A DNA stretch of 64,000 bases from Ancylobacter sonchi (lineage in GTDB: Bacteria; Pseudomonadota; Alphaproteobacteria; Rhizobiales; Xanthobacteraceae): NCBI RefSeq assembly GCF_018390695.1, contig NZ_JAHBGF010000028.1, forward strand, positions 62,001-126,000. Direction: 5' to 3'. This document shows positions 1 through 64,000 of this stretch, one piece after another (position 1 is the first letter of the stretch; each line of letters opens with the position of its first letter). Both the position numbers and the translations under genes were made by a program. A model generated the notes under the pieces. That model did no database searches. It was given only the letters and a program-made list of their open reading frames with translations, and was not told where the DNA came from.

Positions 1-1
1 C

Positions 2-667
2 TTCGGCCACCACAATTTGCTCACCTTGCCGAGCGGCGAGGGGCTGTCGAAGCGGCTCGGCCATCTGTCGCTGCAAGCGCTGCGCGAGGACGGGCAGGAG
101 GCGCTCGCGGTGGCGGCGCTCGCTTTGTTCACCGGCACCTCGCTGGCGGTGGAGCCGGCGGCCGATCTCGACGCGCTCGCCGCCCGCATCGATCTCGCCG
201 CCATCTCCCGCGCGCCGGCGCGCTTCGACCCGGCCGATCTCGCGGCGCTCACCGCCGGCACGCTGCATGTGCTGCCCTTCTCGGCGGTGGAGGCGCGGCT
301 CGCCGCGCTCGGCATAGGCGGCGGCGAGCCGTTCTGGCTGGCCGTGCGCGGCAATCTGGCGACGCTCAAGGACGCGGCGCTGTGGTGGCGGGTGGTCGAG
401 GGGCCGGTCGCGCCGGTCATTGCCGGCGAGGATGCGGATTTCCTCGCACAGGCCGCCGAGCTGCTGCCGCCGGCGCCGTGGGGCGAGGAAGTCTACGCCG
501 ACTGGCTGGCGGCGCTGAAGCCGGCATCAGGCCGCAAGGGGCGGGCGCTGTTCCACCCGCTGCGCGCGGCGCTGACCGCCGCCGAGAGCGGACCGGAGCT
601 CAAGGCGCTGCTGCCGCTGATTGGCCGGGAGCGGGCTCAGGCGCGCCTGAGGGGCGAGGCCGCCTGA
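2..667 (+). CDS. gltX: Glutamyl-tRNA synthetase, C-terminal part (5' end outside window)
   Basis: Charges tRNA-Glu (or tRNA-Gln by misacylation) with glutamate in the cytoplasm. The frame is already open at the left edge and reads [27 protein letters not shown] is the KMSKS-type ATP-binding loop of class I synthetases in the form used by alphaproteobacterial GltX. It is followed by a helical anticodon-binding domain ending in [13 protein letters not shown]. Only about 221 residues are visible, so the HIGH motif and Rossmann core lie upstream of the window. A TTG at 17 would give a formal start, but it falls inside the conserved loop and is not the real start. Alphaproteobacteria often carry two gltX copies, and which one this is cannot be decided from this part. 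Confidence 0.9.
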
Positions 668-824
668 CGGCTCGCCGCCCCCTCGTGGGGATTGTCGGTT
701 CTTTTAGGACACAAACGGAGGCGGCGGGAGCCGCTCCGATTTCGGGCAACAGACGGAGGAGGCCGGAGCCGCTCCGTGATCGTCGACGCATGGCGGTGAG
801 CGATCCGCACCGCCGTCGTCCGAC

Positions 825-1862
825 TTATTGCGCCGGCGCCACCGGCTGCTGCTGCTGCGTGCGGGGACGCGGCGTCGCCGGGGCGGCGGCAGGAGTTGCC
901 GGACGCGGCTGCGCCATCTCGCGCGAGGTATCCTCGGTCACCACGATGTCGCCCTTGCGCAGGGTCGGATCGGTCTCGCTCGACAGCGCCTGCGCCCAGC
1001 TCTGGCCGGCCGGGCGGCAGGAGCAGGCCTGCGAATACTGCTTCTTGTAGAGCAGCGCGTTGGGCAGCGACATGTAGCTCTGGCCGCTGACGCTGACGGC
1101 GTTGTCGATGTCCTCGCCGGAGCTGCGATAGACGTAGAGCCGCGCCTCGGTGCCCGGGCACTGGCGCTGGCACTGGGCCTCGTCCGAGGCGAAGCTGTTG
1201 GCGTTGGTGCTGTAGGAGATCGGGAAGAAGAAGCCGTCGCAGGTGCGCACGCAGACGGTGCGATAATTCGACGACTTCGGCGTCTCCATCTCCAGCGGCT
1301 GGGCGTCCATCGACGGCGCCTCGTCCGATTCCGGATCCTGGCGCGGCACGCCGAACAGCTGTTCGAAGAAGTTGCGCGGCCGCTGCGGGGCCGCCGCCGC
1401 CGCGCGCGACTCGCCGAGCGCGGCCTGGTACTGCGGGCCGCAATTGTTCTGTGCCAGCGCGGTGATCAGCTGACGGCGCTGCTGGTCGTTGCCGCTGCGC
1501 TCGCCGCGGGCCTCGATCATGGTGCGGTCGAGCGTCGAGCGGGCCTGGGCGAGCCGGCGGTTCAGCCCTTCGCATTGCGGCGGCAGCTGCGGCTGGAAGA
1601 TCAGGAAGCCGCGCTTGTCGCAGCCCAGCTGGCGCACCTGCGCGCTGAGATTGGCGACGTCCTGCTGCTGCTGGCCGATGACGGCGCTCAGATCGCGCTG
1701 GCCGCCGCCGCGGTCGAGCTGGGCGAGCTGCCCCTCCAGACGGACGCAGGCGCCGGCATCCTGCGCCATGGCCGCGCCCGTGCCGACCACCAGCAGGGCG
1801 AGCGCTGTGAGGGAGGAACGCACGGCGGAGGCGCGTGAGAGGCCGGCACTGGCGGTTGTCAT
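825..1862 (-). CDS. DUF2865 domain secreted protein
   Basis: Protein of 345 residues. The start (MTTASAGLSR) puts a signal peptide with hydrophobic core TALALLVVGTGAAMA at the N-terminus, cleaved before QDAGAC. A glutamine- and alanine-rich helical region follows. The C-terminal domain holds paired cysteines (CVRTCDGFFFP, CQRQC, CSCRP), the pattern of DUF2865, a family common in Rhizobiales and of unknown function. The tail is rich in Pro, Ala and Gln (RPATPAAAPATP, TQQQQPV). The open frame extends 69 codons further upstream but without signal-peptide character. The family call is from motif recognition. Periplasmic or envelope location is inferred from the signal peptide and likely disulfides. 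Confidence 0.8.
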   Translation of the reverse strand: MTTASAGLSRASAVRSSLTALALLVVGTGAAMAQDAGACVRLEGQLAQLDRGGGQRDLSAVIGQQQQDVANLSAQVRQLGCDKRGFLIFQPQLPPQCEGLNRRLAQARSTLDRTMIEARGERSGNDQQRRQLITALAQNNCGPQYQAALGESRAAAAAPQRPRNFFEQLFGVPRQDPESDEAPSMDAQPLEMETPKSSNYRTVCVRTCDGFFFPISYSTNANSFASDEAQCQRQCPGTEARLYVYRSSGEDIDNAVSVSGQSYMSLPNALLYKKQYSQACSCRPAGQSWAQALSSETDPTLRKGDIVVTEDTSREMAQPRPATPAAAPATPRPRTQQQQPVAPAQ

Positions 1863-2108
1863 TGGTCGGTACTGTCCTGCGCGTTCGGGGCCGCACGTCA
1901 CGGGCGCGACTCCATAAGATCCCTGCACCAAGCACGTCGAGATTGGCCAAAGTTTGAACTCGTCTCCGGCCGACAAGGCAAGCCGGCGAGGCGAGCCTGG
2001 AGTCACGAGTTCCAATGGCCGGGCTCTGCCGGATTGGAGTACCGTCGCGTTGCGGGCGCGGCAACACACCCCATATCACGCTCGCCCCGATATTGGAGAC
2101 ACAAGTCG

Positions 2109-2645
2109 ATGACCATTCGCCGTTTGCGTGCCCTGCTCCCCGTCCTTGCGCTCGGCCTCGCGGCCGTGCTGGCGCCGGGCCTCGGCGGCATCGCGCGGGC
2201 CGACGGCCCCGATCTCATCTTCAGGAAGTCGACGGTGTGGAAGTTCCTCACCCCGGACGACAAGCTCGCCACCTATGCCATTGACGATCCGATGGTGGAG
2301 GGCGTCGCCTGCTACTACACCGTGCCGGAAAAGGGCGGCGTCTCCGGCATGTTGGGGGTGGCGGAGGAGGTGTCGGACATCTCCATCGCCTGCCGGCAGG
2401 TGGGGCCGATCGCCTTCAAGGGCAAGTTCGAGCAGGGCGACGTGGTCTATCGCGAGAGCCGGTCGCTGATCTTCAAGAAGATGCAGATCGTGCGCGGCTG
2501 CGACGTGAAGCGCAACGTTCTGGTGTATCTGGTCTATTCCGACAAGCTGATCGACGGCAGCCCGAAGAACTCCACCACCAGCGTGCCGGTCATGCCGTGG
2601 GGCGCGCAGACGGAAGCGCCGCGCTGCGCCGACTTCGTGCGCTAG
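2109..2645 (+). CDS. creA: CreA family protein
   Basis: Protein of 178 residues with an N-terminal signal peptide (MTIRRLRALLPVLALGLAAVLAP) ending near ARADG. The rest matches the CreA family: VACYYTVPEKGG, SIACRQVGPI and YSDKLIDGSPKNSTTSVPVMPW. CreA is a small exported protein of unknown biochemical role, named from the E. coli creABCD locus. No creBCD genes are nearby, as is usual for alphaproteobacterial orphans. The ATG at 2109 follows a GGAG motif near 2096. The longer open frame from 2034 lacks signal-peptide features. The gene ends just before a bidirectional terminator shared with the convergent gene. Confidence 0.85.
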   Translation: MTIRRLRALLPVLALGLAAVLAPGLGGIARADGPDLIFRKSTVWKFLTPDDKLATYAIDDPMVEGVACYYTVPEKGGVSGMLGVAEEVSDISIACRQVGPIAFKGKFEQGDVVYRESRSLIFKKMQIVRGCDVKRNVLVYLVYSDKLIDGSPKNSTTSVPVMPWGAQTEAPRCADFVR

Positions 2646-2682
2646 TGGCGCAAAAGCAATAGTCCGGCGGAAAACGCAAAAA

Positions 2683-2705
2683 GGCCGGTCGATGCCGGCC
2701 TTTTT
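2683..2705. terminator. Bidirectional rho-independent terminator
   Basis: Perfect stem GGCCGG/CCGGCC (2683-2688 and 2695-2700) with a 6-nt loop. A run of A precedes it (2678-2682) and a run of T follows (2701-2705), so it can terminate both the CreA gene and the convergent small secreted protein gene. Confidence 0.85.
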
Positions 2706-2745
2706 CAGGGAAGAGGCCTGGCCTCTTCAGGGAAGGCGAGGGGCC

Positions 2746-3072
2746 TCAGCGGCAGGTGATGGCGACGGTGTCGCGGCAGGAGCCGCCGGTGCAGGTGGTC
2801 TGCGCCGTCTTGGCGGCGACGGAGATGCGCAGCGCGTCGCTGGTCACCTTGCCGAAGCTCACGGCGCGCTCGAAATCGTGCACCCGGCACCAGGCGTCGG
2901 CGATGGCCTGGCCGCAGGCGCCGCCATTGGCGACGCAATTGTCGACGCCGTAGCCGTCGGACATGTCGACGACGAACATCTTGCCGGCTTCCTGAGCCAG
3001 GCCGAGCGTCGGAACGGCAGCGGAAAGGGCGGCGGCGAGGAGGGCAGAACGGAACATCGTTGCGGCGCGCAT
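2746..3072 (-). CDS. Small secreted six-cysteine protein, unknown function
   Basis: Protein of 108 residues. A signal peptide (SALLAAALSAAVPTLGLAQ) is followed by about 80 residues containing six cysteines (DNC, GAC, AWC, TTC, GSC, ITC), enough for three disulfides in the periplasm. The sequence KMFVVDMSDGYGVDNCVANG resembles hypothetical proteins common in Rhizobiales, but I assign no function. A second possible start, MFRSALL, lies at 3057. The gene converges with the CreA gene across the terminator at 2683-2705. Confidence 0.7.
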   Translation of the reverse strand: MRAATMFRSALLAAALSAAVPTLGLAQEAGKMFVVDMSDGYGVDNCVANGGACGQAIADAWCRVHDFERAVSFGKVTSDALRISVAAKTAQTTCTGGSCRDTVAITCR

Positions 3073-3323
3073 GGCTGGACACTTTTACCGGAAGCTCGCC
3101 GACAGCGAGCAGACGCCGCAGCAGACGACAAAAAGCTTAAGCCCACGCTAAAGTTCCACGGCGAACCGTGCGTCGGGCCCGGCGGCTGGATAAACGTGGG
3201 GGCTCCGGCTCGTCAACCGGCCGTCGCTGCGAAGCGGTACGGCCTTGACGTCGCCGTGCAAACGGAACAAGAGGCGCGGCCTCCGTGCAACAGTGGCCGG
3301 GGGATCTGAGGGAAGGCGAACAT

Positions 3324-4733
3324 ATGTCGGCAGTTTCGGGAGCGGACAATTCGGGCACGGTGCTGCCCGAGCTCAAGCTCTACAACACGCTCACGCGCCA
3401 GCGCGAAGCCTTCGCGCCGCTCGATCCCAAGCTCGTGCGCATGTATGTGTGCGGACCGACCGTCTATGACCTCGCCCATATCGGCAATGCGCGCCCGGTG
3501 ATCGTGTTCGATCTCGTCTACCGGCTGCTGCGCCACCTCTACGGGCCGTCGCACGTCAAATATGTGCGTAACATCACCGACGTCGACGACAAGATCAACG
3601 CACGCGCGGCGCAGGAATATCCCGGGCTCGACCTCAACGAGGCGATCGCCAAGGTGACCTTCTCCACCGAGGCGCAGTTCCACGACGACCTCGAGGCATT
3701 GGGCGTGCTCCACCCCGACGTGGAACCCCGCGCGACCGAGCACATTGCCGAGATGCGCGACCTCATCGAGCGCCTCGTCGCCTCCGGCCACGCCTATGTC
3801 GCCGAGGACCACGTGCTGTTCTCGGTGCCGTCCATGCCCGACTATGGCCGGCTGTCGAACCGCCCGCTGGAGGACATGATCGCCGGCGCCCGCGTCGACG
3901 TCGCGCCCTACAAGCGCGACGCGATGGACTTCGTGCTGTGGAAGCCGTCCAAGATCGGCGAGCCGGGCTGGCCCTCGCCGTCCGGCATCGCGGTGCCCGG
4001 CCGTCCCGGCTGGCACATCGAGTGCTCGGCGATGAGCTGGAAGCATCTCGGCGAGACCTTCGACATCCATGGCGGCGGCATCGACCTGGTCTTCCCGCAC
4101 CATGAGAACGAGCTGGCGCAGTCGCGCTGCGCCTTCCACACCGGCGTGATGGCTAAGCTGTGGATGCATAACGGCTTCCTGCAGGTGGAAGGCGAGAAGA
4201 TGTCGAAGTCGCTCGGCAACTTCGTCACCATCCGCGACCTGCTCGCCGACTGGCCAGGTGACGTGCTGCGCCTCAACATGCTGAAGACCCACTACCGCCA
4301 GCCGATCGACTGGACGGTGAAGGGGCTGGAGGAGAGCGCCCGCACGCTGGAGCAGTGGTTCGACATCGCCACGACGGAGGCGCATCCGCGCCCGGCGCCG
4401 GCGGTGCTGGAGGCGCTGTGCGACGACCTCAACACGCCCAAGGCCATCGCCGAGATGCACGCGCTGAAGGACCATGCCGGCAAGAAGGCACTGGCCGGCA
4501 CGCTGGCCTTCCTCGGCTTCGAACCCGCGCGCCTCGCGGCGTGGAGCGCGGCGCACGCGCCGGTGCTGGCGATCTCCGAGCAGGAGATCGAGTCGCGCAT
4601 CGCCGAGCGCATCGCCGCCCGGCGCAACCGCGATTTCGCCGCCTCCGACCGCATCCGCGACGAATTGCTGGCGCAGGGCGTGGCGCTGAAGGATAATAAG
4701 GACGGTTCCACCACCTGGGAGGCCAAGCGTTGA
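3324..4733 (+). CDS. cysS: Cysteinyl-tRNA synthetase
   Basis: Charges tRNA-Cys in the cytoplasm. The 469-residue protein has the class I synthetase signatures in order: [19 protein letters not shown] (HIGH-type motif with the zinc-ligand cysteine), [14 protein letters not shown] (zinc and cysteine binding), HHENELAQS, and KMSKSLGNF (KMSKS loop). The C-terminal DALR-type helical domain ends in [10 protein letters not shown]. The ATG at 3324 is preceded by GGAAGG. An ATG upstream at 3285 adds 13 unconserved residues. The stop overlaps the next gene by 4 nt, implying cotranscription. Confidence 0.97.
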
Positions 4734-5230
4734 GCGACAAGCCTGCCGCTGGCCTGCGGCCTTTCCTGCCCAGCGACACGCCGGCTCTTGCCGCGCTCAT
4801 CGCCGAGTCGATCTTCGAGCTGACCGGCGACGACTATGACGATGACCAGCAGGAAGCCTGGGCGGCCGCGGCGGCCGACGAGGAGATGCTGGCGCCGCGC
4901 CTCGCCCGCGCGCTGACGCTGGTGGCCGAGCGCGACGGCGAGCCGGTGGGCTTCATCGCGCTCGCCGACAACAAGGTGATCGACCTGCTTTACGTGCGTC
5001 CGGACGTCGCCGGCGAGGGCGTCGGGGCGCAGCTGCTCGACGCGGCGGAGCGGCTGGCGGCGGCGCGCGGCGCCAAGAGCCTCACGGCGGATGCGAGCGA
5101 CACCGCGCTCGGCTTCTTCCAGAAGCAGGGCTATGTGCCGAAGAGCCGCAACACCGTGCCGCGCGGCGCGGTCTGGCTCGGCAATACCACGGTAGAGAAG
5201 CAGCTGGCGGGCGAGTCCGCCGGCCGCTGA
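4730..5230 (+). CDS. GNAT family N-acetyltransferase
   Basis: Protein of 166 residues starting at a TTG that overlaps the cysS stop codon, so it is translationally coupled to cysS. GNAT features are present: N-terminal [15 protein letters not shown], the beta-4 strand [24 protein letters not shown] with an acetyl-CoA pyrophosphate-binding loop (AGEGVG, a relaxed Q/RxxGxG/A), and C-terminal [18 protein letters not shown]. The N-terminal [20 protein letters not shown] pattern resembles YafP-like GNATs. The substrate is unknown. Its final codons and stop form the first copy of a 19-bp repeat found again at 5568-5586. Confidence 0.85.
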
Positions 5231-5234
5231 ACGG
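5216..5234 (+). repeat. 19-bp direct repeat, copy 1
   Basis: TCCGCCGGCCGCTGAACGG, spanning the stop codon of the GNAT gene. An identical copy lies at 5568-5586. The DUF2188 gene sits between the two copies. Confidence 0.8.
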
Positions 5235-5317
5235 GGCGCGCCGGTCGATGAGATCGGCAGCGGACCTGCCTGGCGTCAGGTAGGCTCCTGATATGTTCTT
5301 CTGCCCATGGAGGGCTG

Positions 5318-5566
5318 ATGAGCAAAGATCAGGATCGCATGGTCTATCGAAACGCCAAGGGCGATTGGGTCAACAAGCGCAACGATGCGGAGCATGCATC
5401 GAGCGTGCATCGGATCCAGGCCGAAGCGGAAGCCGCCGCGCGCGCGATGTTGTCCCGACAGGGCGGCGGCGAACTCACCCTGAAGGGAACCGACCGCCTT
5501 ATCCGCAGCAAGGATACCATTGCCCCAGGCAAGGATCCCACTCCACCGCGCGACAGCGAATACTGA
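5318..5566 (+). CDS. DUF2188 domain protein
   Basis: Protein of 82 residues: MSKDQDRMVYRNAKGDWVNKRNDAEHASSVH, then an Ala/Glu-rich helix (RIQAEAEAAARAML) and a basic segment (LTLKGTDRLIRSKDTI). This is the DUF2188 pattern, in which a W-containing strand is followed by a helix with regularly spaced alanines and then a G/R-rich motif. Function unknown; no signal peptide or membrane segment is seen. It lies between two copies of a 19-bp repeat derived from the end of the GNAT gene. Confidence 0.8.
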   Translation: MSKDQDRMVYRNAKGDWVNKRNDAEHASSVHRIQAEAEAAARAMLSRQGGGELTLKGTDRLIRSKDTIAPGKDPTPPRDSEY

Positions 5567-5567
5567 C

Positions 5568-5591
5568 TCCGCCGGCCGCTGAACGGCCGGC
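5568..5591. terminator. Hairpin between convergent genes, including repeat copy 2
   Basis: Second copy of the 19-bp repeat (5568-5586). It forms the left arm and loop of a perfect 8-bp stem, GCCGGCCG (5571-5578) and CGGCCGGC (5584-5591), loop CTGAA. No T-run follows, so it is a terminator-like hairpin rather than a canonical intrinsic terminator. Confidence 0.5.
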
Positions 5592-5609
5592 CGGGTCCGT
5601 CCCGCTCCG

Positions 5610-6221
5610 CTACATGCGGTCGAGCACCTGCTCGGCGGCCTCGCCGTGCAGTTCGGCTTCCGGCACGTTGGACAGCGCGGTGGCGAGCTTCGGCATCACC
5701 GCGCGCACATTGTGCGCGACCAGCATGCGGATCGGCCGGCCGACATTGACGAAGCCGGTCGACTGCATGTGATCGAACAGCCGCAGCAGCGGGTCCCAGA
5801 AGCCGGCGATGTTCAGCACCATCACCGGCTTGCGATGGCGGTTGAGCTGCACCCAGGTGAGCTGCTCGACCAATTCCTCCAGCGTGCCGATGCCGCCCGG
5901 CAGCGCGAGGAAGGCGTCGGCCCGCTCGAACATCAGCCGCTTGCGCTCATGCATGTCGCGGGTGACGATCAGCTCGTGGGCGTATTCGAAGGCCTGTTCC
6001 TTGCCGATCAGGAAGTCGGGGATGATGCCGGTGACATGGCCGCCGGCCTCGGCGCAGGCGCGCGCGGTCGCCCCCATCAGCCCGACGCCGCCGCCGCCAT
6101 AGATGAGGCGGATGTTCTCCTGCGCGAGCAGGCGCCCCAGCTCCAGGGCGGCTTCGAGATAGATGGGTTCGTCCCCGCTGGCCGCCCCGCAATAAACGCA
6201 TAAGCTCTTGATCTTGGTCAT
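5610..6221 (-). CDS. LOG family (cytokinin riboside 5'-monophosphate phosphoribohydrolase-like) protein
   Basis: Rossmann-fold protein of 203 residues (TIGR00730/LOG family). The diagnostic PGGIGTLEELVEQ motif (PGGxGTxxE) is present, with GGGGVGLMG near the N-terminus and the DMHERKRLMFERADAF segment carrying the catalytic arginine region. Family members hydrolyse N6-substituted AMP or AMP to the base and ribose 5-phosphate. In bacteria the physiological role is usually nucleotide turnover. The gene stands alone, convergent with the DUF2188 gene and upstream of the outer-membrane protein gene on the same strand. Confidence 0.9.
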   Translation of the reverse strand: MTKIKSLCVYCGAASGDEPIYLEAALELGRLLAQENIRLIYGGGGVGLMGATARACAEAGGHVTGIIPDFLIGKEQAFEYAHELIVTRDMHERKRLMFERADAFLALPGGIGTLEELVEQLTWVQLNRHRKPVMVLNIAGFWDPLLRLFDHMQSTGFVNVGRPIRMLVAHNVRAVMPKLATALSNVPEAELHGEAAEQVLDRM

Positions 6222-6301
6222 GCTGCCATGATGCAGCGCAGCGCGGGGCCGTCAAGCGGCAGCGCGGGGCGCCGGGAGACGGGAACGGGACGGCGCCGGG
6301 T

Positions 6302-7249
6302 TTAGAACTCGACGCCGAGCTTCAGCAGCAGCTGATGCTTCTCGTGGCTGATGAGGTCGAGATTGCCCTCGCCCTCCGAGGCGGAGCCGGCGATCTGGTA
6401 GGAATAGGCCGCCTTGAAGTAGGCCGACTTGCCGAGCTGGGTGTACAGGCTGGGGCCGAGATAGAGCGCGCCGCCCTCGAAACTGTCGAGCCCGGCGCCC
6501 TCGAAGCCGGCGAGATAGCGCAGCTCGCCGCCGAGGAAGAAGCCGGGCGCCGCCTGCCAGCTGAGCGCGCCGGAGATTTCCAGCCCGCTTTCCTTGTCGC
6601 TGCCGGCCCATTCCGGCTCGTAGGCGAGGTTGATGGCGCCGAACAGCGTCTCCGACATGATCTCCCGGTCGATCAGCAGCCGGATCGGCAGGCCGAATCC
6701 GTCGACGCGCGCGCCGGAATCGTCGTCGAAGCGGCTCCATTCCGGCTCGATGGCGAGGGTGAGGCCGACCGGCGAATGCTCCCAGCTGAGCAGGCGGTAC
6801 TTGATCTCCGCCGACAGCCCGTTGAAGCCGCCGCCGCTGGTGTCGTCGAGATCCTCGATATTGCTGATGTCGGCATGGGCGAAGGAGGCGCTCACCCCGA
6901 CGGTCAGGTTGCGGGTGAAGCCGTACTCGTATTCCAGCTCGCCTTCCCAGGCGTGGTAGGTCGAGGAGGCGTCGCTGTCCTCCGCCGCCCGGTTGAAGCG
7001 GCCGACCGCCGAGATCGACAGCTCCTGTTCGCCGCGATCATTGGTGTCCGAGCCCTCGGTGAAGCCGAAGATGTTCTCGGTGTCGATCTCATAGCCCGCA
7101 TCGCCCGCCGAGGCGGCCGGTGTTCCCGGCAGGTCCGCCGCCTGCGCCGGAAGCGTCGCCAGCCCAAGGAAGCCGGCGCAGATGCACGCAGAAGCGAGGA
7201 GCGGCGCGCGGTGGGATTTGCGCGCGATCGGGTGGCGGGATGCGGGCAC
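6302..7249 (-). CDS. Outer-membrane beta-barrel protein
   Basis: Protein of 315 residues with an N-terminal signal peptide (hydrophobic LLASACICAGFLGLA, ending LPAQAADLPG). The remainder is made of alternating strands such as WEGELEYEYGFTRNLTVGVSASFAHAD, LSAEIKYRLL, VGLTLAIEPEWSRF and YFKAAYSYQIAGSA. It ends LLLKLGVEF, the terminal phenylalanine typical of proteins assembled by BamA. Repeated tryptophan/glutamate pairs and acidic loops suggest a barrel of about 12 strands. No ligand can be assigned. Its upstream region is an unusually AT-rich island (7255-7400), which probably holds its promoter. Confidence 0.8.
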   Translation of the reverse strand: MPASRHPIARKSHRAPLLASACICAGFLGLATLPAQAADLPGTPAASAGDAGYEIDTENIFGFTEGSDTNDRGEQELSISAVGRFNRAAEDSDASSTYHAWEGELEYEYGFTRNLTVGVSASFAHADISNIEDLDDTSGGGFNGLSAEIKYRLLSWEHSPVGLTLAIEPEWSRFDDDSGARVDGFGLPIRLLIDREIMSETLFGAINLAYEPEWAGSDKESGLEISGALSWQAAPGFFLGGELRYLAGFEGAGLDSFEGGALYLGPSLYTQLGKSAYFKAAYSYQIAGSASEGEGNLDLISHEKHQLLLKLGVEF

Positions 7250-7254
7250 GACTT

Positions 7255-7400
7255 CCTCCGGTTTTATGAATTTACCGAAGGATATTTATGAGTCTTCTTT
7301 TTGTAAACGGACGAATACAGTATTATATAGTTTATTATCTTCTTAATCTAATGGTGAATTTAGTAATTGGCGTGTATTAAAATTACGTAACGTCACTTGT
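7255..7400. promoter_or_regulatory. AT-rich intergenic island upstream of the outer-membrane protein gene
   Basis: Strikingly AT-rich compared with everything around it, containing tracts such as CAGTATTATATAGTTTATTA and TCTTCTTAATCTAATGG. It separates the divergent outer-membrane protein gene and the deformylase-like gene. It is a plausible site for an AT-binding regulator (MucR/Ros or H-NS-like proteins act this way in Rhizobiales). No protein-coding pattern is seen in it. Confidence 0.5.
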
Positions 7401-7478
7401 CTCGATGCCGCGGTGGGAGGCGGAGTGGAATCGTGGCATCGATGTCACCTCGGTTCGTGCAGTGATTCACGTGGTGTC

Positions 7479-7985
7479 ATGACAACTCGCCCCCTCGTAA
7501 CGTTCCCGGATCGCCGCCTGAGCGCGGTCGCGGCGCCGGTGACGGCTTTCGACGACGCGCTGCGCACGCTGGCGCTCGACCTCGTCGACACGCTGCGGGC
7601 GGCGCCGGGCATCGGCATCACCGCCGCCCATGTCGGCGTGCCGCTGCGGGTGGTGGTGCTGGAGCTGCCGGACGACCCGGAACCGAGCCTCTACGTCAAT
7701 CCGGAGCTGGTGTGGGTATCCGAGGAGACGGAGCGCCACGCCGAGGGCAGCGTCTCCATGCCCGGCGTCACCGAGGAGATCGAGCGGCCGGCGCGGGTGC
7801 GGGTGCGCTATCAGGATATCGACGGCACCATGCATGAGGAGGAGACCGGCGGACTGCGCGCCGTGTGCCACCAGCATGAGATCGATCAGCTCGACGGTGT
7901 CTTCTGGCTGCAGCGGCTGTCGCGGCTCAAGCGCGAGCGGACGGTCAAGCGCTACGGCAAGCTCGGACGTCCGCCGGCGCGGTGA
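7479..7985 (+). CDS. Peptide deformylase-like protein lacking two metal ligands
   Basis: Protein of 168 residues with a peptide deformylase fold and all three motif positions recognisable but altered. Motif 1 is GIGITAAHVG (residues 44-53; canonical GxGLAAxQxG). Motif 2 is EGSVS (89-93), with Ser91 where the metal-binding Cys of EGCLS should be. Motif 3 is QHEIDQ (132-137), keeping His133 and the catalytic Glu134 but with Gln137 in place of the second metal-binding His. With one of three metal ligands left, ordinary deformylase activity is unlikely. The ATG at 7479 begins MTTRPLVTFPDRRL, a normal PDF N-terminus; the open frame upstream is unconserved. It could be a divergent paralogue with a new role, since the rest of the fold looks intact. 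Confidence 0.85.
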   Translation: MTTRPLVTFPDRRLSAVAAPVTAFDDALRTLALDLVDTLRAAPGIGITAAHVGVPLRVVVLELPDDPEPSLYVNPELVWVSEETERHAEGSVSMPGVTEEIERPARVRVRYQDIDGTMHEEETGGLRAVCHQHEIDQLDGVFWLQRLSRLKRERTVKRYGKLGRPPAR

Positions 7986-8117
7986 CGCGCGGCAACCCCG
8001 GCCGGCTCTGCCGTATGACGAGGCCGTGCCTCTCACACAGGCGGGCCTTCGTCCCGCTGCCGTCCTCCGCCCTCTGGTCCTTTCGCTCCCATGTCTTCCC
8101 ACCGCCGCAATCATCGT

Positions 8118-8130
8118 CTATCGACGATAG
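8118..8130. promoter_or_regulatory. Candidate ArsR-family operator dyad
   Basis: Perfect inverted repeat CTATCG-A-CGATAG ending 3 nt before the ATG of the ArsR gene. Position and symmetry fit an autoregulatory operator overlapping the leader, as is usual for ArsR/SmtB proteins that control an adjacent exporter. Confidence 0.55.
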
Positions 8131-8133
8131 GCG

Positions 8134-8622
8134 ATGAACGCTGACGCTCCCAATTCCGACGATCTGCTTGCGCTGCGCCTGCGCGCGCTCGGCCACCCGG
8201 CGCGCCTCGCGATCCTGCGCGCGCTCGCCGAACGCGACCGCTGTGTCTGCGGCGAGATCGTGCGCGGCCTGCCGTTGGCCCAGTCCACCGTCTCGCAGCA
8301 TCTCAAAGTGCTGAAGGAAGCCGGGCTGATCGCCGGCACGGTCGAGGGGCCGCGCTCCTGCTACTGCCTCGACCGCGACGCACTGGCCGGGCTGTCCGCC
8401 GAACTGTCCGCCCTGTTCGCCTCGGCCGCCGCGCCGGTCCCGGCGGCGCCCGCGCCGGGCGCTCTCGCTGCGGATCGTGCCGCCGCGCCGCTCCACGCCC
8501 CCGCGGGCTGCAACCCTCCCATGCGGCCGAAGACCGTCTCCATGGCCGTCGGAGACTTGGCATCCGCGGTCGCGCCTCCTATTTCCACAGCGTCCGCCGG
8601 CGAATTGCCGGCCGGCTCCTGA
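8134..8622 (+). CDS. ArsR family transcriptional regulator
   Basis: Winged-helix regulator of 162 residues. The HTH region reads ALGHPARLAILRALAERDRCVCGEIVRGLPLAQSTVSQHLKVLKEAGLIAG, with the recognition helix STVSQHLKVL. The CVC pair at the start of helix 3 (DRCVCGEIV) is where ArsR-type proteins bind As(III), Sb(III) or other soft metals. The Ala/Pro-rich C-terminus after about residue 100 is longer than usual and has one further cysteine (AGCNPP). The gene is 17 bp upstream of the Atm1-type ABC exporter, and a dyad at 8118-8130 suggests autoregulation. The inducer is unknown; a metal or metalloid or a glutathione conjugate is inferred from the CVC pair and the exporter. Confidence 0.85.
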   Translation: MNADAPNSDDLLALRLRALGHPARLAILRALAERDRCVCGEIVRGLPLAQSTVSQHLKVLKEAGLIAGTVEGPRSCYCLDRDALAGLSAELSALFASAAAPVPAAPAPGALAADRAAAPLHAPAGCNPPMRPKTVSMAVGDLASAVAPPISTASAGELPAGS

Positions 8623-8639
8623 TCACCCGGAAGTCTCCC

Positions 8640-10571
8640 ATGTCCGCACCCGAGGCCGGCACCGCCCTGTCGCGCCGCTCCGCCAAGCCCGACCAACCCC
8701 CGCGCGGCAGCCTGCTCGTCGCGCTGAAGGGGCTGATGCCCTATCTGTGGCCGGCCGAGCGGCTCGATCTGCGCGCCCGCGTGCTCTGGGGCCTTTTGCT
8801 GCTGGTCGCCGCCAAGATCACCACTATGGCGACGCCCTTCCTGTTCAAATGGGCGACCGATGCGGTGGCGGCAGGCGAGGGCGCCCATATCGGCACCGAC
8901 GCCATCAGCCTGATCATCGCCGCGCCGGTGATGCTGACGGTCGGCTACGGCCTGTCGCGCATCGCCATGGCCGGGCTGACCCAGTGGCGCGACGGCCTGT
9001 TCGCCAAGGTGGCGATGCATGCGGTGCGCCGCCTGGCGCTCGAGACCTTCCAGCACATGCACGCGCTGTCGCTGCGCTTCCATCTGGAGCGCAAGACCGG
9101 CGGCCTGACCCGGGTGCTGGAGCGCTCGCGCGAGGGCATCGAGACCATCGTGCGCATGCTGGTGCTGCACCTCGCCCCGACCATCCTCGAATTCGCGATG
9201 GTGGTGGTCGTTCTGGCGTGGCAGTTCGACTGGCGCTACGCGGCCGCCGCGGTGGCGATGATCGGCGCCTACACGCTGTTCACCTTCATGATGACCGAAT
9301 GGCGCATGGGCATCCGCCGCTCGATGAACGAGAGCGACACCGATGCCAATGCCAAGGCGGTCGACAGCCTGCTCAACTACGAGACAGTGAAGTATTTCGG
9401 CGCCGAGAAGTGGGAGGCCGAGCGTTACGACCGCTCCATGGCCCGCTACGAGCGCGCCTCCGTCCACACCCACACCTCGCTCGCCTGGCTGAATGCGGGG
9501 CAGGCGGCGATCTTCACCGCCGGCCTCACGGCGGTGATGGTGCTGTGCGTGCTCGACATCCGCGCCGGCCACCAGTCGGTCGGCTCCTTCGTCATGGTCA
9601 ATGCCATGATGATCCAGCTGTACCAGCCGCTGAACTTCCTCGGCATGATCTATCGCGAGATCAAGCAGTCGCTGATCGACATCGAGGCGATGTTCGCCAT
9701 CCTCGCCCGCAACCCGGAGGTCGAGGACGCGCCGGGCGCGAAGCCGCTGGCATTGAAGGGCGCCGCCATCCGCTTCGAGGACGTCCGCTTCTCCTACGAT
9801 CCGGAGCGCGAGATTCTCAAGGGTCTGTCCTTCGAGGTGCCGGCCGGGCAGACGGTGGCCATCGTCGGCCCGTCGGGGGCAGGCAAGTCGACCATTTCGC
9901 GGCTGCTCTACCGATTCTACGACGTCGCTTCCGGCCGCATCACCATTGACGGGCAGGACATACGCAACATCCGGCAGGAGAGCCTGCGCGCCGCCATCGG
10001 CATGGTCCCGCAGGACACGGTGCTGTTCAACGACACGCTCGCCTACAACATCCGCTATGGCCGCCCCGGCGCCTCGGACGCCGAGGTGGAGCGTGCCGCC
10101 GAGCTCGCCCAGATCGACGGCTTCGTGAAGCGTACCCCCAAGGGCTACGCCACCGAGGTCGGTGAGCGCGGGCTCAAGCTGTCCGGCGGCGAGAAGCAGC
10201 GCGTCGCCATCGCCCGCACCATCCTCAAGGATCCGGCGATCCTGCTGCTCGACGAGGCGACCTCGGCGCTCGACAGCCATACCGAGCGCGAGATCCAGGA
10301 CGCGCTGGAGCGCGTCTCGCGCGGGCGTACCACGCTGGTGGTGGCGCACAGGCTCTCCACCGTGGTCGGCGCCGACGAGATCATCGTGCTGGAACATGGG
10401 CGCATCGCCGAGCGCGGCACCCACGCCGAGCTGATGGCGCGGCGCGGGCTCTACCACTCGATGTGGCAGCGCCAGCGCGAGGTCGACGAGGCCAAGGCGA
10501 CGCTGTCGCGCGGCGAGGACGACCTCGAGAACACCAAGGACGCCGACGCTGCCGCCGACGCCGCCGCCTGA
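8640..10571 (+). CDS. Atm1-type ABC exporter (ABCB7/HMT1-like half transporter)
   Basis: Half-size exporter of 643 residues: an N-terminal six-helix transmembrane domain (about residues 30-330) and a C-terminal ATPase. Walker A GPSGAGKST starts at residue 410, the signature LSGGEKQR at 514, and Walker B ILLLDEAT at 534, followed by the H-loop VVAHRLSTV. The segment SLLNYETVKYFGAEKWEAERYDRSM is typical of the Atm1/HMT1 group, which exports glutathione-bound species (glutathione polysulfide, metal-glutathione complexes). With the adjacent ArsR gene, heavy-metal or metalloid resistance is the likely job. A housekeeping role in Fe-S/thiol homeostasis is the alternative. Confidence 0.92.
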   Translation: MSAPEAGTALSRRSAKPDQPPRGSLLVALKGLMPYLWPAERLDLRARVLWGLLLLVAAKITTMATPFLFKWATDAVAAGEGAHIGTDAISLIIAAPVMLTVGYGLSRIAMAGLTQWRDGLFAKVAMHAVRRLALETFQHMHALSLRFHLERKTGGLTRVLERSREGIETIVRMLVLHLAPTILEFAMVVVVLAWQFDWRYAAAAVAMIGAYTLFTFMMTEWRMGIRRSMNESDTDANAKAVDSLLNYETVKYFGAEKWEAERYDRSMARYERASVHTHTSLAWLNAGQAAIFTAGLTAVMVLCVLDIRAGHQSVGSFVMVNAMMIQLYQPLNFLGMIYREIKQSLIDIEAMFAILARNPEVEDAPGAKPLALKGAAIRFEDVRFSYDPEREILKGLSFEVPAGQTVAIVGPSGAGKSTISRLLYRFYDVASGRITIDGQDIRNIRQESLRAAIGMVPQDTVLFNDTLAYNIRYGRPGASDAEVERAAELAQIDGFVKRTPKGYATEVGERGLKLSGGEKQRVAIARTILKDPAILLLDEATSALDSHTEREIQDALERVSRGRTTLVVAHRLSTVVGADEIIVLEHGRIAERGTHAELMARRGLYHSMWQRQREVDEAKATLSRGEDDLENTKDADAAADAAA

Positions 10572-10643
10572 AGCAACGAAAGGTTGCAGACGCGGCATTC
10601 CGCGTCATAATCGCCCGGCGGGAAAAGGGGCGGAGCGCGGGGG

Positions 10644-11759
10644 ATGGCGAAGCTCAAGGTAGCGATCGCGTGCCAGGGGGGCGGCAGCCATGCCGCCTTC
10701 GCCGCCGGGCTGTTGCGCCGGCTGCTGCTCGACGAAATGGAGCACATCGACATTCGCGGCCTCAGCGGCACCTCGGGCGGTGCTATCTGCGCCGCTCTCG
10801 CCTGGGCCGGCCTCATCCAGGGGCGCCCGGAGGAGGGCGCCGAGCGGCTGATGCGGTTCTGGGAGATCGCCAAGGCCGACACCCCGGTCGACTATGCCGC
10901 CAATTTCTGGGGCAAATGGCTCGGCCGGGCCCAATTGCTGCCGGAAACCAGCCCCTACCGCCTGCCGGCGCCGGCCGCCGCGATCATGCGCGACTGGCTG
11001 GAGGAGACGCTGGACATTCCCGGCCTGCCGACCGGCAAGGCGCGCAAGGCGATCCAGCTGCTGGTCGGCGCCACCGACGTGCTGTCGGGCGCGCGCTGCA
11101 TCTTCACCGGCGAGCACCTCGCCTATGACGATCTCATCGCCTCGGCGGCCATTCCGACCCTTTACGAGGCGGTGGAGACCCGAGGCCGCTTCCATTGGGA
11201 CGGGCTGTTCAGCGTCAACCCGCCGATACGCAACCTCGTCTTCCTCGACATCGACGAATTGTGGGTGGTGCAGATCAACCCGACCAACTGCGCCCGGGTG
11301 CCGATGACGATGGGCGAGATCATCGACCGGCGCAACGAATTGTCCGGCAATGTCGCGCTGGCGCAGGAGCTGCACCTCGTCGAGACGGTGAATGATTTCG
11401 TGCGCAGCAATCCGGGCGTCGCCATCCGCAGCCGGCACAACCGGGTGATGCGCGAGATACCCATCCGCCTCGTCGAGGCCGGCCTCGACGAGTTCGACTA
11501 CGTCTCCAAGCTCGACCGTACCCCGCACTTCATCGACGACCTCCTGGAGCGCGGCTGGCACAAGGCGCCGCTGTTCCGTTCGGAGGAATCCGTCTGGCCG
11601 CGCCGGGGGGCGGTGCAGCCGCGCGCCATCACCGTCTCCGGGCCGAGTTCGGCACAGGATCAGGCGAGCCAGCAGCCCGCCGTTGCCGGCTCGGGGGTGG
11701 CGTCCCCCTCCATGGCGCCCTCCGCCGCGTCTCCGGCATCCGACGCGCCCGCCATTTGA
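10644..11759 (+). CDS. Patatin-like phospholipase
   Basis: Protein of 371 residues. The patatin catalytic dyad is visible: oxyanion loop QGGGSHAAF (residues 11-19), nucleophile Ser44 in GTSGG, and catalytic Asp186 in HWDGLFSVNPP (patatins have DGG/A/x here). It is predicted to hydrolyse acyl chains from phospholipids or other lipids in the cytoplasm or at the inner membrane. The last 60 residues are Ser/Pro/Ala-rich and probably disordered. It is followed 67 bp later by psd and then pssA on the same strand, which suggests a link to phosphatidylethanolamine turnover. Confidence 0.88.
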   Translation: MAKLKVAIACQGGGSHAAFAAGLLRRLLLDEMEHIDIRGLSGTSGGAICAALAWAGLIQGRPEEGAERLMRFWEIAKADTPVDYAANFWGKWLGRAQLLPETSPYRLPAPAAAIMRDWLEETLDIPGLPTGKARKAIQLLVGATDVLSGARCIFTGEHLAYDDLIASAAIPTLYEAVETRGRFHWDGLFSVNPPIRNLVFLDIDELWVVQINPTNCARVPMTMGEIIDRRNELSGNVALAQELHLVETVNDFVRSNPGVAIRSRHNRVMREIPIRLVEAGLDEFDYVSKLDRTPHFIDDLLERGWHKAPLFRSEESVWPRRGAVQPRAITVSGPSSAQDQASQQPAVAGSGVASPSMAPSAASPASDAPAI

Positions 11760-11826
11760 CGTGCCTGCCATTTGACGCGCCTGTCCCGCGGCTCTACCTG
11801 TGCCTCAGCTTTGTGCGGGAGACGTC

Positions 11827-12522
11827 ATGTCGGTCATCGATTCCATCCGGGGCGGCCTGGTGCCGATTCACCGGGAGGGTTATCCCTTCATCCTGATCGG
11901 GGTCGCGGTCTCCCTGCTGCTGCTGTGGCTGCTGCCGCCGCTCGGCTGGATCGCGGTGCTGATCACCGTGTGGATCTGTTACTTCTTCCGCGATCCCGAG
12001 CGGGTGACGCCGCTGCGCGAGGGACTGGTGGTCTCGCCGGCGGACGGGCGGGTCTGCCTCGTCGGGCCGGCGGTGCCGCCGCCGGAGCTTGGCCTCGGCG
12101 TGGAACCCATGTCGCGCATCTGCATTTTCATGAACGTGTTCGACGTGCATGTGAACCGGTCGCCGGTGGCCGGGCGCATCGAGCGCATCGCCTATAAGCC
12201 CGGCAAGTTCCTGTCCGCCGATCTCGACAAGGCAAGCGAGGACAATGAGCGCAACGGCCTCGTGCTCGACACCGCGCTGGGACGCATCGGCGTGGTGCAG
12301 ATCGCCGGGCTGGTGGCGCGGCGGATCGTCGGCTTCAAGCAGGAAGGCGACATTCTGGCGCCTGGCCAGCGCTTCGGCCTCATCCGCTTCGGCTCGCGGG
12401 TGGATGTCTACCTGCCGGCCGGCATCGCGCCGCTGGTCGCCGAGGGGCAGCGGGCGGTGGCCGGCGAGACCGTTCTGGCCGACGCGGCCGTTGGCGTCGG
12501 CCTGACCTTTCGGGTGGATTGA
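11827..12522 (+). CDS. psd: Phosphatidylserine decarboxylase proenzyme
   Basis: Converts phosphatidylserine to phosphatidylethanolamine at the inner membrane. The protein has 231 residues, the short form common in alphaproteobacteria. An N-terminal hydrophobic hairpin ([21 protein letters not shown]) precedes SPADGRV and the [19 protein letters not shown] core. The self-cleavage site is the GS of [11 protein letters not shown]: cleavage there gives the alpha chain with a pyruvoyl group from the serine. The ATG at 11827 follows GGGAGA. It directly precedes pssA, giving the usual psd-pssA pair for phosphatidylethanolamine synthesis. Confidence 0.95.
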
Positions 12523-12583
12523 ACGACGCAGAGGCGTTGCCGGCCTTCCGGCGCCTGTGAGACGATGTGAGCGAGACCGAGCG

Positions 12584-13465
12584 ATGTCGAACATCTTCGT
12601 GCCCTTCGATCCCGATTCCGGCCCGCCAGAGGCGCCGCGCCGGCGTTTCCAGGCAGTGCCGGCCCGCATCCTCATCCCCAATCTGGTGACGCTGCTGGCG
12701 CTCTGCGCCGGCCTCACCGGCATCCGCATGGCGATCGAGGGCCGCATGGAGCTGGCGCTCGGCGCCATCGTGCTGGCCGCCGTGCTCGACGGCATGGACG
12801 GCCGCCTCGCCCGCATGCTGAAGGGCACCTCGCGCTTCGGCGCCGAGCTGGACAGCCTGTCCGACTTCGTCTGCTTCGGCGTCGCGCCGGGGCTGGTGCT
12901 GTATATGTGGGGGCTGGAGACGCTGGGCTCGATCGGCTGGATCGCCGCGCTCGCCTTCGCCATTTGCGCCGCGCTGCGCCTCGCGCGTTTCAACGTGATG
13001 CTGGAAGACCCCAACCGCCCGGCCTTCGCCGCCGATTTCTTCACCGGCGTGCCGGCGCCGCTCGGGGCGATCTGCGTGCTGCTGCCGGTTTATGTCGAGC
13101 TGATCGGCCTGCCGCGCCTCGTCGCCTCGCCGGCGGTGGCGGCCTTCTATACGCTGGCCATCGCCCTTTTGATGGTGTCGAAGCTGCCGGCCTATTCCGG
13201 CAAGAAGCTCGGCAGCCGCATCCCGCGCGACGCGGTGCTGCCGCTGTTCGTCTGCGTGGTGCTGTTCGTGGCGGTGCTGGTCACCTGGCCGTGGACGGTG
13301 CTGTCGGTGCTGTCGGTCGGCTATCTGGCGGCGCTGCCCTTCTCGGCGCTGCGCTATGCGCGCCTGGCGCGCGAGCACGCGGCGCGGGTCAAGGCTGGCA
13401 CCGCCGAGTTCCCGGCGGCACACGTCGCCGACGCGGCGGAAACCCGGCCGGACCATCTGAACTGA
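12584..13465 (+). CDS. pssA: CDP-diacylglycerol-serine O-phosphatidyltransferase
   Basis: Makes phosphatidylserine from CDP-diacylglycerol and serine, the step before Psd. The 293-residue membrane protein carries the CDP-alcohol phosphatidyltransferase signature DGMDGRLARMLKGTSRFGAELDSLSD (DGx2ARx8Gx3Dx3D), followed by about seven hydrophobic segments. The N-terminal soluble stretch (FDPDSGPPEAPRRRF) is typical of type II PssA in Rhizobiales. It starts 61 bp after psd and is probably cotranscribed. Confidence 0.95.
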   Translation: MSNIFVPFDPDSGPPEAPRRRFQAVPARILIPNLVTLLALCAGLTGIRMAIEGRMELALGAIVLAAVLDGMDGRLARMLKGTSRFGAELDSLSDFVCFGVAPGLVLYMWGLETLGSIGWIAALAFAICAALRLARFNVMLEDPNRPAFAADFFTGVPAPLGAICVLLPVYVELIGLPRLVASPAVAAFYTLAIALLMVSKLPAYSGKKLGSRIPRDAVLPLFVCVVLFVAVLVTWPWTVLSVLSVGYLAALPFSALRYARLAREHAARVKAGTAEFPAAHVADAAETRPDHLN

Positions 13466-13480
13466 TTGTCTGAATGATTT

Positions 13481-13500
13481 GCCCCGGAACGCAACGGGGC
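13481..13500. terminator. Weak hairpin between convergent genes
   Basis: GCCCCG (13481-13486) and CGGGGC (13495-13500) form a 6-bp stem just after pssA and before the end of the convergent small gene. No T-tract is seen on the plus strand; on the minus strand it is followed by AAATCATT. The assignment is weak. Confidence 0.35.
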
Positions 13501-13543
13501 AGGCGAGGCGGATGCAGGCGAGGCGAGGGCAGGCCGGCGGGGT

Positions 13544-13807
13544 TCAGCCGGCGCGGTGATCGGCCATGGCGGCGACGCGGGCGGCCAGCGGGGCGGCGGG
13601 AAACGCCTGGCGCAGGATCCGCAGCGCTTCGGCATCGCTGCGCGGCCGTACCTGGTCGAGATGGCTACGCATCAGCGCGGCGACGGAGGCAGGCTCGGGC
13701 GGACGGCGCGGAAAGGCCATCGCTGCCGCGCGCTCGGCAATCGACGCGCTCGCGACGTCGCCGCCGTCCCGCGCCAGTGCTGGTACCGTTGCCTCGTTCC
13801 CGAGCAT
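13544..13807 (-). CDS. Small hypothetical protein
   Basis: Protein of 87 residues from the ATG at 13807 (a GTG two codons earlier is possible). It is Ala- and Arg-rich and mostly helical: ASIAERAAAMAF, VAALMRSHLDQVRP, EALRILRQAFPAAPLAARVAAMADH. It has no signal peptide, membrane segment or cysteines. I do not recognise the family. It is called a gene because the residue pattern is amphipathic and codon use is normal on this strand, and no better frame covers the interval. Confidence is moderate. Confidence 0.5.
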   Translation of the reverse strand: MLGNEATVPALARDGGDVASASIAERAAAMAFPRRPPEPASVAALMRSHLDQVRPRSDAEALRILRQAFPAAPLAARVAAMADHRAG

Positions 13808-14066
13808 GACCACCGCCTCCGATCGGAATCGCGAATCAATCAGCTTTGCTCATGCACATCATGAGCCAACGCCGCCGCTAACGCACGAACCAAATGCTGG
13901 TTCCCAACTTCGTGAGCATAAGACGTGTCAGCACGAACACGTCGGTAATGCCCGAAGACTGGCGCGACCGAAAGCAAAATTATTTCGAATACTGTCGTAT
14001 TTGTTTCACAAACGCCCGAAAGGCGAAGGTGCGCGGGCCGCAAGGCGCGGCCGTAGGCGGTAGCCG

Positions 14067-14660
14067 TCAGCTACGGCTGAGCGACACCTTGGCGCCGTCG
14101 CCGGTGGCGACGCCGTCATAATGGCCGTCGCCGGCGGGCTGCAGGCGGGCGGTGACCTTGCCGAGGTGATTCTGCAGCACGATCTCGTTGCCCCAGACGT
14201 CCCAGCCCTTGGTCATGAAGATGTCGTTGGGGCAGCCGACATCGGCATTCGCGGCAAAGCCGGACATGCCGCGTTCGGTGGAGAGGTTGAGCTTGCAGCT
14301 CTTGGCGCCGTTGTCCCAGCTGTAGCTCCAGTTGCCGGCCAGCTGGGTGCGGGTCGCGCCCGGCTCGGCATAGGCGACGCCACCGGGGGCGCTGGCGCCG
14401 GGCTGGGTGAGCGGCACGGTGGTCGCCGCGGCGGCACTCTGCTGGCGCGGGGTCACCGCGTCGCCGGCGGTGGCGGCGGTGGCGCCGGTCGGGGCGGGCG
14501 AGGGGACCGGCGCGCTCTCGACGGAGCCGGTGGGCGCGGGGGTGATGGCGTTGGCGTCGACGGCCGCCGTCTTGTGCTCGCCGAAACCGTCCAGCGCGGT
14601 GCTGCATCCGGCGAGGAGCAGAGCGGTGGCGGACACGGCAGCGAGGGCGGTGATCTTCAT
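14067..14660 (-). CDS. AprI/Inh family protease inhibitor lipoprotein (Omp19-like)
   Basis: Lipoprotein of 197 residues: MKITALAAVSATALLLAGCSTALDG with the lipobox LLAGC, then a long Ala/Pro/Thr-rich linker. From about residue 100 there is an Inh-type eight-stranded barrel domain: AGNWSYSWDNGAKSCKLNLSTERGMSGFAANADVGCPNDIF and GWDVWGNEIVLQNHLGKVTARLQP. The two domain cysteines are likely paired. Inh proteins inhibit secreted metalloproteases, and Brucella Omp19, with the same lipobox-linker-Inh layout, inhibits host proteases. The specificity of this one is not evident. Located at the outer membrane by inference. Confidence 0.85.
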   Translation of the reverse strand: MKITALAAVSATALLLAGCSTALDGFGEHKTAAVDANAITPAPTGSVESAPVPSPAPTGATAATAGDAVTPRQQSAAAATTVPLTQPGASAPGGVAYAEPGATRTQLAGNWSYSWDNGAKSCKLNLSTERGMSGFAANADVGCPNDIFMTKGWDVWGNEIVLQNHLGKVTARLQPAGDGHYDGVATGDGAKVSLSRS

Positions 14661-14931
14661 AGACGTCTAACTCCTCGCACGCTCGCGCCGGCCATGTACC
14701 CGAACACGTTACCCTTTTTGGGTGTCATGTTCTCGCATCTGTTTGATTTCTTGTCGCCGAGGATCATGGCACCAGCGTGGCCCCGTTGCGGCAACCCCCT
14801 GTCGCCGGCGCCTCGACGAGGGCATGGACAATGGAGTGTTAACGCAGCGAAACCCTTGGCCGGCAACCGCCCGCCGAGGTGGACGCGGCGCCGGCATCGC
14901 GGTATGTGCGGTGCAGCAAGAGGAGGCGCCC

Positions 14932-15705
14932 ATGTCCGGTTACCAGATGCTCGATCCCTCGACCCTCGTCGTCCTGATCACCGGTGCGACCTCCGGCATC
15001 GGCGCTGCCACCGCCCGGCGCTTCGCGTTGGCCGGCGCCAAGGTGATCGCCACCGGCCGGCGCGCCGACCGCCTCATCGCGCTGCGCGACGAGCTCGGCC
15101 CCAATCTGCTGCCGCTGGAAGTGGACGTGCGCGACAATGAGGCGTTCGTCGCCGCCATCGCCGGCCTGCCGGCGGCCTTCGCCGGCATCAACGTCATCTT
15201 CGCCAATGCCGGCCTCGCCCTCGGCCTCGATCCCGCCCACAAGGCGAGCCTGAAGGACTGGGATGACATGGTCGACACCAACATCAAGGGGCTGCTCTAC
15301 ACCGTTCGCGCCGTGCTGCCGGGCATGGTGGAGCGCGGCGCCGGCCATGTGGTGTTCACCGGCTCGGTGGCCGGCGACTACGCCTATCCCGGCGGCAATG
15401 CCTATGGCGGTACCAAGGCCTTCGTGAAGCAGTTCGCGCTCAACCTGCAGGCCGATCTGCTCGGCACCCCGGTGCGCGTCACCAATATCGAGCCCGGCAT
15501 GGTGGAGACCGAGTTCTCGCTGGTGCGCTTCCACGGCGATGCCGGCAAGTCGGACTCGGTCTATGAGGGCATCGAGGCGCTGACCGGCGAGGACATCGCC
15601 GAGCAGATCTTCTTCTGCTGCACCGTGCCGCGCCACGTGAACATCAACAGCCTGCAGGTCTTCCCGGTCGCCCAGAGCTTCGCCGGCTTCAAGGTCGCGC
15701 GCTGA
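14932..15705 (+). CDS. SDR family oxidoreductase (YdfG-like NADP-dependent 3-hydroxy acid dehydrogenase)
   Basis: Short-chain dehydrogenase of 257 residues. It has the cofactor motif TGATSGIGAATARRF, with an Arg (ATGRRADRL) that favours NADP, NAG in FANAGLALGL, and the catalytic Ser (TGSVAGDY), Tyr and Lys (YGGTKAF). NIEPGMVETEFSLVRFHGD matches the YdfG group, which oxidises L-allo-threonine, serine or 3-hydroxypropionate. The ATG at 14932 follows AGGAGG, so the longer upstream frame is rejected. Confidence 0.88.
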   Translation: MSGYQMLDPSTLVVLITGATSGIGAATARRFALAGAKVIATGRRADRLIALRDELGPNLLPLEVDVRDNEAFVAAIAGLPAAFAGINVIFANAGLALGLDPAHKASLKDWDDMVDTNIKGLLYTVRAVLPGMVERGAGHVVFTGSVAGDYAYPGGNAYGGTKAFVKQFALNLQADLLGTPVRVTNIEPGMVETEFSLVRFHGDAGKSDSVYEGIEALTGEDIAEQIFFCCTVPRHVNINSLQVFPVAQSFAGFKVAR

Positions 15706-15726
15706 AGCGCTCCCTGGCGGTGGCGT

Positions 15727-16596
15727 TCACGCCGCCGCCACCGCGTTCGGCGCGGCCAGCGCGGTGCGCAACGTGTCGGCGAGCCGGCGCGCGGCCGTCG
15801 AGGCGCTCGGCGACAGCAGCAGGCCGATCTCGAGGTCGGGCAGCGGCGGCAGCCCTTCAGAGGCTCCGAGCCGGCGCCATTCCGGCGGCGCGGCGCATTC
15901 CGCCATGGCGGTGATGCACAGCCCGGTTTCCACCGCCGAATAGATCCCGCCCTGCGACGACGAGGTGCAGGCGACCCGCCAGCGCAGCCCGGCATCGTCC
16001 AGCGCGGCGGCGATGTGCGGCCGGGCGCGGCAGCCGGTGGGGAATAGGGCAAGCGGCAGCGGGTCCTGCCGCTCCGGGCGATGGCCGCGCGCGGCGAGCC
16101 AGAGCAGCTTCTCGCGCTTCAAGAGTTCACCGGTCGGCCGGTTGAGGTCGCGGGTGAACAGAGCCACGTCGATCTGCCCGCGCTCCACCTCCGGCTCCAG
16201 CGTCTTCGACAGGTCGCAGCGGATAGAGATCTCCACGCGGGGATAGGCGGCGGCGAAGCGCGAAATGACCGGGGTGAAATAGGCGTCGACATAGTCGTCG
16301 GGCATGCCGAGCCGCACGCTGCCCTCCGGCGTGCCGCCCTTCATGTCGGCGAGCGCCTCGCTCTCGAACGCCAGCATACGGCGCGCATGCGCCACCAGCC
16401 GCTCGCCGGTCTCGGTCAGCGAAATGCCACGGCGCGAGCGCTCCAGCAGCCGTACGCCAAGATTTTCCTCAAGCTGCGCGATGCGTGCCGACACCGCCGA
16501 CTGCGTGCGGCCGACGCGCTCGGCCGCAGCGGTGAAGCCGCCATTGTCGACGACGGCGATGAGCATGCCGAGCGATTCGGTGTCGAGGTGTCGCAT
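15727..16596 (-). CDS. LysR family transcriptional regulator
   Basis: Protein of 289 residues. The N-terminal HTH reads TESLGMLIAVVDNGGFTAAAERVGRTQSAVSARIAQLEENLGVRLLERSRRGISLTETG, the standard LysR DNA-binding domain. The effector domain follows (GSVRLGMPDDYVDAYFTPVISRFAAAYPRVEI). It is transcribed divergently from the EamA transporter gene, with a 20-bp dyad in between. It probably controls the transporter; the ligand is unknown. Confidence 0.9.
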   Translation of the reverse strand: MRHLDTESLGMLIAVVDNGGFTAAAERVGRTQSAVSARIAQLEENLGVRLLERSRRGISLTETGERLVAHARRMLAFESEALADMKGGTPEGSVRLGMPDDYVDAYFTPVISRFAAAYPRVEISIRCDLSKTLEPEVERGQIDVALFTRDLNRPTGELLKREKLLWLAARGHRPERQDPLPLALFPTGCRARPHIAAALDDAGLRWRVACTSSSQGGIYSAVETGLCITAMAECAAPPEWRRLGASEGLPPLPDLEIGLLLSPSASTAARRLADTLRTALAAPNAVAAA

Positions 16597-16680
16597 GGTA
16601 AGGTCCGGTGGTGAGGTCCGGCGTTCCGATCCGCCGATAGTATCAAATTTGCTCATCCATTCACAAATTAAATTCGTTTT

Positions 16681-16700
16681 CACGATCTTGGGGCATCGTG
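16681..16700. promoter_or_regulatory. Candidate LysR operator
   Basis: Inverted repeat CACGAT-N8-ATCGTG in the divergent LysR/EamA intergenic region. It starts 85 bp upstream of the LysR gene start and ends 101 bp upstream of the EamA gene start. The region around it is AT-richer than the flanking genes. Confidence 0.5.
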
Positions 16701-16801
16701 ATAGTGCAAAATCAGATCGTTGGATGCCCATATGCCGAGCAAACTGCTCGCTGGGGCGGCACAGACGGTCGATGTTCACCTGCAATCTCCGAGTTCGGAC
16801 C

Positions 16802-17815
16802 ATGTCCCCGCCTCCCCCAATTTCCGCCGCCCTGTCGCCGACAGGTGTGGACGATGCTGTGCTGCTGTCTCCGGTCCTCGTCGAGGCCAATGAGGCGCGA
16901 CTGCGACGGCAGGCGTTCGGTGCGGTGCTGCTGGCGGCGGCGATTATCGGCTTCTCGCCGATCCTGGTCCGGCTGTCCGATGTCGGGCCGGCGGCGATCG
17001 GCTTCTGGCGGCTGTTCTTCTCGCTGGGGCCGACCGCGCTGTGGGCGCTGGCCGAGCGGCGGGAGGCGAAGCTCCATGCCCGCATCCGCGCCCAGACGGC
17101 ACCGCGCCTCACCGGCCGGCAGATGCTGCTGGTGGCGGCGGCCGGCGTCGCCTTTGGCGCCGACCTCATCCTGTTTCATGCCGGGCTGGCGCGCACCAGC
17201 ACCGCCAATGGCGTGCTGATCGGCAATCTCTACGTCATCTTCGTCTTCGGGCTCGGCTGGATGTGCCTCGGCGAGCGGCCGACGCGCGGCCTGTTGATCG
17301 CGCTCGGCTTCGCCATGGCGGGTGCCGCGCTGATCGTCGGATCCAGTCTTGGCGGCGGTGGCCGGCCGGGAAGCTTCATTGGCGACCTGCTCTGCGTCGG
17401 CGGTGCGCTCGCATACGCCTTCTACATGCTGTTCGTGCGCATCCTGCGGCTCGAGAGCCCCGGCCGGCCGGCGCTCGGCGGCGGCATGACGGCGCTCCTG
17501 TCCAGCGCGGTCGGCATGGTGATGTGCCTCGCCTGGGCGATCGCCGCCGGCGAGCGCATCATGCCGGCGGGGATGGATGGGCTGCTGGCGGTCGCCGGCC
17601 TCGGCGCCATCGTGCACGCGGGCGGGCAGGGGCTCACCACCTTCGCGCTCGGCCGTCTGCCAGCCGGGGTGATCTCCATGGTGATGCTGCTGCAGATCCT
17701 GGTCGGCACCGCGTTGGCGGCGCTGCTGTTCCGCGAATTCCCGCCGGCGCTGGTGCTGCTGGGCGGTGGCCTGCTGGTGGCCGGCGTGGTCGCCGCGCGC
17801 CCGCGCGGCAACTGA
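16802..17815 (+). CDS. DMT/EamA family transporter
   Basis: Membrane protein of 337 residues with two EamA repeats, about ten hydrophobic segments (for example AVLLAAAIIGFSPILVRL, MLLVAAAGVAFGADLILF, YVIFVFGLGWMCLGE, LLVAGVVAARPRG). The first repeat ends with the family hallmark of a charged residue after a helix (CLGERPTRGLL) and the second with LFREFPPALVLLGG. It is a probable metabolite or amino-acid exporter in the inner membrane. The ATG at 16802 is chosen because the frame is open far upstream across the divergent LysR gene. It is divergent from that gene and probably its target. Confidence 0.85.
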   Translation: MSPPPPISAALSPTGVDDAVLLSPVLVEANEARLRRQAFGAVLLAAAIIGFSPILVRLSDVGPAAIGFWRLFFSLGPTALWALAERREAKLHARIRAQTAPRLTGRQMLLVAAAGVAFGADLILFHAGLARTSTANGVLIGNLYVIFVFGLGWMCLGERPTRGLLIALGFAMAGAALIVGSSLGGGGRPGSFIGDLLCVGGALAYAFYMLFVRILRLESPGRPALGGGMTALLSSAVGMVMCLAWAIAAGERIMPAGMDGLLAVAGLGAIVHAGGQGLTTFALGRLPAGVISMVMLLQILVGTALAALLFREFPPALVLLGGGLLVAGVVAARPRGN

Positions 17816-17973
17816 TCCCGGGCTTTTTCCCGATATTTGCGCGGACGGCGCCTGCCGAGGAGGCGCGCGCCGTCGCTCCTCGCCCGCGCCCCTTGCGCCG
17901 GCGCCCCGGCAGTATTAGGTCCAAGATGGGTCCGGCCGGTTCCCGGGCTCGTCGGTTTTCAGGAGTGCGCGCG

Positions 17974-18312
17974 ATGCAGCCCAACCCGTTCGGTGGCGTG
18001 ATCGAACATCTGTCGGTCGATCAGGTGAAGGCGGGACTTGAGGACGGCACCATCCTGCTGGTCGACGTGCGCGAGCCGAACGAACTCGCCGCCGAGCGCA
18101 TTCCCGGCGCCGTCGAGTTCCCGCTCTCGACCTTCGACGCGGCGGCGCTGCCCGATCCCGGCGACAAGCTCCTGGTCTTCTCCTGCCGCTCCGGCCAGCG
18201 CTCGCAGAAGGCGGCCGCCGCCGCGCAGGCGTCCGGCCACGAGCTCTACCGCCACATGGCGGGCGGCATCCTTGCCTGGAAGGAAGCCGGCTTCCCCACC
18301 GAGCTGGGCTGA
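17974..18312 (+). CDS. Rhodanese-like domain protein
   Basis: Single-domain rhodanese of 112 residues. DVREPNELAAERIPGAVEFPLS is the conserved N-terminal block and CRSGQRS is the six-residue active-site loop with the catalytic cysteine. AGGILAWKEAGFP is the usual C-terminus. No signal peptide is seen, so it is likely cytoplasmic. It is predicted to transfer sulfane sulfur, but the acceptor is unknown. Confidence 0.9.
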   Translation: MQPNPFGGVIEHLSVDQVKAGLEDGTILLVDVREPNELAAERIPGAVEFPLSTFDAAALPDPGDKLLVFSCRSGQRSQKAAAAAQASGHELYRHMAGGILAWKEAGFPTELG

Positions 18313-18438
18313 GCCGCCATCTCAGGTGTGGTCGCAATCTTCGCCGTTTGCATGAAGATTTCGGCTCAATAGTCTGATCTTGAACGGAATAATCCTGCCG
18401 ACGGCCGATCCGTCCTCGGCTCCGGCTGACCCGATGCC

Positions 18439-19815
18439 TCAGCCTGCCAGCCGCGCCAGCACCTCGTCCATCGCCCGGCCCATGCGCCCGACCTGCTCCG
18501 CCGTCGTCGACGGGCTGGCCAGCATCATGTCGTGGAACGGCGAGATCAGCGTACCGCGCACCAGCATGGCGAGGTGGATGGTCGCCTCCAGCGCGCCGAA
18601 ATGCGCCGCCTTGGCCTCGGCACCGTTGCGCAGCGGGCGGGCCGAGCGCACCACCTCCACCCGCGCGCCGCAGCGCGCGACGTGCCAGGGCAGGCCCGCC
18701 TTGGCGATCACCGCGTCGAGCGTCGCCTGCATGGCGTCGGCGGTGGCGTTCATGTGGGCGTAAGCGGCCTTGGTCGCGACCTCCTCCAGCGTGGCACGCA
18801 GCGCGGCGAGCTGGAGCGGGCTGCCCGACAGCGTGGTGCCGATGCCGGAATGGCCGGGTGGCAGCGCGGCGCGCGCCCGGTTCAGCCGGTCGACCACCTC
18901 CTCGCTCATTCCCCACACCGCCGCCGGCACGCCGCCGGCGATCGCCTTGCCGACCACGAACAGGTCCGGCTCCAGCCCGAAGGCGCTTGTATAGCCGCCC
19001 GGGCCGGTGGAGAGGGTGTGCGTCTCGTCGATCAGCAGCAGCGTGCCGTAGCGGCGCGTGAGTTCGCGCAGCCCGGCGTGGAAGCCCGGCTGCGGCAGCA
19101 CCATGGCGCAATTGGTCATCACCGGCTCGGTGATGACGCAGGCGACGCTGCCATCGGCCAGTGCCGCTTCCACTGCGTCGAGATCGTTGAACGGCGCCAC
19201 CCGCGTCAGCTCGCTGAGATCGCGCGGCTCGCCGACCAGGCCGGCCTTGTTGGCGGCCCGGCCCTGGCGGTCGAGCTCGACGAAGGTCTCGTCGACCGCG
19301 CCGTGATAGGCGCCGTCGAAGACGAGGATGCGCGGGCGCGCCGTTGTCGCGCGGGCGGCGCGGATGGCGAAGCGGTTGGCGTCGCTCGCCGTGGTGGCGA
19401 TCTGCCATTTGGCGAGGCCGAAGCGGGCGGCGAGCAGGTCGCCGACCCCCGCCGCGTCGGGGCTCGGCAGCATGGTGGCGAGGCCGCGCCCGGCCTGCTC
19501 GATCAGTGCCCGGCGAACCGGCGCCGGCCCGTGGCCGAACAATGCCGCGGTGTCGCCGAGGCAGAAATCGTCATAGGCGTTGCCGTCGATGTCGACGAGG
19601 CGCGCGCCGGTCGCTTCCGCCACCACCAGCGGCACCGGCGTCGACCAATCGCTCATCCAGTGCATCGGCACGCCTTCGAAAAGGTGTGCCGCCGCGCCGG
19701 CGGCCGCCCGCGTCTTCGGGCGGGTGCCGAGATAGAGCGCCTCGGCCTCGGCGCGCAGCGCGGTGACCCGTGCCGGGTCGACGCCTGAACGATCGGGGGA
19801 GACGTTGATGTTCAC
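18439..19815 (-). CDS. Class III aminotransferase (glutamate-1-semialdehyde-aminomutase-like fold)
   Basis: PLP enzyme of 458 residues from a GTG start (VNINVSPDRSG). Class III features are LVDIDGNAYDDFCLGDTAALFGHG, VFDGAYHGAVDE, ITEPVMTN, LLIDETHTLSTGPGGY and FVVGKAIAGGVPAAVWG, where the Lys is the Schiff-base residue. The acceptor and donor cannot be deduced. It lies at the 3' end of a probable spuC-GNAT-aminotransferase unit on this strand, so an amino acid, polyamine or aminobutyrate substrate is plausible. Confidence 0.85.
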   Translation of the reverse strand: MNINVSPDRSGVDPARVTALRAEAEALYLGTRPKTRAAAGAAAHLFEGVPMHWMSDWSTPVPLVVAEATGARLVDIDGNAYDDFCLGDTAALFGHGPAPVRRALIEQAGRGLATMLPSPDAAGVGDLLAARFGLAKWQIATTASDANRFAIRAARATTARPRILVFDGAYHGAVDETFVELDRQGRAANKAGLVGEPRDLSELTRVAPFNDLDAVEAALADGSVACVITEPVMTNCAMVLPQPGFHAGLRELTRRYGTLLLIDETHTLSTGPGGYTSAFGLEPDLFVVGKAIAGGVPAAVWGMSEEVVDRLNRARAALPPGHSGIGTTLSGSPLQLAALRATLEEVATKAAYAHMNATADAMQATLDAVIAKAGLPWHVARCGARVEVVRSARPLRNGAEAKAAHFGALEATIHLAMLVRGTLISPFHDMMLASPSTTAEQVGRMGRAMDEVLARLAG

Positions 19816-19907
19816 AGGCGCACTCCGTTTCGACTGCCGGCAAGGGCACCGTCCGATGGAACGGTCAGCCCAGGCTCGACACACCCAAGTCTAGCGTCTC
19901 GCTTCCG

Positions 19908-20348
19908 TTACGTCGCGCGATAGACGTCCGGCCGCAGGATCTCCATGAACCGCCACGCGTTCCCGATCTCCTCGAAGCCGAACCGACGATAGAGGTCATG
20001 TGCGTCCGACGTCAAAAGCAGCAGACGCCTCAGTCCCTGAAGGTCGTCATGATCGACGACGCACTGCATGAGCCATTTCGACAGGCCCCGGCCGCGATGC
20101 GCCGGCAGGATGAACACGTCGGCCAGCAGCGCGAAGGTTGACCTGTCGGTGACGACGCGCGCGAACCCGACCTGCGCGGCGCCATGATAGACGCCGAAGC
20201 AGAGCGAGTTCCCGATCGCCCGCTCCACCGTGCGGCGCGGAATGCCGGGCGACCAGTAGCTGTCCTGCGCGAGGAAGGTGTGGATCATCTCCACATCCAG
20301 GCGGCCGGCATCGGTCGAGACCTCGTAGCCAGCCGGTGGCGTCCGCAT
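19908..20348 (-). CDS. GNAT family N-acetyltransferase
   Basis: Protein of 146 residues: VSTDAGRLDVEMIHTFLAQDSYWSPGIPRRTVERAIGNSLCFGVY, then LADVFILPAHRGRGLSKWLMQCVV with the acetyl-CoA loop HRGRGLS, and LYRRFGFEEIGNAWRFMEI at the C-terminus. This resembles the YbbJ/Ttr-like GNAT subgroup. It is placed between two PLP aminotransferase genes, 41 bp after the spuC-like gene and on the same strand, so it may acetylate an amine intermediate; that link is an inference from position. Confidence 0.85.
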   Translation of the reverse strand: MRTPPAGYEVSTDAGRLDVEMIHTFLAQDSYWSPGIPRRTVERAIGNSLCFGVYHGAAQVGFARVVTDRSTFALLADVFILPAHRGRGLSKWLMQCVVDHDDLQGLRRLLLLTSDAHDLYRRFGFEEIGNAWRFMEILRPDVYRAT

Positions 20349-20389
20349 CGCGTCGGTCTCCCTGTTTCCGGCCGGCGATGCCGGGACCT

Positions 20390-21769
20390 TCAGCTCACCC
20401 AGCCCCAGCGCTTCAGCTCGGCATAGGTGTCGTCGAGCGTCTTCTTCGCCCGTGCCACCAGCTCGTCGGCCTCGCCATGCGAAAGGGTGAGCGGCGGGGC
20501 GATGATCAGCCGGTCGCGCACGGCGCGCATGACGAGGCCGTTCTTGAACGAGAAGTCGCGCGCCAGCGTGCCGACCTTGCCGACGTCCTGGAAGGCGGTA
20601 CGGCCGGGCTTGTCCGGGCTCAGCTCCAGCGCGCCGACCATGCCGAGCATCGGCGCCTCGCCGACGAGGGGGTGCTCGGCGAGCTTGGACCAGCGCGCCT
20701 TGAGATAGGGGCCGATATCGTCGGCGACCCGCTCCACCAGCTTCTCGCGCTGCATGATGGCGAGGTTGGCGAGCGCGGCGGCGCAGGCAGCGGGATGGCC
20801 GGAATAGGTGTAGCCGTGGTTGAAGTCGCCGCCTTCCAGCAGCACGTCGACCACCCGGTCGGCCACCATCACGCCGCCGAGCGGCATGTAGCCGGAGGTG
20901 ATGCCCTTGGCCATGACCAGGAGGTCCGGCTTGGTGCCGAAGGTCTCGCAGCCGAACCACGAGCCGGTGCGCCCGAAGCCGCAGATCACCTCGTCGGAGA
21001 CGAACAGGATGTCGCGCTCGCGGCAGATGCGGGCGATTTCCGGCCAGTAGGTAGCAGGCGGAACGATGACGCCGCCGGCGCCCTGGATCGGCTCGGCGAT
21101 GAAGGCGGCGATGCGGTCCTCGCCGAGCGCGTCGATGGTGGCTTCCAGCGCCTGCGCGGTGCGCAGGCCGAACTCGTCCGGCGTCTCGCCCTGGCGCGCC
21201 TCGCCCCAGAAATAGGGCTGGGCGATGTGGACGACGCCGGGAATGGCCACGTTCTGCGCGTGCATCGGCGCCATGCCGCCGAGATTCGCCGCGCCCACGG
21301 TCGAGCCGTGATAGGCGTTGCGCCGGGAGATGATGACCTTCTTCTCCGGCTTCTCCTTGATGTCCCAGTAGCGGCGGACGAGGCGGATCACCGTGTCGTT
21401 GGATTCCGAGCCGGAGCCGGTGAAGAACACCCGGTTGAACTGCGGCGGGGTGAGCTCGGCCAGCTTGGCGGCGAGCTCGATGGCCGGGGGGTGGGTGGTC
21501 TTGAAGAAGGTGTTGTAGTAGGGCAGCTCGCGCAGCTGCTTGGACACCGCGTCGGCGATCTCCTCGCGGCCATAGCCGACATTGACGCACCACAGGCCGG
21601 ACATGCCGTCGAGATAGCGGTTGCCGTCGGAATCGGTCAGCCACACGCCGTCCGCCTTGACGATGACGCGCGAGCCCTCGGCATTGAGCGCCTTGGTGTC
21701 GCTGAACGGGTGCAGGTGGTGCGCGGCGTCGAGGGCGCGCAGCTCGGCGGTGGTCTTCGGCATGGTCAT
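20390..21769 (-). CDS. spuC: Putrescine/polyamine:pyruvate aminotransferase-like (class III)
   Basis: PLP enzyme of 459 residues that closely follows the SpuC/omega-amino-acid:pyruvate group: HLHPFSDTKALNAEGSRVIVKADGVWLTDSDGNRYLDGMSGLWCVNVGYG, FFTGSGSESNDTVIRLVRRYW, AEPIQGAGGVIVPP, SDEVICGFGRTG and VMAKGITSGYMPLGG with the PLP lysine. It would deaminate putrescine, spermidine or cadaverine to aminoaldehydes using pyruvate. It is divergent from a gamma-glutamylpolyamine-synthetase-like gene, with a palindrome between them. Start MTMPKTT at 21769, or the ATG two codons later. Confidence 0.88.
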   Translation of the reverse strand: MTMPKTTAELRALDAAHHLHPFSDTKALNAEGSRVIVKADGVWLTDSDGNRYLDGMSGLWCVNVGYGREEIADAVSKQLRELPYYNTFFKTTHPPAIELAAKLAELTPPQFNRVFFTGSGSESNDTVIRLVRRYWDIKEKPEKKVIISRRNAYHGSTVGAANLGGMAPMHAQNVAIPGVVHIAQPYFWGEARQGETPDEFGLRTAQALEATIDALGEDRIAAFIAEPIQGAGGVIVPPATYWPEIARICRERDILFVSDEVICGFGRTGSWFGCETFGTKPDLLVMAKGITSGYMPLGGVMVADRVVDVLLEGGDFNHGYTYSGHPAACAAALANLAIMQREKLVERVADDIGPYLKARWSKLAEHPLVGEAPMLGMVGALELSPDKPGRTAFQDVGKVGTLARDFSFKNGLVMRAVRDRLIIAPPLTLSHGEADELVARAKKTLDDTYAELKRWGWVS

Positions 21770-21796
21770 GATCGGCGTGCTCCAGGGTTACCGCAC

Positions 21797-21810
21797 AATG
21801 TGATCACATT
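21797..21810. promoter_or_regulatory. Perfect 14-bp palindrome between divergent polyamine genes
   Basis: AATGTGATCACATT is its own reverse complement. It lies 28 bp upstream of the spuC-like start and 137 bp upstream of the glutamine-synthetase-like start. The size and symmetry fit an operator for a dimeric GntR-type or CRP/FNR-type regulator. Which one is not known. Confidence 0.55.
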
Positions 21811-21947
21811 TCGCGTGCGTCAAGCGGTTCGGCATGCCACAAAGGCGTCATCGCGGCGCGCGGCGACGTCTCGACCCCCTCGGGGTGCCTTGACCAAACC
21901 GCCCGCCGCATGACCAAAATCAGACAGGGCCTCAATCGGAAGTTATC

Positions 21948-23372
21948 ATGCCGTCAACCGAAGCCGCGCCGGTCGCGGTCGCCGATCTTGCCACCAACCC
22001 GACGATTGCCGACGCCGCCGATGAGTTCGGCGCCTATGTCGCCCGCGAGGGCGTACCCGACATCGTCGAAGTTCTCCTGCCCGACACCCATGGGGTGCTG
22101 CGCGGCAAATGGATTCCCGGCGGTGCCGGGGGCAAGATCTGGACGGACGGTGTCGCCATCCCGCTCTCCATCTTCGGACTGGACGTGTGGGGGCGCGAGG
22201 TCATGGAGACCGGCCTGCACATGGAGACCGGCGACCGCGACGGCATCTGCCGGCCGGTGCCGGGCACGCTGAAGCCGGTGCCGTGGTCGCCGCGCCCGGC
22301 GGCGCAGGTGATGATCACCATGCATGAGCCCATCCGCCTGCCGGACGGCCGCGGCGGCGAGCGCCCGTGGGAACTCGATCCGCGCCACAAGCTGGCCCGT
22401 CAGGTCGAGCGGCTCGCGGCGCTGGGCCTGTCGCCCTGCGTCGCCTTCGAGCTCGAATTCTACCTGATGAAGCAGCAGCCCGGCGCCGACGGCGCGCCGG
22501 AGCCGGTGTTTCCAGCCAAGGGGCTGGCGCGGCAGAACATGTACGCCATGTCGGATCTCGACGCCTATGCGGCGCTGCTGCACGAGGTCCGCGAGGCCGC
22601 GCGCATCCAGGGCCTGCCGGCCGACACGGTGATCTCCGAGGCCGCCCCCGGCCAGTACGAGGTGAACCTCTATCACAGCACCGACCCGATGGCGGCGGCC
22701 GACCACGCCATCCTGCTGCGCCGCCTGATCGACGGCGTTGCCCGCAAGCACGGGCTGAAGGCCAGCTTCATGGCCAAGCCGCTGCTCGACTTCGCCGGCT
22801 CCGGCATGCATGTGCATGTCAGCCTGATGGACCGTTCCGGCTCCAACGCCTTCGGCAAGGGCGAGGAGGGCGAGGCTCTGCTGCGCCATGCCGCCGCCGG
22901 CCTGCTCGCCACCATGGCGGACACCGCGCTGTTCTACGTGCCGGGCTTCAACGGCTATCGCCGGCTGGTGCCGGGCAGCTACGCGCCGACCGGCATCTCA
23001 TGGGGCTATGACAACCGGTCGGTGGCGGTGCGGGTGCCGAACGGCCCGCCCAAGGCGCGGCGCCTCGAGCACCGCATCGCCGGCGCCGACGCGCATCCCC
23101 ATCTCGTGCTCGCCGGCATTCTCGGCGGCATGCTGGAGGGCATCGAGCGCCGGCTGGAGCCGCCGGCGCCGCTGGTCGGCGACGCCTACAGCGCCGAGAC
23201 GCCGCTGCTCAGCCCGGAGATGGGCGAGGCCATCCGCCGCTTCGCCGCGTCGGACTTCGTCGGCCGCGCCTATGGCGCCGAGTACCAGCGGGTGTTCGCG
23301 ATCATGAAGCAGGCGGAGCTCTCCGCCTTCCAGCGCAGCATCAACCCGCTCGAATACGAGACCTATCTGTGA
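21948..23372 (+). CDS. Glutamine synthetase family protein (gamma-glutamylpolyamine synthetase-like)
   Basis: Protein of 474 residues with the glutamine synthetase catalytic fold: FELEFYLM and SEAAPGQYEVNLYHS (metal/glutamate site), SFMAKPLLDFAGSGMHVHVSLMD (ATP/metal His), and RRLVPGSYAPTGISWGYDNRSVAVRVPNGP. The N-terminal DTHGVLRGKWIP and C-terminal AFQRSINPLEYETYL are typical of the PuuA/SpuI/GlnA-like group that ligates glutamate to putrescine or other amines rather than to ammonia. Between a SpuC-like aminotransferase and a PotF/SpuD-like binding protein, polyamine catabolism is the best reading. Confidence 0.88.
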   Translation: MPSTEAAPVAVADLATNPTIADAADEFGAYVAREGVPDIVEVLLPDTHGVLRGKWIPGGAGGKIWTDGVAIPLSIFGLDVWGREVMETGLHMETGDRDGICRPVPGTLKPVPWSPRPAAQVMITMHEPIRLPDGRGGERPWELDPRHKLARQVERLAALGLSPCVAFELEFYLMKQQPGADGAPEPVFPAKGLARQNMYAMSDLDAYAALLHEVREAARIQGLPADTVISEAAPGQYEVNLYHSTDPMAAADHAILLRRLIDGVARKHGLKASFMAKPLLDFAGSGMHVHVSLMDRSGSNAFGKGEEGEALLRHAAAGLLATMADTALFYVPGFNGYRRLVPGSYAPTGISWGYDNRSVAVRVPNGPPKARRLEHRIAGADAHPHLVLAGILGGMLEGIERRLEPPAPLVGDAYSAETPLLSPEMGEAIRRFAASDFVGRAYGAEYQRVFAIMKQAELSAFQRSINPLEYETYL

Positions 23373-23639
23373 GCGTCGCGCGACCCCGCCACATCCACGG
23401 CCTGGCGTGGTCACGCGATCGCAAGGGACATGCGCAAGACTGGGAAATACGACGGACTCAGGGGTGCCGATGGCGGCGGGGAGCAATTTGATCCCCGTTG
23501 CCCGCACTCTGGGCACGATCACGACTTGAGCAGGCCGGGGCGAGCTACTAGCCTTGGCCTGATCGTCGACGGACCGCTGCCGGTTCGCCGTTCAGAAGTG
23601 CCTCGTTCAACGTCTACCTTCCCGAAGGAGAACACTAAA

Positions 23640-24749
23640 ATGGCCCGCCTACTCGCGACACTCGCGGCAGGTTTCCTGGCCGCCCTGGCGATCACCCCCG
23701 CCAGCGCGCAGGAAAAGGTCGTCAACGTCTACAACTGGTCCGACTACATCGACGAGTCGGTGCTGGAGGAGTTCACCAAGGAAACGGGCATCAAGGTCCG
23801 TTACGACGTGTTCGACTCGAACGAGGTGCTGGAGACCAAGCTGCTCGGCGGCAAGACCGGCTACGACGTCGTGGTGCCCACCGGCTCCTTCCTGCAGCGC
23901 CAGATCCAGGCCGGCATCTTCCTGCCGCTCGACAAGGCCAAGCTGCCGAACATCAAGGACCAGTGGCCGGTCATTTCCGATCGCCTCGCCGTCTATGATC
24001 CCGGCAACCAGTACGCCGTGAACTACATGTGGGGCACCACCGGCATCGGCATCAATGTCGACAAGGTGAAGCAGCGCCTCGGCGACATCCCGCTCGACAG
24101 CTGGGACATCGTCTTCAAGCCGGAGATCCTCGCCAAGCTGAAGGATTGCGGCGTCTATATGCTGGACGGCCCGGAGGAGATCATCCCCACCGCGCTGCGC
24201 TATCTCGGTAAGGATCCGAACTCCAAGGACCCGGCGGACATCGAGGCGGCCGGCAAGCTGCTGGCGCCGATCCGCAAGTACATCAAGAAGTTCGATTCGT
24301 CGGGCTACATCAACGCGCTGGCCGGCGGTGACATCTGCATCGCCACCGGCTGGTCGGGCGACGTCTTCCAGGCCAAGACCCGCGCCGAGGAAGCGGCGAA
24401 GAAGACCGGCAAGAAGCCGGTGAACATCGAGTACATCATCCCGAAGGAAGGTGCGCTCATGTGGTTCGACAACTTCGCCATCCCGAAGGATGCCCCGCAT
24501 CCGGAGGAGGCGCTGGCCTTCATCAACTTCATGATGAAGCCGGAAGTGGCGGCGAAGAACTCCGACTACATCTCCTATGCCAGCGGCAATCTCGGCGCGC
24601 AGCAGTTCATCGACAAGGCGATCCTCGACAATCCGGCGATCTACCCGACCAAGGAGACGCAGGAGAAGCTGTTCACCGTCACCACCTATCCGCAGAAGGT
24701 GCAGCGCGTCGTCACCAAGACCTGGAACGACTTCAAGCGCGGCCGCTGA
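23640..24749 (+). CDS. Polyamine ABC transporter substrate-binding protein (PotF/SpuD-like)
   Basis: Periplasmic binding protein of 369 residues. The signal peptide (MARLLATLAAGFLAALAITPASAQ) is followed by VVNVYNWSDYIDESVLEEFTKETGIKVRYDVFDSNEVLETKLLGGKTGYDVVVPTG, the hallmark start of PotF/SpuD/SpuE. The tryptophan and aspartate positions that line the polyamine site (NWSDY, YMWGTTG, ATGWSGD) are present. No cognate ATPase or permease genes follow: the next gene is convergent. It may serve a transporter encoded elsewhere, or act as a sensor. The leader 23373-23639 contains no gene. Confidence 0.93.
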   Translation: MARLLATLAAGFLAALAITPASAQEKVVNVYNWSDYIDESVLEEFTKETGIKVRYDVFDSNEVLETKLLGGKTGYDVVVPTGSFLQRQIQAGIFLPLDKAKLPNIKDQWPVISDRLAVYDPGNQYAVNYMWGTTGIGINVDKVKQRLGDIPLDSWDIVFKPEILAKLKDCGVYMLDGPEEIIPTALRYLGKDPNSKDPADIEAAGKLLAPIRKYIKKFDSSGYINALAGGDICIATGWSGDVFQAKTRAEEAAKKTGKKPVNIEYIIPKEGALMWFDNFAIPKDAPHPEEALAFINFMMKPEVAAKNSDYISYASGNLGAQQFIDKAILDNPAIYPTKETQEKLFTVTTYPQKVQRVVTKTWNDFKRGR

Positions 24750-24790
24750 GCCGGGCTCTCGTCCCAGGACAGGGAAAGCACGATACGGAA

Positions 24791-24816
24791 AGGCCGGGCA
24801 CCCGCCCGGCCTTTTT
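24791..24816. terminator. Rho-independent terminator
   Basis: Stem of nine base pairs AGGCCGGGC (24791-24799) and GCCCGGCCT (24804-24812), loop ACCC, followed by a T-run. Lies 41 bp after the PotF-like gene and just before the end of the convergent MocR gene. Confidence 0.85.
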
Positions 24817-24829
24817 GTTTGCGCAGGCC

Positions 24830-26212
24830 TCAGAAGTAGCTCGCCGCCATTTCCGGCGAGACTTCCAGCGTGTGCGCCATGAATTCCAGCCCGCGCTCCA
24901 GCTGCGCCCGGCTCACCGGCCCGCCGAGGCCGACGCGCACCGCCTCCGGCGGCGGCCCGCCGACGGTGAAGGCGTCGCTCGCCACCACGCCGATGCCGGT
25001 GCTGCGCACATGGGCGGCGAAGGCCGGGCAGCTCCAGCCATTGCGCAGCGGCAACCAGATGTTGAAGCTGAGCGGGTCCGACAGATAGGTGCCCGGCTCG
25101 AAGAAGCGGGCGGCGATCTTCTGCCGTGCCGCCGTCTCCGAGCGGATGAAGCGCAGGATCGTGTCGGCGGTGCCGTCGTCGATCCAGCGCGTCGCCACCG
25201 CCGCCATCAGCGGCGAGGCCATCACCGCCACCGCCCGCATCGCGGCGTTGAACGACCAGCCCGAGCGGGTGTCAGGCACCACCACATAGGCGAGGCGCAG
25301 CCCGGCGCCGATGCATTTGGCCAGCCCGGCGATGTGCCAGCAGATGTCGGGCGCGATGGCCGCCAGCGGCGGCGGCCCATAGGCGGCGATGAAGCCATAG
25401 GCGTCGTCCTCGACGATTGGCAGCCCGTGCCGGCGGGCGATGGCGCAGATCGCCGTGCGCCGCCGCTCCGGCGTGGTGATGGTCATCGGGTTCTGCAGCG
25501 TCGGGTTGAGGTAGAGCGCCTTGGGCCGGTGGCGCAGGATCGCCGCCTCCAGCGCCTCCGGCACGATGCCGTCGGCGTCCATCTCAACGCCGGCGAGGTT
25601 GAGTTCCAGCTGCGCGGTGATCGCCCGGATGCCGGGATAGGTGATCGCCTCGGCTAGCACCGTGTCGCCGGCCTTGGCCAGCAGCGAGAAGATGCCGACC
25701 AGCGCCGGGTGCGCGCCCGGGGTGATGAAGATGCGCTCCTGCGCCGGCACCAGCGCCCGCCGGCCGAGCCAGGCCGAGGCGGCGTCCTTGTCCAGCGGCG
25801 AGCCGCCGAATCCCTGGTAGCGCAGCAGCGGCATGAGATCGCGCGCCACCGCGGCATAGCCGTCCTGCATGCGGGCGATCAGTTCGGGATCGTCCGGCTC
25901 CGGCGGCATGTTCATGGTGAAGTCGGCGGCGCGCAGCCGCTGCGGGGCAGGGGCCATGGGCTGGGAGGCGGGCTTGCGCACGAAGCTGCCGCGCCCGACG
26001 GTGGAATCGATCAGCCCGCGCTTGCCGGCTTCGACATAGCCGCGCGCCACGGTGGTGAAGTCGACGCCGAGCCGCGCGGCCAGCCGGCGCTGCGGCGGCA
26101 GCTGGTCGCCGGGCACCAGCAGGCCGGCGGCGATGTCGGCCGCGATCGCCTCGGCGATGGCGAGATAGCGCGGCCCCTCGCGACCCTCGATCTGCGGCAC
26201 CCAGTCCTTCAT
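24830..26212 (-). CDS. MocR/PdxR-type GntR regulator with aminotransferase domain
   Basis: Protein of 460 residues. The N-terminal GntR winged helix (YLAIAEAIAADIAAGLLVPGDQLPPQRRLAARLGVDFTTVARGYVEAGKRGLIDSTVGRGSFV) is fused to a fold-type-I aminotransferase domain with NPTLQNPMT, VEDDAYGF and GLAKCIGAGLRLAY, the lysine being the PLP residue. MocR proteins sense amino compounds through PLP and control nearby amino-acid, polyamine or vitamin B6 genes. The ATG at 26212 (MKDWVPQIEG) is preferred over a longer open frame. The target is unclear; the convergent polyamine genes are possible. Confidence 0.88.
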   Translation of the reverse strand: MKDWVPQIEGREGPRYLAIAEAIAADIAAGLLVPGDQLPPQRRLAARLGVDFTTVARGYVEAGKRGLIDSTVGRGSFVRKPASQPMAPAPQRLRAADFTMNMPPEPDDPELIARMQDGYAAVARDLMPLLRYQGFGGSPLDKDAASAWLGRRALVPAQERIFITPGAHPALVGIFSLLAKAGDTVLAEAITYPGIRAITAQLELNLAGVEMDADGIVPEALEAAILRHRPKALYLNPTLQNPMTITTPERRRTAICAIARRHGLPIVEDDAYGFIAAYGPPPLAAIAPDICWHIAGLAKCIGAGLRLAYVVVPDTRSGWSFNAAMRAVAVMASPLMAAVATRWIDDGTADTILRFIRSETAARQKIAARFFEPGTYLSDPLSFNIWLPLRNGWSCPAFAAHVRSTGIGVVASDAFTVGGPPPEAVRVGLGGPVSRAQLERGLEFMAHTLEVSPEMAASYF

Positions 26213-26735
26213 CGGCACGCTCCTGACGCGTTCAGCTTTCTCGCTCCCCGCCCGAACGCGACTGCTGCCGAGTTCGGATCCGGCAAGGTCGAGGCCGGAA
26301 ACATCGGGCTTCGACGGAGAGGTGGCCCGCACAGCGGGCCGGTGAGGGGAGGCACCATCGGGAGGCCAAGAAGGCCCCTCATCCCAGCCCGCTCCCTAAT
26401 GGGGAGAGGGAGAAAAGGGCGCCTCTCACCTGCCCCGTGAGCCCACCACCGGCTCCCTCCTTAGCCGGCTGTCCGGCCCCTGTCACCGGATAAAGCGCTC
26501 CTCGCCAGCGATTGACCGCACATTGTTGCAATTCGAAATGCGGGAAAGTTTGGCAGATGGCGCGCTTGGCATCACGGAGAATGGCCGCTGATTGACGGGA
26601 TGTCTAGCCATATTGAATGCATAAATTGTATCAAAATACCATATTTGATGGGATTTTTGATCGTTACATTGTTGGCATGGTCGTTGCTCTCTTGTTGCAC
26701 GCCCCTCCGGGCAAACCCGCAACAAGGAGTGACCC
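26213..26735. other. Intergenic region (523 bp) with a hairpin-rich repeat-like block
   Basis: No convincing gene. Its first part (about 26320-26470) is a mosaic of inverted repeats: GGCCCGC/GCGGGCC (26324-26330 and 26334-26340), TGAGGGG with CCCCTCA, and CTCCC/GGGAG around a 'CCCCTCATCCCAGC...GGGGAGAGGGAG' pattern. It resembles the RIME/REP-type intergenic elements of Rhizobiales. The second part (26520-26730) is AT-rich and holds an imperfect dyad GCAATTCGAAATGC and a sigma-54 promoter for the nitrilase cluster. Confidence 0.5.
26672..26688 (+). promoter_or_regulatory. Sigma-54 (-24/-12) promoter of the nitrilase cluster
   Basis: TTGGCATGGTCGTTGCT matches the RpoN consensus YTGGCACG-N4-TTGCW at all but one of the conserved positions. 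The invariant GG is at 26674-26675 and GC at 26686-26687 with the required spacing. Transcription would start near 26699, about 37 nt before the first ATG, leaving room for the AAGGAG ribosome site. Sigma-54 control fits the nitrogen-starvation names of this gene family. Confidence 0.75.
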
Positions 26736-27218
26736 ATGCCCGCCGTGACCCATCCGCCCCACAAGACCGGCGACTTCTTCGTGGACTATGAGGAGAAGCT
26801 GTTCGAGGACGTCAAAGCCGCCCCCGGCGAAAAGGCGCTCGTCACCTTCCACACCGTCGCCTTCGAGGGCTCGATCGGCCTCGTCAACCTGCTCCAGGCC
26901 ACCCGGCTGCAGCGCAAGGGCTACGAGACCTCGGTGCTGCTCTACGGCCCGGGCGTCACCCTCGGCGTGCAGCGCGGCTTCCCGAAGATCGGCGACGAAG
27001 CCTTCCCCGGCCACCAGAACTTCAACAACCAGATCAAGAAGTTCATCTCCGAGGGCGGCAAGGTCTATGCCTGCCGCTTCGCGCTTCAGGCGCTGTACGG
27101 CCATGGCGAGCCCTCGCTGATCGAGGGGATCATCCCGATCAGCCCGCTCGATGTGCTCGACCTGGTGCTGATCCACAAGCGCGACAACGCCTTCATCCTC
27201 GACACCTGGACCTTGTGA
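26736..27218 (+). CDS. MSMEG_0572/Sll0783 family nitrogen-starvation response protein
   Basis: Protein of 160 residues, first gene of the nitrilase (Nit1C-type) cluster. It reads [75 protein letters not shown], characteristic of the family. DsrE-like alpha/beta features are suggested by the [11 protein letters not shown] and [10 protein letters not shown] strands. In cyanobacteria the homologue Sll0783 is strongly induced by nitrogen starvation. No catalytic role is established. The start is preceded by AAGGAG and a sigma-54 promoter. Confidence 0.85.
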
Positions 27219-27280
27219 GCGGGGCGACGCCACGGGCGCGGGCGGTCTCGCCCGCCGACCCTCTCTCGCGAGGAGCGACG

Positions 27281-28336
27281 ATGACAGAGAACCAGACCGT
27301 TCGCGCCGCCGCGGTGCAGATCGCCCCCGATCTCACCTCGCGCGCGGGCACCATGGACAAGGTGCTGAACGCCGTCACTGAAGCGGCGGGCAGGGGGGCG
27401 AAGCTCGTGGTGTTCCCGGAGACCTTCGTCCCCTGGTACCCGTATTTTTCCTTCGTGCTGCCGCCGGTGCTGTCGGGACGCGAGCATTTGCGGCTCTACG
27501 AGCAGGCCGTCACCGTGCCCGGCCCCGAGACCGAGGCGATGGCCGCCATTGCCCGGCGCCATGCCATGGTGATCGTGCTCGGCATCAACGAGCGCGATCA
27601 CGGCTCGCTCTACAACACCCAGCTGGTCTTCGACGCCGACGGCTCGCTGAAGCTCAAGCGCCGCAAGCTCACCCCGACCTTCCACGAGCGGATGATCTGG
27701 GGGCAGGGCGACGGCGCCGGCTTAAAAGTGGTCGACACCGCCGTCGGCCGGGTCGGCGCGCTGGCCTGCTGGGAGCACTACAACCCGCTCGCCCGCTACG
27801 CGCTGATGGCGCAGCACGAGGAGATCCACGTCGCGCAGTTCCCCGGCTCGCTGGTGGGGCCGATCTTCGCCGAGCAGATCGAGGTGACGATCCGCCACCA
27901 CGCGCTGGAGAGCGGCTGCTTCGTGGTCAATTCCACCGGCTGGCTCACCGAGGAGCAGATCGCCTCGGTGACGCCGGAGCCGGGCCTGCAGAACGCCCTG
28001 CGCGGCGGCTGCATGACCGCCATCGTCGGGCCGGAGGGACGGCATGTGGTGCCGCCGCTCACCTCGGGCGAGGGGCTGCTGGTCGCCGATCTCGACCTCG
28101 GCCTGATCACCAAGCGCAAGCGGATGATGGATTCGGTCGGCCACTACGCCCGGCCGGAGCTCATGCATCTGGTGCTCGATACCCGCCCCGCTCAGCCGCT
28201 GCATGTCGATGCCCCCCTCAGCCATCCAACCGAAGCCGGGAGCCACTTCGATGGAGAACGCGACGAATCCGACGCAGGATCTGCCGACCGAGCTGTTGAT
28301 CAGCGAGCTGCAATCCTTCGGCGCGCGGCTGTCTGA
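27281..28336 (+). CDS. Nitrilase, Sll0784/Nit1 subfamily
   Basis: Carbon-nitrogen hydrolase of 351 residues with an intact catalytic triad: Glu47 ([12 protein letters not shown]), Lys129 ([19 protein letters not shown]) and Cys163 ([14 protein letters not shown]). Nitrilases of this subfamily convert nitriles, and possibly cyanide-derived nitriles, to acids and ammonia. The ATG at 27281 follows GAGGAG, 62 bp after the previous gene. The C-terminal tail ([17 protein letters not shown]...) is polar and overlaps the start of the radical SAM gene by 86 bp. It acts in the cytoplasm; the natural substrate is unknown. Confidence 0.92.
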
Positions 28337-29381
28337 CCCCAGGGTCGGCGCCGAGAGCCGGCGCGGCGGCGCCGGTCCCTCCGACCACAAGGCGCTGACG
28401 CTGGACGGCATGACGGTGATGGTGCCCGTGCACACCGCGCCGGCCTTCGACAGTCCCTATGTCGTCGAGAAGCCGGACGCGGCCGGCCGCAGCCAGATCA
28501 TCCGCGACGGCCGCAAGGTCGGCGAGGTGAGCTTCCCGGCGCGGCCGCGCTTCTACGACCTGACCACCGCCGACGGCATCCCCTACAACAAGATCGCCGT
28601 GCTGCACGGGCGCGACGTGCTGGCCACCACGGTGCTGCAGACCTGCATCCGCTACCAGAGCCGCATCAAGACCTGTCAGTTCTGCTCCATCGGCCAGTCG
28701 CTGGCGGCCGGGCGCACCATCGCCCACAAGACGCCGGAGCAACTCGCCGAGGTGGCGAAGGCGGCGGTCGAGCTCGACGGCGTCAAGCACATGGTGATGA
28801 CCACCGGCACGCCGAAGGGCGACGATCGCGGCTGCGCCATCCTCGCCGACAGCGTCCGGGCGGTGAAGGCGGCGGTGGACCTGCCGGTGCAGGTGCAGAG
28901 CGAGCCGCCGGAGGATTTCGGCTGGTTCCAGCGGCTGAAGGAGGCCGGGGCCGACGCGCTCGGCATGCATCTGGAGGCCGTCACCCCGGAGGTGCGCCAG
29001 CGCATCATGCCGGGCAAGGCGCAGGTGTCGGTCGAAAAATACATGGAGGCGTTCGCCGCCTCGGTGCCGGTGTTCGGGCGGGGGCAGGTCTCGACCTACA
29101 TCCTCGCCGGGCTCGGCGACACGCCGGAGGCGATCCTTTCCCTCTCGGAAAAGCTGATCGCGCTCGGCGTCTACCCCTTCGTGGTGCCGTTCGTGCCGAT
29201 CTCCGGCACGCCGTTGGAGAGCCACCCGACGCCGTCCTCCGCCTTTATGAACTCCATCCTCGCGCCGCTGTCGCGGATGCTGGTCGATGGCGGGCTGAAG
29301 GCCACCGACATCAAGGCCGGTTGCGGACGCTGCGGCGCCTGCTCGGCGCTGGCCACCTATGAGCGGAAGCTGGCGCCATGA
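28251..29381 (+). CDS. Radical SAM protein, MSMEG_0568 family
   Basis: Protein of 376 residues. The [4Fe-4S] motif is C132-x9-C142-x2-C145 ([19 protein letters not shown]), not the usual Cx3Cx2C. The following TIM-barrel features include [63 protein letters not shown] and [17 protein letters not shown]. The C-terminus carries another cysteine triplet C358GRC361GAC364, a possible second cluster or a substrate-binding site. It resembles biotin-synthase-like radical SAM enzymes of the nitrilase cluster. The ATG at 28251 lies inside the nitrilase gene, and the stop overlaps the next gene (ATGA). Confidence 0.9.
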
Positions 29382-29947
29382 TCATCGAAGAGGACCTCAT
29401 CGATGGTGGAACCACCCTTCCGCAGCCCTTCGTCTCCAGCGCCTATCAGGTGAAGTTCGCCGCCTCGCGCTGGGAGCGCGAGGGGTCCTACGCCCTGCGC
29501 CGCGCGGTGTTCTGCGCCGAGCAGGGGCTGTTCGCCGGCGACGACCGCGACGGCATCGACGACTACGCCATTCCCATCGTCGCGCTGGCGATGATGGGCG
29601 TGGTCGCCGACCGGGTGGTCGGCACGGTGCGCATCCATGAAGAGAGCCCCGGCACCTGGTGGGGGTCGCGGCTCGCGGTCGATGCCGACTACCGGCGCAT
29701 CGGCGCGCTCGGCGCGACGCTGATCAAGCTCGCCGTCTCCTCGGCCCACGCCATGGGCTGCCGGACCTTCCTCGCCCATGTGCAGGAACAGAACGCGCTG
29801 CTGTTCCGCCGGCTGCACTGGCGCATCGTCGAGGAGGTGGAGCTGCACGGCCGCAGGCATTTCCGCATGCAGGCGGACCTCGCGCACTACCCGCCCTGCT
29901 TCTCGCCCGAATGGGGCTTCACCGCCCTGCCGCGAAAGGTGGCCTGA
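29378..29947 (+). CDS. GNAT-family protein of the nitrilase cluster (MSMEG_0567/Sll0786 N-terminal type)
   Basis: Protein of 189 residues. FAASRWEREGSYALRRAVFCAEQGLFAGDDRDGIDDYAIPIVAL starts the acyltransferase fold, and SRLAVDADYRRIGALGATLIKLAVSSAHAMGCRTFLAHVQEQNALLFRRLHW is the CoA-binding core. In several organisms this domain is fused to the AIR-synthase-like domain encoded by the next gene; here they are separate, one nucleotide apart. The acyl acceptor is unknown. The start overlaps the radical SAM stop (ATGA). Confidence 0.85.
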   Translation: MIIEEDLIDGGTTLPQPFVSSAYQVKFAASRWEREGSYALRRAVFCAEQGLFAGDDRDGIDDYAIPIVALAMMGVVADRVVGTVRIHEESPGTWWGSRLAVDADYRRIGALGATLIKLAVSSAHAMGCRTFLAHVQEQNALLFRRLHWRIVEEVELHGRRHFRMQADLAHYPPCFSPEWGFTALPRKVA

Positions 29948-29948
29948 G

Positions 29949-30935
29949 ATGAATGCTCCCGCCTTCGCCGCCCTCGTCGACGAATTGCGCGCCAATGCCG
30001 GCCTCAAGGCCAAGGCGGAGATCGGCGAGGTGGCGGCGCGGCTCGGACTGTCCGGCGCTCAGGTGCCGGTCGGCGACGACTGCGCCGCCATCCCGGACGG
30101 CGACGGGCACCTGCTGTTCGCCATCGAGGGCTTCATCAACGGCTTCGTCGCCGCCGATCCGTGGTTCGCCGGCTGGTGCGGGGTGATGGTGAACCTGTCC
30201 GACATCGCCGCCATGGGCGGGCGCCCGCTCGCCGTGGTCGACGCGGTGTGGGCGAAGGACGCTGACAGCGCGGGCGCGGTGCTCGACGGCATGCGCGCGG
30301 CCTCGCAGGCCTATGGCGTGCCGATCGTCGGCGGCCATTCCAATCTGCACACGGCTCAGGAGCAGCTGGCGGTGGCGGTGCTGGGGCGGGCCGGCACGCG
30401 GCTGCTGACCAGCTTCGACGCCCGCCCCGGCGAGGTGCTGATCGCCGCCATCGACCAGCGCGGCGACTATCGCGCGCCGTTCGACAACTGGCAGGCCGCC
30501 TTGGCCGCCCCGCCCGAGCGGCTGCGTGCTGATCTCGCGCTGCTGCCGGGGATCGCCGAGAAGGGGTTGTCCCGTGCCGCCAAGGACATCAGTCAGGCCG
30601 GCCTCGTCGGCACGGCGGTGATGCTGGCGGAATGCTCGGAGGTCGGCATCGCTATCGACCTCGACGCCATCCCGCTGCCGGAAGGCGTCGCGCTGGCGCG
30701 CTGGCTGCGCAGCTTCCCGAGCTTCGGCTTCCTGATTACGGCGGCGACGGCGGACGTGCCGACGATCCTCTCTCTGTTCGCCGCGCGGGAGATCTCGGCC
30801 GCCGCCATCGGCACGGTCTCCGCCGGTCATGCGGTCAGCGTGTCGAGCGGCCCGCACCGCGCGGTCATCCGCGACTATGCCGCCGACCGCCTGATGGGCC
30901 TCGGCGCGACCCTCGACGTACGGGAGATGGCGTGA
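29949..30935 (+). CDS. AIR synthase-related protein, Sll0787 family
   Basis: Protein of 328 residues related to PurM/ThiL/SelD-type ATP-binding enzymes: VGDDCAAIPDGDGHLLFAIEGFI (aspartate/glycine ATP-metal loop), MVNLSDIAAMGGRPLAVVDAVW, VPIVGGHSNLHTAQEQLAVAVLG and AAKDISQAGLVGTAVMLAECS. Relatives phosphorylate or dehydrate substrates with ATP, so it may activate an intermediate in the cluster's pathway. It starts 1 nt after the GNAT gene and its stop overlaps the glycosyltransferase start (TGATG). Confidence 0.9.
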   Translation: MNAPAFAALVDELRANAGLKAKAEIGEVAARLGLSGAQVPVGDDCAAIPDGDGHLLFAIEGFINGFVAADPWFAGWCGVMVNLSDIAAMGGRPLAVVDAVWAKDADSAGAVLDGMRAASQAYGVPIVGGHSNLHTAQEQLAVAVLGRAGTRLLTSFDARPGEVLIAAIDQRGDYRAPFDNWQAALAAPPERLRADLALLPGIAEKGLSRAAKDISQAGLVGTAVMLAECSEVGIAIDLDAIPLPEGVALARWLRSFPSFGFLITAATADVPTILSLFAAREISAAAIGTVSAGHAVSVSSGPHRAVIRDYAADRLMGLGATLDVREMA

Positions 30936-32095
30936 TGGCCTCTCTGCGCATCGCGGTACTCACCCACTCGACCAATCCGCGCGGCGGCGTGGTGCATGCC
31001 CTGTCGCTCTGCGAGGCGCTCGCTGCGCTCGGTCACCGGCCGGTGCTGCACGCGCCGGACGCGAAGGGCGCCAGCTTCTTCCGCGCGCCGGCCTGCGAGG
31101 CGGTGGCGTTCAAGGTCGGCCCGGCGCCGGCCGGCATGGCCGAGATGGTCGAGCAGCGCATCTCCGATTACGTCGACCATTTCGAGCGCGCCGGCACCGA
31201 CGGATTCGACCTGTTCCACGCCCATGACGGCATTTCCGGCAACGCGCTGGCGAAGCTGAAGCAGCGGGGCATCATCCCCGGCTTCGCGCGCACCGTGCAT
31301 CACATCGACAGCTTCGGCGATCCGCGCCTTGCCGCCCTGCAGGAACGGGCGATCCGGGCGGCGGATGGCTGGTTCACTGTGAGCCGCCTCTGGCAGGCGC
31401 ATCTTGCCGAGGCCTACGGCATCGCCGCGGCGCTCACCGGCAACGGCGTCGATGCCGGCCGCTTCCAGCCGCAGCCCGATGGGTCCGAGGCCGAATTGCG
31501 CGCCCGGCTCGGCCTCGGCGCCGGCCCCATCCTGCTCGCGGTCGGCGGCATCGAGGCGCGCAAGAACACCGTGCGCATCCTCGACGCCTTCCTGCAATTG
31601 CGCGCCTTGCATCCGAAGGCCGAGCTGGTCGTCGCCGGCGGCGCCTCGCTGCTCGACCACGGCGCCTACCAGGCCGAGTTCCGCGCCATGCTGGCGCTGC
31701 ACGGCGCGCAGGGCGTCCATGTCACGGGCCCGCTCGCCGATGCCGACATGGCGCGGCTCTACCGGCTCGCCGACGCGCTCGTCTTCGCCTCGGTGAAGGA
31801 GGGCTTCGGCCTGTGCGTGCTGGAGGCGATGGCCTCCGGCCTGCCGGTGGTGGTCTCCCGCATCGCGCCCTTCACCGAATATCTCGCCGACGACGAGGCG
31901 ATCTGGTGCGACCCGCAGCGTCCCGCCTCGATCGCCGACGCCATGGCGCTCGCCTTGCGGCCGGGCACGCGCGCGACCTTCGCCCCGCGCGGGCTGGCGG
32001 TGGCCGTCCGCCACGACTGGGCGCGCGTCGCCCGCGCCCACCTGCCCCTCTACACACGCCTCGCGGAGACCGCCCGGAGATCGCTACATGCCTGA
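30935..32095 (+). CDS. Glycosyltransferase, MSMEG_0565 family (GT4)
   Basis: GT-B glycosyltransferase of 386 residues. The N-terminal Rossmann domain (RIAVLTHSTNPRGGVVHALSLCEALAALGHRPVLHAP) is followed by LFHAHDGISGNAL and the C-terminal donor domain with VGGIEARKNTVRILDAFLQL and EGFGLCVLEAMASGLPVVVSRIAPF (E-x7-E motif). Its presence implies the cluster makes a glycosylated product. No signal or membrane segment is present. It overlaps both neighbours. Confidence 0.9.
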   Translation: MASLRIAVLTHSTNPRGGVVHALSLCEALAALGHRPVLHAPDAKGASFFRAPACEAVAFKVGPAPAGMAEMVEQRISDYVDHFERAGTDGFDLFHAHDGISGNALAKLKQRGIIPGFARTVHHIDSFGDPRLAALQERAIRAADGWFTVSRLWQAHLAEAYGIAAALTGNGVDAGRFQPQPDGSEAELRARLGLGAGPILLAVGGIEARKNTVRILDAFLQLRALHPKAELVVAGGASLLDHGAYQAEFRAMLALHGAQGVHVTGPLADADMARLYRLADALVFASVKEGFGLCVLEAMASGLPVVVSRIAPFTEYLADDEAIWCDPQRPASIADAMALALRPGTRATFAPRGLAVAVRHDWARVARAHLPLYTRLAETARRSLHA

Positions 32096-32393
32096 GATGC
32101 GCTTCACCATCGCCTGGCCGGACGGCGCGAGCGAAGACTGCTACTCGCCCTCGCTGGTCATCCGCGACCATCTCGCCGAGGGGGCGGTCTATCCGCTCGC
32201 CGATTTCATGGCCCGCGCCCGCACCGCGCTCACCATCGCCTCCGACCGGGTGGCGGCCAAATACGGCCATCCCTGCTCGCTGGCGCTCGGCCAGCTCGAC
32301 CGGCTCGAACGCCGGGCCGCCGGTTTCAAGGACCAGCCGCAGGCCGAAGTCGCCTGCCTCCGCTTCCAGCTCCCGCAAGGATTTGCCCGATGA
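32088..32393 (+). CDS. MSMEG_0570 family nitrogen-starvation response protein
   Basis: Protein of 101 residues: MPEMRFTIAWPDGASEDCYSPSLVIRDHLAEGAVYPLADFMARARTALTIASDRVAAKYGHPCSLALGQL. The RFTIAWPDG start and CYSPSLVIRDHL block mark the small family found beside the nitrilase-cluster flavin oxidoreductase. No enzymatic motif is evident; it may be an accessory or carrier-like subunit. Its start overlaps the glycosyltransferase by 8 nt and its stop overlaps the next ATG by 4 nt. Confidence 0.85.
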   Translation: MPEMRFTIAWPDGASEDCYSPSLVIRDHLAEGAVYPLADFMARARTALTIASDRVAAKYGHPCSLALGQLDRLERRAAGFKDQPQAEVACLRFQLPQGFAR

Positions 32394-33652
32394 ACCCCAG
32401 CACCGCGCATTACCGCGCCATCGTCGTCGGTGGCGGCCAGGCCGGCCTTTCCGCCTCCTACCACCTCACTGAAGCCGGCATCGACCATCTCGTGATCGAG
32501 AAGAAGACCGCCATGCACAAATGGCGCGACGAGCGCTGGGATGCCTTCTGCCTGGTGACGCCGAACTGGCAGTGCCAGCTGCCCGGCCATCCCTATGATG
32601 GCGACGATCCCAACGGCTTCATGGTGAAGGACCAGATCCTCGGCTATCTCGACCGCTTCCGGGCCAAGGTGAAGCCGCCGATCCTTGAGCACACCGCCGT
32701 GTCGGCGGTGGAGCGGCACGGCAGCGGCTTCCGCGTCGAGACCTCGGCGGGGAGCTTCACCGCCGACGCGGTTATTCTCGCCACCAGCCTCTATGGCACG
32801 CCGTCGATCCCCCGCGCCGCCGAGCGGCTGCCGGACGACATCGTGCAGATGCACACCGTCGATTACCGCAACGCCGACGCCCTGCCGCCGGGTGCGGTGA
32901 TGGTGGTTGGCTCGGGCCAGTCCGGAGCGCAGATCGCCGAGGACCTGCACCTTTCCGGCCGCAAGGTGCACCTCGCCACCGGCAACGCGCCGCGCTGCGC
33001 CCGCTTCTATCGTGGCCGCGACGTGGTGGACTGGCTGTGGGACATCGGCCAGTACGCCATCACCATCGCCGATGACGGCATGGGCAAGAAGCGGCACGAC
33101 ACCAACCACTACCTCACCGGCCGCGACGGCGGGCGCGACATCGACCTGCGCCGCTTCGCCCTCGACGGCATGGCGCTCTATGGCCGGGTGCAGGGTGTCT
33201 CCGGCGGCCGGATGCGGTTTGCCGCCGACCTCAAGGCCAATCTCGACGCCGCCGACAAGGTCTATAACGGCATCAACGCGCTGATCGACCGCCACATCGC
33301 CGACAAGGCTATCGAGGCGCCGCCGGCCTCGGTCTATGTCCCGCTGTGGGAGCCGGCAGAGGAGCCGGCCGAGCTCGACCTGAAGCAGGCCGGCATCACC
33401 AGCGTCATCTGGGCCACCGGCTTCCGGCCGGACTGGTCCTTTGTCGGCCTGCCGATCTTCGACGGCACCGGCTATCCGGTGCAGCGGCGCGGCGTCACCC
33501 ATGTGCCCGGCCTCTATGTGCTCGGCCTGCCCTGGCTGTGGACCTGGGGCTCGGGGCGCTTCCTCGGCGTCGCCGCCGATGCCGAGCATGTGGTGGAGCA
33601 TCTCGTGGGCGCGGTGTCGGCGCCGCGCCAGCTGCTCGCGCAGGCGGGGTGA
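32390..33652 (+). CDS. FAD-dependent oxidoreductase, MSMEG_0569 family
   Basis: Flavin monooxygenase-like protein of 420 residues. The FAD-binding GGGQAG is at residues 14-19 (AIVVGGGQAGLSASYHL), and the second nucleotide-binding motif GSGQSG is at 174-179 (VMVVGSGQSGAQIAEDL), as in YUCCA/TrkA-type monooxygenases using NADPH. VIWATGFRPDWSFV is the conserved ATG motif near the C-terminus. It could hydroxylate an amine or nitrile-related intermediate; the substrate is not established. Confidence 0.9.
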   Translation: MNPSTAHYRAIVVGGGQAGLSASYHLTEAGIDHLVIEKKTAMHKWRDERWDAFCLVTPNWQCQLPGHPYDGDDPNGFMVKDQILGYLDRFRAKVKPPILEHTAVSAVERHGSGFRVETSAGSFTADAVILATSLYGTPSIPRAAERLPDDIVQMHTVDYRNADALPPGAVMVVGSGQSGAQIAEDLHLSGRKVHLATGNAPRCARFYRGRDVVDWLWDIGQYAITIADDGMGKKRHDTNHYLTGRDGGRDIDLRRFALDGMALYGRVQGVSGGRMRFAADLKANLDAADKVYNGINALIDRHIADKAIEAPPASVYVPLWEPAEEPAELDLKQAGITSVIWATGFRPDWSFVGLPIFDGTGYPVQRRGVTHVPGLYVLGLPWLWTWGSGRFLGVAADAEHVVEHLVGAVSAPRQLLAQAG

Positions 33653-33656
33653 CGCC

Positions 33657-34496
33657 ATGAGCTTCGATCTTCCCGCGCATCGCCTCGTCACCGAGCCGGC
33701 CCTCGAGACCGTGGTGCGGCTGGGCATGCCGCATCTGGCGCCGCAGGGCCTGTCCGAGAGCTGGCTGCTCAAGCGGCTCGGCGACCTGCACTGGCAGATG
33801 CTCGCCGCCCGGCTCGGCCGCCCGGCCTCGGCGGTCGAGGATCGCGAGGGCAACCGCGTCTATGCCGCGTTCCGCCAGCTGCGGCTGGAGGCGGCCCGCC
33901 TCGACCGCGCAGGGGAGGACGACGCGCTGGTCATCCGCTCGCGCCTGTGGCGGCTGACACGCACCCAGCTGATCAGCCGCCACGCGCTGGAGATCGGCGG
34001 CGAAGCACTGGGACGGGTGACGCTGGTCTCGGCCTTCATCCGCCGCGAGGGGGGCTCCAACCGGAGGGTCTGCCGGGTCGAGGTGCCCGGCCTCGCCGAA
34101 CTGCCGCTGTGGGGGCCTCCGCAGCCGGACGCGCCGTCGCTGGGCGAGGGGGCGGAGCCGTCGGCGGAGTTCTCCTTCACGCCGTGCCCGCCGGAGGATT
34201 TCAACGGCGCCGGCTTCCTGTATTTCCCCGCTTACGTCGCCATCGTCGAGCGCGCGCTCCACGCCGCCGGATGGATGCCGCCGGCTGGCCTGCCGGTGCG
34301 CGAGCGCACGGTCCGCTTCCACGCCAATCTCGATCCCGGCGACCGCGTCGAGGTCCGCACGCATCTGCTGCCCGCGGCATCGGGCGAACTGCATGTCGCC
34401 TCGCTGCTGTGCCGGGGCTCGGATGGTGCGCGGATGGCGGAGATCGTCACCCGCCGTCATGGCGCCGTCGCTCCAGCACCGCTACAAGCCATCTAG
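33657..34496 (+). CDS. LnmK-like / Pnap_2097 family biosynthetic protein
   Basis: Protein of 279 residues that I match to the LnmK N-terminal-like, Pnap_2097-type family (double hot-dog fold). Key stretches are MPHLAPQGLSESWLLKRLGDLHWQMLAARLG, FTPCPPEDFNGAGFLYFPAYVAIVERAL and VRERTVRFHANLDPGDRVEVRTHLLP. LnmK is an acyltransferase/decarboxylase that loads an acyl group on a carrier protein in leinamycin biosynthesis. In this position it suggests an acyl-CoA or acyl-carrier step in the cluster. It starts 4 bp after the flavin enzyme gene. Confidence 0.75.
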   Translation: MSFDLPAHRLVTEPALETVVRLGMPHLAPQGLSESWLLKRLGDLHWQMLAARLGRPASAVEDREGNRVYAAFRQLRLEAARLDRAGEDDALVIRSRLWRLTRTQLISRHALEIGGEALGRVTLVSAFIRREGGSNRRVCRVEVPGLAELPLWGPPQPDAPSLGEGAEPSAEFSFTPCPPEDFNGAGFLYFPAYVAIVERALHAAGWMPPAGLPVRERTVRFHANLDPGDRVEVRTHLLPAASGELHVASLLCRGSDGARMAEIVTRRHGAVAPAPLQAI

Positions 34497-34535
34497 GCGC
34501 GGGCCGGCATCCGGCCGCGACAGGGGGAGGCGGAG

Positions 34536-34928
34536 ATGTTCTCGCATGTGCGTGTCGGCGTGAGCGATTATGAGCGCGCCTTGGCCTTCTACGCGCCGCT
34601 GATGGATCTGCTCGGCCACGCGCTCAAATTCGCCGAGCCGGAGAACGACTGGGCCGGCTGGAAGCCCGCCGATGCCGACCGGCCGCTGTTCCTCATCGGC
34701 GGACCGTTTTCCGGCGCGCACGACCCCGGCAATGGCCAGATGGCCGCCTTCCTCGCCCCTGACCGCGCGACGGTCGCCCGCTGGCACGCTTTGGCGCTGG
34801 AGCTCGGCGGCGCCGACGAGGGCGCGCCGGGCCTGCGCCCGCACTATCATGCGAATTATTACGGCGCCTATGTCCGCGACCCCGACGGCAACAAGCTCTG
34901 CGTCTGCTGCCACGCGGCGGAAGGGTAA
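34536..34928 (+). CDS. VOC family (glyoxalase/dioxygenase-like) protein
   Basis: Single VOC protein of 130 residues: MFSHVRVGVSDYERALAFYAPLMDLLGHALKF, FLIGGPFSGAHDPGNGQMAAFLAPDRATVARWHALALELGG and the terminal YYGAYVRDPDGNKLCVCCH. These are the usual paired beta-alpha-beta-beta-beta modules. Metal-ligand candidates are His4 and the C-terminal region. Function unknown. It lies 39 bp after the Pnap_2097-like gene on the same strand and may be the last gene of the cluster. Confidence 0.8.
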   Translation: MFSHVRVGVSDYERALAFYAPLMDLLGHALKFAEPENDWAGWKPADADRPLFLIGGPFSGAHDPGNGQMAAFLAPDRATVARWHALALELGGADEGAPGLRPHYHANYYGAYVRDPDGNKLCVCCHAAEG

Positions 34929-34937
34929 GCCGGCCGG

Positions 34938-35861
34938 CTACGGCTCGCGCCAGCGGCGGTAGAACCACGTCCACTGCTCGGGATGCTCGCGGACCCAGCC
35001 CTCGACCACCGAGGTGATCGCCTGCATCGAGGCGTCGACGTCGATCTTGCCGTTGGCGTCGCGCGGCAGGTCGAGCGGCGGCGTGCAGGTGATGCGGAAG
35101 CGCCCGCCGGGCAGGCGGATCACCCGCACCCCGTGCACCGGGCACTCGTAGAGCCGCGCCAGCCGGGCGATGGTCGGATTCGCCGTGCAGGGATGGCCGA
35201 AGAAGTTCACCACCGGCCCGCCGCGGCGGTCCTGGTCGACGAGGATGCCGAGATGCTTGCCCTGGTCGAGCACGGTGGCGAGCTCGAACACCGCGACATG
35301 CGAGGCGGCGACGAGGTTGCCCATCACCTTGGCGCGCTGGTCGAGCAGCAGCTCGGCGAGGAAATCATTGTCCGGCGGCCGGAACAGCACCGCGCTGTCG
35401 AGGCCCTGCGCGGCGGCGGCGATGGCCGGGAGCTCCCAATTGGCGAGATGCGCGGTGAAGATCAGCGCCGGCTTGCCGTCATAGCGCATGGCGATGAACT
35501 GCGTCGCGCCGGAAACCTCGATCCGGCTCTTGGCCGGCTCCCACATATTGTACTGCCAGATGTGGTCGAGATGGACGAACTCGCCGCCGACGCGGCCCAT
35601 ATTGTCCCACATGCCGAGCGCGATCGCCTCGCGCTCGGCCTCGGTCTTCTCGGGATAGGCGCGGCGCAGATTGCGCAGCGCCCGCTGGTGCACCGATGTG
35701 CGGGGCCCGATGAGCTTCGCCCAGAAGGCGCCGGCCTCGGCCGCCCGCTCGGCGCTCACCAGCCGCAGCAGGCGCACCACGCCCCACACCGTGCCGGAGA
35801 TCACGGAGTTGCGCAGGCGCTTGTGCCAGGACAATCGGGAATTGGGCAGGGCGGTGGCCAC
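34938..35861 (-). CDS. lpxXL: Lipid A very-long-chain acyltransferase (LpxXL-like, LpxL/HtrB family)
   Basis: Inner-membrane acyltransferase of 307 residues from a GTG start at 35861. The HX4E catalytic motif is H138LANWE143 (LIFTAHLANWELP), followed by RPPDNDFLAELL and GILVDQDRRGGPVVNFFG, all family hallmarks. In Rhizobiales the enzyme encoded beside acpXL moves a 26-28 carbon hydroxy-acyl chain from AcpXL to lipid A. It is the last gene of the acpXL cluster, 17 bp after the dehydrogenase gene. Confidence 0.9.
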   Translation of the reverse strand: MATALPNSRLSWHKRLRNSVISGTVWGVVRLLRLVSAERAAEAGAFWAKLIGPRTSVHQRALRNLRRAYPEKTEAEREAIALGMWDNMGRVGGEFVHLDHIWQYNMWEPAKSRIEVSGATQFIAMRYDGKPALIFTAHLANWELPAIAAAAQGLDSAVLFRPPDNDFLAELLLDQRAKVMGNLVAASHVAVFELATVLDQGKHLGILVDQDRRGGPVVNFFGHPCTANPTIARLARLYECPVHGVRVIRLPGGRFRITCTPPLDLPRDANGKIDVDASMQAITSVVEGWVREHPEQWTWFYRRWREP

Positions 35862-35878
35862 CCGCGTCTCCGAACCGG

Positions 35879-36901
35879 TCAGAAGGTGATGACGACCTTG
35901 CCGAACACCCGGCGGGTCTCCAGCCGCTCGAGACCGGCGGCGAAGTCCTCCAATGGGAACTGGCTGTCGATCACCGGCTTCACGCCGCGCGCCATGCGGG
36001 TCAGACCGTCGGCGATGGCGCGGATCGGCGCGCCGAACGAGCCGATGATGCGATACTGCCGCTGGAACAGCTGCATGAGGTTCATGTTCACCGACACGCC
36101 CGAGGTCGAGCCGCAGGTGACCAGCCGCGCGCCGGGACGCATGGAGAGCAGCGAGCCGTTCCAGGTCTCGGCGCCCACATGCTCGAACACCACGTCGACG
36201 CCCTTCTTCTTGGTGATCTTGCGGACCTCGTGCTCGAAGCGGTCGGTCTTGTAGTTGATGACGTGATCGGCGCCGAGCGCCAGCGCCTTGGCGCACTTCT
36301 CGTCATCGCCGGCGGTGGTGATCACCGTGCAGCCGATCTCCTTGGCCATGCGGATCGCCACCGTGCCGATGCCCGAGCCGGCGGCGTGGACGAGGATGGT
36401 CTCGCCCGGCTCCAGCTTGGCGTTGTCGAACAGCATGTGCTCGACGGTGGAGAAGGTGACCGGCGCGGTGGCGGCATCGACCCAGTCGATCCCGTCCGGG
36501 ATCGGCACGCAGAGCCGCTCCTTGATGTTGAGCTGGTCGCGGGCGAAGCCGTCGACATGGAAGCCCATCACGCCGGCGACTTCCTCGCACAGATTGTCGC
36601 GGCCGGACTTGCACATGCGGCACTGGCCGCAGGTGAGGGCGCCGTACATCGCAACCTTGGAGCCCGGCTTGAAGCGGGTGACGCCCTCGCCGATGGCGGT
36701 CACTTCGCCCACCGCCTCGGCGCCGACGATCAGCGGCATCTTGCGCTTGGCGAAGGCCATGCCGCGCCAGCCCCACACGTCGATGTGGTTGAGCGCCAGC
36801 GCCTTGATCGAGACCTGCACCTCGCCGGGAGCCGGCGCCTCGGGGGCGGGCAGGTCGACGAGATCGAGCTGGCGGTCGGAGACGAGTTGAAGCGCGCGCA
36901 T
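35879..36901 (-). CDS. adhXL: Zinc-type alcohol dehydrogenase of the VLCFA lipid A cluster
   Basis: Medium-chain dehydrogenase/reductase of 340 residues. GAEAVGEVTAIGEGVTRFKPGSKVAMYGALTCGQCRMCKSGRDNLCEE carries the structural-zinc cysteines, and VHAAGSGIGTVAIRMAKEIGCTVITTAGDDEKC is the NAD(P)-binding Rossmann region. It probably acts as the reductase/dehydrogenase (enoyl reductase or alcohol oxidation) in very-long-chain fatty acid elongation. Start MRALQLV at 36901; a second ATG four codons earlier is possible. It is flanked by the SDR and lpxXL genes. Confidence 0.85.
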   Translation of the reverse strand: MRALQLVSDRQLDLVDLPAPEAPAPGEVQVSIKALALNHIDVWGWRGMAFAKRKMPLIVGAEAVGEVTAIGEGVTRFKPGSKVAMYGALTCGQCRMCKSGRDNLCEEVAGVMGFHVDGFARDQLNIKERLCVPIPDGIDWVDAATAPVTFSTVEHMLFDNAKLEPGETILVHAAGSGIGTVAIRMAKEIGCTVITTAGDDEKCAKALALGADHVINYKTDRFEHEVRKITKKKGVDVVFEHVGAETWNGSLLSMRPGARLVTCGSTSGVSVNMNLMQLFQRQYRIIGSFGAPIRAIADGLTRMARGVKPVIDSQFPLEDFAAGLERLETRRVFGKVVITF

Positions 36902-36933
36902 GGCGTGGCCCATCCTTCAGAAGATCGTAAAAT

Positions 36934-37682
36934 TCAGCGCTGGATGGCTAGAGCAGCCGTGAGGCCGCCGTCAACCGGCAGTGTCGCGCCGGTGACATAG
37001 CCCGCGCCGGGCGAGAGCAGGAAGGCCACCACCGATGCGACGTCCTCCGGCCTGGCGAAACGCCCGGCCGGGATCTGCTTCTCGACATTGGCGCGGTAGG
37101 CGGCGTAGGGCGCCAGCATCTCGGTGTCGACGAAGCCGGGGGCGACGACGTTCACCGTCACCCCGCGCCGGGCGCCCTCGATGGCGAGCGTGCGGCAATA
37201 GCCGGCGAGCGCCGCCTTGGAGCCGGCATAGATGGCGTTGCCGGCATTGGCGACGTCGGCGGCGATCGAGCCGATGGCGACGATGCGCCCGGCCCGCGCC
37301 CGCGACATCGGGCGGATCAGCGCGCCGGCCAGCTTCACGAACGACCAGTAATTGACCTGCATCAGCCGCTCGGCCTTGTCCTGGTCGACCATGGCGGCGA
37401 GCGTATCGTAGCTCATGCCGGCATTGTGGACGAGGCCGAAATACGGCTCTTCCGCCACCTTCGCGGCGAAGGCGTCGACCGCGCTTTTGTCGGCGAGGTC
37501 GAGCGGGCGCGCCTCGAGAACCGCCTCGGGACGCGCGGTCTTGATCTCGGCGATCAGCGCCTCGGCCTCGGCGACGGCGGTGCGGACGGTGAACACCACC
37601 TCGAAGCCGGAAAGTGCCAGCGCCTTGACGATGGCGGCGCCGACACCCCGGCCGCCGCCGGTGACGAGAACGCGGGAAGCGC

Positions 37683-37686
<4 letters not shown>
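36934..37686 (-). CDS. SDR, probable 3-oxoacyl-ACP reductase of the VLCFA cluster
   Basis: Short-chain dehydrogenase of 250 residues from a GTG overlapping the fabF1XL stop (GTGA). It has TGGGRGVGAAIVKAL (cofactor), HNAGMSYD, GSIAADVANAGNAIYAGSKAALAGYCR with the catalytic Ser-Tyr-Lys, and FLLSPGAGYVTGATLPVDGG at the C-terminus, all FabG-like. It would reduce the 3-keto group formed by FabF1XL/FabF2XL. It lies inside the acpXL cluster, between the ketosynthase and the dehydrogenase genes. Confidence 0.85.
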
Positions 37687-38966
<1,280 letters not shown>

Positions 38967-39071
38967 GTGCTCCTCGGGAGCGTAGCGCTCCCCTGTGCGG
39001 TTTTAGCTCTTGTCGATCAAGTCCTTATGCCTGATCGCTAAGAAAGCGCCTTAGAGGCGGTCGGCTGAAAT

Positions 39072-39111
39072 CCGTTCCGGTCGCAAGGGTTCCTCGGCCC
39101 TTGCGGAACGG
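39072..39111 (-). other. Strong intra-operon stem-loop between fabF2XL and fabF1XL
   Basis: CCGTTC (39072-39077) pairs with GAACGG (39106-39111), and CGCAAGGG (39082-39089) with CCCTTGCG (39098-39105). There is a 4-nt bulge and an 8-nt loop. On the minus strand it lies 3 nt after the fabF2XL stop with no clear T-run after it, so it reads as an mRNA-processing or partial-termination hairpin. Confidence 0.55.
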
Positions 39112-39114
39112 TCC

Positions 39115-40296
39115 TCAGTCGACGCTCTCGACCAGCGCCACGCCTTCCCCGCGCCAATGCCCCACTCCGGTGACGATGACACGCTTCAGCGCCTCATCGA
39201 AAGGTTTTTCCAGCGCTTCGCCGGCGAGCGGCGGGAACAGCCGGCCCTGCGCGACGGAGAGCGCCGCGATGGCGAGCGCCACCGGCATCTGCGCTTCCAG
39301 CCCGTGGCCGACGCGGTCGGTGACCGAGCGCACCGGCAGGCCGGAGCGTTCCAGCACCAGCGCCTCGGCCTTGGTCGGCTCGGGCGCGCCGGAGGCGGCG
39401 GAAAGAATGGCGGTGCCCTCGGCGGTGTCGCCGCGCGCGGTGGCGATCATCGTCGCCAGCGTCGCCTCGATGGCACCCTCGTCGCCGCGTCGCGCCCGCT
39501 CGGACCAGATGCCCGACAGCTTGGCGATCGGCTTGGCGCCGCGCGCCGTGGCGTGCTCGGGGCTCTCCAGCACCAGGAAGGCGCCGGCCGAGCCGGTCGG
39601 CACGCCATTGGCGTTCTTGAGCACCGGCGACCAGGGCGCGTGCTTGGCGAGATGCTTCAGCGCGTAGAGCAGCAGCATGTCGCGCCGCTCGGCATTATAG
39701 GCGCCGCCCACCAGGGCGATCTCGCTGGTGCCGGCGGCGATGCGCGAGAAGCCGATGCGCACCGCGTCGGTGCCCGAGCTTTCCTCGCCCATGAAGGTGC
39801 GCGAGGAGCCGGTGACGCCGTGCACGATGGAGATGTTGCCGGCGAGCAGATTGGAGAGCTGGGCGAGGAACAGCGTCGGGCGCAGGTTGGACTGCAGCTG
39901 CTCGTTCAGGAACACGTCCGGCTTGGGCTGCTTCTCGATCTCGGTCAGGATGGCGCCGTCGACCGACTGGTCGCGCTCGCCGCCGCCGGCCGCCACCACC
40001 ATGTCGGTGGTGCCGAGAATGTCCTTGTTGCCCTTGATCCCGGCGGAATCCAGCGCCAGTCCGGCGGCATAGGTGCCGATGCGCTGCCAGGGTTCCATCT
40101 GCCGCTGATCGCCCTTCTTGGCGATCTGGGCGTCGAAATTAATCTTGGCCAGCGGGTGGACGACATAGGGCGCGAAGCCCGTTTCGTCGACCACCGGCTT
40201 GCCCTCGTTCAGCGCCGCCCAGTGGGCCTCCAGCCCTTCACCAAGCGACGAGACGAGCCCGATGCCGGTGATCCAGACGTCGCGACGCTCAGACAT
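39115..40296 (-). CDS. fabF2XL: Cysteine-free ketosynthase-like protein (FabF2XL)
   Basis: Protein of 393 residues with the thiolase/ketosynthase fold (DVWITGIGLVSSLGEGLEAHW, DMVVAAGGGERDQS, GSAGAFLVLESPEHATARGAKPIAKLSG). The active-site region reads SIVHGVTGSSRTFMGEESSGTDAVRIG, where FabF proteins have TACxxG. The protein contains no cysteine at all. The first catalytic His is also gone (SAASGAPEPTKAE in place of NAHGTSTP), while VGHGLEAQ keeps the second. It cannot be a normal condensing enzyme. By analogy with chain-length factors of type II polyketide synthases it probably pairs with FabF1XL and sets product length. Start MSERR overlaps the FabZ gene by 8 nt. Confidence 0.9.
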   Translation of the reverse strand: MSERRDVWITGIGLVSSLGEGLEAHWAALNEGKPVVDETGFAPYVVHPLAKINFDAQIAKKGDQRQMEPWQRIGTYAAGLALDSAGIKGNKDILGTTDMVVAAGGGERDQSVDGAILTEIEKQPKPDVFLNEQLQSNLRPTLFLAQLSNLLAGNISIVHGVTGSSRTFMGEESSGTDAVRIGFSRIAAGTSEIALVGGAYNAERRDMLLLYALKHLAKHAPWSPVLKNANGVPTGSAGAFLVLESPEHATARGAKPIAKLSGIWSERARRGDEGAIEATLATMIATARGDTAEGTAILSAASGAPEPTKAEALVLERSGLPVRSVTDRVGHGLEAQMPVALAIAALSVAQGRLFPPLAGEALEKPFDEALKRVIVTGVGHWRGEGVALVESVD

Positions 40297-40804
40297 GCGT
40301 AAGGTTTCCTGCGCTCGCCGGGGCGGCGGAGCCGAGTTCGGCCGGAGCATCCATCGGCATTCCGATGCGCTCGGCGGTTTCGAGGAGGTAGCCGCGCAGC
40401 TCCGGGGCCGGGAACGGCATGGTCTTCAGGGTCACCTCGGCATTGCACACGAGCTTGCCCTCGACCCGCCCCTCGGCCTTGAGCCGCGCATAGCCGGAGC
40501 CGTCATGCACCATCTCGGCGAACACCTCGATGACCTGGCCGGGAACGACGAAGGTGCGAAGCTTGCCCTTGTCGACCGAGGCGAGGAACGCCATGCGGTC
40601 GTAATTGTGCAGCCGGAGCAGCAGCATGCCGCAGCTCTGGGCCATGATCTCGAACAGGAGCACGCCCGGCAGCAGCGGATGGCCGGGAAAGTGCCCTTCG
40701 AAGATCGGGCTCTTGTCCGGAACGGTATTGGCCGTCCTGAGGGTACGGGCCTCGAGATCGAGAGCCAGCACCTTGTCGACCATCTGGAAATATTCGAGCC
40801 GCAT
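40289..40804 (-). CDS. fabZXL: 3-hydroxyacyl-ACP dehydratase (FabZXL)
   Basis: Hot-dog dehydratase of 171 residues. FEGHFPGHPLLPGVLLFEIMAQ contains the catalytic His38 and Glu52. It is longer than housekeeping FabZ, with an extra C-terminal extension (GYLLETAERIGMPMDAPAELGSAAPASAG). It removes water from 3-hydroxyacyl-AcpXL during chain elongation. It lies 37 bp after acpXL and overlaps fabF2XL. Confidence 0.92.
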   Translation of the reverse strand: MRLEYFQMVDKVLALDLEARTLRTANTVPDKSPIFEGHFPGHPLLPGVLLFEIMAQSCGMLLLRLHNYDRMAFLASVDKGKLRTFVVPGQVIEVFAEMVHDGSGYARLKAEGRVEGKLVCNAEVTLKTMPFPAPELRGYLLETAERIGMPMDAPAELGSAAPASAGNLTHV

Positions 40805-40841
40805 GTCTGCCTGCGCCTGCTCGTATGCCGTGCCAGTCCGC

Positions 40842-41123
40842 TCAGGCGGACTTGGCGGCGATCAGCTCGTCGATGCGGGCGCAAAGGTTCTTGAGCACGA
40901 AGTACTGCTCGGTGGTCGCCTTGCCCTCGTTCACTTCCTGCGTCCAGCTTTCCAGCGGCAGCTTGATGCCGAACGCCTTGTCGATGGCGAACGCGATGTC
41001 GAGGAAGTCCAGGCTGTCGATACCGAGATCGTCGATGGCGTGGCTCTCCGGCGTGATGTTCTCGCGCGGGATGTCGCAGGTTTCGGCGATGATGTTGGCG
41101 ACGGTCTCGAACGTGGAAGACAT
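40842..41123 (-). CDS. acpXL: Acyl carrier protein AcpXL
   Basis: Specialised acyl carrier of 93 residues that carries very-long-chain hydroxy acids for lipid A in Rhizobiales. The phosphopantetheine serine is Ser37 in [30 protein letters not shown]. The C-terminal [20 protein letters not shown] distinguishes AcpXL from housekeeping AcpP. Start MSSTFETV; the upstream codons in the open frame are not conserved. It is the first gene of the cluster. A 7-bp hairpin lies in its leader (41142-41159). Confidence 0.95.
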
Positions 41124-41514
41124 GGAATGCCTCTGGTCTCTGTGGCCGCGTCCGGCCACGATGTGAATCGGAGTTCGCCCGACGGGACAGGTGTCCCGGC
41201 AGGCCTCCCGCTTGGGTGACGGCCCGTATACCTAAGCCCGCCCGGCTATTCAATGGCGGCGGCGCAGCAATCTCTTGGCCCCGCTCCCATGCCCACAGCG
41301 CCGTGTCACCGGCATGTCACGCGCGACCGTGCCTTCCGGCATAGGGAGAGCGTGCGGAACGGACAATGGCGAGCAGGCCGATTCCGGCCTATCGTGGCGT
41401 CACGTCATCCGACCGTCGCCCGCCCGACGGAAAGCGACCGCGCCGCCAGCGGCGGCGAGGCGACACGATTATCGGCAGATACAACGGCAAGAAACGCCCC
41501 GGGGGAGAGTCGAG
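41124..41514. promoter_or_regulatory. Divergent promoter region of acpXL and the alpha-2-macroglobulin gene (391 bp)
   Basis: No gene is supported here. Near acpXL there is a hairpin GTGGCCG/CGGCCAC (41142-41148 and 41153-41159, loop CGTC) that would lie in the acpXL leader. Further out is a dyad CGGGACA-GG-TGTCCCG (41183-41198), a possible operator. The rest is GC-rich with no clear promoter consensus. Confidence 0.45.
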
Positions 41515-44500
41515 ATGTCCGCTGCCCTTCGTCCCGCGACGCTGGTGCGGGCCTTCGCCGCGCCGCTCGTTCTCGCTCTCCTCGCCGGCGCCGCCATGGC
41601 GCAGACCGCCCCGCCGAAAAACGCGCCCGTCCCACCCCCCAAGCCGGCGGCGACGGCACCTGCGAAGCCCGTCGCCGCCCAGCCGGCGCCCGAGCCGGCG
41701 CTGCCCCGGACCTATAGCCGGCCCGACCTCGTCGAATCCGCGCGCCGACTCCAGTCGCTGGTCGACCGCGACCGTGCGCCGCTGGAAAGGCCCGCTGCCC
41801 AGCTGCGCCGCGACGCCGACGCCGCCCTGCAGGCCGGCGATGCCCGCGCCGCCGCCGGGCTTTATTCCCGGTTGGTGCGCATCGCCCCGGACGATTCCGG
41901 CCTGTGGATGCGGCTTTCGCGCGCGCTCGCCCGCATCAAGCCGAACCAGGACGAGAGCGCCGATACCTTCCTCGACCGCGCCAGCGCGGCCGCCTTCCTC
42001 GCCTATCGCAAGGCGACGACGCGCAACGGCCAGGCCGACGCGCTGTTCGCCCTCGGCCATCTCTATGCCGAGCGCTCGCTCTGGCGCGCCGCCCTCGACA
42101 CGCTGGCGCTGGCGCTCACGGTCAGCGACGTGCCGGCCGAGCGCGGCTTCTATGGCAAGCTGCGCGCCGAGCAGGGCTTCCGCATGCTCGACTACACCGT
42201 CGATTCGGACGCGGCGAACCCCCGCGTGTGCGTGCAGTTCTCCGAGGAACTGGCGAAGGGCCCGGTCGACTTCGCCTCCTTCGTCGCGCTGTCCGGTCCG
42301 CAGGGCGCGGTCGACAAGCCGGCGGTGTCGGTGGACGGCCAGCAGCTCTGCGTCGAGGGGCTGCGCCATGGCGAGGCCTACGATCTCACTTTGCGCTCCG
42401 GCGTGCCGTCGGTCATCCCGGCGGAAAAGCTGCAGAACACCGCTGACCTGACCATCTATGTGCGCGACCGTAAGCCGGGCGTGCGCTTCACCGGCCGCGC
42501 CTATGTGCTGCCGCGAACCGGCCCGCGAGCCATCCCCGTCGTCACGGTGAACACCTCGCGCGTCGCCGTCGAGGTACTGCGCATCGGCGACCGCTCGCTG
42601 ATTCCCACCGCGCTCGACGGCGATTTCCGCCGCGATCTCGGCTCCTACGACCTGTCGCAGCTCAAGGATGGCCAGGCCGAACTGGTGTTTTCCGGCGAGC
42701 TGGAGACCGCCTCGCCGCTGAACGAGGACACCACCACCGCCTTCCCGGTCGACGAGGCGGTGGGCACGCTGAAGCCCGGCGTCTACGTGCTCGCCGCCCG
42801 TCCGGCCGGCGATGCCGCCAATCCGGACGACGACTATTCCACCCGCTCGGCGCAGTGGTTCGTGGTGTCCGATCTCGGCATGACCGCGCTGTCGGGCTCG
42901 GACGGCCTGCATGTGCTGGTGCGCGCGCTCGGCTCGGCCAAGCCGGTCGCCAATGCGGAGATCCGCCTGCTCGCCAAGTCTAACGAGGTGCTGGCCACCG
43001 CTCGTACCGATGCCACCGGCGCGGCGGTGTTCGACGCCGCTGTCACCCGCGGCGAGCAGGGCTTCGCGCCGGCGGTGGTTGTGGCGCGGGGGGAGGGTGA
43101 CGACTACGCCTTCCTGTCGCTGGAGGACCAGGCCTTCGACCTGACGGATCGCGGCGTCGGCGGGCGCGCCGCTCCCGGCCGCATGGACGCCTTCCTCACC
43201 ACCGAGCGCGGCGTCTACCGCTCGGGCGAGACCGTGCATCTCACCGCGCTGCTGCGCAATCCGCAGGTCGCGGCGGTGGCCGGAATTCCGTTGACCCTTG
43301 TTCTCAAGCGCCCGGACGGCGTCGAGGACCGCCGCGCCCTCGTCGACGACCAGGGCGCCGGCGGCCGCGCCACCGCCTTCGAGCTGATGGCCGGCGTCAT
43401 GACCGGCACCTGGCGCGTCGACGCCTATGTCGATCCGCGCGGCGTCCCGGTCGGCTCCGCCACCTTCCTCGTCGAGGACTACGTCCCCGAGCGGCTCGCC
43501 CTCGACCTCTCGACCAGCGCGAAGCAGATCGCTCCCGGCACGCCGGTCGCCGTCGATGTCGAGGGCCGCTGGCTGTTCGGCCCGCCGGCCGTCGGCCTCG
43601 ACGTGTCCGGCGAGATCGAGCTGAAGGTGGCCAAGCAGCGTCCCGGTTGGGCTGGCTGGCGCTTCGGCCGCGCCGATGACGGCTTCACCGCTATGCGCGA
43701 GCCGCTGCCGGACATCCGCGTCACCGATTCGGCCGGCAAGGCCAGCCTTTCCGCCGTTTTGCCAGCAGCGCAGGCCACCGGCCAGCCGTTGGAGGCCGAG
43801 ATCTTCGTCGAGCTCGACGAAGGTGGCGGCCGCGCCATTCGCCGGTCGCTGACCCTGCCGGTGGCCGCGTCGGTGTCGGGCATCGGCGTGAAGCCGCTGT
43901 GGACCGGCTCCGGTCCGGCCGAGGGCACCAGCGCCGCCGTCGAGGTCGCCTTCGTCGATCCTGCCGGCAAGCAGCAGGCCGCCGCCGGCGTCGCCTGGAC
44001 GCTGTACCGCATCGAGAATCGCTACCAGTGGTACCGGGTCGGCAATAGCTGGGACTTCGAGCCGGTGCAGGCGACCCGCAAGGTCGCCGACGGCACGCTC
44101 GACCTGACGGCCGACAAGCCGGCGCGGCTGGACGTGCCGGTGGAATGGGGCCGCTACCGGCTGGAAGTGACCTCCGGCGCCGGCGCCACCCGCCTGTCCA
44201 CCGCGGTGTCGTTCGAGGCCGGCTGGGGCGGCGGCGCCACCGCCGATGCGCCGGACCGGCTGGAGCTCACCCTCGACAAGCCGAACTACGCCGAGGGCGA
44301 CCGGCTCGACGTGCATATGACCAGCCGCACCGCCGGCTCGGCCACGGTGCTGATCGTCGGCGACGGCGTACTGGCCTCGAAGACGCTGGAGGTGCCGGCC
44401 GGCGATTCGACGGTCAGTTTTGATGTCGCGGCGGGCTGGGCGCCGGGCGCCTATGTGCTCGCCTTCCTGCATCGCCCGCTCGATGTCGCCGCCGGCCGCA

Positions 44501-46875
44501 ATCCCGGCCGCGCCATCGGCCTCGCCTGGTTCGGCGTCGACCGGGCGAAGCGGGTGCTGGAGGTGGCGCTCGATGCGCCGGAGCGCATCCGCCCGGAGAC
44601 CACGCTCTCCGTGCCCGTGCAGGTGAAAGGCAACGGGGCGGGGGAGGCTTATGTCACCCTCGCCCTCGTCGATGTCGGCATCCTCAACCTCACCGATTTC
44701 AAGACGCCGGACCCGGACGGCTTCTATCTCGGCCAGCGCCAGCTCGGGACTGAGGTGCGCGACTTCTATGGCCAGTTGATTGACGGCATGCAGGGCGCGC
44801 GCGGGCGGCTGCGCTCCGGTGGCGACGCCATGGATGGCGGCTTGCAGGCTGATCCGCCGACCCAGCCGCCGCTCGCCTTGTTCTCCGGCCCGGTGAAGCT
44901 GGACGGGCAGGGCCGCGCGACCATCGACTTCGCGGTCCCGGCCTTCGATGGCACGGGGAAGCTGATGGCGGTGGCGTGGTCCGGCGAGGCGGTCGGCCAT
45001 GCCGGCAAGGATGTCGTCATCCGCGATCCGTTGGTGGCGACCACGACGCTGCCGCGCTTCCTCGGCGCCGGCGACCGCTCGACGCTGAACCTCGCCCTCG
45101 ACAATGTCGATGGCCCGCCCGGCGACTATTCGCTGGCGCTGGTGACGGACGGACCGGTGAAGCTCGGTGTCGCCCCCGACAAGGTGACGCTGACGCCGGG
45201 TGCCCGGCAGAACCTGAAGGTGCCGCTGGAAGGCACCGGCATCGGTCCGGCCCGTGTCTCGGTGCGCCTCGTCGGCCCGGACGGGCTGAGCATCGTGCGC
45301 GACTATGCGCTGGAGGTGCGCCCGGCCTATCCCGCGATTTCCCGCCGCAGCGTGACCGCGCTCGCCCCCGGCGCCTCGCTGACGCTGAGCGGCGATCTCG
45401 TCGCCGATCTCGTGCCCGGCACCGGGCGGGTGACCGTCTCGGCCGGCGGCGATCCCGCCTTCGACGTGCCGGCGCTGATGGTGGCGCTGGACCGCTATCC
45501 CTTCGCCTGTTCCGAGCAGCTGACCAGCCGCGCCATGCCGCTGCTCTATGCCGCCGAACTGGCCAAGAGTTCTGACTTAATGACCGGACTCGACCTGAAG
45601 AACGATCCCGGCAAGACCATCCGCGACGCCATCGCCCGGCTCGTGGCGCGGCAGGGCTCGGACGGCTCCTTCGGGCTGTGGCAGGCGGGCGGCAACGACC
45701 TGTTCCTGGACAGCTACGTCACCGACTTCCTGACCCGCGCCCGCGAGCGCGGCTTTGTGGTGCCCGACGTGCCGTTCCGCCTCGCCCTCGACCGGCTGCG
45801 CAACGCGCTCGCCTATGCCAATGACGGCGCCACCGACGACGGGGACGCCTATGCCATCTATGTGCTCGCCCGCAACGGCCGCGCTCCGCTCGGCGATCTG
45901 CGCTATGTCGCGGACGCCAAGATGGCCGACGTTTCCTCGCCCTTCGCGCGCGGCAACATCGCCGCCGCCCTTGGCCTGCTCGGCGACAAGGGGAGGGCGG
46001 AAAAGGCCTTCGTCGCCGCGCTGGAGCTGCTGCCCGAGCAGCCGGAAGCCGATTTGCTCGGCCGCGCCGATTTCGGCTCGCAACTGCGCGACGCGGCCGG
46101 GGTGGCGACGCTCGCCGCCGAGGGGGGCTTCCCCGGCCCGGCGCGTACCGCCCGCGCCCGCGCCGTGACCATCGGCAACGACGTTACCGCGACCTCGACG
46201 CAGGAGGATGCCTGGCTGCTCATGGCGGCCCGCGCCGCCCGCGAGGGCAGGGGCGTCAGCCTCGATATCGATGGTGCCGCGCATTCTGGCCTGTTCGAAC
46301 GGATTTTCGAGCCGGCTGGCCTGACTGCACACCGCACCGTCCTCACCAATCGCGGTTCGGCTCCGGTCGACGTGGCCGTCAGCATTGACGGCCCACCGTC
46401 CAGCCCCGAGCCCGCCGCCGCCAATGGATTCGCGCTGAAGCGGTCCTATTTCGACCTGGCCGGCAACCCGGCCGACCCGTCTAACGTTCAGCAAAATCAA
46501 CGACTTGTCGTGGTTATCGAAGCCCAGGAGGACGAATACGCCCCCTCCCAGGTGATGATCGTCGACTGGCTCCCCGCCGGTTTCGAGATCGACAATCCGG
46601 CGCTGGCGGTCGGCTCGGATGCCGGCGCGCTCGCCTGGCTGGGGGACACCACCGAGACCGCCCATGCCGAGTTCCGCGACACCCACTTCATGGCGGCGGT
46701 CGATCGCACCCAAGGATCTGAAGAAGCTGAGCTTTTGCGCGTCGCCTACATCGTGCGTGCCGTCTCGCCGGGCAACTACGCGCATCCGCCGGCGACGGTG
46801 GAGGACATGTACCGCCCCGGCCGTTTCGCCCGCACCGAGGCCGGCACCACCGTGGTCAGGGAGCGCGGGCGGTGA
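41515..46875 (+). CDS. Bacterial alpha-2-macroglobulin (thioester type)
   Basis: Protein of 1786 residues with a signal peptide (ATLVRAFAAPLVLALLAGAAMAQ) and no lipobox, so soluble periplasmic. A proline/alanine linker precedes macroglobulin-like beta domains and the bait region. The thioester motif CSEQ has Cys1332 (RYPFACSEQLTSRAMPLLY), followed by the helical thioester domain (YVTDFLTRARERGF). Such proteins trap proteases by covalent attachment after bait cleavage. It overlaps pbpC by 4 nt, the classic pairing in which PBP1C repairs peptidoglycan when the wall has been breached. The ATG at 41515 follows GGGGGAGAG. Confidence 0.93.
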   Translation: MSAALRPATLVRAFAAPLVLALLAGAAMAQTAPPKNAPVPPPKPAATAPAKPVAAQPAPEPALPRTYSRPDLVESARRLQSLVDRDRAPLERPAAQLRRDADAALQAGDARAAAGLYSRLVRIAPDDSGLWMRLSRALARIKPNQDESADTFLDRASAAAFLAYRKATTRNGQADALFALGHLYAERSLWRAALDTLALALTVSDVPAERGFYGKLRAEQGFRMLDYTVDSDAANPRVCVQFSEELAKGPVDFASFVALSGPQGAVDKPAVSVDGQQLCVEGLRHGEAYDLTLRSGVPSVIPAEKLQNTADLTIYVRDRKPGVRFTGRAYVLPRTGPRAIPVVTVNTSRVAVEVLRIGDRSLIPTALDGDFRRDLGSYDLSQLKDGQAELVFSGELETASPLNEDTTTAFPVDEAVGTLKPGVYVLAARPAGDAANPDDDYSTRSAQWFVVSDLGMTALSGSDGLHVLVRALGSAKPVANAEIRLLAKSNEVLATARTDATGAAVFDAAVTRGEQGFAPAVVVARGEGDDYAFLSLEDQAFDLTDRGVGGRAAPGRMDAFLTTERGVYRSGETVHLTALLRNPQVAAVAGIPLTLVLKRPDGVEDRRALVDDQGAGGRATAFELMAGVMTGTWRVDAYVDPRGVPVGSATFLVEDYVPERLALDLSTSAKQIAPGTPVAVDVEGRWLFGPPAVGLDVSGEIELKVAKQRPGWAGWRFGRADDGFTAMREPLPDIRVTDSAGKASLSAVLPAAQATGQPLEAEIFVELDEGGGRAIRRSLTLPVAASVSGIGVKPLWTGSGPAEGTSAAVEVAFVDPAGKQQAAAGVAWTLYRIENRYQWYRVGNSWDFEPVQATRKVADGTLDLTADKPARLDVPVEWGRYRLEVTSGAGATRLSTAVSFEAGWGGGATADAPDRLELTLDKPNYAEGDRLDVHMTSRTAGSATVLIVGDGVLASKTLEVPAGDSTVSFDVAAGWAPGAYVLAFLHRPLDVAAGRNPGRAIGLAWFGVDRAKRVLEVALDAPERIRPETTLSVPVQVKGNGAGEAYVTLALVDVGILNLTDFKTPDPDGFYLGQRQLGTEVRDFYGQLIDGMQGARGRLRSGGDAMDGGLQADPPTQPPLALFSGPVKLDGQGRATIDFAVPAFDGTGKLMAVAWSGEAVGHAGKDVVIRDPLVATTTLPRFLGAGDRSTLNLALDNVDGPPGDYSLALVTDGPVKLGVAPDKVTLTPGARQNLKVPLEGTGIGPARVSVRLVGPDGLSIVRDYALEVRPAYPAISRRSVTALAPGASLTLSGDLVADLVPGTGRVTVSAGGDPAFDVPALMVALDRYPFACSEQLTSRAMPLLYAAELAKSSDLMTGLDLKNDPGKTIRDAIARLVARQGSDGSFGLWQAGGNDLFLDSYVTDFLTRARERGFVVPDVPFRLALDRLRNALAYANDGATDDGDAYAIYVLARNGRAPLGDLRYVADAKMADVSSPFARGNIAAALGLLGDKGRAEKAFVAALELLPEQPEADLLGRADFGSQLRDAAGVATLAAEGGFPGPARTARARAVTIGNDVTATSTQEDAWLLMAARAAREGRGVSLDIDGAAHSGLFERIFEPAGLTAHRTVLTNRGSAPVDVAVSIDGPPSSPEPAAANGFALKRSYFDLAGNPADPSNVQQNQRLVVVIEAQEDEYAPSQVMIVDWLPAGFEIDNPALAVGSDAGALAWLGDTTETAHAEFRDTHFMAAVDRTQGSEEAELLRVAYIVRAVSPGNYAHPPATVEDMYRPGRFARTEAGTTVVRERGR

Positions 46876-48953
46876 GCGATAACCCGCACCCGCTCTGGCA
46901 GCGCTGTGCGGCCGCCGGCCTGCTGGCGGGGGTTATTTTCGTAGGCGGATCATATGCTTGGCTCGTCGGCGTGCGTGCCGCCGCCCCGCCACCGCCGACG
47001 ATCGCCACCTCGGTCGAAGTGCTCGACCGCGACGGCCGGCTGCTGCGCCCCTTCGCGCTGCCGGATGGCCGCTGGCGCCTCGCCGCCGATCCCGGGCGCG
47101 TCGACCGTCGCTATGTCGACATGCTAATCGCTTATGAAGACAAACGTTTTTACGATCACGCCGGCGTGGATCCGCTGGCGCTGCTGCGTGCGGCCTGGCA
47201 GTTCGTGACCCATGGCCGCATCGTGTCCGGCGGATCGACGCTCACCATGCAGGTCGCCCGCCTGCTGGAACCTCGTCCGGCCCGCACGCTGGAGGCAAAG
47301 CTCGCCGAAATGCGTCGCGCCATCGAGTTGGAAGCACGGCTCAGCAAGACAGAAATCCTGAAGCTTTACATGATCTTGGCGCCGTTCGGCGGCAATCTCG
47401 AAGGCGTGCGCGCCGCCAGTCTGGCCTGGTTCGGCAAGGAGCCGCGCCGCCTGACATTGGCCGAGGCGGCACTGCTGGTCGCCCTGCCGCAGTCCCCCGA
47501 GGCGCGCCGGCCGGACCGCCAGGTCTCCGCCGCCGGCGCCGGTCGTCGTCGCGTCATCGAACGTCTTGAAAAAACGGGATTATTCGGAGAGCCTGAAGCT
47601 CGTTTCGCGCTGGCGGCCGATCTCCCTGCCACCCGCCAAGAGCTTCCGAACCTCGCCTTTCACGCCGCCGAGGCGGCGCGCCACGAGCGTCCGGCCGTCG
47701 CGGTCCACCATCTCGCCATCGATGCCGCCCTGCAGGAGCGGCTCGAGGCGCTTGCCGCTGAACGTGCGGCGACGCTGGAGCCCGGAAGCTCGCTCGCCAT
47801 GGTCGCCATCGACAACGCTTCCGGCGACGTGCTGGCCCGCATCAGCGGCGCCGACCCGCGGGATAGCTCGCGCGCCGGTGCCGTCAACCTGACGCGGGCG
47901 TTCCGCTCACCGGGATCGACGCTTAAGCCGTTGATTTATGGGATGGCTTTCGAGGACGGTCTCGTCCATCCGGAGACGCTGATCGAGGATCGGCCGATGC
48001 GTTTCGGCGCCTATCGGCCGCGCAATTTCGACCTCGACTATCAGGGCACGGTGCCGGTGAAGCGGGCGTTGCAGATGTCGCTCAACGTGCCGGCGGTGGC
48101 CCTGCTGCAGGCGGTGGGGCCGCAGCGCCTCGCCAGCCGCCTGAACGCGGCGGGGGTCGAACTCAAGCTGCCACCTGGCGAGGTGCCGGGACTGGCGGTC
48201 GGGCTGGGGGGCGCTGGGGTGACGCTGGAGGGCCTCACGGCGCTCTATGCCGGCATCGGCAATGGCGGCACGGTGCATCCGCCTCGCCGGAGCCTCGACG
48301 ACGCGGTGCTGCGGCCGGATACCGAGAGCCGAAGGATACTGTCGCCGACCGCCAGCTGGTACCTGGCGCAAGCGTTGGCCGGTTCGCCTCCGCCCCGCAA
48401 TGCGCGCGGCGGCTTGATCGCCTTCAAGACGGGAACGTCGTTCGGCTATCGCGATGCCTGGTCGGTAGGGTTCGACGGGCTGAGGACGGTGGGGGTGTGG
48501 ATCGGCCGGCCGGACGGTCAGCCGGTGCCGGGCATGATCGGTCGGGAAAAGGCAGCGCCGCTGCTATTCGATGCGTTCGCACGCATCGCGGCCCGTCCCG
48601 CATCCCTGCCTGCGCCCCCGCGTGAGGCGCTGGTGGCCCGGAACGGCGAACTGCCGCCGCCGCTGCGGCGTTTTCAGGGAAATGAGGTCCACACTGGGCC
48701 TGCGGGAGCCCCGCAATTCGCCTTCCCGCCATCGGGAGCGACGCTCGACATCGAGCCGTCGGATCCGGTGCCGGTGAAGGTGCGCGGTGGCGAGGGGCTG
48801 ACGGTGTTCGTCGACGGCGTGCCGACGGGCAGGACCGATGCTGCCGGGATCTATTTCTGGCAGCCAGCGGGCGAGGGGTTCGTCCGGCTGACGGTAATGG
48901 ACGCTGCCGGTTTGTCCGACAGCGTATCCATTCGGCTGCGAAGCAGTCGCTAG
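46872..48953 (+). CDS. pbpC: Penicillin-binding protein 1C
   Basis: Bifunctional glycosyltransferase/transpeptidase of 693 residues. An N-terminal membrane anchor (AAAGLLAGVIFVGGSYAWLVGV) precedes the GT51 domain with catalytic Glu89 (AYEDKRFYDHAGVD) and GGSTLTMQVARLL. The transpeptidase domain has Ser349-x2-Lys352 (GSTLK), SLN and Lys519-Thr-Gly. The C-terminal extension (about residues 610-693) is the PBP1C-specific beta domain. The GTG start overlaps the alpha-2-macroglobulin stop, so the two are coupled. Confidence 0.95.
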   Translation: MSDNPHPLWQRCAAAGLLAGVIFVGGSYAWLVGVRAAAPPPPTIATSVEVLDRDGRLLRPFALPDGRWRLAADPGRVDRRYVDMLIAYEDKRFYDHAGVDPLALLRAAWQFVTHGRIVSGGSTLTMQVARLLEPRPARTLEAKLAEMRRAIELEARLSKTEILKLYMILAPFGGNLEGVRAASLAWFGKEPRRLTLAEAALLVALPQSPEARRPDRQVSAAGAGRRRVIERLEKTGLFGEPEARFALAADLPATRQELPNLAFHAAEAARHERPAVAVHHLAIDAALQERLEALAAERAATLEPGSSLAMVAIDNASGDVLARISGADPRDSSRAGAVNLTRAFRSPGSTLKPLIYGMAFEDGLVHPETLIEDRPMRFGAYRPRNFDLDYQGTVPVKRALQMSLNVPAVALLQAVGPQRLASRLNAAGVELKLPPGEVPGLAVGLGGAGVTLEGLTALYAGIGNGGTVHPPRRSLDDAVLRPDTESRRILSPTASWYLAQALAGSPPPRNARGGLIAFKTGTSFGYRDAWSVGFDGLRTVGVWIGRPDGQPVPGMIGREKAAPLLFDAFARIAARPASLPAPPREALVARNGELPPPLRRFQGNEVHTGPAGAPQFAFPPSGATLDIEPSDPVPVKVRGGEGLTVFVDGVPTGRTDAAGIYFWQPAGEGFVRLTVMDAAGLSDSVSIRLRSSR

Positions 48954-48957
48954 CGGC

Positions 48958-49164
48958 TCAGCGGCCGGCGACGGCGGCGCGAGCGATGTCCTGGCGGACG
49001 AGGCCACGACGGGCGAGGGCGGCGTCGGACAGACGCGACAGGGCTTCATAGCGCTGCGCGATGCGGCGGCCTTCGCCGACGGCGTCGAAGAAGGCAACGA
49101 CGGCCTCGACGGCGCGCGAGAAGAAGTCGGGAGAGGTATGGCGGGAAAGCGACACGGTGCTCAT
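48958..49164 (-). CDS. DUF1127 family small protein
   Basis: Protein of 68 residues: MSTVSLSRHTSPDFFSRAVEAVVAFFDAVGEGRRIAQRYEALSRLSDAALARRGLVRQDIARAAVAGR. The C-terminal RYEALSRLSDAALARRGLVRQDI is the arginine-rich DUF1127 motif. Small DUF1127 proteins in alphaproteobacteria act in phosphate, carbon or RNA regulation, for example in sRNA maturation in Rhodobacter. It is convergent with pbpC, with 4 bp between the stop codons. The upstream 475 bp is AT-rich in part. Confidence 0.85.
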   Translation of the reverse strand: MSTVSLSRHTSPDFFSRAVEAVVAFFDAVGEGRRIAQRYEALSRLSDAALARRGLVRQDIARAAVAGR

Positions 49165-49639
49165 GGGAGCCTCCAATCAAAGGCATTCTGTATGCCAGCG
49201 AATATAAGCCATCTGGTGCGGTGCAAAAGGCGATATGCTGCATGGCAGCACTGAGCGAGTTGCATGCCGCAACGTGATGCGCGTTGGCCAAAGAGCGGCC
49301 GATAACGACGAAAATGACCTTTAAAATGAAGATGATGGTATTATACTGGTGATTTGTCGCTTTGCCATGCGTCTTTCGCGTAGGGCGCATGATCGATCGT
49401 CATGCGTCGGGCGCGCCCTTCTGCGACGGGCCGGATGCCCCTGAAGTTCCGCGGAGAGGGCGTTTCGATTCATTCAGCCGCCCATGTTGTCCCCAGGCCG
49501 GGCGGAGACTTTCTGCAAAGGGGGTAGACCGTTGCGAATGGAAGCGCTATATGCCCGTCCGTTCGCCGCAACGGCTTGCCAAAGCCGACTGCCGATCTTG
49601 AAGAGCCGGGCAAAAAGCTCGTGTTTTCAAAATCTTCGG
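49165..49639. other. Intergenic region (475 bp) upstream of the DUF1127 gene and tRNA-Gln
   Basis: No convincing gene. It contains an inverted repeat TGCTGC-ATG-GCAGCA (49236-49250), an AT-rich stretch (about 49300-49355) and a 7-7-7 dyad CGCATGA/TCATGCG (49386-49392 and 49400-49406). Either dyad could be an operator. A small RNA in this stretch cannot be excluded from sequence alone. Confidence 0.4.
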
Positions 49640-49713
49640 TGGGGGATAGTTTAACGGTAGAACTGCGGACTCTGACTCCGTTAGTCCAGGTTCGAATCCT
49701 GGTCCCCCAGCCA
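49640..49713 (+). tRNA. tRNA-Gln (anticodon CTG), CCA encoded
   Basis: 74-nt cloverleaf. Acceptor TGGGGGA pairs with TCCCCCA, discriminator G, then encoded CCA. The anticodon loop CTCTGAC gives CTG between GCGGA and TCCGT, the T-loop is TTCGAAT, and the D-arm is TAGTTTAACGGTAGA. It reads CAG codons. Intact and well formed. Confidence 0.95.
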
Positions 49714-49868
49714 CCTATTTTTTCTCAATTTCAATGACTTGTGCGCTTAGCAGGCTAAGCCGCACCATTCATCAGCCGGCATGAAAGCGCATTGTAAGCG
49801 CTCAAGAGCGCTGCATGCCAATATCGGGCGCCTTGACTGCCGCCGTGGCGCATCCAGCGCGTGGCCTG

Positions 49869-49897
49869 CCCCCTGAAAAGTGGTCCTCCCGGAAGTA
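49869..49897 (+). repeat. IS-end-like remnant, left
   Basis: CCCCTGAAAAGTGGTCC followed by GGAAG. The AAAAGTGGTCC/GGAAG pattern resembles terminal repeats of IS21-type elements. CCCCTGAA occurs inverted (TTCAGGGG) at 50609-50616. No transposase gene is present. Confidence 0.4.
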
Positions 49898-49935
49898 GGC
49901 TTTCGAGCCCTCGGAGGAGCCTGCCGGCACCGGGA

Positions 49936-50536
49936 CGTTACGGACGGGTGGAGGAAGGTCCGTTCAGCGAGCGCCTGCGCGACAACAGCGCCGCCAAGCG
50001 CCTGATCGCCCGCCGCGCTATCGGCCTGTTCCGGCCGGGCGATTCTCCGTTCGTCGACACCGGCACCACGACGCTGTGCTTCGCAGAACAACTGAGCGTC
50101 GCGCGCGATCTCACCATCATGACCAATTCGGTGCGGATCGCCGCCCTCGCCGCGCGGGGCGAAGGCAGCAAGGTGTTCCTGGTGGGCGGCCGTCACCGCG
50201 AGGCCGGAGCGGAGAACGTCGGGCCGATCGCCGTCGAGCGGCTCAAGCGCTTCCACGCGCTCCATGCCGTACTCACGGTCGGTGCCATCGATGCGGATGG
50301 TATCGATGATTTCCACGAGGAGGAGGCCAAGGTCGCCCGGGCGATGATCCGGCAGGCGCGCGGCGTCACCATCCCGGCCGACCGCTTCAAGTTCGACGGG
50401 GCCGGCCTGTTCAGGATCGCCCCGCTCTCCGACATCGACCGGATCGTCGCCGACGCCCCACCCCCCCGAGGCGGCGGCCGAGCGGATCCTCGCCCATGGG
50501 GTGGAGGTGATCCTCGTCGGCGAGGCGGTGCCCTGA
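49936..50536 (+). pseudogene. Decayed DeoR-family regulator (HTH lost, frameshifted)
   Basis: Only the C-terminal DeoR sensor domain remains: VEEGPFSERLRDNSAAKRLIARRAIGLFRPGDSPFVDTGTTTLCFAEQL, TNSVRIAALAARGEGSKVFLVGGRHREAGAENVGP and DGIDDFHEEEAKVARAMIRQARGVTIPADRFKFDGAGLF. The N-terminal helix-turn-helix is missing, replaced by IS-end-like DNA at 49869-49897. A run of seven C (50461-50467) breaks the frame. Removing one C restores EAAAERILAHGVEVILVGEAVP and a stop at 50534-50536, a normal DeoR end. The frameshift alone could be a sequencing error, but the missing HTH is independent evidence of decay. Confidence 0.8.
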
Positions 50537-50559
50537 ACGTGCCGTCGAGACGGCCTCGT

Positions 50560-50616
50560 AAAGTGGCCCCGTCATTTTCCCCGGAAGCGGTCCTTTTTAA
50601 TGGAGCCATTCAGGGG
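50560..50616 (-). repeat. IS-end-like remnant, right
   Basis: AAAGTGGCCCCGTCATTTTCC, then GGAAGCGGTCC and TTCAGGGG (50609-50616). The last is the inverse of CCCCTGAA at the left remnant. Together the two flank the decayed DeoR gene, which suggests insertion-element debris. Confidence 0.4.
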
Positions 50617-50678
50617 AAATCTGCCCTCGACCCGCGGGATGCGGGCCCGCTCGGTGCGGGATTGTGAAGGAGGACAGT

Positions 50679-51620
50679 ATGAGCCAGTCGAGCCCCGACT
50701 ACTCGAAAGGCGCCGCTTACATGAACGGCATCTATGTGCCGATCTCCGAGGCCAAGATTCCGGTCGGCGACTGGGGCTTCACCCATTCGGACGTCACCTA
50801 TGACGTGGTTCACGTGACCGATGGCGGTTTCTTCCGGCTGGAAGACCATCTCGACCGCTTCCACCGTTCGCTGGAAGGCTACCGCCTCGATCCGGGTGTG
50901 ACCCGCGACGAGATGCGCACCATCCTCGGCAAGGTGGTGGCGCTGTCCGGCCTGAAGGACGCCTTCGTCGCGATGATCTCCACCCGCGGCATCCCGCGCG
51001 TCTACGGCTCGCGCGACCCGGCCGATTGCGACAACACCTTCATCGCCTATGCGGTGCCGTGGGTCGACGTGATCAAGCCGGACGTGCAGGAGCGTGGCGC
51101 CCACCTGCTGGTCGCGCAGGTGCCGCGCATCTCGCAGAACTCGCTCGACCCGACGCTGAAGAACTACATGTGGCGCGATTTCACCCGCGGCATGTTCGAG
51201 GCGAAGGACAAGGGCTTCGACACCGCCATCCTGCTCGACAGCGAGGGCTACCTGACCGAGGGCGCCGGCTTCAACGTCTTCATCGTCAAGGACAACAAGG
51301 TCATCACCCCGGATCGCGGCGCGCTGCGCGGCATCACCCGCCTCGCCGTGCTCGACCTCTGCCCCGAACTCGGCCTCGAGCCGGTCGTCGGGCCGATCAC
51401 CTTCGAGGACCTGATGGACGCCGACGAGGTGTTCACCACCACCACCGCCGGCGGCGTCATGCCCTGCGCGCGGGTGAACGACCGCATCTATGGCAATGAC
51501 CGGCCCGGCCCGATCAGCGCCAAGCTGAAGGACACCTACTGGCGCAAGCACAAGGAAGGCTGGCACATGACGCCGGTCAACTACGCCGACGCCGACAATC
51601 CCTTCAAGGTCGCGGCCTGA
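50679..51620 (+). CDS. Class IV aminotransferase, (R)-amine transaminase-like
   Basis: Fold-type-IV PLP enzyme of 313 residues. The PLP lysine is Lys161 (DPTLKNYMWRDFTRG), and Glu194 (GYLTEGAGFNVFIV) binds the pyridine nitrogen. The N-terminal active-site block GDWGFTHSDVTYDVVHVTDGGFFRLEDHLDRFHRS resembles (R)-selective amine transaminases (YDV pattern) rather than BCAT or D-alanine aminotransferase. GVMPCARV lies near the cofactor phosphate loop. The ATG at 50679 follows AAGGAGG. It is followed 119 bp later by a polyamine-type ABC transporter, suggesting it deaminates an imported amine. The substrate is inferred only. Confidence 0.85.
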   Translation: MSQSSPDYSKGAAYMNGIYVPISEAKIPVGDWGFTHSDVTYDVVHVTDGGFFRLEDHLDRFHRSLEGYRLDPGVTRDEMRTILGKVVALSGLKDAFVAMISTRGIPRVYGSRDPADCDNTFIAYAVPWVDVIKPDVQERGAHLLVAQVPRISQNSLDPTLKNYMWRDFTRGMFEAKDKGFDTAILLDSEGYLTEGAGFNVFIVKDNKVITPDRGALRGITRLAVLDLCPELGLEPVVGPITFEDLMDADEVFTTTTAGGVMPCARVNDRIYGNDRPGPISAKLKDTYWRKHKEGWHMTPVNYADADNPFKVAA

Positions 51621-51640
51621 CACCGCATCTCACACGACAG

Positions 51641-51669
51641 CTCAAGGGCGGCGCTCAGATCGCCCTGAG
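51641..51669 (+). other. Hairpin between aminotransferase and binding-protein genes
   Basis: CTCAAGGGCG (51641-51650) pairs with CGCCCTGAG (51661-51669) with one bulged A. There is no T-run. It may protect the upstream mRNA or modulate readthrough. Confidence 0.35.
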
Positions 51670-51739
51670 GGGGAAACGCACAAGGCAAGGGCCCCGCAAG
51701 GACCAATCGCACCACTTTCAAAAACCAGAGGGCGTGGCC

Positions 51740-52939
51740 ATGACCAAATCGACGTTCAGTTCTTCCGACGCTGCGGCCCCGTCCGCTTCGCCGGTCAGTC
51801 GCCGTACCGTGCTGAAGACGCTGGCAGCGGGGACCGCCGGGGCGCTCGCCGCCCCCTATATCCGGCCCGCCTACGCGGCGCCGGCGCAGCTCCGCGCGCT
51901 GATGTGGGAAGTCTACGCGGTTCCCGACATCGTCGGGGCCTTCGAGGAGAAGCACAAGATCAAGTTCTCGCCGACCTTCTTCGACGGCAATTCCGAGGCC
52001 TACAACAAGCTGCGCATCGGCGGCACCCGGGACTTCGACCTCGTGCAGGCCGACGGCTTCTGGCCGGGCCTCTACTTCCGCGAGAAGCTGATCCGCGACA
52101 TCGACTACGCCAAGATCCCCAACACCGCCAATGTCTATCCGGTGTTCAAGCCGGACCGCTTCAAGCTGCTGACCGACGAGGCGAGCGGCAAGCATTTCGG
52201 CGTCACCTGGTGCTGGGGCAGCTACGGCACGACCTACAATGCCGGAGAGGTGCCGAAGGAGAAGGTCCAGACCATCGAGGTGCTGTTCGATCCGGCTTTC
52301 AGCGGCCGGCTCGCCACCAGCGCCCGCTTCGAGGAGAACATCGCCCTTACCGGTATCCTCGCCGCCACCCGCCTCGGCACCAAGGACAAGCCGCGTCCCG
52401 ACGGCAAGTCGTTCAATCCCTATGTCCTTACCGACGAGGAGCTGGCCGAGGTCGAGAAGCTGCTGATCCAGCAGAAGCCGCTGCTGCTCACCCGCTACCA
52501 GGACAACACCACGCTGCAGCAGTTGCTGGAGAGCGGGGCGATCGTCGCGGCGCCGGAATTCGCGCAGGTCTACCGCGTGCTGGTGCAGAAGAAGGACAAG
52601 GGCGAAATCTCGGCCGACTTCTCGCACCAGCTGGTGCCGAAGGAGGGCGGGCTCGGCTGGGTCGATACCTGGCTGGTCACCACCGGCGTCACCGATCCGG
52701 CGACGCTCGACATCTGCCACGACTTCATGAACACCTTCCTGGCGCCGGAGAACATCAAGAAGATCTCGCTGATCGCCGGCTCCTCCGCGACCGTCGACCT
52801 GCGTTCGATCTCCACGCCCGAGGAGCAGAAGCTCTACCTGATGGACCGCACCGAGGAGCTGTCGTCGATGTACATGTTCGACCAGCCGTCCTCGACCGAG
52901 AAGTGGGAGCGCGTCTGGTCGCGCGTACAGGCTGCCTGA
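51740..52939 (+). CDS. Tat-exported substrate-binding protein, spermidine/putrescine type
   Basis: Periplasmic binding protein of 399 residues. The twin-arginine signal SRRTVLKTLAAGTAGALAAPYIRPAYA means it is exported folded. The mature part begins AQLRALMWEVYAVPDIVGAFEEKHKIKFSPTFFDGNSEAYNKL, the PotD/AfuA-like type II fold. It is followed by an ATPase and two permeases of the same transporter. The exact ligand is unknown; an amine is suggested by the neighbouring transaminase. The ATG at 51740 is chosen; a GTG two codons earlier is possible. Confidence 0.88.
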   Translation: MTKSTFSSSDAAAPSASPVSRRTVLKTLAAGTAGALAAPYIRPAYAAPAQLRALMWEVYAVPDIVGAFEEKHKIKFSPTFFDGNSEAYNKLRIGGTRDFDLVQADGFWPGLYFREKLIRDIDYAKIPNTANVYPVFKPDRFKLLTDEASGKHFGVTWCWGSYGTTYNAGEVPKEKVQTIEVLFDPAFSGRLATSARFEENIALTGILAATRLGTKDKPRPDGKSFNPYVLTDEELAEVEKLLIQQKPLLLTRYQDNTTLQQLLESGAIVAAPEFAQVYRVLVQKKDKGEISADFSHQLVPKEGGLGWVDTWLVTTGVTDPATLDICHDFMNTFLAPENIKKISLIAGSSATVDLRSISTPEEQKLYLMDRTEELSSMYMFDQPSSTEKWERVWSRVQAA

Positions 52940-52956
52940 CGACACCCGAAGTCATC

Positions 52957-52979
52957 GCCCGGGCCGTGGCGGCCCGGGC
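52957..52979 (+). other. GC-only stem-loop after the binding-protein gene
   Basis: Nine-bp stem GCCCGGGCC (52957-52965) and GGCCCGGGC (52971-52979), loop GTGGC, 17 nt after the stop and 35 nt before the ATPase GTG. Hairpins at this point commonly stabilise the binding-protein message relative to the transporter genes. Confidence 0.6.
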
Positions 52980-53013
52980 CTTGCTTCCGTCCGTTCGCAG
53001 CGAGGAGTGCGGC

Positions 53014-54092
<1,079 letters not shown>

Positions 54093-54096
<4 letters not shown>

Positions 54097-54953
54097 AACC
54101 GCGCGTCGCCCCGGCCATCTTCCTCGGCATCCCCACCGTGTTCCTGGTGGGGCTGTTCGTGCTGCCGCTGCTCTCCATGCTGGTGTTGAGCGTCTGGCGG
54201 ACCGAGAACTACCACATCATCCGCGACTTCAGTTTCCACAATTACGAGGTGCTGGCGACCGAAGGCGCCTATATAACCTTCCTGGTGCGCTCGCTGGTGA
54301 TGGCGAGCGCGGTGTCGCTGATCTGCACGCTGCTCGCCTGGCCGATCGCCTATGGCATCACACTCTATGGCGGGCGCTACAAGCTCCTGTTCTCGCTGGC
54401 CTTCGCCGTGCCGTTTCTCACCGGCGAGGTGCTGCGCATCATCGCGCTGCAGGGCCTGCTCGGCCCGCTCGGGCTGCTCAACGGCGTGCTGCTGTCGCTC
54501 GGCGCCGCGCCGCTGCGCGTGATCATGTACACCAATGTCGCCAGCGCCATCGGCCTCGTCTATCTCTACCTGCCGATCGTGGTGACGGTGATCTACCTGT
54601 CGCTGCTCAATTTCGACCAGCGGCTGATCGATGCCGCGACGATCTTCGGGGCGAGCCCGGCGCGCGCCTTCTTCGAGGTCACCTGGCCGCTCAACCTGTT
54701 CGGCACGCTGATCGGCTTCGCGCTGTGCTTCATTCCCTGCCTGTCGGCGACGCTGGCGCCGCGCTTCCTCGGCGGCCCGAACGGCACGCTCTACGGCATG
54801 GCGATGGCGCAGCAATTCGGCGAGAGCGGCACCTGGGCGCTCGGCGCCGCCATGGGCGTCGTTCTGTTCGCGGTGTCGGTGCTGCTGGTGGTCGGGGTGG
54901 CCCGGCTGATCGACCTGCGCCGCACCGGCTTCACCGGCTTCGGGAGGGGATGA
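54093..54953 (+). CDS. ABC transporter permease, PotB-like
   Basis: Permease of 286 residues with about six hydrophobic segments (AIFLGIPTVFLVGLFVLPLLSMLVL, LVMASAVSLICTLLAWPIAYGI, LAFAVPFLTGEVLRIIALQGLL). The EAA loop DAATIFGASPARAFFEVTWPLNLFG contacts the ATPase. It begins with ATGA overlap with the ATPase gene and ends with ATGA overlap with the second permease. Confidence 0.92.
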
Positions 54954-55792
54954 GCATGTCCATGAAGCTCGGCAAATGGAAACCGGGAAAGATCGCCCTT
55001 TTGGCGACGGTCGCCGTCTCCTACCTGTTCCTCTACCTGCCGGTCGTCCATATCGGCCTCGCCAGCTTCGCGCGGAATTCCAACTTTCCGTACCCGCCGA
55101 AATGGTCGCTCGACATCATGGCGCGGCTGTTCTCCAACTCGCTGTACCAGACCGCGCTCGGCAACAGCCTGATCATCGGCATCTTCGCCGCGCTGCTGTC
55201 CACCGCGCTGGCCGGGCTCGCCACCATCGGGCTGATGCGCCATGCCGGACGCCGCGCGCCGCTCTATCTCGCCTTGTTCATCGCCCCGCTTTTCGTCGCG
55301 GAGGTGCTGCTCGGCATCTCCTCGCTAATCTTCAACGGCCTGTTCCTTGGGCTGCAGGGCAACATGATCTCGGCGATCCTAGCGAACACGGTGCATTGCT
55401 TCAGCTATGCGCTGCTCATCATCGCCACCCAGCTCTACCGCTATGACTGGCGGCTCGACGACGCGGCGATGGTGTTCGGGGCGAGCCCGGCGCGCACCTT
55501 CTTCGAGGTGACGCTGCCCTTGATCTGGCCCGGTCTGCTCGGCGCCTTCATCGTCACCTTCATCATGGCATTCAACAATCTGGAGATCTCCTTCTACCTG
55601 CTCGGCGCGACGCCGACCTTGCCCTCGGCTGCCTGGGGCGCGCTCCGCTACGGGGTGAAGCCGGAGCTTTATGCGCTGGCGACCTGTGTGAACCTGATCG
55701 TCTTCGCGCTGCTCGCCATCATGTTCGTGCTGATGAGGACCGGTCTCCTCACCTTCGGCCACCGGCCGGAGCGCGAGCGCAGCGCCGTGTAG
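54950..55792 (+). CDS. ABC transporter permease, PotC-like
   Basis: Second permease of 280 residues with six hydrophobic segments (ALLATVAVSYLFLYLPVVHIGLASF, LIIGIFAALLSTALAGLATIGLM). The EAA loop DDAAMVFGASPARTFFEVTLPLIWPG is conserved. It completes the heterodimeric pore. The start MSMSMKLG overlaps the first permease stop. Confidence 0.92.
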   Translation: MSMSMKLGKWKPGKIALLATVAVSYLFLYLPVVHIGLASFARNSNFPYPPKWSLDIMARLFSNSLYQTALGNSLIIGIFAALLSTALAGLATIGLMRHAGRRAPLYLALFIAPLFVAEVLLGISSLIFNGLFLGLQGNMISAILANTVHCFSYALLIIATQLYRYDWRLDDAAMVFGASPARTFFEVTLPLIWPGLLGAFIVTFIMAFNNLEISFYLLGATPTLPSAAWGALRYGVKPELYALATCVNLIVFALLAIMFVLMRTGLLTFGHRPERERSAV

Positions 55793-55856
55793 CGTGGGTG
55801 CAAGCCGGGTGGTGCGGAACTTGCGTTCTCCCGATCGGTCAGATCGCGGAGGCATT

Positions 55857-57380
55857 GTGAGGCTGCTGGATTCGCTCGCGCTCGATATCGACAGGGTTGC
55901 CGATGCCCCGTTGCACCGGCAACTCTATCGCCGGCTCGTCGAGGAGATCACCGCCGGCTCGCTACGGCCGGGCGAGAAGCTGCCGTCGACGCGCGACTTC
56001 GCCGGGCTGCTCGGCGTGTCGCGCAACACGGTGCTGCTCGCCTTCGACCATCTGATTTCCGAGGGCTATCTGCAGCCGATGACCGGCTCCGGCACTTATG
56101 TCGCCCGGGACCTGCCCGAACAGCTGCCCGCCAAGGCGCCGGCGCGCATCAACCCCGCCATCGAGGCGGCCGGGCATCTCAGCCGCTCCCTGGCCCCGGA
56201 CACGGCGATCACCCATGCGCCGTCCACCTTGCGCCACATGCGCCGGCCGGTGCCGTTCCGCGCCAACTTCCCGGCGGTCGACATGTTCCCGGTCCGGCAA
56301 TGGGCGAGCCTCGCGGCCAACCTTTATCGCGAGCTCGATCCCGGCGCCGCCGGCGAACTGCTCGGGGAGGGCGATCCGCAAGGCTACGAGCCGCTGCGCA
56401 TCGCCATCGCCGAACATGTCGCGCTCAGCCGGGGCCTCACCTGCACGCCGCGCAACATCGTCATCTTCGCGGGTGCGCAGCATGCGGTGGATCTCGCCTG
56501 CCGCATCCTGCTCACCCCGGGCGAGCATGTCTGGTGCGAGGACCCGGGCTATGACGGCATCTATGCCTCAGCGACTGCGGCCGGGGCCATTCCGGTCGCC
56601 GTGCCGGTCGACGGGGAGGGGATCGAGGTGGAGCAGGGCATCGCACGCGCCCCCGATGCCCGGCTCGTCTATGTCTCGCCCTCCAAGCAGTTCCCGCTCG
56701 GCATGGAACTGAGCCTCGAACGGCGCCACGCTTTGCTGCAATGGGCGAGCGCCGCCGGCGCCTGGGTGCTGGAGGACGATTACGACACCGAGTTCCGCTA
56801 TGCCGGCCGGCCGATGCCGGCGCTGCACGCGCTGGATCGCGAAGGGCGGGTGCTCTATTTCGGCACCTTCAGCAAGATGCTGTTCCCCGGCCTGCGTCTC
56901 GGCTTCGCCGTGCTGCCGGATGCGCTGGTGGAGGCGTTCGTCTCGGCGCGCGCCATCGTCGGGCGCTATTCGCCGATGCTCGAACAGGCGCTCGTCGCCC
57001 GCTTCATGGAGGACGGCCATCTCGCGACGCATGTGCGCCGCATGCGGCGGCTCTATGCACGGCGGCAGGACTATCTGCTGCAAGCGATCGAACGACGGCT
57101 GTCCGGCTGGATGACCGCCGCGCCGACCAATACCGGTATGGAGATCATCGCAAGCCTCGCCGAGGGGCTGAGCGGGCGCCTGGTGGCGGAGGCGGCAGCC
57201 CGCCGGGGGCTGGAGATACTGCCGATTGCGGCGCTCGCGCGCGAAGCGGAGGTCGATCACCTGATCACGCTCGGCTTCAGCGCCTTCGGCGAAGCGCAGA
57301 TGGATGAGGGGATCGACATCCTGCACGACATCTTCGTCGCGATGGAGCGTGGCGATACCCCAATGCCCAACGCGGGCTGA
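55857..57380 (+). CDS. MocR/PdxR-type GntR regulator with aminotransferase domain
   Basis: Protein of 507 residues from a GTG after GGAGG. The GntR winged helix (PLHRQLYRRLVEEITAGSLRPGEKLPSTRDFAGLLGVSRNTVLLAFDHLISEGYLQPMTGSGTYVA) is joined by a long linker to an aminotransferase domain with AGAQHAVDLACRILL, VYVSPSKQFPLG, EDDYDTEFRY and FGTFSKMLFPGLRLGF, the Lys binding PLP. It follows the transporter by 64 bp on the same strand. Likely regulator of the transaminase-transporter unit, sensing its amine or amino acid. Confidence 0.9.
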   Translation: MRLLDSLALDIDRVADAPLHRQLYRRLVEEITAGSLRPGEKLPSTRDFAGLLGVSRNTVLLAFDHLISEGYLQPMTGSGTYVARDLPEQLPAKAPARINPAIEAAGHLSRSLAPDTAITHAPSTLRHMRRPVPFRANFPAVDMFPVRQWASLAANLYRELDPGAAGELLGEGDPQGYEPLRIAIAEHVALSRGLTCTPRNIVIFAGAQHAVDLACRILLTPGEHVWCEDPGYDGIYASATAAGAIPVAVPVDGEGIEVEQGIARAPDARLVYVSPSKQFPLGMELSLERRHALLQWASAAGAWVLEDDYDTEFRYAGRPMPALHALDREGRVLYFGTFSKMLFPGLRLGFAVLPDALVEAFVSARAIVGRYSPMLEQALVARFMEDGHLATHVRRMRRLYARRQDYLLQAIERRLSGWMTAAPTNTGMEIIASLAEGLSGRLVAEAAARRGLEILPIAALAREAEVDHLITLGFSAFGEAQMDEGIDILHDIFVAMERGDTPMPNAG

Positions 57381-57634
57381 GCTGGCTGGAGGACGACCGG
57401 TTCCCATCCTACGACCACCTCCGAGCCAGCTCCGTCTTCCCAGACGTTCGGCCCGGATACACGCTCCCAAGGGAGAGCCATGGTCGTGCTTTGCCGGGCG
57501 CCGGCGCGTTGGTCGTCTATCATCGTATCGTCCTCCTCCCGAAGACGACGGAATCAGGATTTCATCGCCGCAGCAACGACGATGCTTTTGTCGGAATCGC
57601 CACGCGACGGAACTGAGCCTGCGCTGGCGACGTC

Positions 57635-58450
57635 TCAGTTCCCACGTGGCAAGGTTCTGAGCCAGCTGACTAATGCCGACAAATCGCCATCCGTGAGTTG
57701 CGCATATGCCTTTGTTTGCATGGGAGCCGCGAGCGGACGGCCGTCCGGCGTGACACCGCGGACAAGAGAGCGACGAATATCGTCGTCACTCCAGTCGGCG
57801 AGGCCGCGCGGAGTGATGTCGGGTGCAACGACCGTTCCCCAGGGACCTTCGAAAACGGCGCCGCCATGCCCAAGTCCGGCCGCGAGGTCGGGCTCGCCAT
57901 CGGCGCGCGGAGTGGAATGGCAGCTGAGACACCGCGCCACCGTTCCAAGATACCGGCCGTGCTCGACCTCGCCGGTACCGGCTGCCGGTCCGGCCATGGC
58001 GGCCGCGGAGGCCTTCGGCGCAATCGTATAGAAGGGAGCGGCCGTTGGATTTTGCGCCGGCTTAAGCGTACGCAGATAGGCGACGATAGCGTCGCGGTCC
58101 GCATCGGTCAGCGCGGCGTAGAAGTCATATGGCATGGCCGTCGACATCTGGGACCCATCCGGCCGCACCCCGTGAGTGATGGCATGGCCGATCTGCTCAT
58201 CGGTCCATGTGCCGATGCCGGTGTCCGGATCCGGCGTGATGTTCGAGCCCTGCACCTTGTAGGCCGACGTCTCGATGGTTCGCCCGCCGGCAAAGGGTTG
58301 GTTGCCCGGTCCGGGCGTGGTGTGGCAGCGCCCGCAGATCGCCACGGCGTTGACGAGATAGGCGCCGCGGGCGGGCACAGAATCCTCCGCACGGATTGTT
58401 ATCGGCGCTAGCGATACCGCAACGACCACAGCGATGCCCAAGGCCCTCAT
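57635..58450 (-). CDS. Dihaem cytochrome c family protein
   Basis: Periplasmic protein of 271 residues with a signal peptide (MRALGIAVVVAVSLAPITIRA) and two haem-binding motifs, CGRCH at residue 39 and CLSCH at residue 174, in two homologous halves. Methionine candidates for axial ligands are in QMSTAMPYDF and APMQTKAYAQL. DRDAIVAYLRTLKPAQNP and GDLSALVSWLRTLP are the conserved C-terminal helices. It resembles cytochrome c subunits of periplasmic alcohol or aldehyde dehydrogenases. At the end of the mxa run it could accept electrons from a methanol dehydrogenase-type enzyme; that role is inferred. Confidence 0.85.
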   Translation of the reverse strand: MRALGIAVVVAVSLAPITIRAEDSVPARGAYLVNAVAICGRCHTTPGPGNQPFAGGRTIETSAYKVQGSNITPDPDTGIGTWTDEQIGHAITHGVRPDGSQMSTAMPYDFYAALTDADRDAIVAYLRTLKPAQNPTAAPFYTIAPKASAAAMAGPAAGTGEVEHGRYLGTVARCLSCHSTPRADGEPDLAAGLGHGGAVFEGPWGTVVAPDITPRGLADWSDDDIRRSLVRGVTPDGRPLAAPMQTKAYAQLTDGDLSALVSWLRTLPRGN

Positions 58451-58474
58451 CACGCGCTCCCCCAATCTTGTTTG

Positions 58475-59482
58475 TTATCGCTCCAGCATATCCTCGCCCG
58501 CGCCGGTCTCCCAGTGTTCGGGCAGGACGACGAGGTTGCGCGGTCCGGCGCCGACGGGAACATGCGCAACGACATGAGCGCGGCTGACGTCGACGATCGT
58601 CACCTCGTCGTCGGCCCAGGCGACCGCGGCAGCACGCTGGCTTGAGAGCGCGACGATCCCTTCCGGATAGGAGCCGATCTTCGGCCGCGCCAGAATGGCA
58701 TGCGTGGTGGCATCGATGACCGCCATCGTGCCGCTCTGCTGATTGGCGACCGCCACGCGCGCGCCATCGGGCGTGACCGCGACACCGTAGGGCATCAGCC
58801 CGACCTTGAAGCGCGCGGTTTCCTCCAACCGCGCCGTATCGATCATCGACAGGTCGCCGCTCTGGACATTGGCGACGTAGAGCTGTCCGCGATCGGGCGA
58901 GAGAGCCAGCGCGAAAGGTGCCCGGCCCGTCGGCACGGTCGCCGCACGGGTCATCGTGGCGAGATCGACAACGCTTACCTGGTTACTCTCGCGATCCGCG
59001 ACATAGGCCCGTCGCCCGACCGCATCGACCACCAACCCGGCCGGTGCCTTTCCGACGGCTATCCGTCCGGTCTCGTGACCACTGGCGGCATCGACGCGGA
59101 TAACGGCATCCGAGCTCCAGTCGCTGACAATCAGGGTACGGCCGGCCTCCGTGACGGCGATGCCGAACGGTTCGCGGCCAACGCGGAAGCTCGTCTCCAA
59201 CCGGCGCGTGCCGATATCTATGCGTGAGATGAGGCCGAGATCGGGGTGGGTGACATAGAGCGTGCGTCCGTCCGGCGCGGCCGCGAGACCGGCGGGCACG
59301 CGTGGCACGGAAATTTCCGCCACAACAATGGCCTTGCCGACGTCGATCAGCGTCACCACGCCAGCCTGCTGCGAGACGACGGCGATCAGTGGGTCCGCCA
59401 ACACCCCCCGTACCGGAAGCAGGCCAGCCGCGAGGCCAAGCGCGGCAAGAAAGCGCTTCCGTCCAACGGATATGGACCTCAC
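58475..59482 (-). CDS. YVTN-family beta-propeller protein
   Basis: Protein of 335 residues from a GTG overlapping the mxaD stop (GTGA). A signal peptide (GRKRFLAALGLAAGLLPVRGVLADP) is followed by seven blade-like repeats of about 42 residues, each with P.G...sPDG..lYV.......v.viD.....: for example PRVPAGLAAAPDGRTLYVTHPDLGLISRID, REPFGIAVTEAGRTLIVSD and RAPFALALSPDRGQLYVANVQSGDLSMID. Such proteins accompany PQQ-dependent alcohol oxidation genes. The ligand or enzyme partner is unknown. It lies between mxaD and the cytochrome gene. Confidence 0.85.
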   Translation of the reverse strand: MRSISVGRKRFLAALGLAAGLLPVRGVLADPLIAVVSQQAGVVTLIDVGKAIVVAEISVPRVPAGLAAAPDGRTLYVTHPDLGLISRIDIGTRRLETSFRVGREPFGIAVTEAGRTLIVSDWSSDAVIRVDAASGHETGRIAVGKAPAGLVVDAVGRRAYVADRESNQVSVVDLATMTRAATVPTGRAPFALALSPDRGQLYVANVQSGDLSMIDTARLEETARFKVGLMPYGVAVTPDGARVAVANQQSGTMAVIDATTHAILARPKIGSYPEGIVALSSQRAAAVAWADDEVTIVDVSRAHVVAHVPVGAGPRNLVVLPEHWETGAGEDMLER

Positions 59483-60006
59483 GACCCGCCGGCCTTGCTC
59501 TTGAGCCCGTCGAGTCCCTGTCGGATGAAATCGCCCATCGCGGCGATGGCTGCGGCATCGTCGAGCCCCTCGGGCGGCTCGTTGGTGGTGTCGGCCCGAT
59601 AGAAGCGGGCGTCCCACACCACCTCGCTGCCGCCGCCGGACGGTTTCACCTGGATGCTGGCGGTGTAGAAGCTCACCGGCAACGCCTCGGTGTTCTCCTT
59701 GCCGAGACGATAGGAGAGCCGCCGCTCGTTCGGGTCGACCTCGTCCAGCCCCTCGGTGATGTCGCCCTTTTCCAGCGTGAGGATGCGCTCGGCTCCTGCT
59801 GCATCGCCGCCGGTGAAGCTCACCCTCCTTACCAGCGGATGCCATTCGCCGATCGCACCGAAGGAGGCGAGCACTGCCCAGACCTTCTCCGGCGCTGCCT
59901 CGATCGTTATGCGCTCCTCGGCGCGCTGCGGCGTAGGACCATGGGCGGCCAATGGTGCGAGACAGGTAGGGAGGAGAGCGGCAGCGAGCAACAATCTGCG
60001 GAACAT
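59479..60006 (-). CDS. mxaD: MxaD-like SRPBCC protein
   Basis: Periplasmic protein of 175 residues with a signal peptide (RLLLAAALLPTCLAPLAAHG). The SRPBCC (START/Bet v 1-like) domain reads RITIEAAPEKVWAVLASFGAIGEWHPLVRRVSF and GAERILTLEKGDITEGLDEVDPNERRLSYRL. MxaD in methylotrophs stimulates electron transfer from methanol dehydrogenase to cytochrome cL. Its identity rests on position directly after mxaL plus the domain. It starts 14 bp after mxaL. Confidence 0.88.
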   Translation of the reverse strand: MFRRLLLAAALLPTCLAPLAAHGPTPQRAEERITIEAAPEKVWAVLASFGAIGEWHPLVRRVSFTGGDAAGAERILTLEKGDITEGLDEVDPNERRLSYRLGKENTEALPVSFYTASIQVKPSGGGSEVVWDARFYRADTTNEPPEGLDDAAAIAAMGDFIRQGLDGLKSKAGGS

Positions 60007-60020
60007 GTTGGTTTCCTTGT

Positions 60021-60989
60021 TCAGCTAGGAAGTCGGTCCGGCCGGCGACCGGCAAGGGCACCGAGGCCGAACAGCGTCGTCAGGGCAATGAGCGCGAGGG
60101 CGGCCGGGATGCCGGCCATGTCGACCCGGACCTCGACGAGGTGGGCACGCGTGTCGGCTTCCACCGCCTTCCACAGCGCGGCGGGATCGCGCAACGCCGC
60201 GAAGCCAAGGCCGGTCTGTGCGGCGAGGCGACGTAAACCGTCCTCCCGCATGGCGCTCAGATGCTCGGTGCCGGTCGCCGGTTCACCGCCCCACGGGGCA
60301 TTGCGCGGGTTCCAGCCGGCCCGCGAGGGGGCATCGGCCGGCGGCGGGCCGCTGCGGTTCTCCTGCGGCACGTCCTGTTCGGCGTAGAAGCCGATCTCGC
60401 GGCCGTCCTCGTTGTATTTCGGGATCGGCGACGGCTCGGCCGCGCCGACACCCACCAGCAGCCCGGCAACGGCGCCCGGCTCGCCCTCATAGGCGGGCAG
60501 TTCCCCGCCGGCCAACGGTGGTGCCTCCTGGCCGTCGGTGAGGAAGACGAGATCGGCCTTCAGGCTACCGGCGATGGCGAGCGCCGCATGCACGCCGCGC
60601 GCGATGTAACTGTCGCCTTCCCACGCCATCCGCCAGTCGAGCGCGTCGATGGCGCCGTCGATGGCGGCGAAGTTCTCGCAGACCTCGGCGGGCTCGAACA
60701 GAAGGAAGCTGCGCCGTTCGGTGAAGATGCCGAGTCCGAGGCGCGACTGACACGGCAGATCCGCCAGTAGGTTGCGTGCGGCGCGCTTCGCGATGGCGAG
60801 CCGCGAGACCGGTTCACCGCCTTGCAGATAGTCACGGACATTCATGCTGCCGGTGATGTCGATCACCACCAGCAGATCGCGGGCCTGCCGGGTTAGCGTC
60901 AATCGCGGCAAAGCGAGCGCCGCCGCCAGCGCCAGCAGTGCCACGACGAGCAGCCAGAACCGCCAGTCGCGGATGAGGCGCGCGCGCAT
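60021..60989 (-). CDS. mxaL: MxaL, von Willebrand A domain protein
   Basis: Membrane-anchored protein of 322 residues: an N-terminal helix (FWLLVVALLALAAALALPRLTL), a vWA domain with MIDAS motif D44-x-T46-x-S48 (VVIDITGSMN) and VFLTDGQEAPP, and a C-terminal helix (GIPAALALIALTTLFGLGALAG). MxaL acts with MxaA, MxaK and MxaC in inserting calcium into methanol dehydrogenase. The ATG at 60989 overlaps the mxaK stop by 1 nt (TGATG). Confidence 0.9.
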   Translation of the reverse strand: MRARLIRDWRFWLLVVALLALAAALALPRLTLTRQARDLLVVIDITGSMNVRDYLQGGEPVSRLAIAKRAARNLLADLPCQSRLGLGIFTERRSFLLFEPAEVCENFAAIDGAIDALDWRMAWEGDSYIARGVHAALAIAGSLKADLVFLTDGQEAPPLAGGELPAYEGEPGAVAGLLVGVGAAEPSPIPKYNEDGREIGFYAEQDVPQENRSGPPPADAPSRAGWNPRNAPWGGEPATGTEHLSAMREDGLRRLAAQTGLGFAALRDPAALWKAVEADTRAHLVEVRVDMAGIPAALALIALTTLFGLGALAGRRPDRLPS

Positions 60990-61561
60990 CACGGCAATCC
61001 TCGCGGCACGCCCGGCAGGTCGGTCCACAGGCGCTTGGCGGCTTCCGGTGGGATTTCCTCGCCCGAGGTCTCGATCTGCGGGAAATCGCGCACCAGCCGC
61101 ATGGCGACGTCGAGATTGTATTTCGCGTCCCAGAAGCCGGGATCCAGCATCAGGGCGCGCCGGTAGCCCTCCTTCGCCAGCCGCACCAGCAGTACCGCCG
61201 GGTCGATGTCGTTGCTCTCCAGATGGCCGATGGCGACCCGCAGCCGCCCATTGGAGAGATCGTAGAAGGCCGCAGCGGCCAAGCGCGGCGCGCCGGTGGC
61301 AGCGATGCGGTTCATTAGCGGCTGGGCTTCGTCGAAGCGGTCGCGGGTGGTGAGGAACGCAAGCCGGGCGAACAGCAATTCGGGACGGGCATCGGTGGCG
61401 ACGGGGACATCCCGTCCGGCGGCAAGCGCGGCGATGGCGGCATCGACACCCCTATCGAGGATGAGCCGGACCGAAAAAGCGACGCCTGCACAGAGGCTTA
61501 TGGCCAGCAGGATGGCGCCGGTGCAGAGGGCTGATCGGCCGCGTCGGATGCCCAACCTCAT
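60989..61561 (-). CDS. mxaK: MxaK-like protein
   Basis: Protein of 190 residues with an N-terminal membrane helix (GAILLAISLCAGVAFSVRLIL) and a helical, TPR-like periplasmic region: LARFAFLTTRDRFDEAQPLMNRIA-type repeats, AAAFYDLSNGRLRVAIGHLESN and RALMLDPGFWDAKYNLDVAMRLVRDFPQI. The last segment is shared with MxaK proteins. It is needed for calcium incorporation into methanol dehydrogenase. Its place between mxaC and mxaL in the canonical order supports the call. Confidence 0.88.
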   Translation of the reverse strand: MRLGIRRGRSALCTGAILLAISLCAGVAFSVRLILDRGVDAAIAALAAGRDVPVATDARPELLFARLAFLTTRDRFDEAQPLMNRIAATGAPRLAAAAFYDLSNGRLRVAIGHLESNDIDPAVLLVRLAKEGYRRALMLDPGFWDAKYNLDVAMRLVRDFPQIETSGEEIPPEAAKRLWTDLPGVPRGLP

Positions 61562-62631
61562 GCCGCCCTCCGCACGGCGGGTTGCGGTCGAGCCGCAGCC
61601 GCTGTGGGGACCGAGCGCACGAGGTTGCGCTCGGCGAGCTTGGCGAGCAGGAGCAGGGTTGTAGCGCCTGCCGCCACCGCGAAGGCCGGCCGGGCGAGAT
61701 CGCGGCGCGGCACCCGCTCAAAGTAGGTGATCGGCCGGGTTTCCTGCCGGTCGATCTCGGCGATGGCCTGCTCGACCGCCCGCGGGCTGGTCGCCTCGAA
61801 GGCACGGTAAGGCACACCAAGGCTTTGAAAGAACAGATGAAGATGCCGTTCGGGATTGGCCTGCGGCGTGTTCTCGCCGGGCGGCGGTTCCTCGAAGATG
61901 CCCTTGGCGCCGCGCGAACGCAGGAACAGCCAGTAGAGATGCACCGGCGTGCGCGCTACCGCGTCGCGCAATGTCTCCTGCACTTTGCGGTCGATCAGCG
62001 CCGCGCCGTCGGACACCAGGAGGATCGCCCGCGATGCCTCGTCCTCGTCGTCTGCGAAGGAAGAAAGCGCCAGCGCCAATCCGCGCCCGACATCGGTGAA
62101 GGCGAGGCCGGGCCGGTCGATGGCGGCGATGGCGGCGCGCACCACCTCGTGGTGGTCGGTCAGCGGCAGCACCGGCATCGGCGAGGTGGAGAACGCCGCC
62201 ACCCCGATGCGATCGCGTGCGCGGCGGGCAACGAAATCGTCCAGAAGTCGTTTGGCCACAACGGATTTTGCCTCCTGGTCACCGCTCGGCGCGCGGTCGG
62301 CGAAGCTGTTGTCCATGCTGGAGGAACGGTCGAGCAGCAGCACGAGATGCGCGCCGGTGCCCTGCCGCGCGATCATCTGCTCGCGCCGGTGCAGGCCGGC
62401 TAGTCCCAGCACGATGGCGAGGATCGCAACGCTGCCGGCGAGGCGCAGGCTCAAGCTCACCGCGCGCGAGAGGCCATCCGCCGGTGCGAGGAAAACGGAA
62501 GGAATACCTTGTCGAATCAACGGGCTAGCGGCGAGGGGGAGGGCGGCGAGAACGAGGAGGCCGAGCAGCAGGGGATGGTCCACGCCCCAGCTGCCCGTCA
62601 GGCTCTGCCACGCTCCCGCCACCCAGCTCAT
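61558..62631 (-). CDS. mxaC: MxaC, von Willebrand A domain protein
   Basis: Membrane protein of 357 residues with helices near the N-terminus (LLLGLLVLAALPLAASPLI; SVAILAIVLGLAGLH) and a vWA domain with an intact MIDAS D101-x-S103-x-S105 (LLLDRSSSMDNS), FTDVGRG and LVSDGAAL. A C-terminal helix is present (AFAVAAGATTLLLLAKL). Part of the methanol dehydrogenase maturation machinery. Four-nt overlaps with both mxaA and mxaK imply one transcript. Confidence 0.92.
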   Translation of the reverse strand: MSWVAGAWQSLTGSWGVDHPLLLGLLVLAALPLAASPLIRQGIPSVFLAPADGLSRAVSLSLRLAGSVAILAIVLGLAGLHRREQMIARQGTGAHLVLLLDRSSSMDNSFADRAPSGDQEAKSVVAKRLLDDFVARRARDRIGVAAFSTSPMPVLPLTDHHEVVRAAIAAIDRPGLAFTDVGRGLALALSSFADDEDEASRAILLVSDGAALIDRKVQETLRDAVARTPVHLYWLFLRSRGAKGIFEEPPPGENTPQANPERHLHLFFQSLGVPYRAFEATSPRAVEQAIAEIDRQETRPITYFERVPRRDLARPAFAVAAGATTLLLLAKLAERNLVRSVPTAAAARPQPAVRRAA

Positions 62632-63602
62632 GCGCCGCCCCGTTCGCCAGCCCGGAGCCGGCGCGCCAGGGCGACGAGCTCGGCGGGAGGAAATTCTCGG
62701 GCGGATTCAATGGGATCGTCGCCGAAGAACAGGCGGCGCGAGGCGGCGAACAGGCGCCGCACCTCGGCCTCCGTGGTGGCGAAGGCGGGATGGGCGCGGA
62801 AGAAATCCGGCAGGTCCTCGGCGAACACGCCCTGTCCGGCGGTCGCGTCGAAGGCGCGGTGCAGGGCGAGCAGGGCCGCGCGATGGCCCGGAGCCGAGGC
62901 CGGTGAGGTGGACGATGCGGCCGGTTTGGCCGATGAGGCCAGCGCGGCGCGGACTTCGCGCGCTGCGTGGGCGAAGGGGCGGTCGCGGCGTCGGCTGAAC
63001 GGCCACCAGCCCATCTGCCAGGCGAGCAGCCCGAGGCCGGCTACGACGCCGGCGAGCGCGGCGAGGAGGCCGTACCGCGTGCCGGTGGTCGCGACCGGGC
63101 GCGGGGCGATGTCGGGCCGCAGCGCCATGGTGGTGCCTTCCCCGATCGCGACGATCTCCCGCAAGGGCGACATCAGGAACGACCAGGGCGGGACGGTGAT
63201 CGCCACCTGCCGCGCGCCGTCGGTGGCGGTGAGCGGCACGGCGGGGATGGCGAGCCGCTTTGGCTCCAGCGGTGCGTAGAAGGTCTGGTAGGTGAGCTCG
63301 AGCGTGTAGCGCTGCGCGCCGTCGCGTGTGCCGCCATCGGTCAGTCGGACGTCGGTGAGCTCCAGCCAGTAATCGAGCGAGCGCGGGCGCGGCAGCGAGG
63401 CCGGATCGAGCCGGAACGGCGCCTCGAGAACGATGTCGGCCGAGAGCGCCAGCGTGTCGCCGATGACATGGCCGAAGGGCCGGGGCGCGTAGAGCTCCAC
63501 CGAACGCAGCTGCGCGCCGGCCGGTGGGGCGGCGAGCAGTACGACGGCCATCGGCAGCAGGCCGGCGAGGCAAAGGACGAGGTGTCGGACGGTCCTCCTC
63601 AT
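62628..63602 (-). CDS. mxaA: MxaA
   Basis: Protein of 324 residues with a signal peptide (HLVLCLAGLLPMAVVLLAAPPAGAQ), a periplasmic beta domain (VELYAPRPFGHVIGDTLALSADIVLEAPFRLDPASLPRPRSLDYWLELTDV) and one membrane helix (YGLLAALAGVVAGLGLLAWQMGWWPF). The C-terminal cytoplasmic region ends in LFFGDDPIESAREFPPAELVALARRLRAGE. The domain order is that of MxaA, required for calcium insertion into methanol dehydrogenase. It begins 1 nt after the mxaS stop. Confidence 0.92.
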   Translation of the reverse strand: MRRTVRHLVLCLAGLLPMAVVLLAAPPAGAQLRSVELYAPRPFGHVIGDTLALSADIVLEAPFRLDPASLPRPRSLDYWLELTDVRLTDGGTRDGAQRYTLELTYQTFYAPLEPKRLAIPAVPLTATDGARQVAITVPPWSFLMSPLREIVAIGEGTTMALRPDIAPRPVATTGTRYGLLAALAGVVAGLGLLAWQMGWWPFSRRRDRPFAHAAREVRAALASSAKPAASSTSPASAPGHRAALLALHRAFDATAGQGVFAEDLPDFFRAHPAFATTEAEVRRLFAASRRLFFGDDPIESAREFPPAELVALARRLRAGERGGA

Positions 63603-63603
63603 C

Positions 63604-64000
63604 TCAGCCCTCCATCAGCCGGCGGGCCAGCGCCTCGGTGTCGAGCGGGTCGGTGAGCGCGAAAGGACGCAGACCGCGCTCGGCGAACAGCTTCTCGCGG
63701 GCCTCCCGGCGGGCGCGGGTCTCGCGGCGCCATCGCTCGCGCAAAGCGGGGCGCATGAAGACGAGGCGGACGGCGCCGGTTTCGAGATCGGCGACCTCGA
63801 CCAGCCCCCAGCGCGGCAGCGCGACATCCAGCAGGCCATCCTCGACAACGACCGGCACCACATCGTGCCGCCACAGCGCATCGATGAGACGGGCGACCTC
63901 CGATGCCGGCATGAGGAAGTCGGAGATCAGGAACACCAGCGCGCGGCGCGCCGGCAGGCGTTCCGCCGCCTCGATCAACCCCTCGACCGCCTGCCCACCC
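63604..64000 (-). CDS. mxaS: MxaS, DUF58 protein, C-terminal part (continues past the right edge)
   Basis: The C-terminal 132 codons of a DUF58/vWA-like protein are visible: LVFLISDFLMPASEVARLIDALWRHDVVPVVVEDGLLDVALPRWGLVEVADLETGAVRLVF and the terminal TDPLDTEALARRLMEG. The frame stays open to the window edge. MxaS is a regulatory or chaperone component coupled to the MoxR-type ATPase MxaR, which is expected just beyond the edge. Confidence 0.85.
   Translation of the reverse strand, partial: GGQAVEGLIEAAERLPARRALVFLISDFLMPASEVARLIDALWRHDVVPVVVEDGLLDVALPRWGLVEVADLETGAVRLVFMRPALRERWRRETRARREAREKLFAERGLRPFALTDPLDTEALARRLMEG

Follow-up and report, generated by a model that had tools for sequence, protein, structure and literature searches.

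A sigma-54 promoter and tandem MocR-type boxes upstream of the Nit1C cluster of Ancylobacter sonchi: a candidate two-input control region

The Nit1C cluster and its described relatives

The Nit1C nitrilase cluster was described by Podar et al. (Podar 2005), and in Pseudomonas it has been tied experimentally to cyanide assimilation (PMC11049912). In P. pseudoalcaligenes CECT5344, nitA, which encodes a sigma-54-dependent regulator, lies divergent from nitB (PMC11049912, PMC8567248). For the region in front of Nit1C, Podar 2005 reports no conserved binding sites. The paper already notes a nit cluster on pLVPK, and we saw NitB relatives in 515 plasmid records, 374 of them from Klebsiella. A second described system that bears on the present locus is that of the MocR-type regulators, whose dimers are arranged head-to-tail in a way that fits direct repeats (PMC5320631). 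A literature search, made largely among papers open without subscription, returned no report linking a MocR regulator to sigma-54 or to a Nit1C promoter.

Here we consider the Nit1C locus of Ancylobacter sonchi within a window of 64,000 nt, by which we mean the whole stretch of DNA analysed. Its nearest named relative among the matches listed is Ancylobacter sp. Lp-2, with a NitB that is 99% identical. The genes lie on the forward strand and were assigned by NCBIfam models: nitB (MSMEG_0572/Sll0783 family, TIGR04044) at 26736..27218, nitC (Nit6803-family nitrilase, TIGR04048) at 27281..28336, nitD (radical SAM, TIGR04043) at 28251..29381, nitE (GNAT, TIGR04045) at 29378..29947, nitF (AIR-synthase-like, TIGR04049) at 29949..30935, an MSMEG_0565-family glycosyltransferase gene (TIGR04047) at 30935..32095, the gene of an MSMEG_0570-family small protein (TIGR04042) at 32088..32393, and nitH (flavin-dependent oxidoreductase, TIGR04046) at 32390..33652. 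The downstream neighbour (33657..34496) encodes a Pnap_2097/LnmK-type protein (TIGR04099). All seven members of the Nit1C order (nitB, nitC, radical SAM, GNAT, AIRS, small ORF, flavoprotein) score above their NCBIfam cut-offs and follow one another in that order, with the glycosyltransferase inserted before the small ORF. The end of nitC (28336) and the start used for nitD (28251) overlap in different frames, and an earlier in-frame nitD ATG lies at 28203.

For comparison, we assembled 166 nitB loci: the best 80 of 581 confirmed in named genomes, all 56 matches in 391 genomes of the window's family (30 loci, then 26 more), 24 matches above cut-off in 390 genomes of the order of one further genome (G404), and 6 plasmid records. 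Removing duplicates and near-duplicates (L096, L098, L020 and L189) left 162, among them the window's own locus (L095). By linked regulator, 129 loci are MocR-linked (a linked MocR gene of at least 200 bits), seven are linked to a sigma-54 activator gene, and 26 have neither. These 26 comprise 15 cyanobacteria, seven Methylobacter/Methylomonas, one locus of the window's family (L260) and three others, of which L056 is clipped at a contig end. The sampled loci are related to each other, and 76 of them also trained the box model described below; the 26 family loci added later and the overlap control are in line with the earlier numbers.

A conserved -24/-12 element before nitB

The first-pass annotation had placed a sigma-54 promoter with correct -24/-12 spacing in front of nitB, and position, conservation and lineage controls all bear this out. 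The element, TTGGCATGGTCGTTGCT (26672..26688, forward strand), is kept in relatives across many Proteobacteria. Its GG (26674-26675) and GC (26686-26687) lie 10 bp apart inside YTGGCACGNNNNTTGCW, and 47 bp separate its end from the nitB ATG at 26736. Its 16-base core occurs once in the window, and on both window strands it has the highest sigma-54 score, 17.2 bits against 14.9 for the runner-up, with a weight matrix shaped by hand on the sigma-54 consensus, none of the loci having served as training data. A loose pattern allowing two mismatches does no better than chance across the whole window (11 found, 13.9 expected), so the case for the promoter rests on conservation. In the genome (5.8 Mb in 47 contigs), the strict form TTGGCAYRNNNNTTGCW has five matches and the reversed pattern none, and RpoN is encoded, with one Sigma54_DBD match of 235.9 bits.

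Alignment with relatives, which the first-pass annotation had proposed, showed the -24/-12 element kept upstream of nitB in most MocR-linked loci. Of the 129 MocR-linked loci, 123 have a sigma-54 site of at least 11 bits no more than 170 bp from nitB; at the same score it is found in all seven activator-linked loci and in one of the 26 with neither gene. When near-identical upstream sequences (at least 85% identity) are merged, these figures become 107/113, 6/6 and 1/19 clusters. At 11 bits, shuffled upstream sequences gave 14 sites in 520 (2.7%) and the opposite strand one in 104. The spacing of GG and GC is kept even where the spacer and the box sequence vary. None of the 15 cyanobacterial nit loci has the site, and an RpoN domain search of a Synechococcus control genome returned no match. 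Taken as the sigma-54 promoter of nitB, the element at 26672-26688 is an almost certain assignment.

The exceptions are few. Among the 56 loci of the window's family, 55 have the MocR gene and the boxes and 52 have the sigma-54 site; L260 (58% NitB) lacks all three. The sole locus with neither regulator gene that has the site is from Agaribacter (L066). Agaribacter marinus has two nit clusters, one (L151) with MocR, boxes and promoter, the other (L066) without a linked MocR gene. Six loci with MocR and boxes lack the sigma-54 site: three in the window's genus group (L107, L110, L121) and three of Acetobacteraceae type (L050, L082, L217). Because of these six, the MocR part and sigma-54 are separable. 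The three in the genus group may represent a promoter swap.

From sigma-54 geometry, transcription would be expected to start near 26699. An inverted repeat (26691..26726, forward strand), with arms CTTGTTGC (26691-26698) and GCAACAAG (26719-26726), extends from the -8 to -1 region to the region of the Shine-Dalgarno sequence AAGGAG (26724-26729). If transcription does start near 26699, the 5' arm of this repeat would be untranscribed. Of 96 loci, 33 have inverted-repeat arms of at least 6, where 8.6 would be expected, and the RNA folds tested were not unusual (z of -1.6 or weaker). In two loci (L016 and L097), the arms read CCTGATC/GATCAGG.

Tandem boxes and a divergent MocR-type gene

The first-pass annotation missed the ATTGAWYGCAT boxes, along with the divergent MocR gene. 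These boxes are tandem direct repeats 11-12 bp apart that extend as far as the promoter and overlap part of it. The repeat was first spotted by reading upstream sequences side by side; the box model is seeded and thresholded, has the consensus ATTGAWYG[CG]AT, and was trained on 76 loci. It finds 4.3 matches per sequence, against 1.07 in shuffles. Forward matches outnumber reverse ones by 257 to 68, the commonest spacings are 11, 12 and 23 bp, and 185 of the 257 forward boxes begin 11-70 bp upstream of the promoter TGG.

All boxes of the window's upstream region described here lie on the forward strand. The best is TATTGAATGCATAA (26611..26624, 17.8 bits), and GATTGACGGGATGT (26590..26603) scores 10.9 bits. 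A proximal array of three boxes at 12-bp spacing (26643..26680) is marked both by model score and by the alignment of the window's family, in which this stretch is kept. Its members lie at 26643-26656 (12.5 bits), 26655-26668 (8.6 bits) and 26667-26680 (8.9 bits), the third overlapping the -24 element. A distal pair (26510..26530), formed by GATTGACCGCACAT (26510-26523, 12.2 bits) and then ATTGTTGCA, which is under the model threshold, is a strongly kept block in seven aligned sequences of the family.

Across loci, the MocR gene, the repeats and the sigma-54 site co-occur. Two or more boxes are found in 128 of 129 MocR-linked loci (112 of 113 clusters once near-identical upstream sequences are merged), in one of seven activator-linked loci and in two of the 26 with neither, against 3.9% of 590 genic control windows of 350 bp. 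Outside the training set, boxes are present in 17 of 17 MocR-linked and 0 of 5 activator-linked loci of the order of G404, a count without L189 and L205, which duplicate L047 and L061, and in 25 of 25 further MocR-linked loci of the window's family, four of which are nearly identical to L124, a locus used in training. In the seven loci with a sigma-54 activator gene in place of MocR, the promoter is always kept and the boxes are gone in six; the seventh, from Acinetobacter (L216), has three box-like matches in an AT-rich region. Proteobacterial Nit1C thus occurs in two forms, one with MocR, boxes and a sigma-54 site, the other with a linked activator and a sigma-54 site without boxes.

Since many loci of the window's family read TGGCACATTGATTGCA at the core promoter, with a box inside it, one might suppose that the -24/-12 element is a by-product of an array whose units end in TTGGCA or TTGCA, with transcription left to sigma-70. 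The coincidence of core promoter and repeat units in many loci would suit this, as would the six MocR loci that have box matches and no sigma-54 site. It is nonetheless very improbable: the site persists without boxes in six of seven activator-linked loci, its GG/GC spacing holds across differing spacers and boxes, and the element is absent from all 15 cyanobacterial loci.

In 36 genomes, a strict tandem pattern has 17 matches, against one for the reversed pattern, and 13 of the 17 fall at 12 nit clusters (L151 counted). The box regulon therefore looks nearly confined to nit, as seen with a pattern that found the nit cluster in only 12 of the 36 genomes and missed the nit promoter of the other 24. 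The remaining four matches (L133, L135, L136 and L147, identical with L148, L149, L150 and L152) lie away from nit, and that of L149 is upstream of an ABC-transporter-like gene. With two mismatches allowed, the window's own genome has six tandem matches and four for the reversed pattern, which apart from nit is chance level. One such two-mismatch match, also at chance level by the control, precedes an AcoR/DhaR-like activator gene by about 0.2 kb (L130/L006, C30:434147).

The candidate binder of the boxes is encoded on the reverse strand at 24830..26212, divergent from nitB. The lead to it came from four annotated plasmid records in which a gene for a "PLP-dependent aminotransferase family protein" is divergent from nitB. 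The product (460 aa, starting MKDWVPQ at 26212) has the composition of a MocR/GabR-type regulator, with aminotransferase matches within 87-449 and GntR-family DNA-binding matches within about 10-94, and among proteins of solved structure its relatives over the C-terminal part are aminotransferases, while those at the N-terminus are GntR-type DNA-binding domains. The closest NCBIfam model is EhuR, whose cut-off of 480 bits the window protein does not reach (421.6 bits); four other nit-linked MocRs score 344.6-461.5 bits. Of 58 full-length nit-linked MocRs, all 58 keep Lys299 (L015 protein numbering), by alignment the presumed PLP-binding lysine, and a C-terminal arginine whose role is likewise presumed by alignment. 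In a tree, a MocR paralog of the same genome (L219, 44% identity) is not cleanly apart from the nit-linked MocRs.

Eight mocR genes are not divergent neighbours of nitB. In four such loci (L064, L081, L069 and L094), mocR is 2.5-8 kb distant and boxes still stand at nitB. At least two boxes precede the non-neighbouring mocR in L064, L081 and L083, one match precedes it in L217, and none does in L069, L094, L050 and L082. In the two Massilia loci (L064 and L081), mocR and nitB are separated by about 2.5 kb that has boxes on either side; the intervening genes may be a further MocR target, and the boxes that precede mocR there may serve these genes instead.

This distribution makes MocR a very probable binder of the ATTGAWYGCAT boxes. 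The boxes could instead belong to an unlinked factor, possibly the missing activator, while MocR just travels with the operon. The loci with a distant mocR, two of them without boxes before that gene, would fit such a factor, and inverted box copies also occur. We consider this improbable, because the boxes are missing in six of seven loci with an activator in place of MocR and in 24 of the 26 with neither, and because direct repeats fit MocR dimers (PMC5320631).

As to what MocR would do once bound, the boxes abut or overlap the core promoter, and it would most likely keep polymerase off. In 96 loci, a unit of at least 8 bits overlaps -12 in 27, -24 in 14 and at least one of the two in 35; with the promoter letters fixed and the rest shuffled, 2.6, 0.7 and 3.2 would be expected. 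Because 61 of the 96 loci have no strong box over the core promoter, occlusion is not general. We are only slightly inclined to regard MocR as mainly a repressor that acts by occlusion. The main rival to repression is that MocR is a co-activator, its bound boxes bending or staging the promoter so that an activator in trans can reach the sigma-54 polymerase. Most boxes indeed lie upstream of -24 rather than over it, and MocR-type regulators such as GabR and TauR can activate. Rhizopine-bound MocR activates PmocB (PMC9249168), and at the sigma-54-dependent rpoS of Borrelia, BosR is a second activator (PMC3037356). Against co-activation stand the 35 of 96 loci with a box over -24 or -12 and the suggestion that another MocR, beside the cio cluster of P. 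pseudoalcaligenes, is a repressor, which was drawn from proteomics called unpublished and from mutant growth (PMC8567248). On balance, co-activation seems unlikely, if less so than the other alternatives weighed here.

An activator in trans and a two-input reading

The MocR protein has no AAA+ domain, so the sigma-54 activator must act in trans, and because no activator gene was seen beside the window's cluster, it would be supplied from elsewhere. The genome has 14 activator-domain matches, nine of them strong (at least 183.9 bits), including NtrC (L001) and NtrX; none of these genes adjoins the nit cluster. GAFTGA is intact in NtrC and was not seen in NtrX. Near the first 110 clusters, 30 of which are covered by only 1.5 kb on each side, a search at E 1e-15 found an activator gene in just two loci, L045 and L064, in the latter 7-9 kb upstream. 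A looser threshold brought the activator-linked loci to seven in all, with none among the 26 added later: L196, L197 and L209-L211 from the order of G404, Acinetobacter L216 and Polyangiaceae L045. By eye, five of them (L211, L216, L196, L197 and L210) have an upstream palindrome like TACGAARYTTCGTA or ACGTAAATGCGTAG, a possible NitA site.

The first-pass annotation had linked the cluster to RpoN/NtrC-type nitrogen control and offered an imperfect dyad as an enhancer-binding site. The dyad, GCAATTCGAAATGC (26528..26541), lies about 131-144 bp upstream of the promoter TGG. Its inner bases vary in six relatives, where only the outer TTGC and TGCG are kept, and the TTGC closes a conserved pair of repeats, ATTGACCGCACATTGTTGC; as an enhancer-binding site, the dyad is thus not supported. 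The link to nitrogen control fares better in part: the promoter is there, RpoN is encoded and many non-alphaproteobacterial relatives have NtrC-type sites, but the window has no significant site and alphaproteobacteria have few. The best match in the window to the enteric NtrC consensus has 5 mismatches in 12, which is not significant, and the best to a model built from relatives' P-II promoters scores 2.3 bits, where shuffles have a median of 3.4 and a 95th percentile of 9.8. A candidate of NtrC geometry chosen by eye, TGCGGGAAAGTTTGGCA (TGC-N11-GCA, 26539..26555), scores 0.46 bits and is not significant.

In relatives, the NtrC consensus with at most two mismatches occurs in 26 of 57 non-alphaproteobacterial loci, against 1.9 expected, and in 2 of 41 alphaproteobacterial loci, against 0.8 expected; among the 57 are a few MAGs that are unplaced or bear alpha names, as well as Verrucomicrobia-named ones, and 25 later family loci stand outside this count. 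The sites of the non-alphaproteobacterial relatives span -129 to -217 and cluster near -140 and -180. There is an excess of the exact GCAC-N7-GTGC dyad (10 of 80, against 0.73) and none of adjacent spacings. The P-II model, which represents alphaproteobacterial NtrC sites, fits its own training loci and shows a weak upward shift in the 41 alphaproteobacterial nit promoters (mean 3.9 against 0.8, sd 4.1), five of which exceed the shuffle 95th percentile. A Bradyrhizobium-like group of 10 has, by eye, a common 19-bp dyad like TGCMY-N9-RGGCA; no dyad common to the alphaproteobacterial groups was seen by eye. We conclude that NtrC is probably the activator in many non-alphaproteobacterial relatives and regard it as a tentative candidate, at somewhat less than even odds, in A. 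sonchi.

A rival account would see here a plain sigma-54 promoter activated by NtrC, with a weak enhancer for NtrC at the dyad and MocR as an unrelated neighbour. Its sigma-54 site is real, the genome encodes an NtrC with intact GAFTGA, relatives outside the alphaproteobacteria have NtrC-type sites at a similar distance, alphaproteobacterial nit promoters exceed shuffles by a small margin under the relatives' NtrC model, and there is a candidate of suitable geometry at 26539-26555. Yet no NtrC site in the window is significant, the alphaproteobacterial count (2/41) stands against 0.8 expected, the core of the dyad is not conserved, and the tandem boxes and the MocR linkage in 129 loci are left unexplained. 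We give this account little credence.

The reading that we prefer is a promoter with two inputs, a trans activator and gating by MocR. There is a real promoter and a row of repeats very likely bound by MocR; therefore, the cluster seems to need two signals. Built on the promoter, the repeats, the MocR linkage and the NtrC-type sites of relatives at the level of sequence, this reading has in our estimate a probability of roughly 0.7. The nit operon would be read from the sigma-54 promoter at 26672-26688, which sigma-54 RNA polymerase would not open without an enhancer-binding activator. That activator would act in trans and would probably be NtrC in many beta- and gammaproteobacterial relatives; in the window's lineage, it may be a different activator, or NtrC bound at a site that we did not recognise. 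The second input would come from the divergent MocR (24830-26212), acting on boxes that begin near -163 and extend across -24. Most likely, MocR would bar the sigma-54 polymerase until an amino compound linked to nitrile or cyanide metabolism, the presumed effector, enters the PLP pocket of MocR.

We lean towards a broader formulation, that of a lock with two keys: nitrogen limitation, sensed through the trans activator, and a metabolite, sensed through MocR, would act together on a promoter that in many lineages is embedded in its regulator's own operators. Across Proteobacteria, this design would alternate with a one-key design of NitA type that replaces MocR and boxes. The boxes, the promoter and the exchange of regulators offer a direct handle on when Nit1C is made. 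What a MocR regulator senses is often an amino compound from the pathway that it belongs to, and for this reason a PLP-binding regulator could be used to seek the cluster's natural metabolite. If the reading is true, the locus would be a clear instance of a sigma-54 core promoter that has a non-AAA+ regulator built into it.

It is useful to set this arrangement beside known systems. NtrC-activated sigma-54 promoters such as glnAp2 resemble many non-alphaproteobacterial nit promoters, which have TGCAC-N7-GTGCA-type sites near -140 and -180, whereas the window and most alphaproteobacterial loci have no recognisable NtrC site. At Borrelia rpoS, which combines sigma-54, Rrp2 and BosR, a second regulator that binds direct repeats likewise acts beside an NtrC-like one, but BosR is a Fur/PerR homolog and common ancestry is not implied (PMC3037356). 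The MocR-type regulons (GabR, TauR, PdxR and the ectoine regulators) share with the window a GntR domain joined to an aminotransferase fold, direct-repeat operators and a divergent target (PMC5320631). They differ in that the main text of that source does not contain "nitrilase", "nitrile", "radical SAM" or "AIR synthase", and its passage on sigma concerns an ECF factor. Finally, the nit system of P. pseudoalcaligenes CECT5344 has nitBCDEFH, a regulator gene divergent from nitB and sigma-54-type regulation in common with the window (PMC11049912, PMC8567248). There, however, the divergent gene encodes NitA, whereas here it encodes a MocR-type protein without an AAA+ domain, and the window's promoter carries MocR-type tandem boxes.
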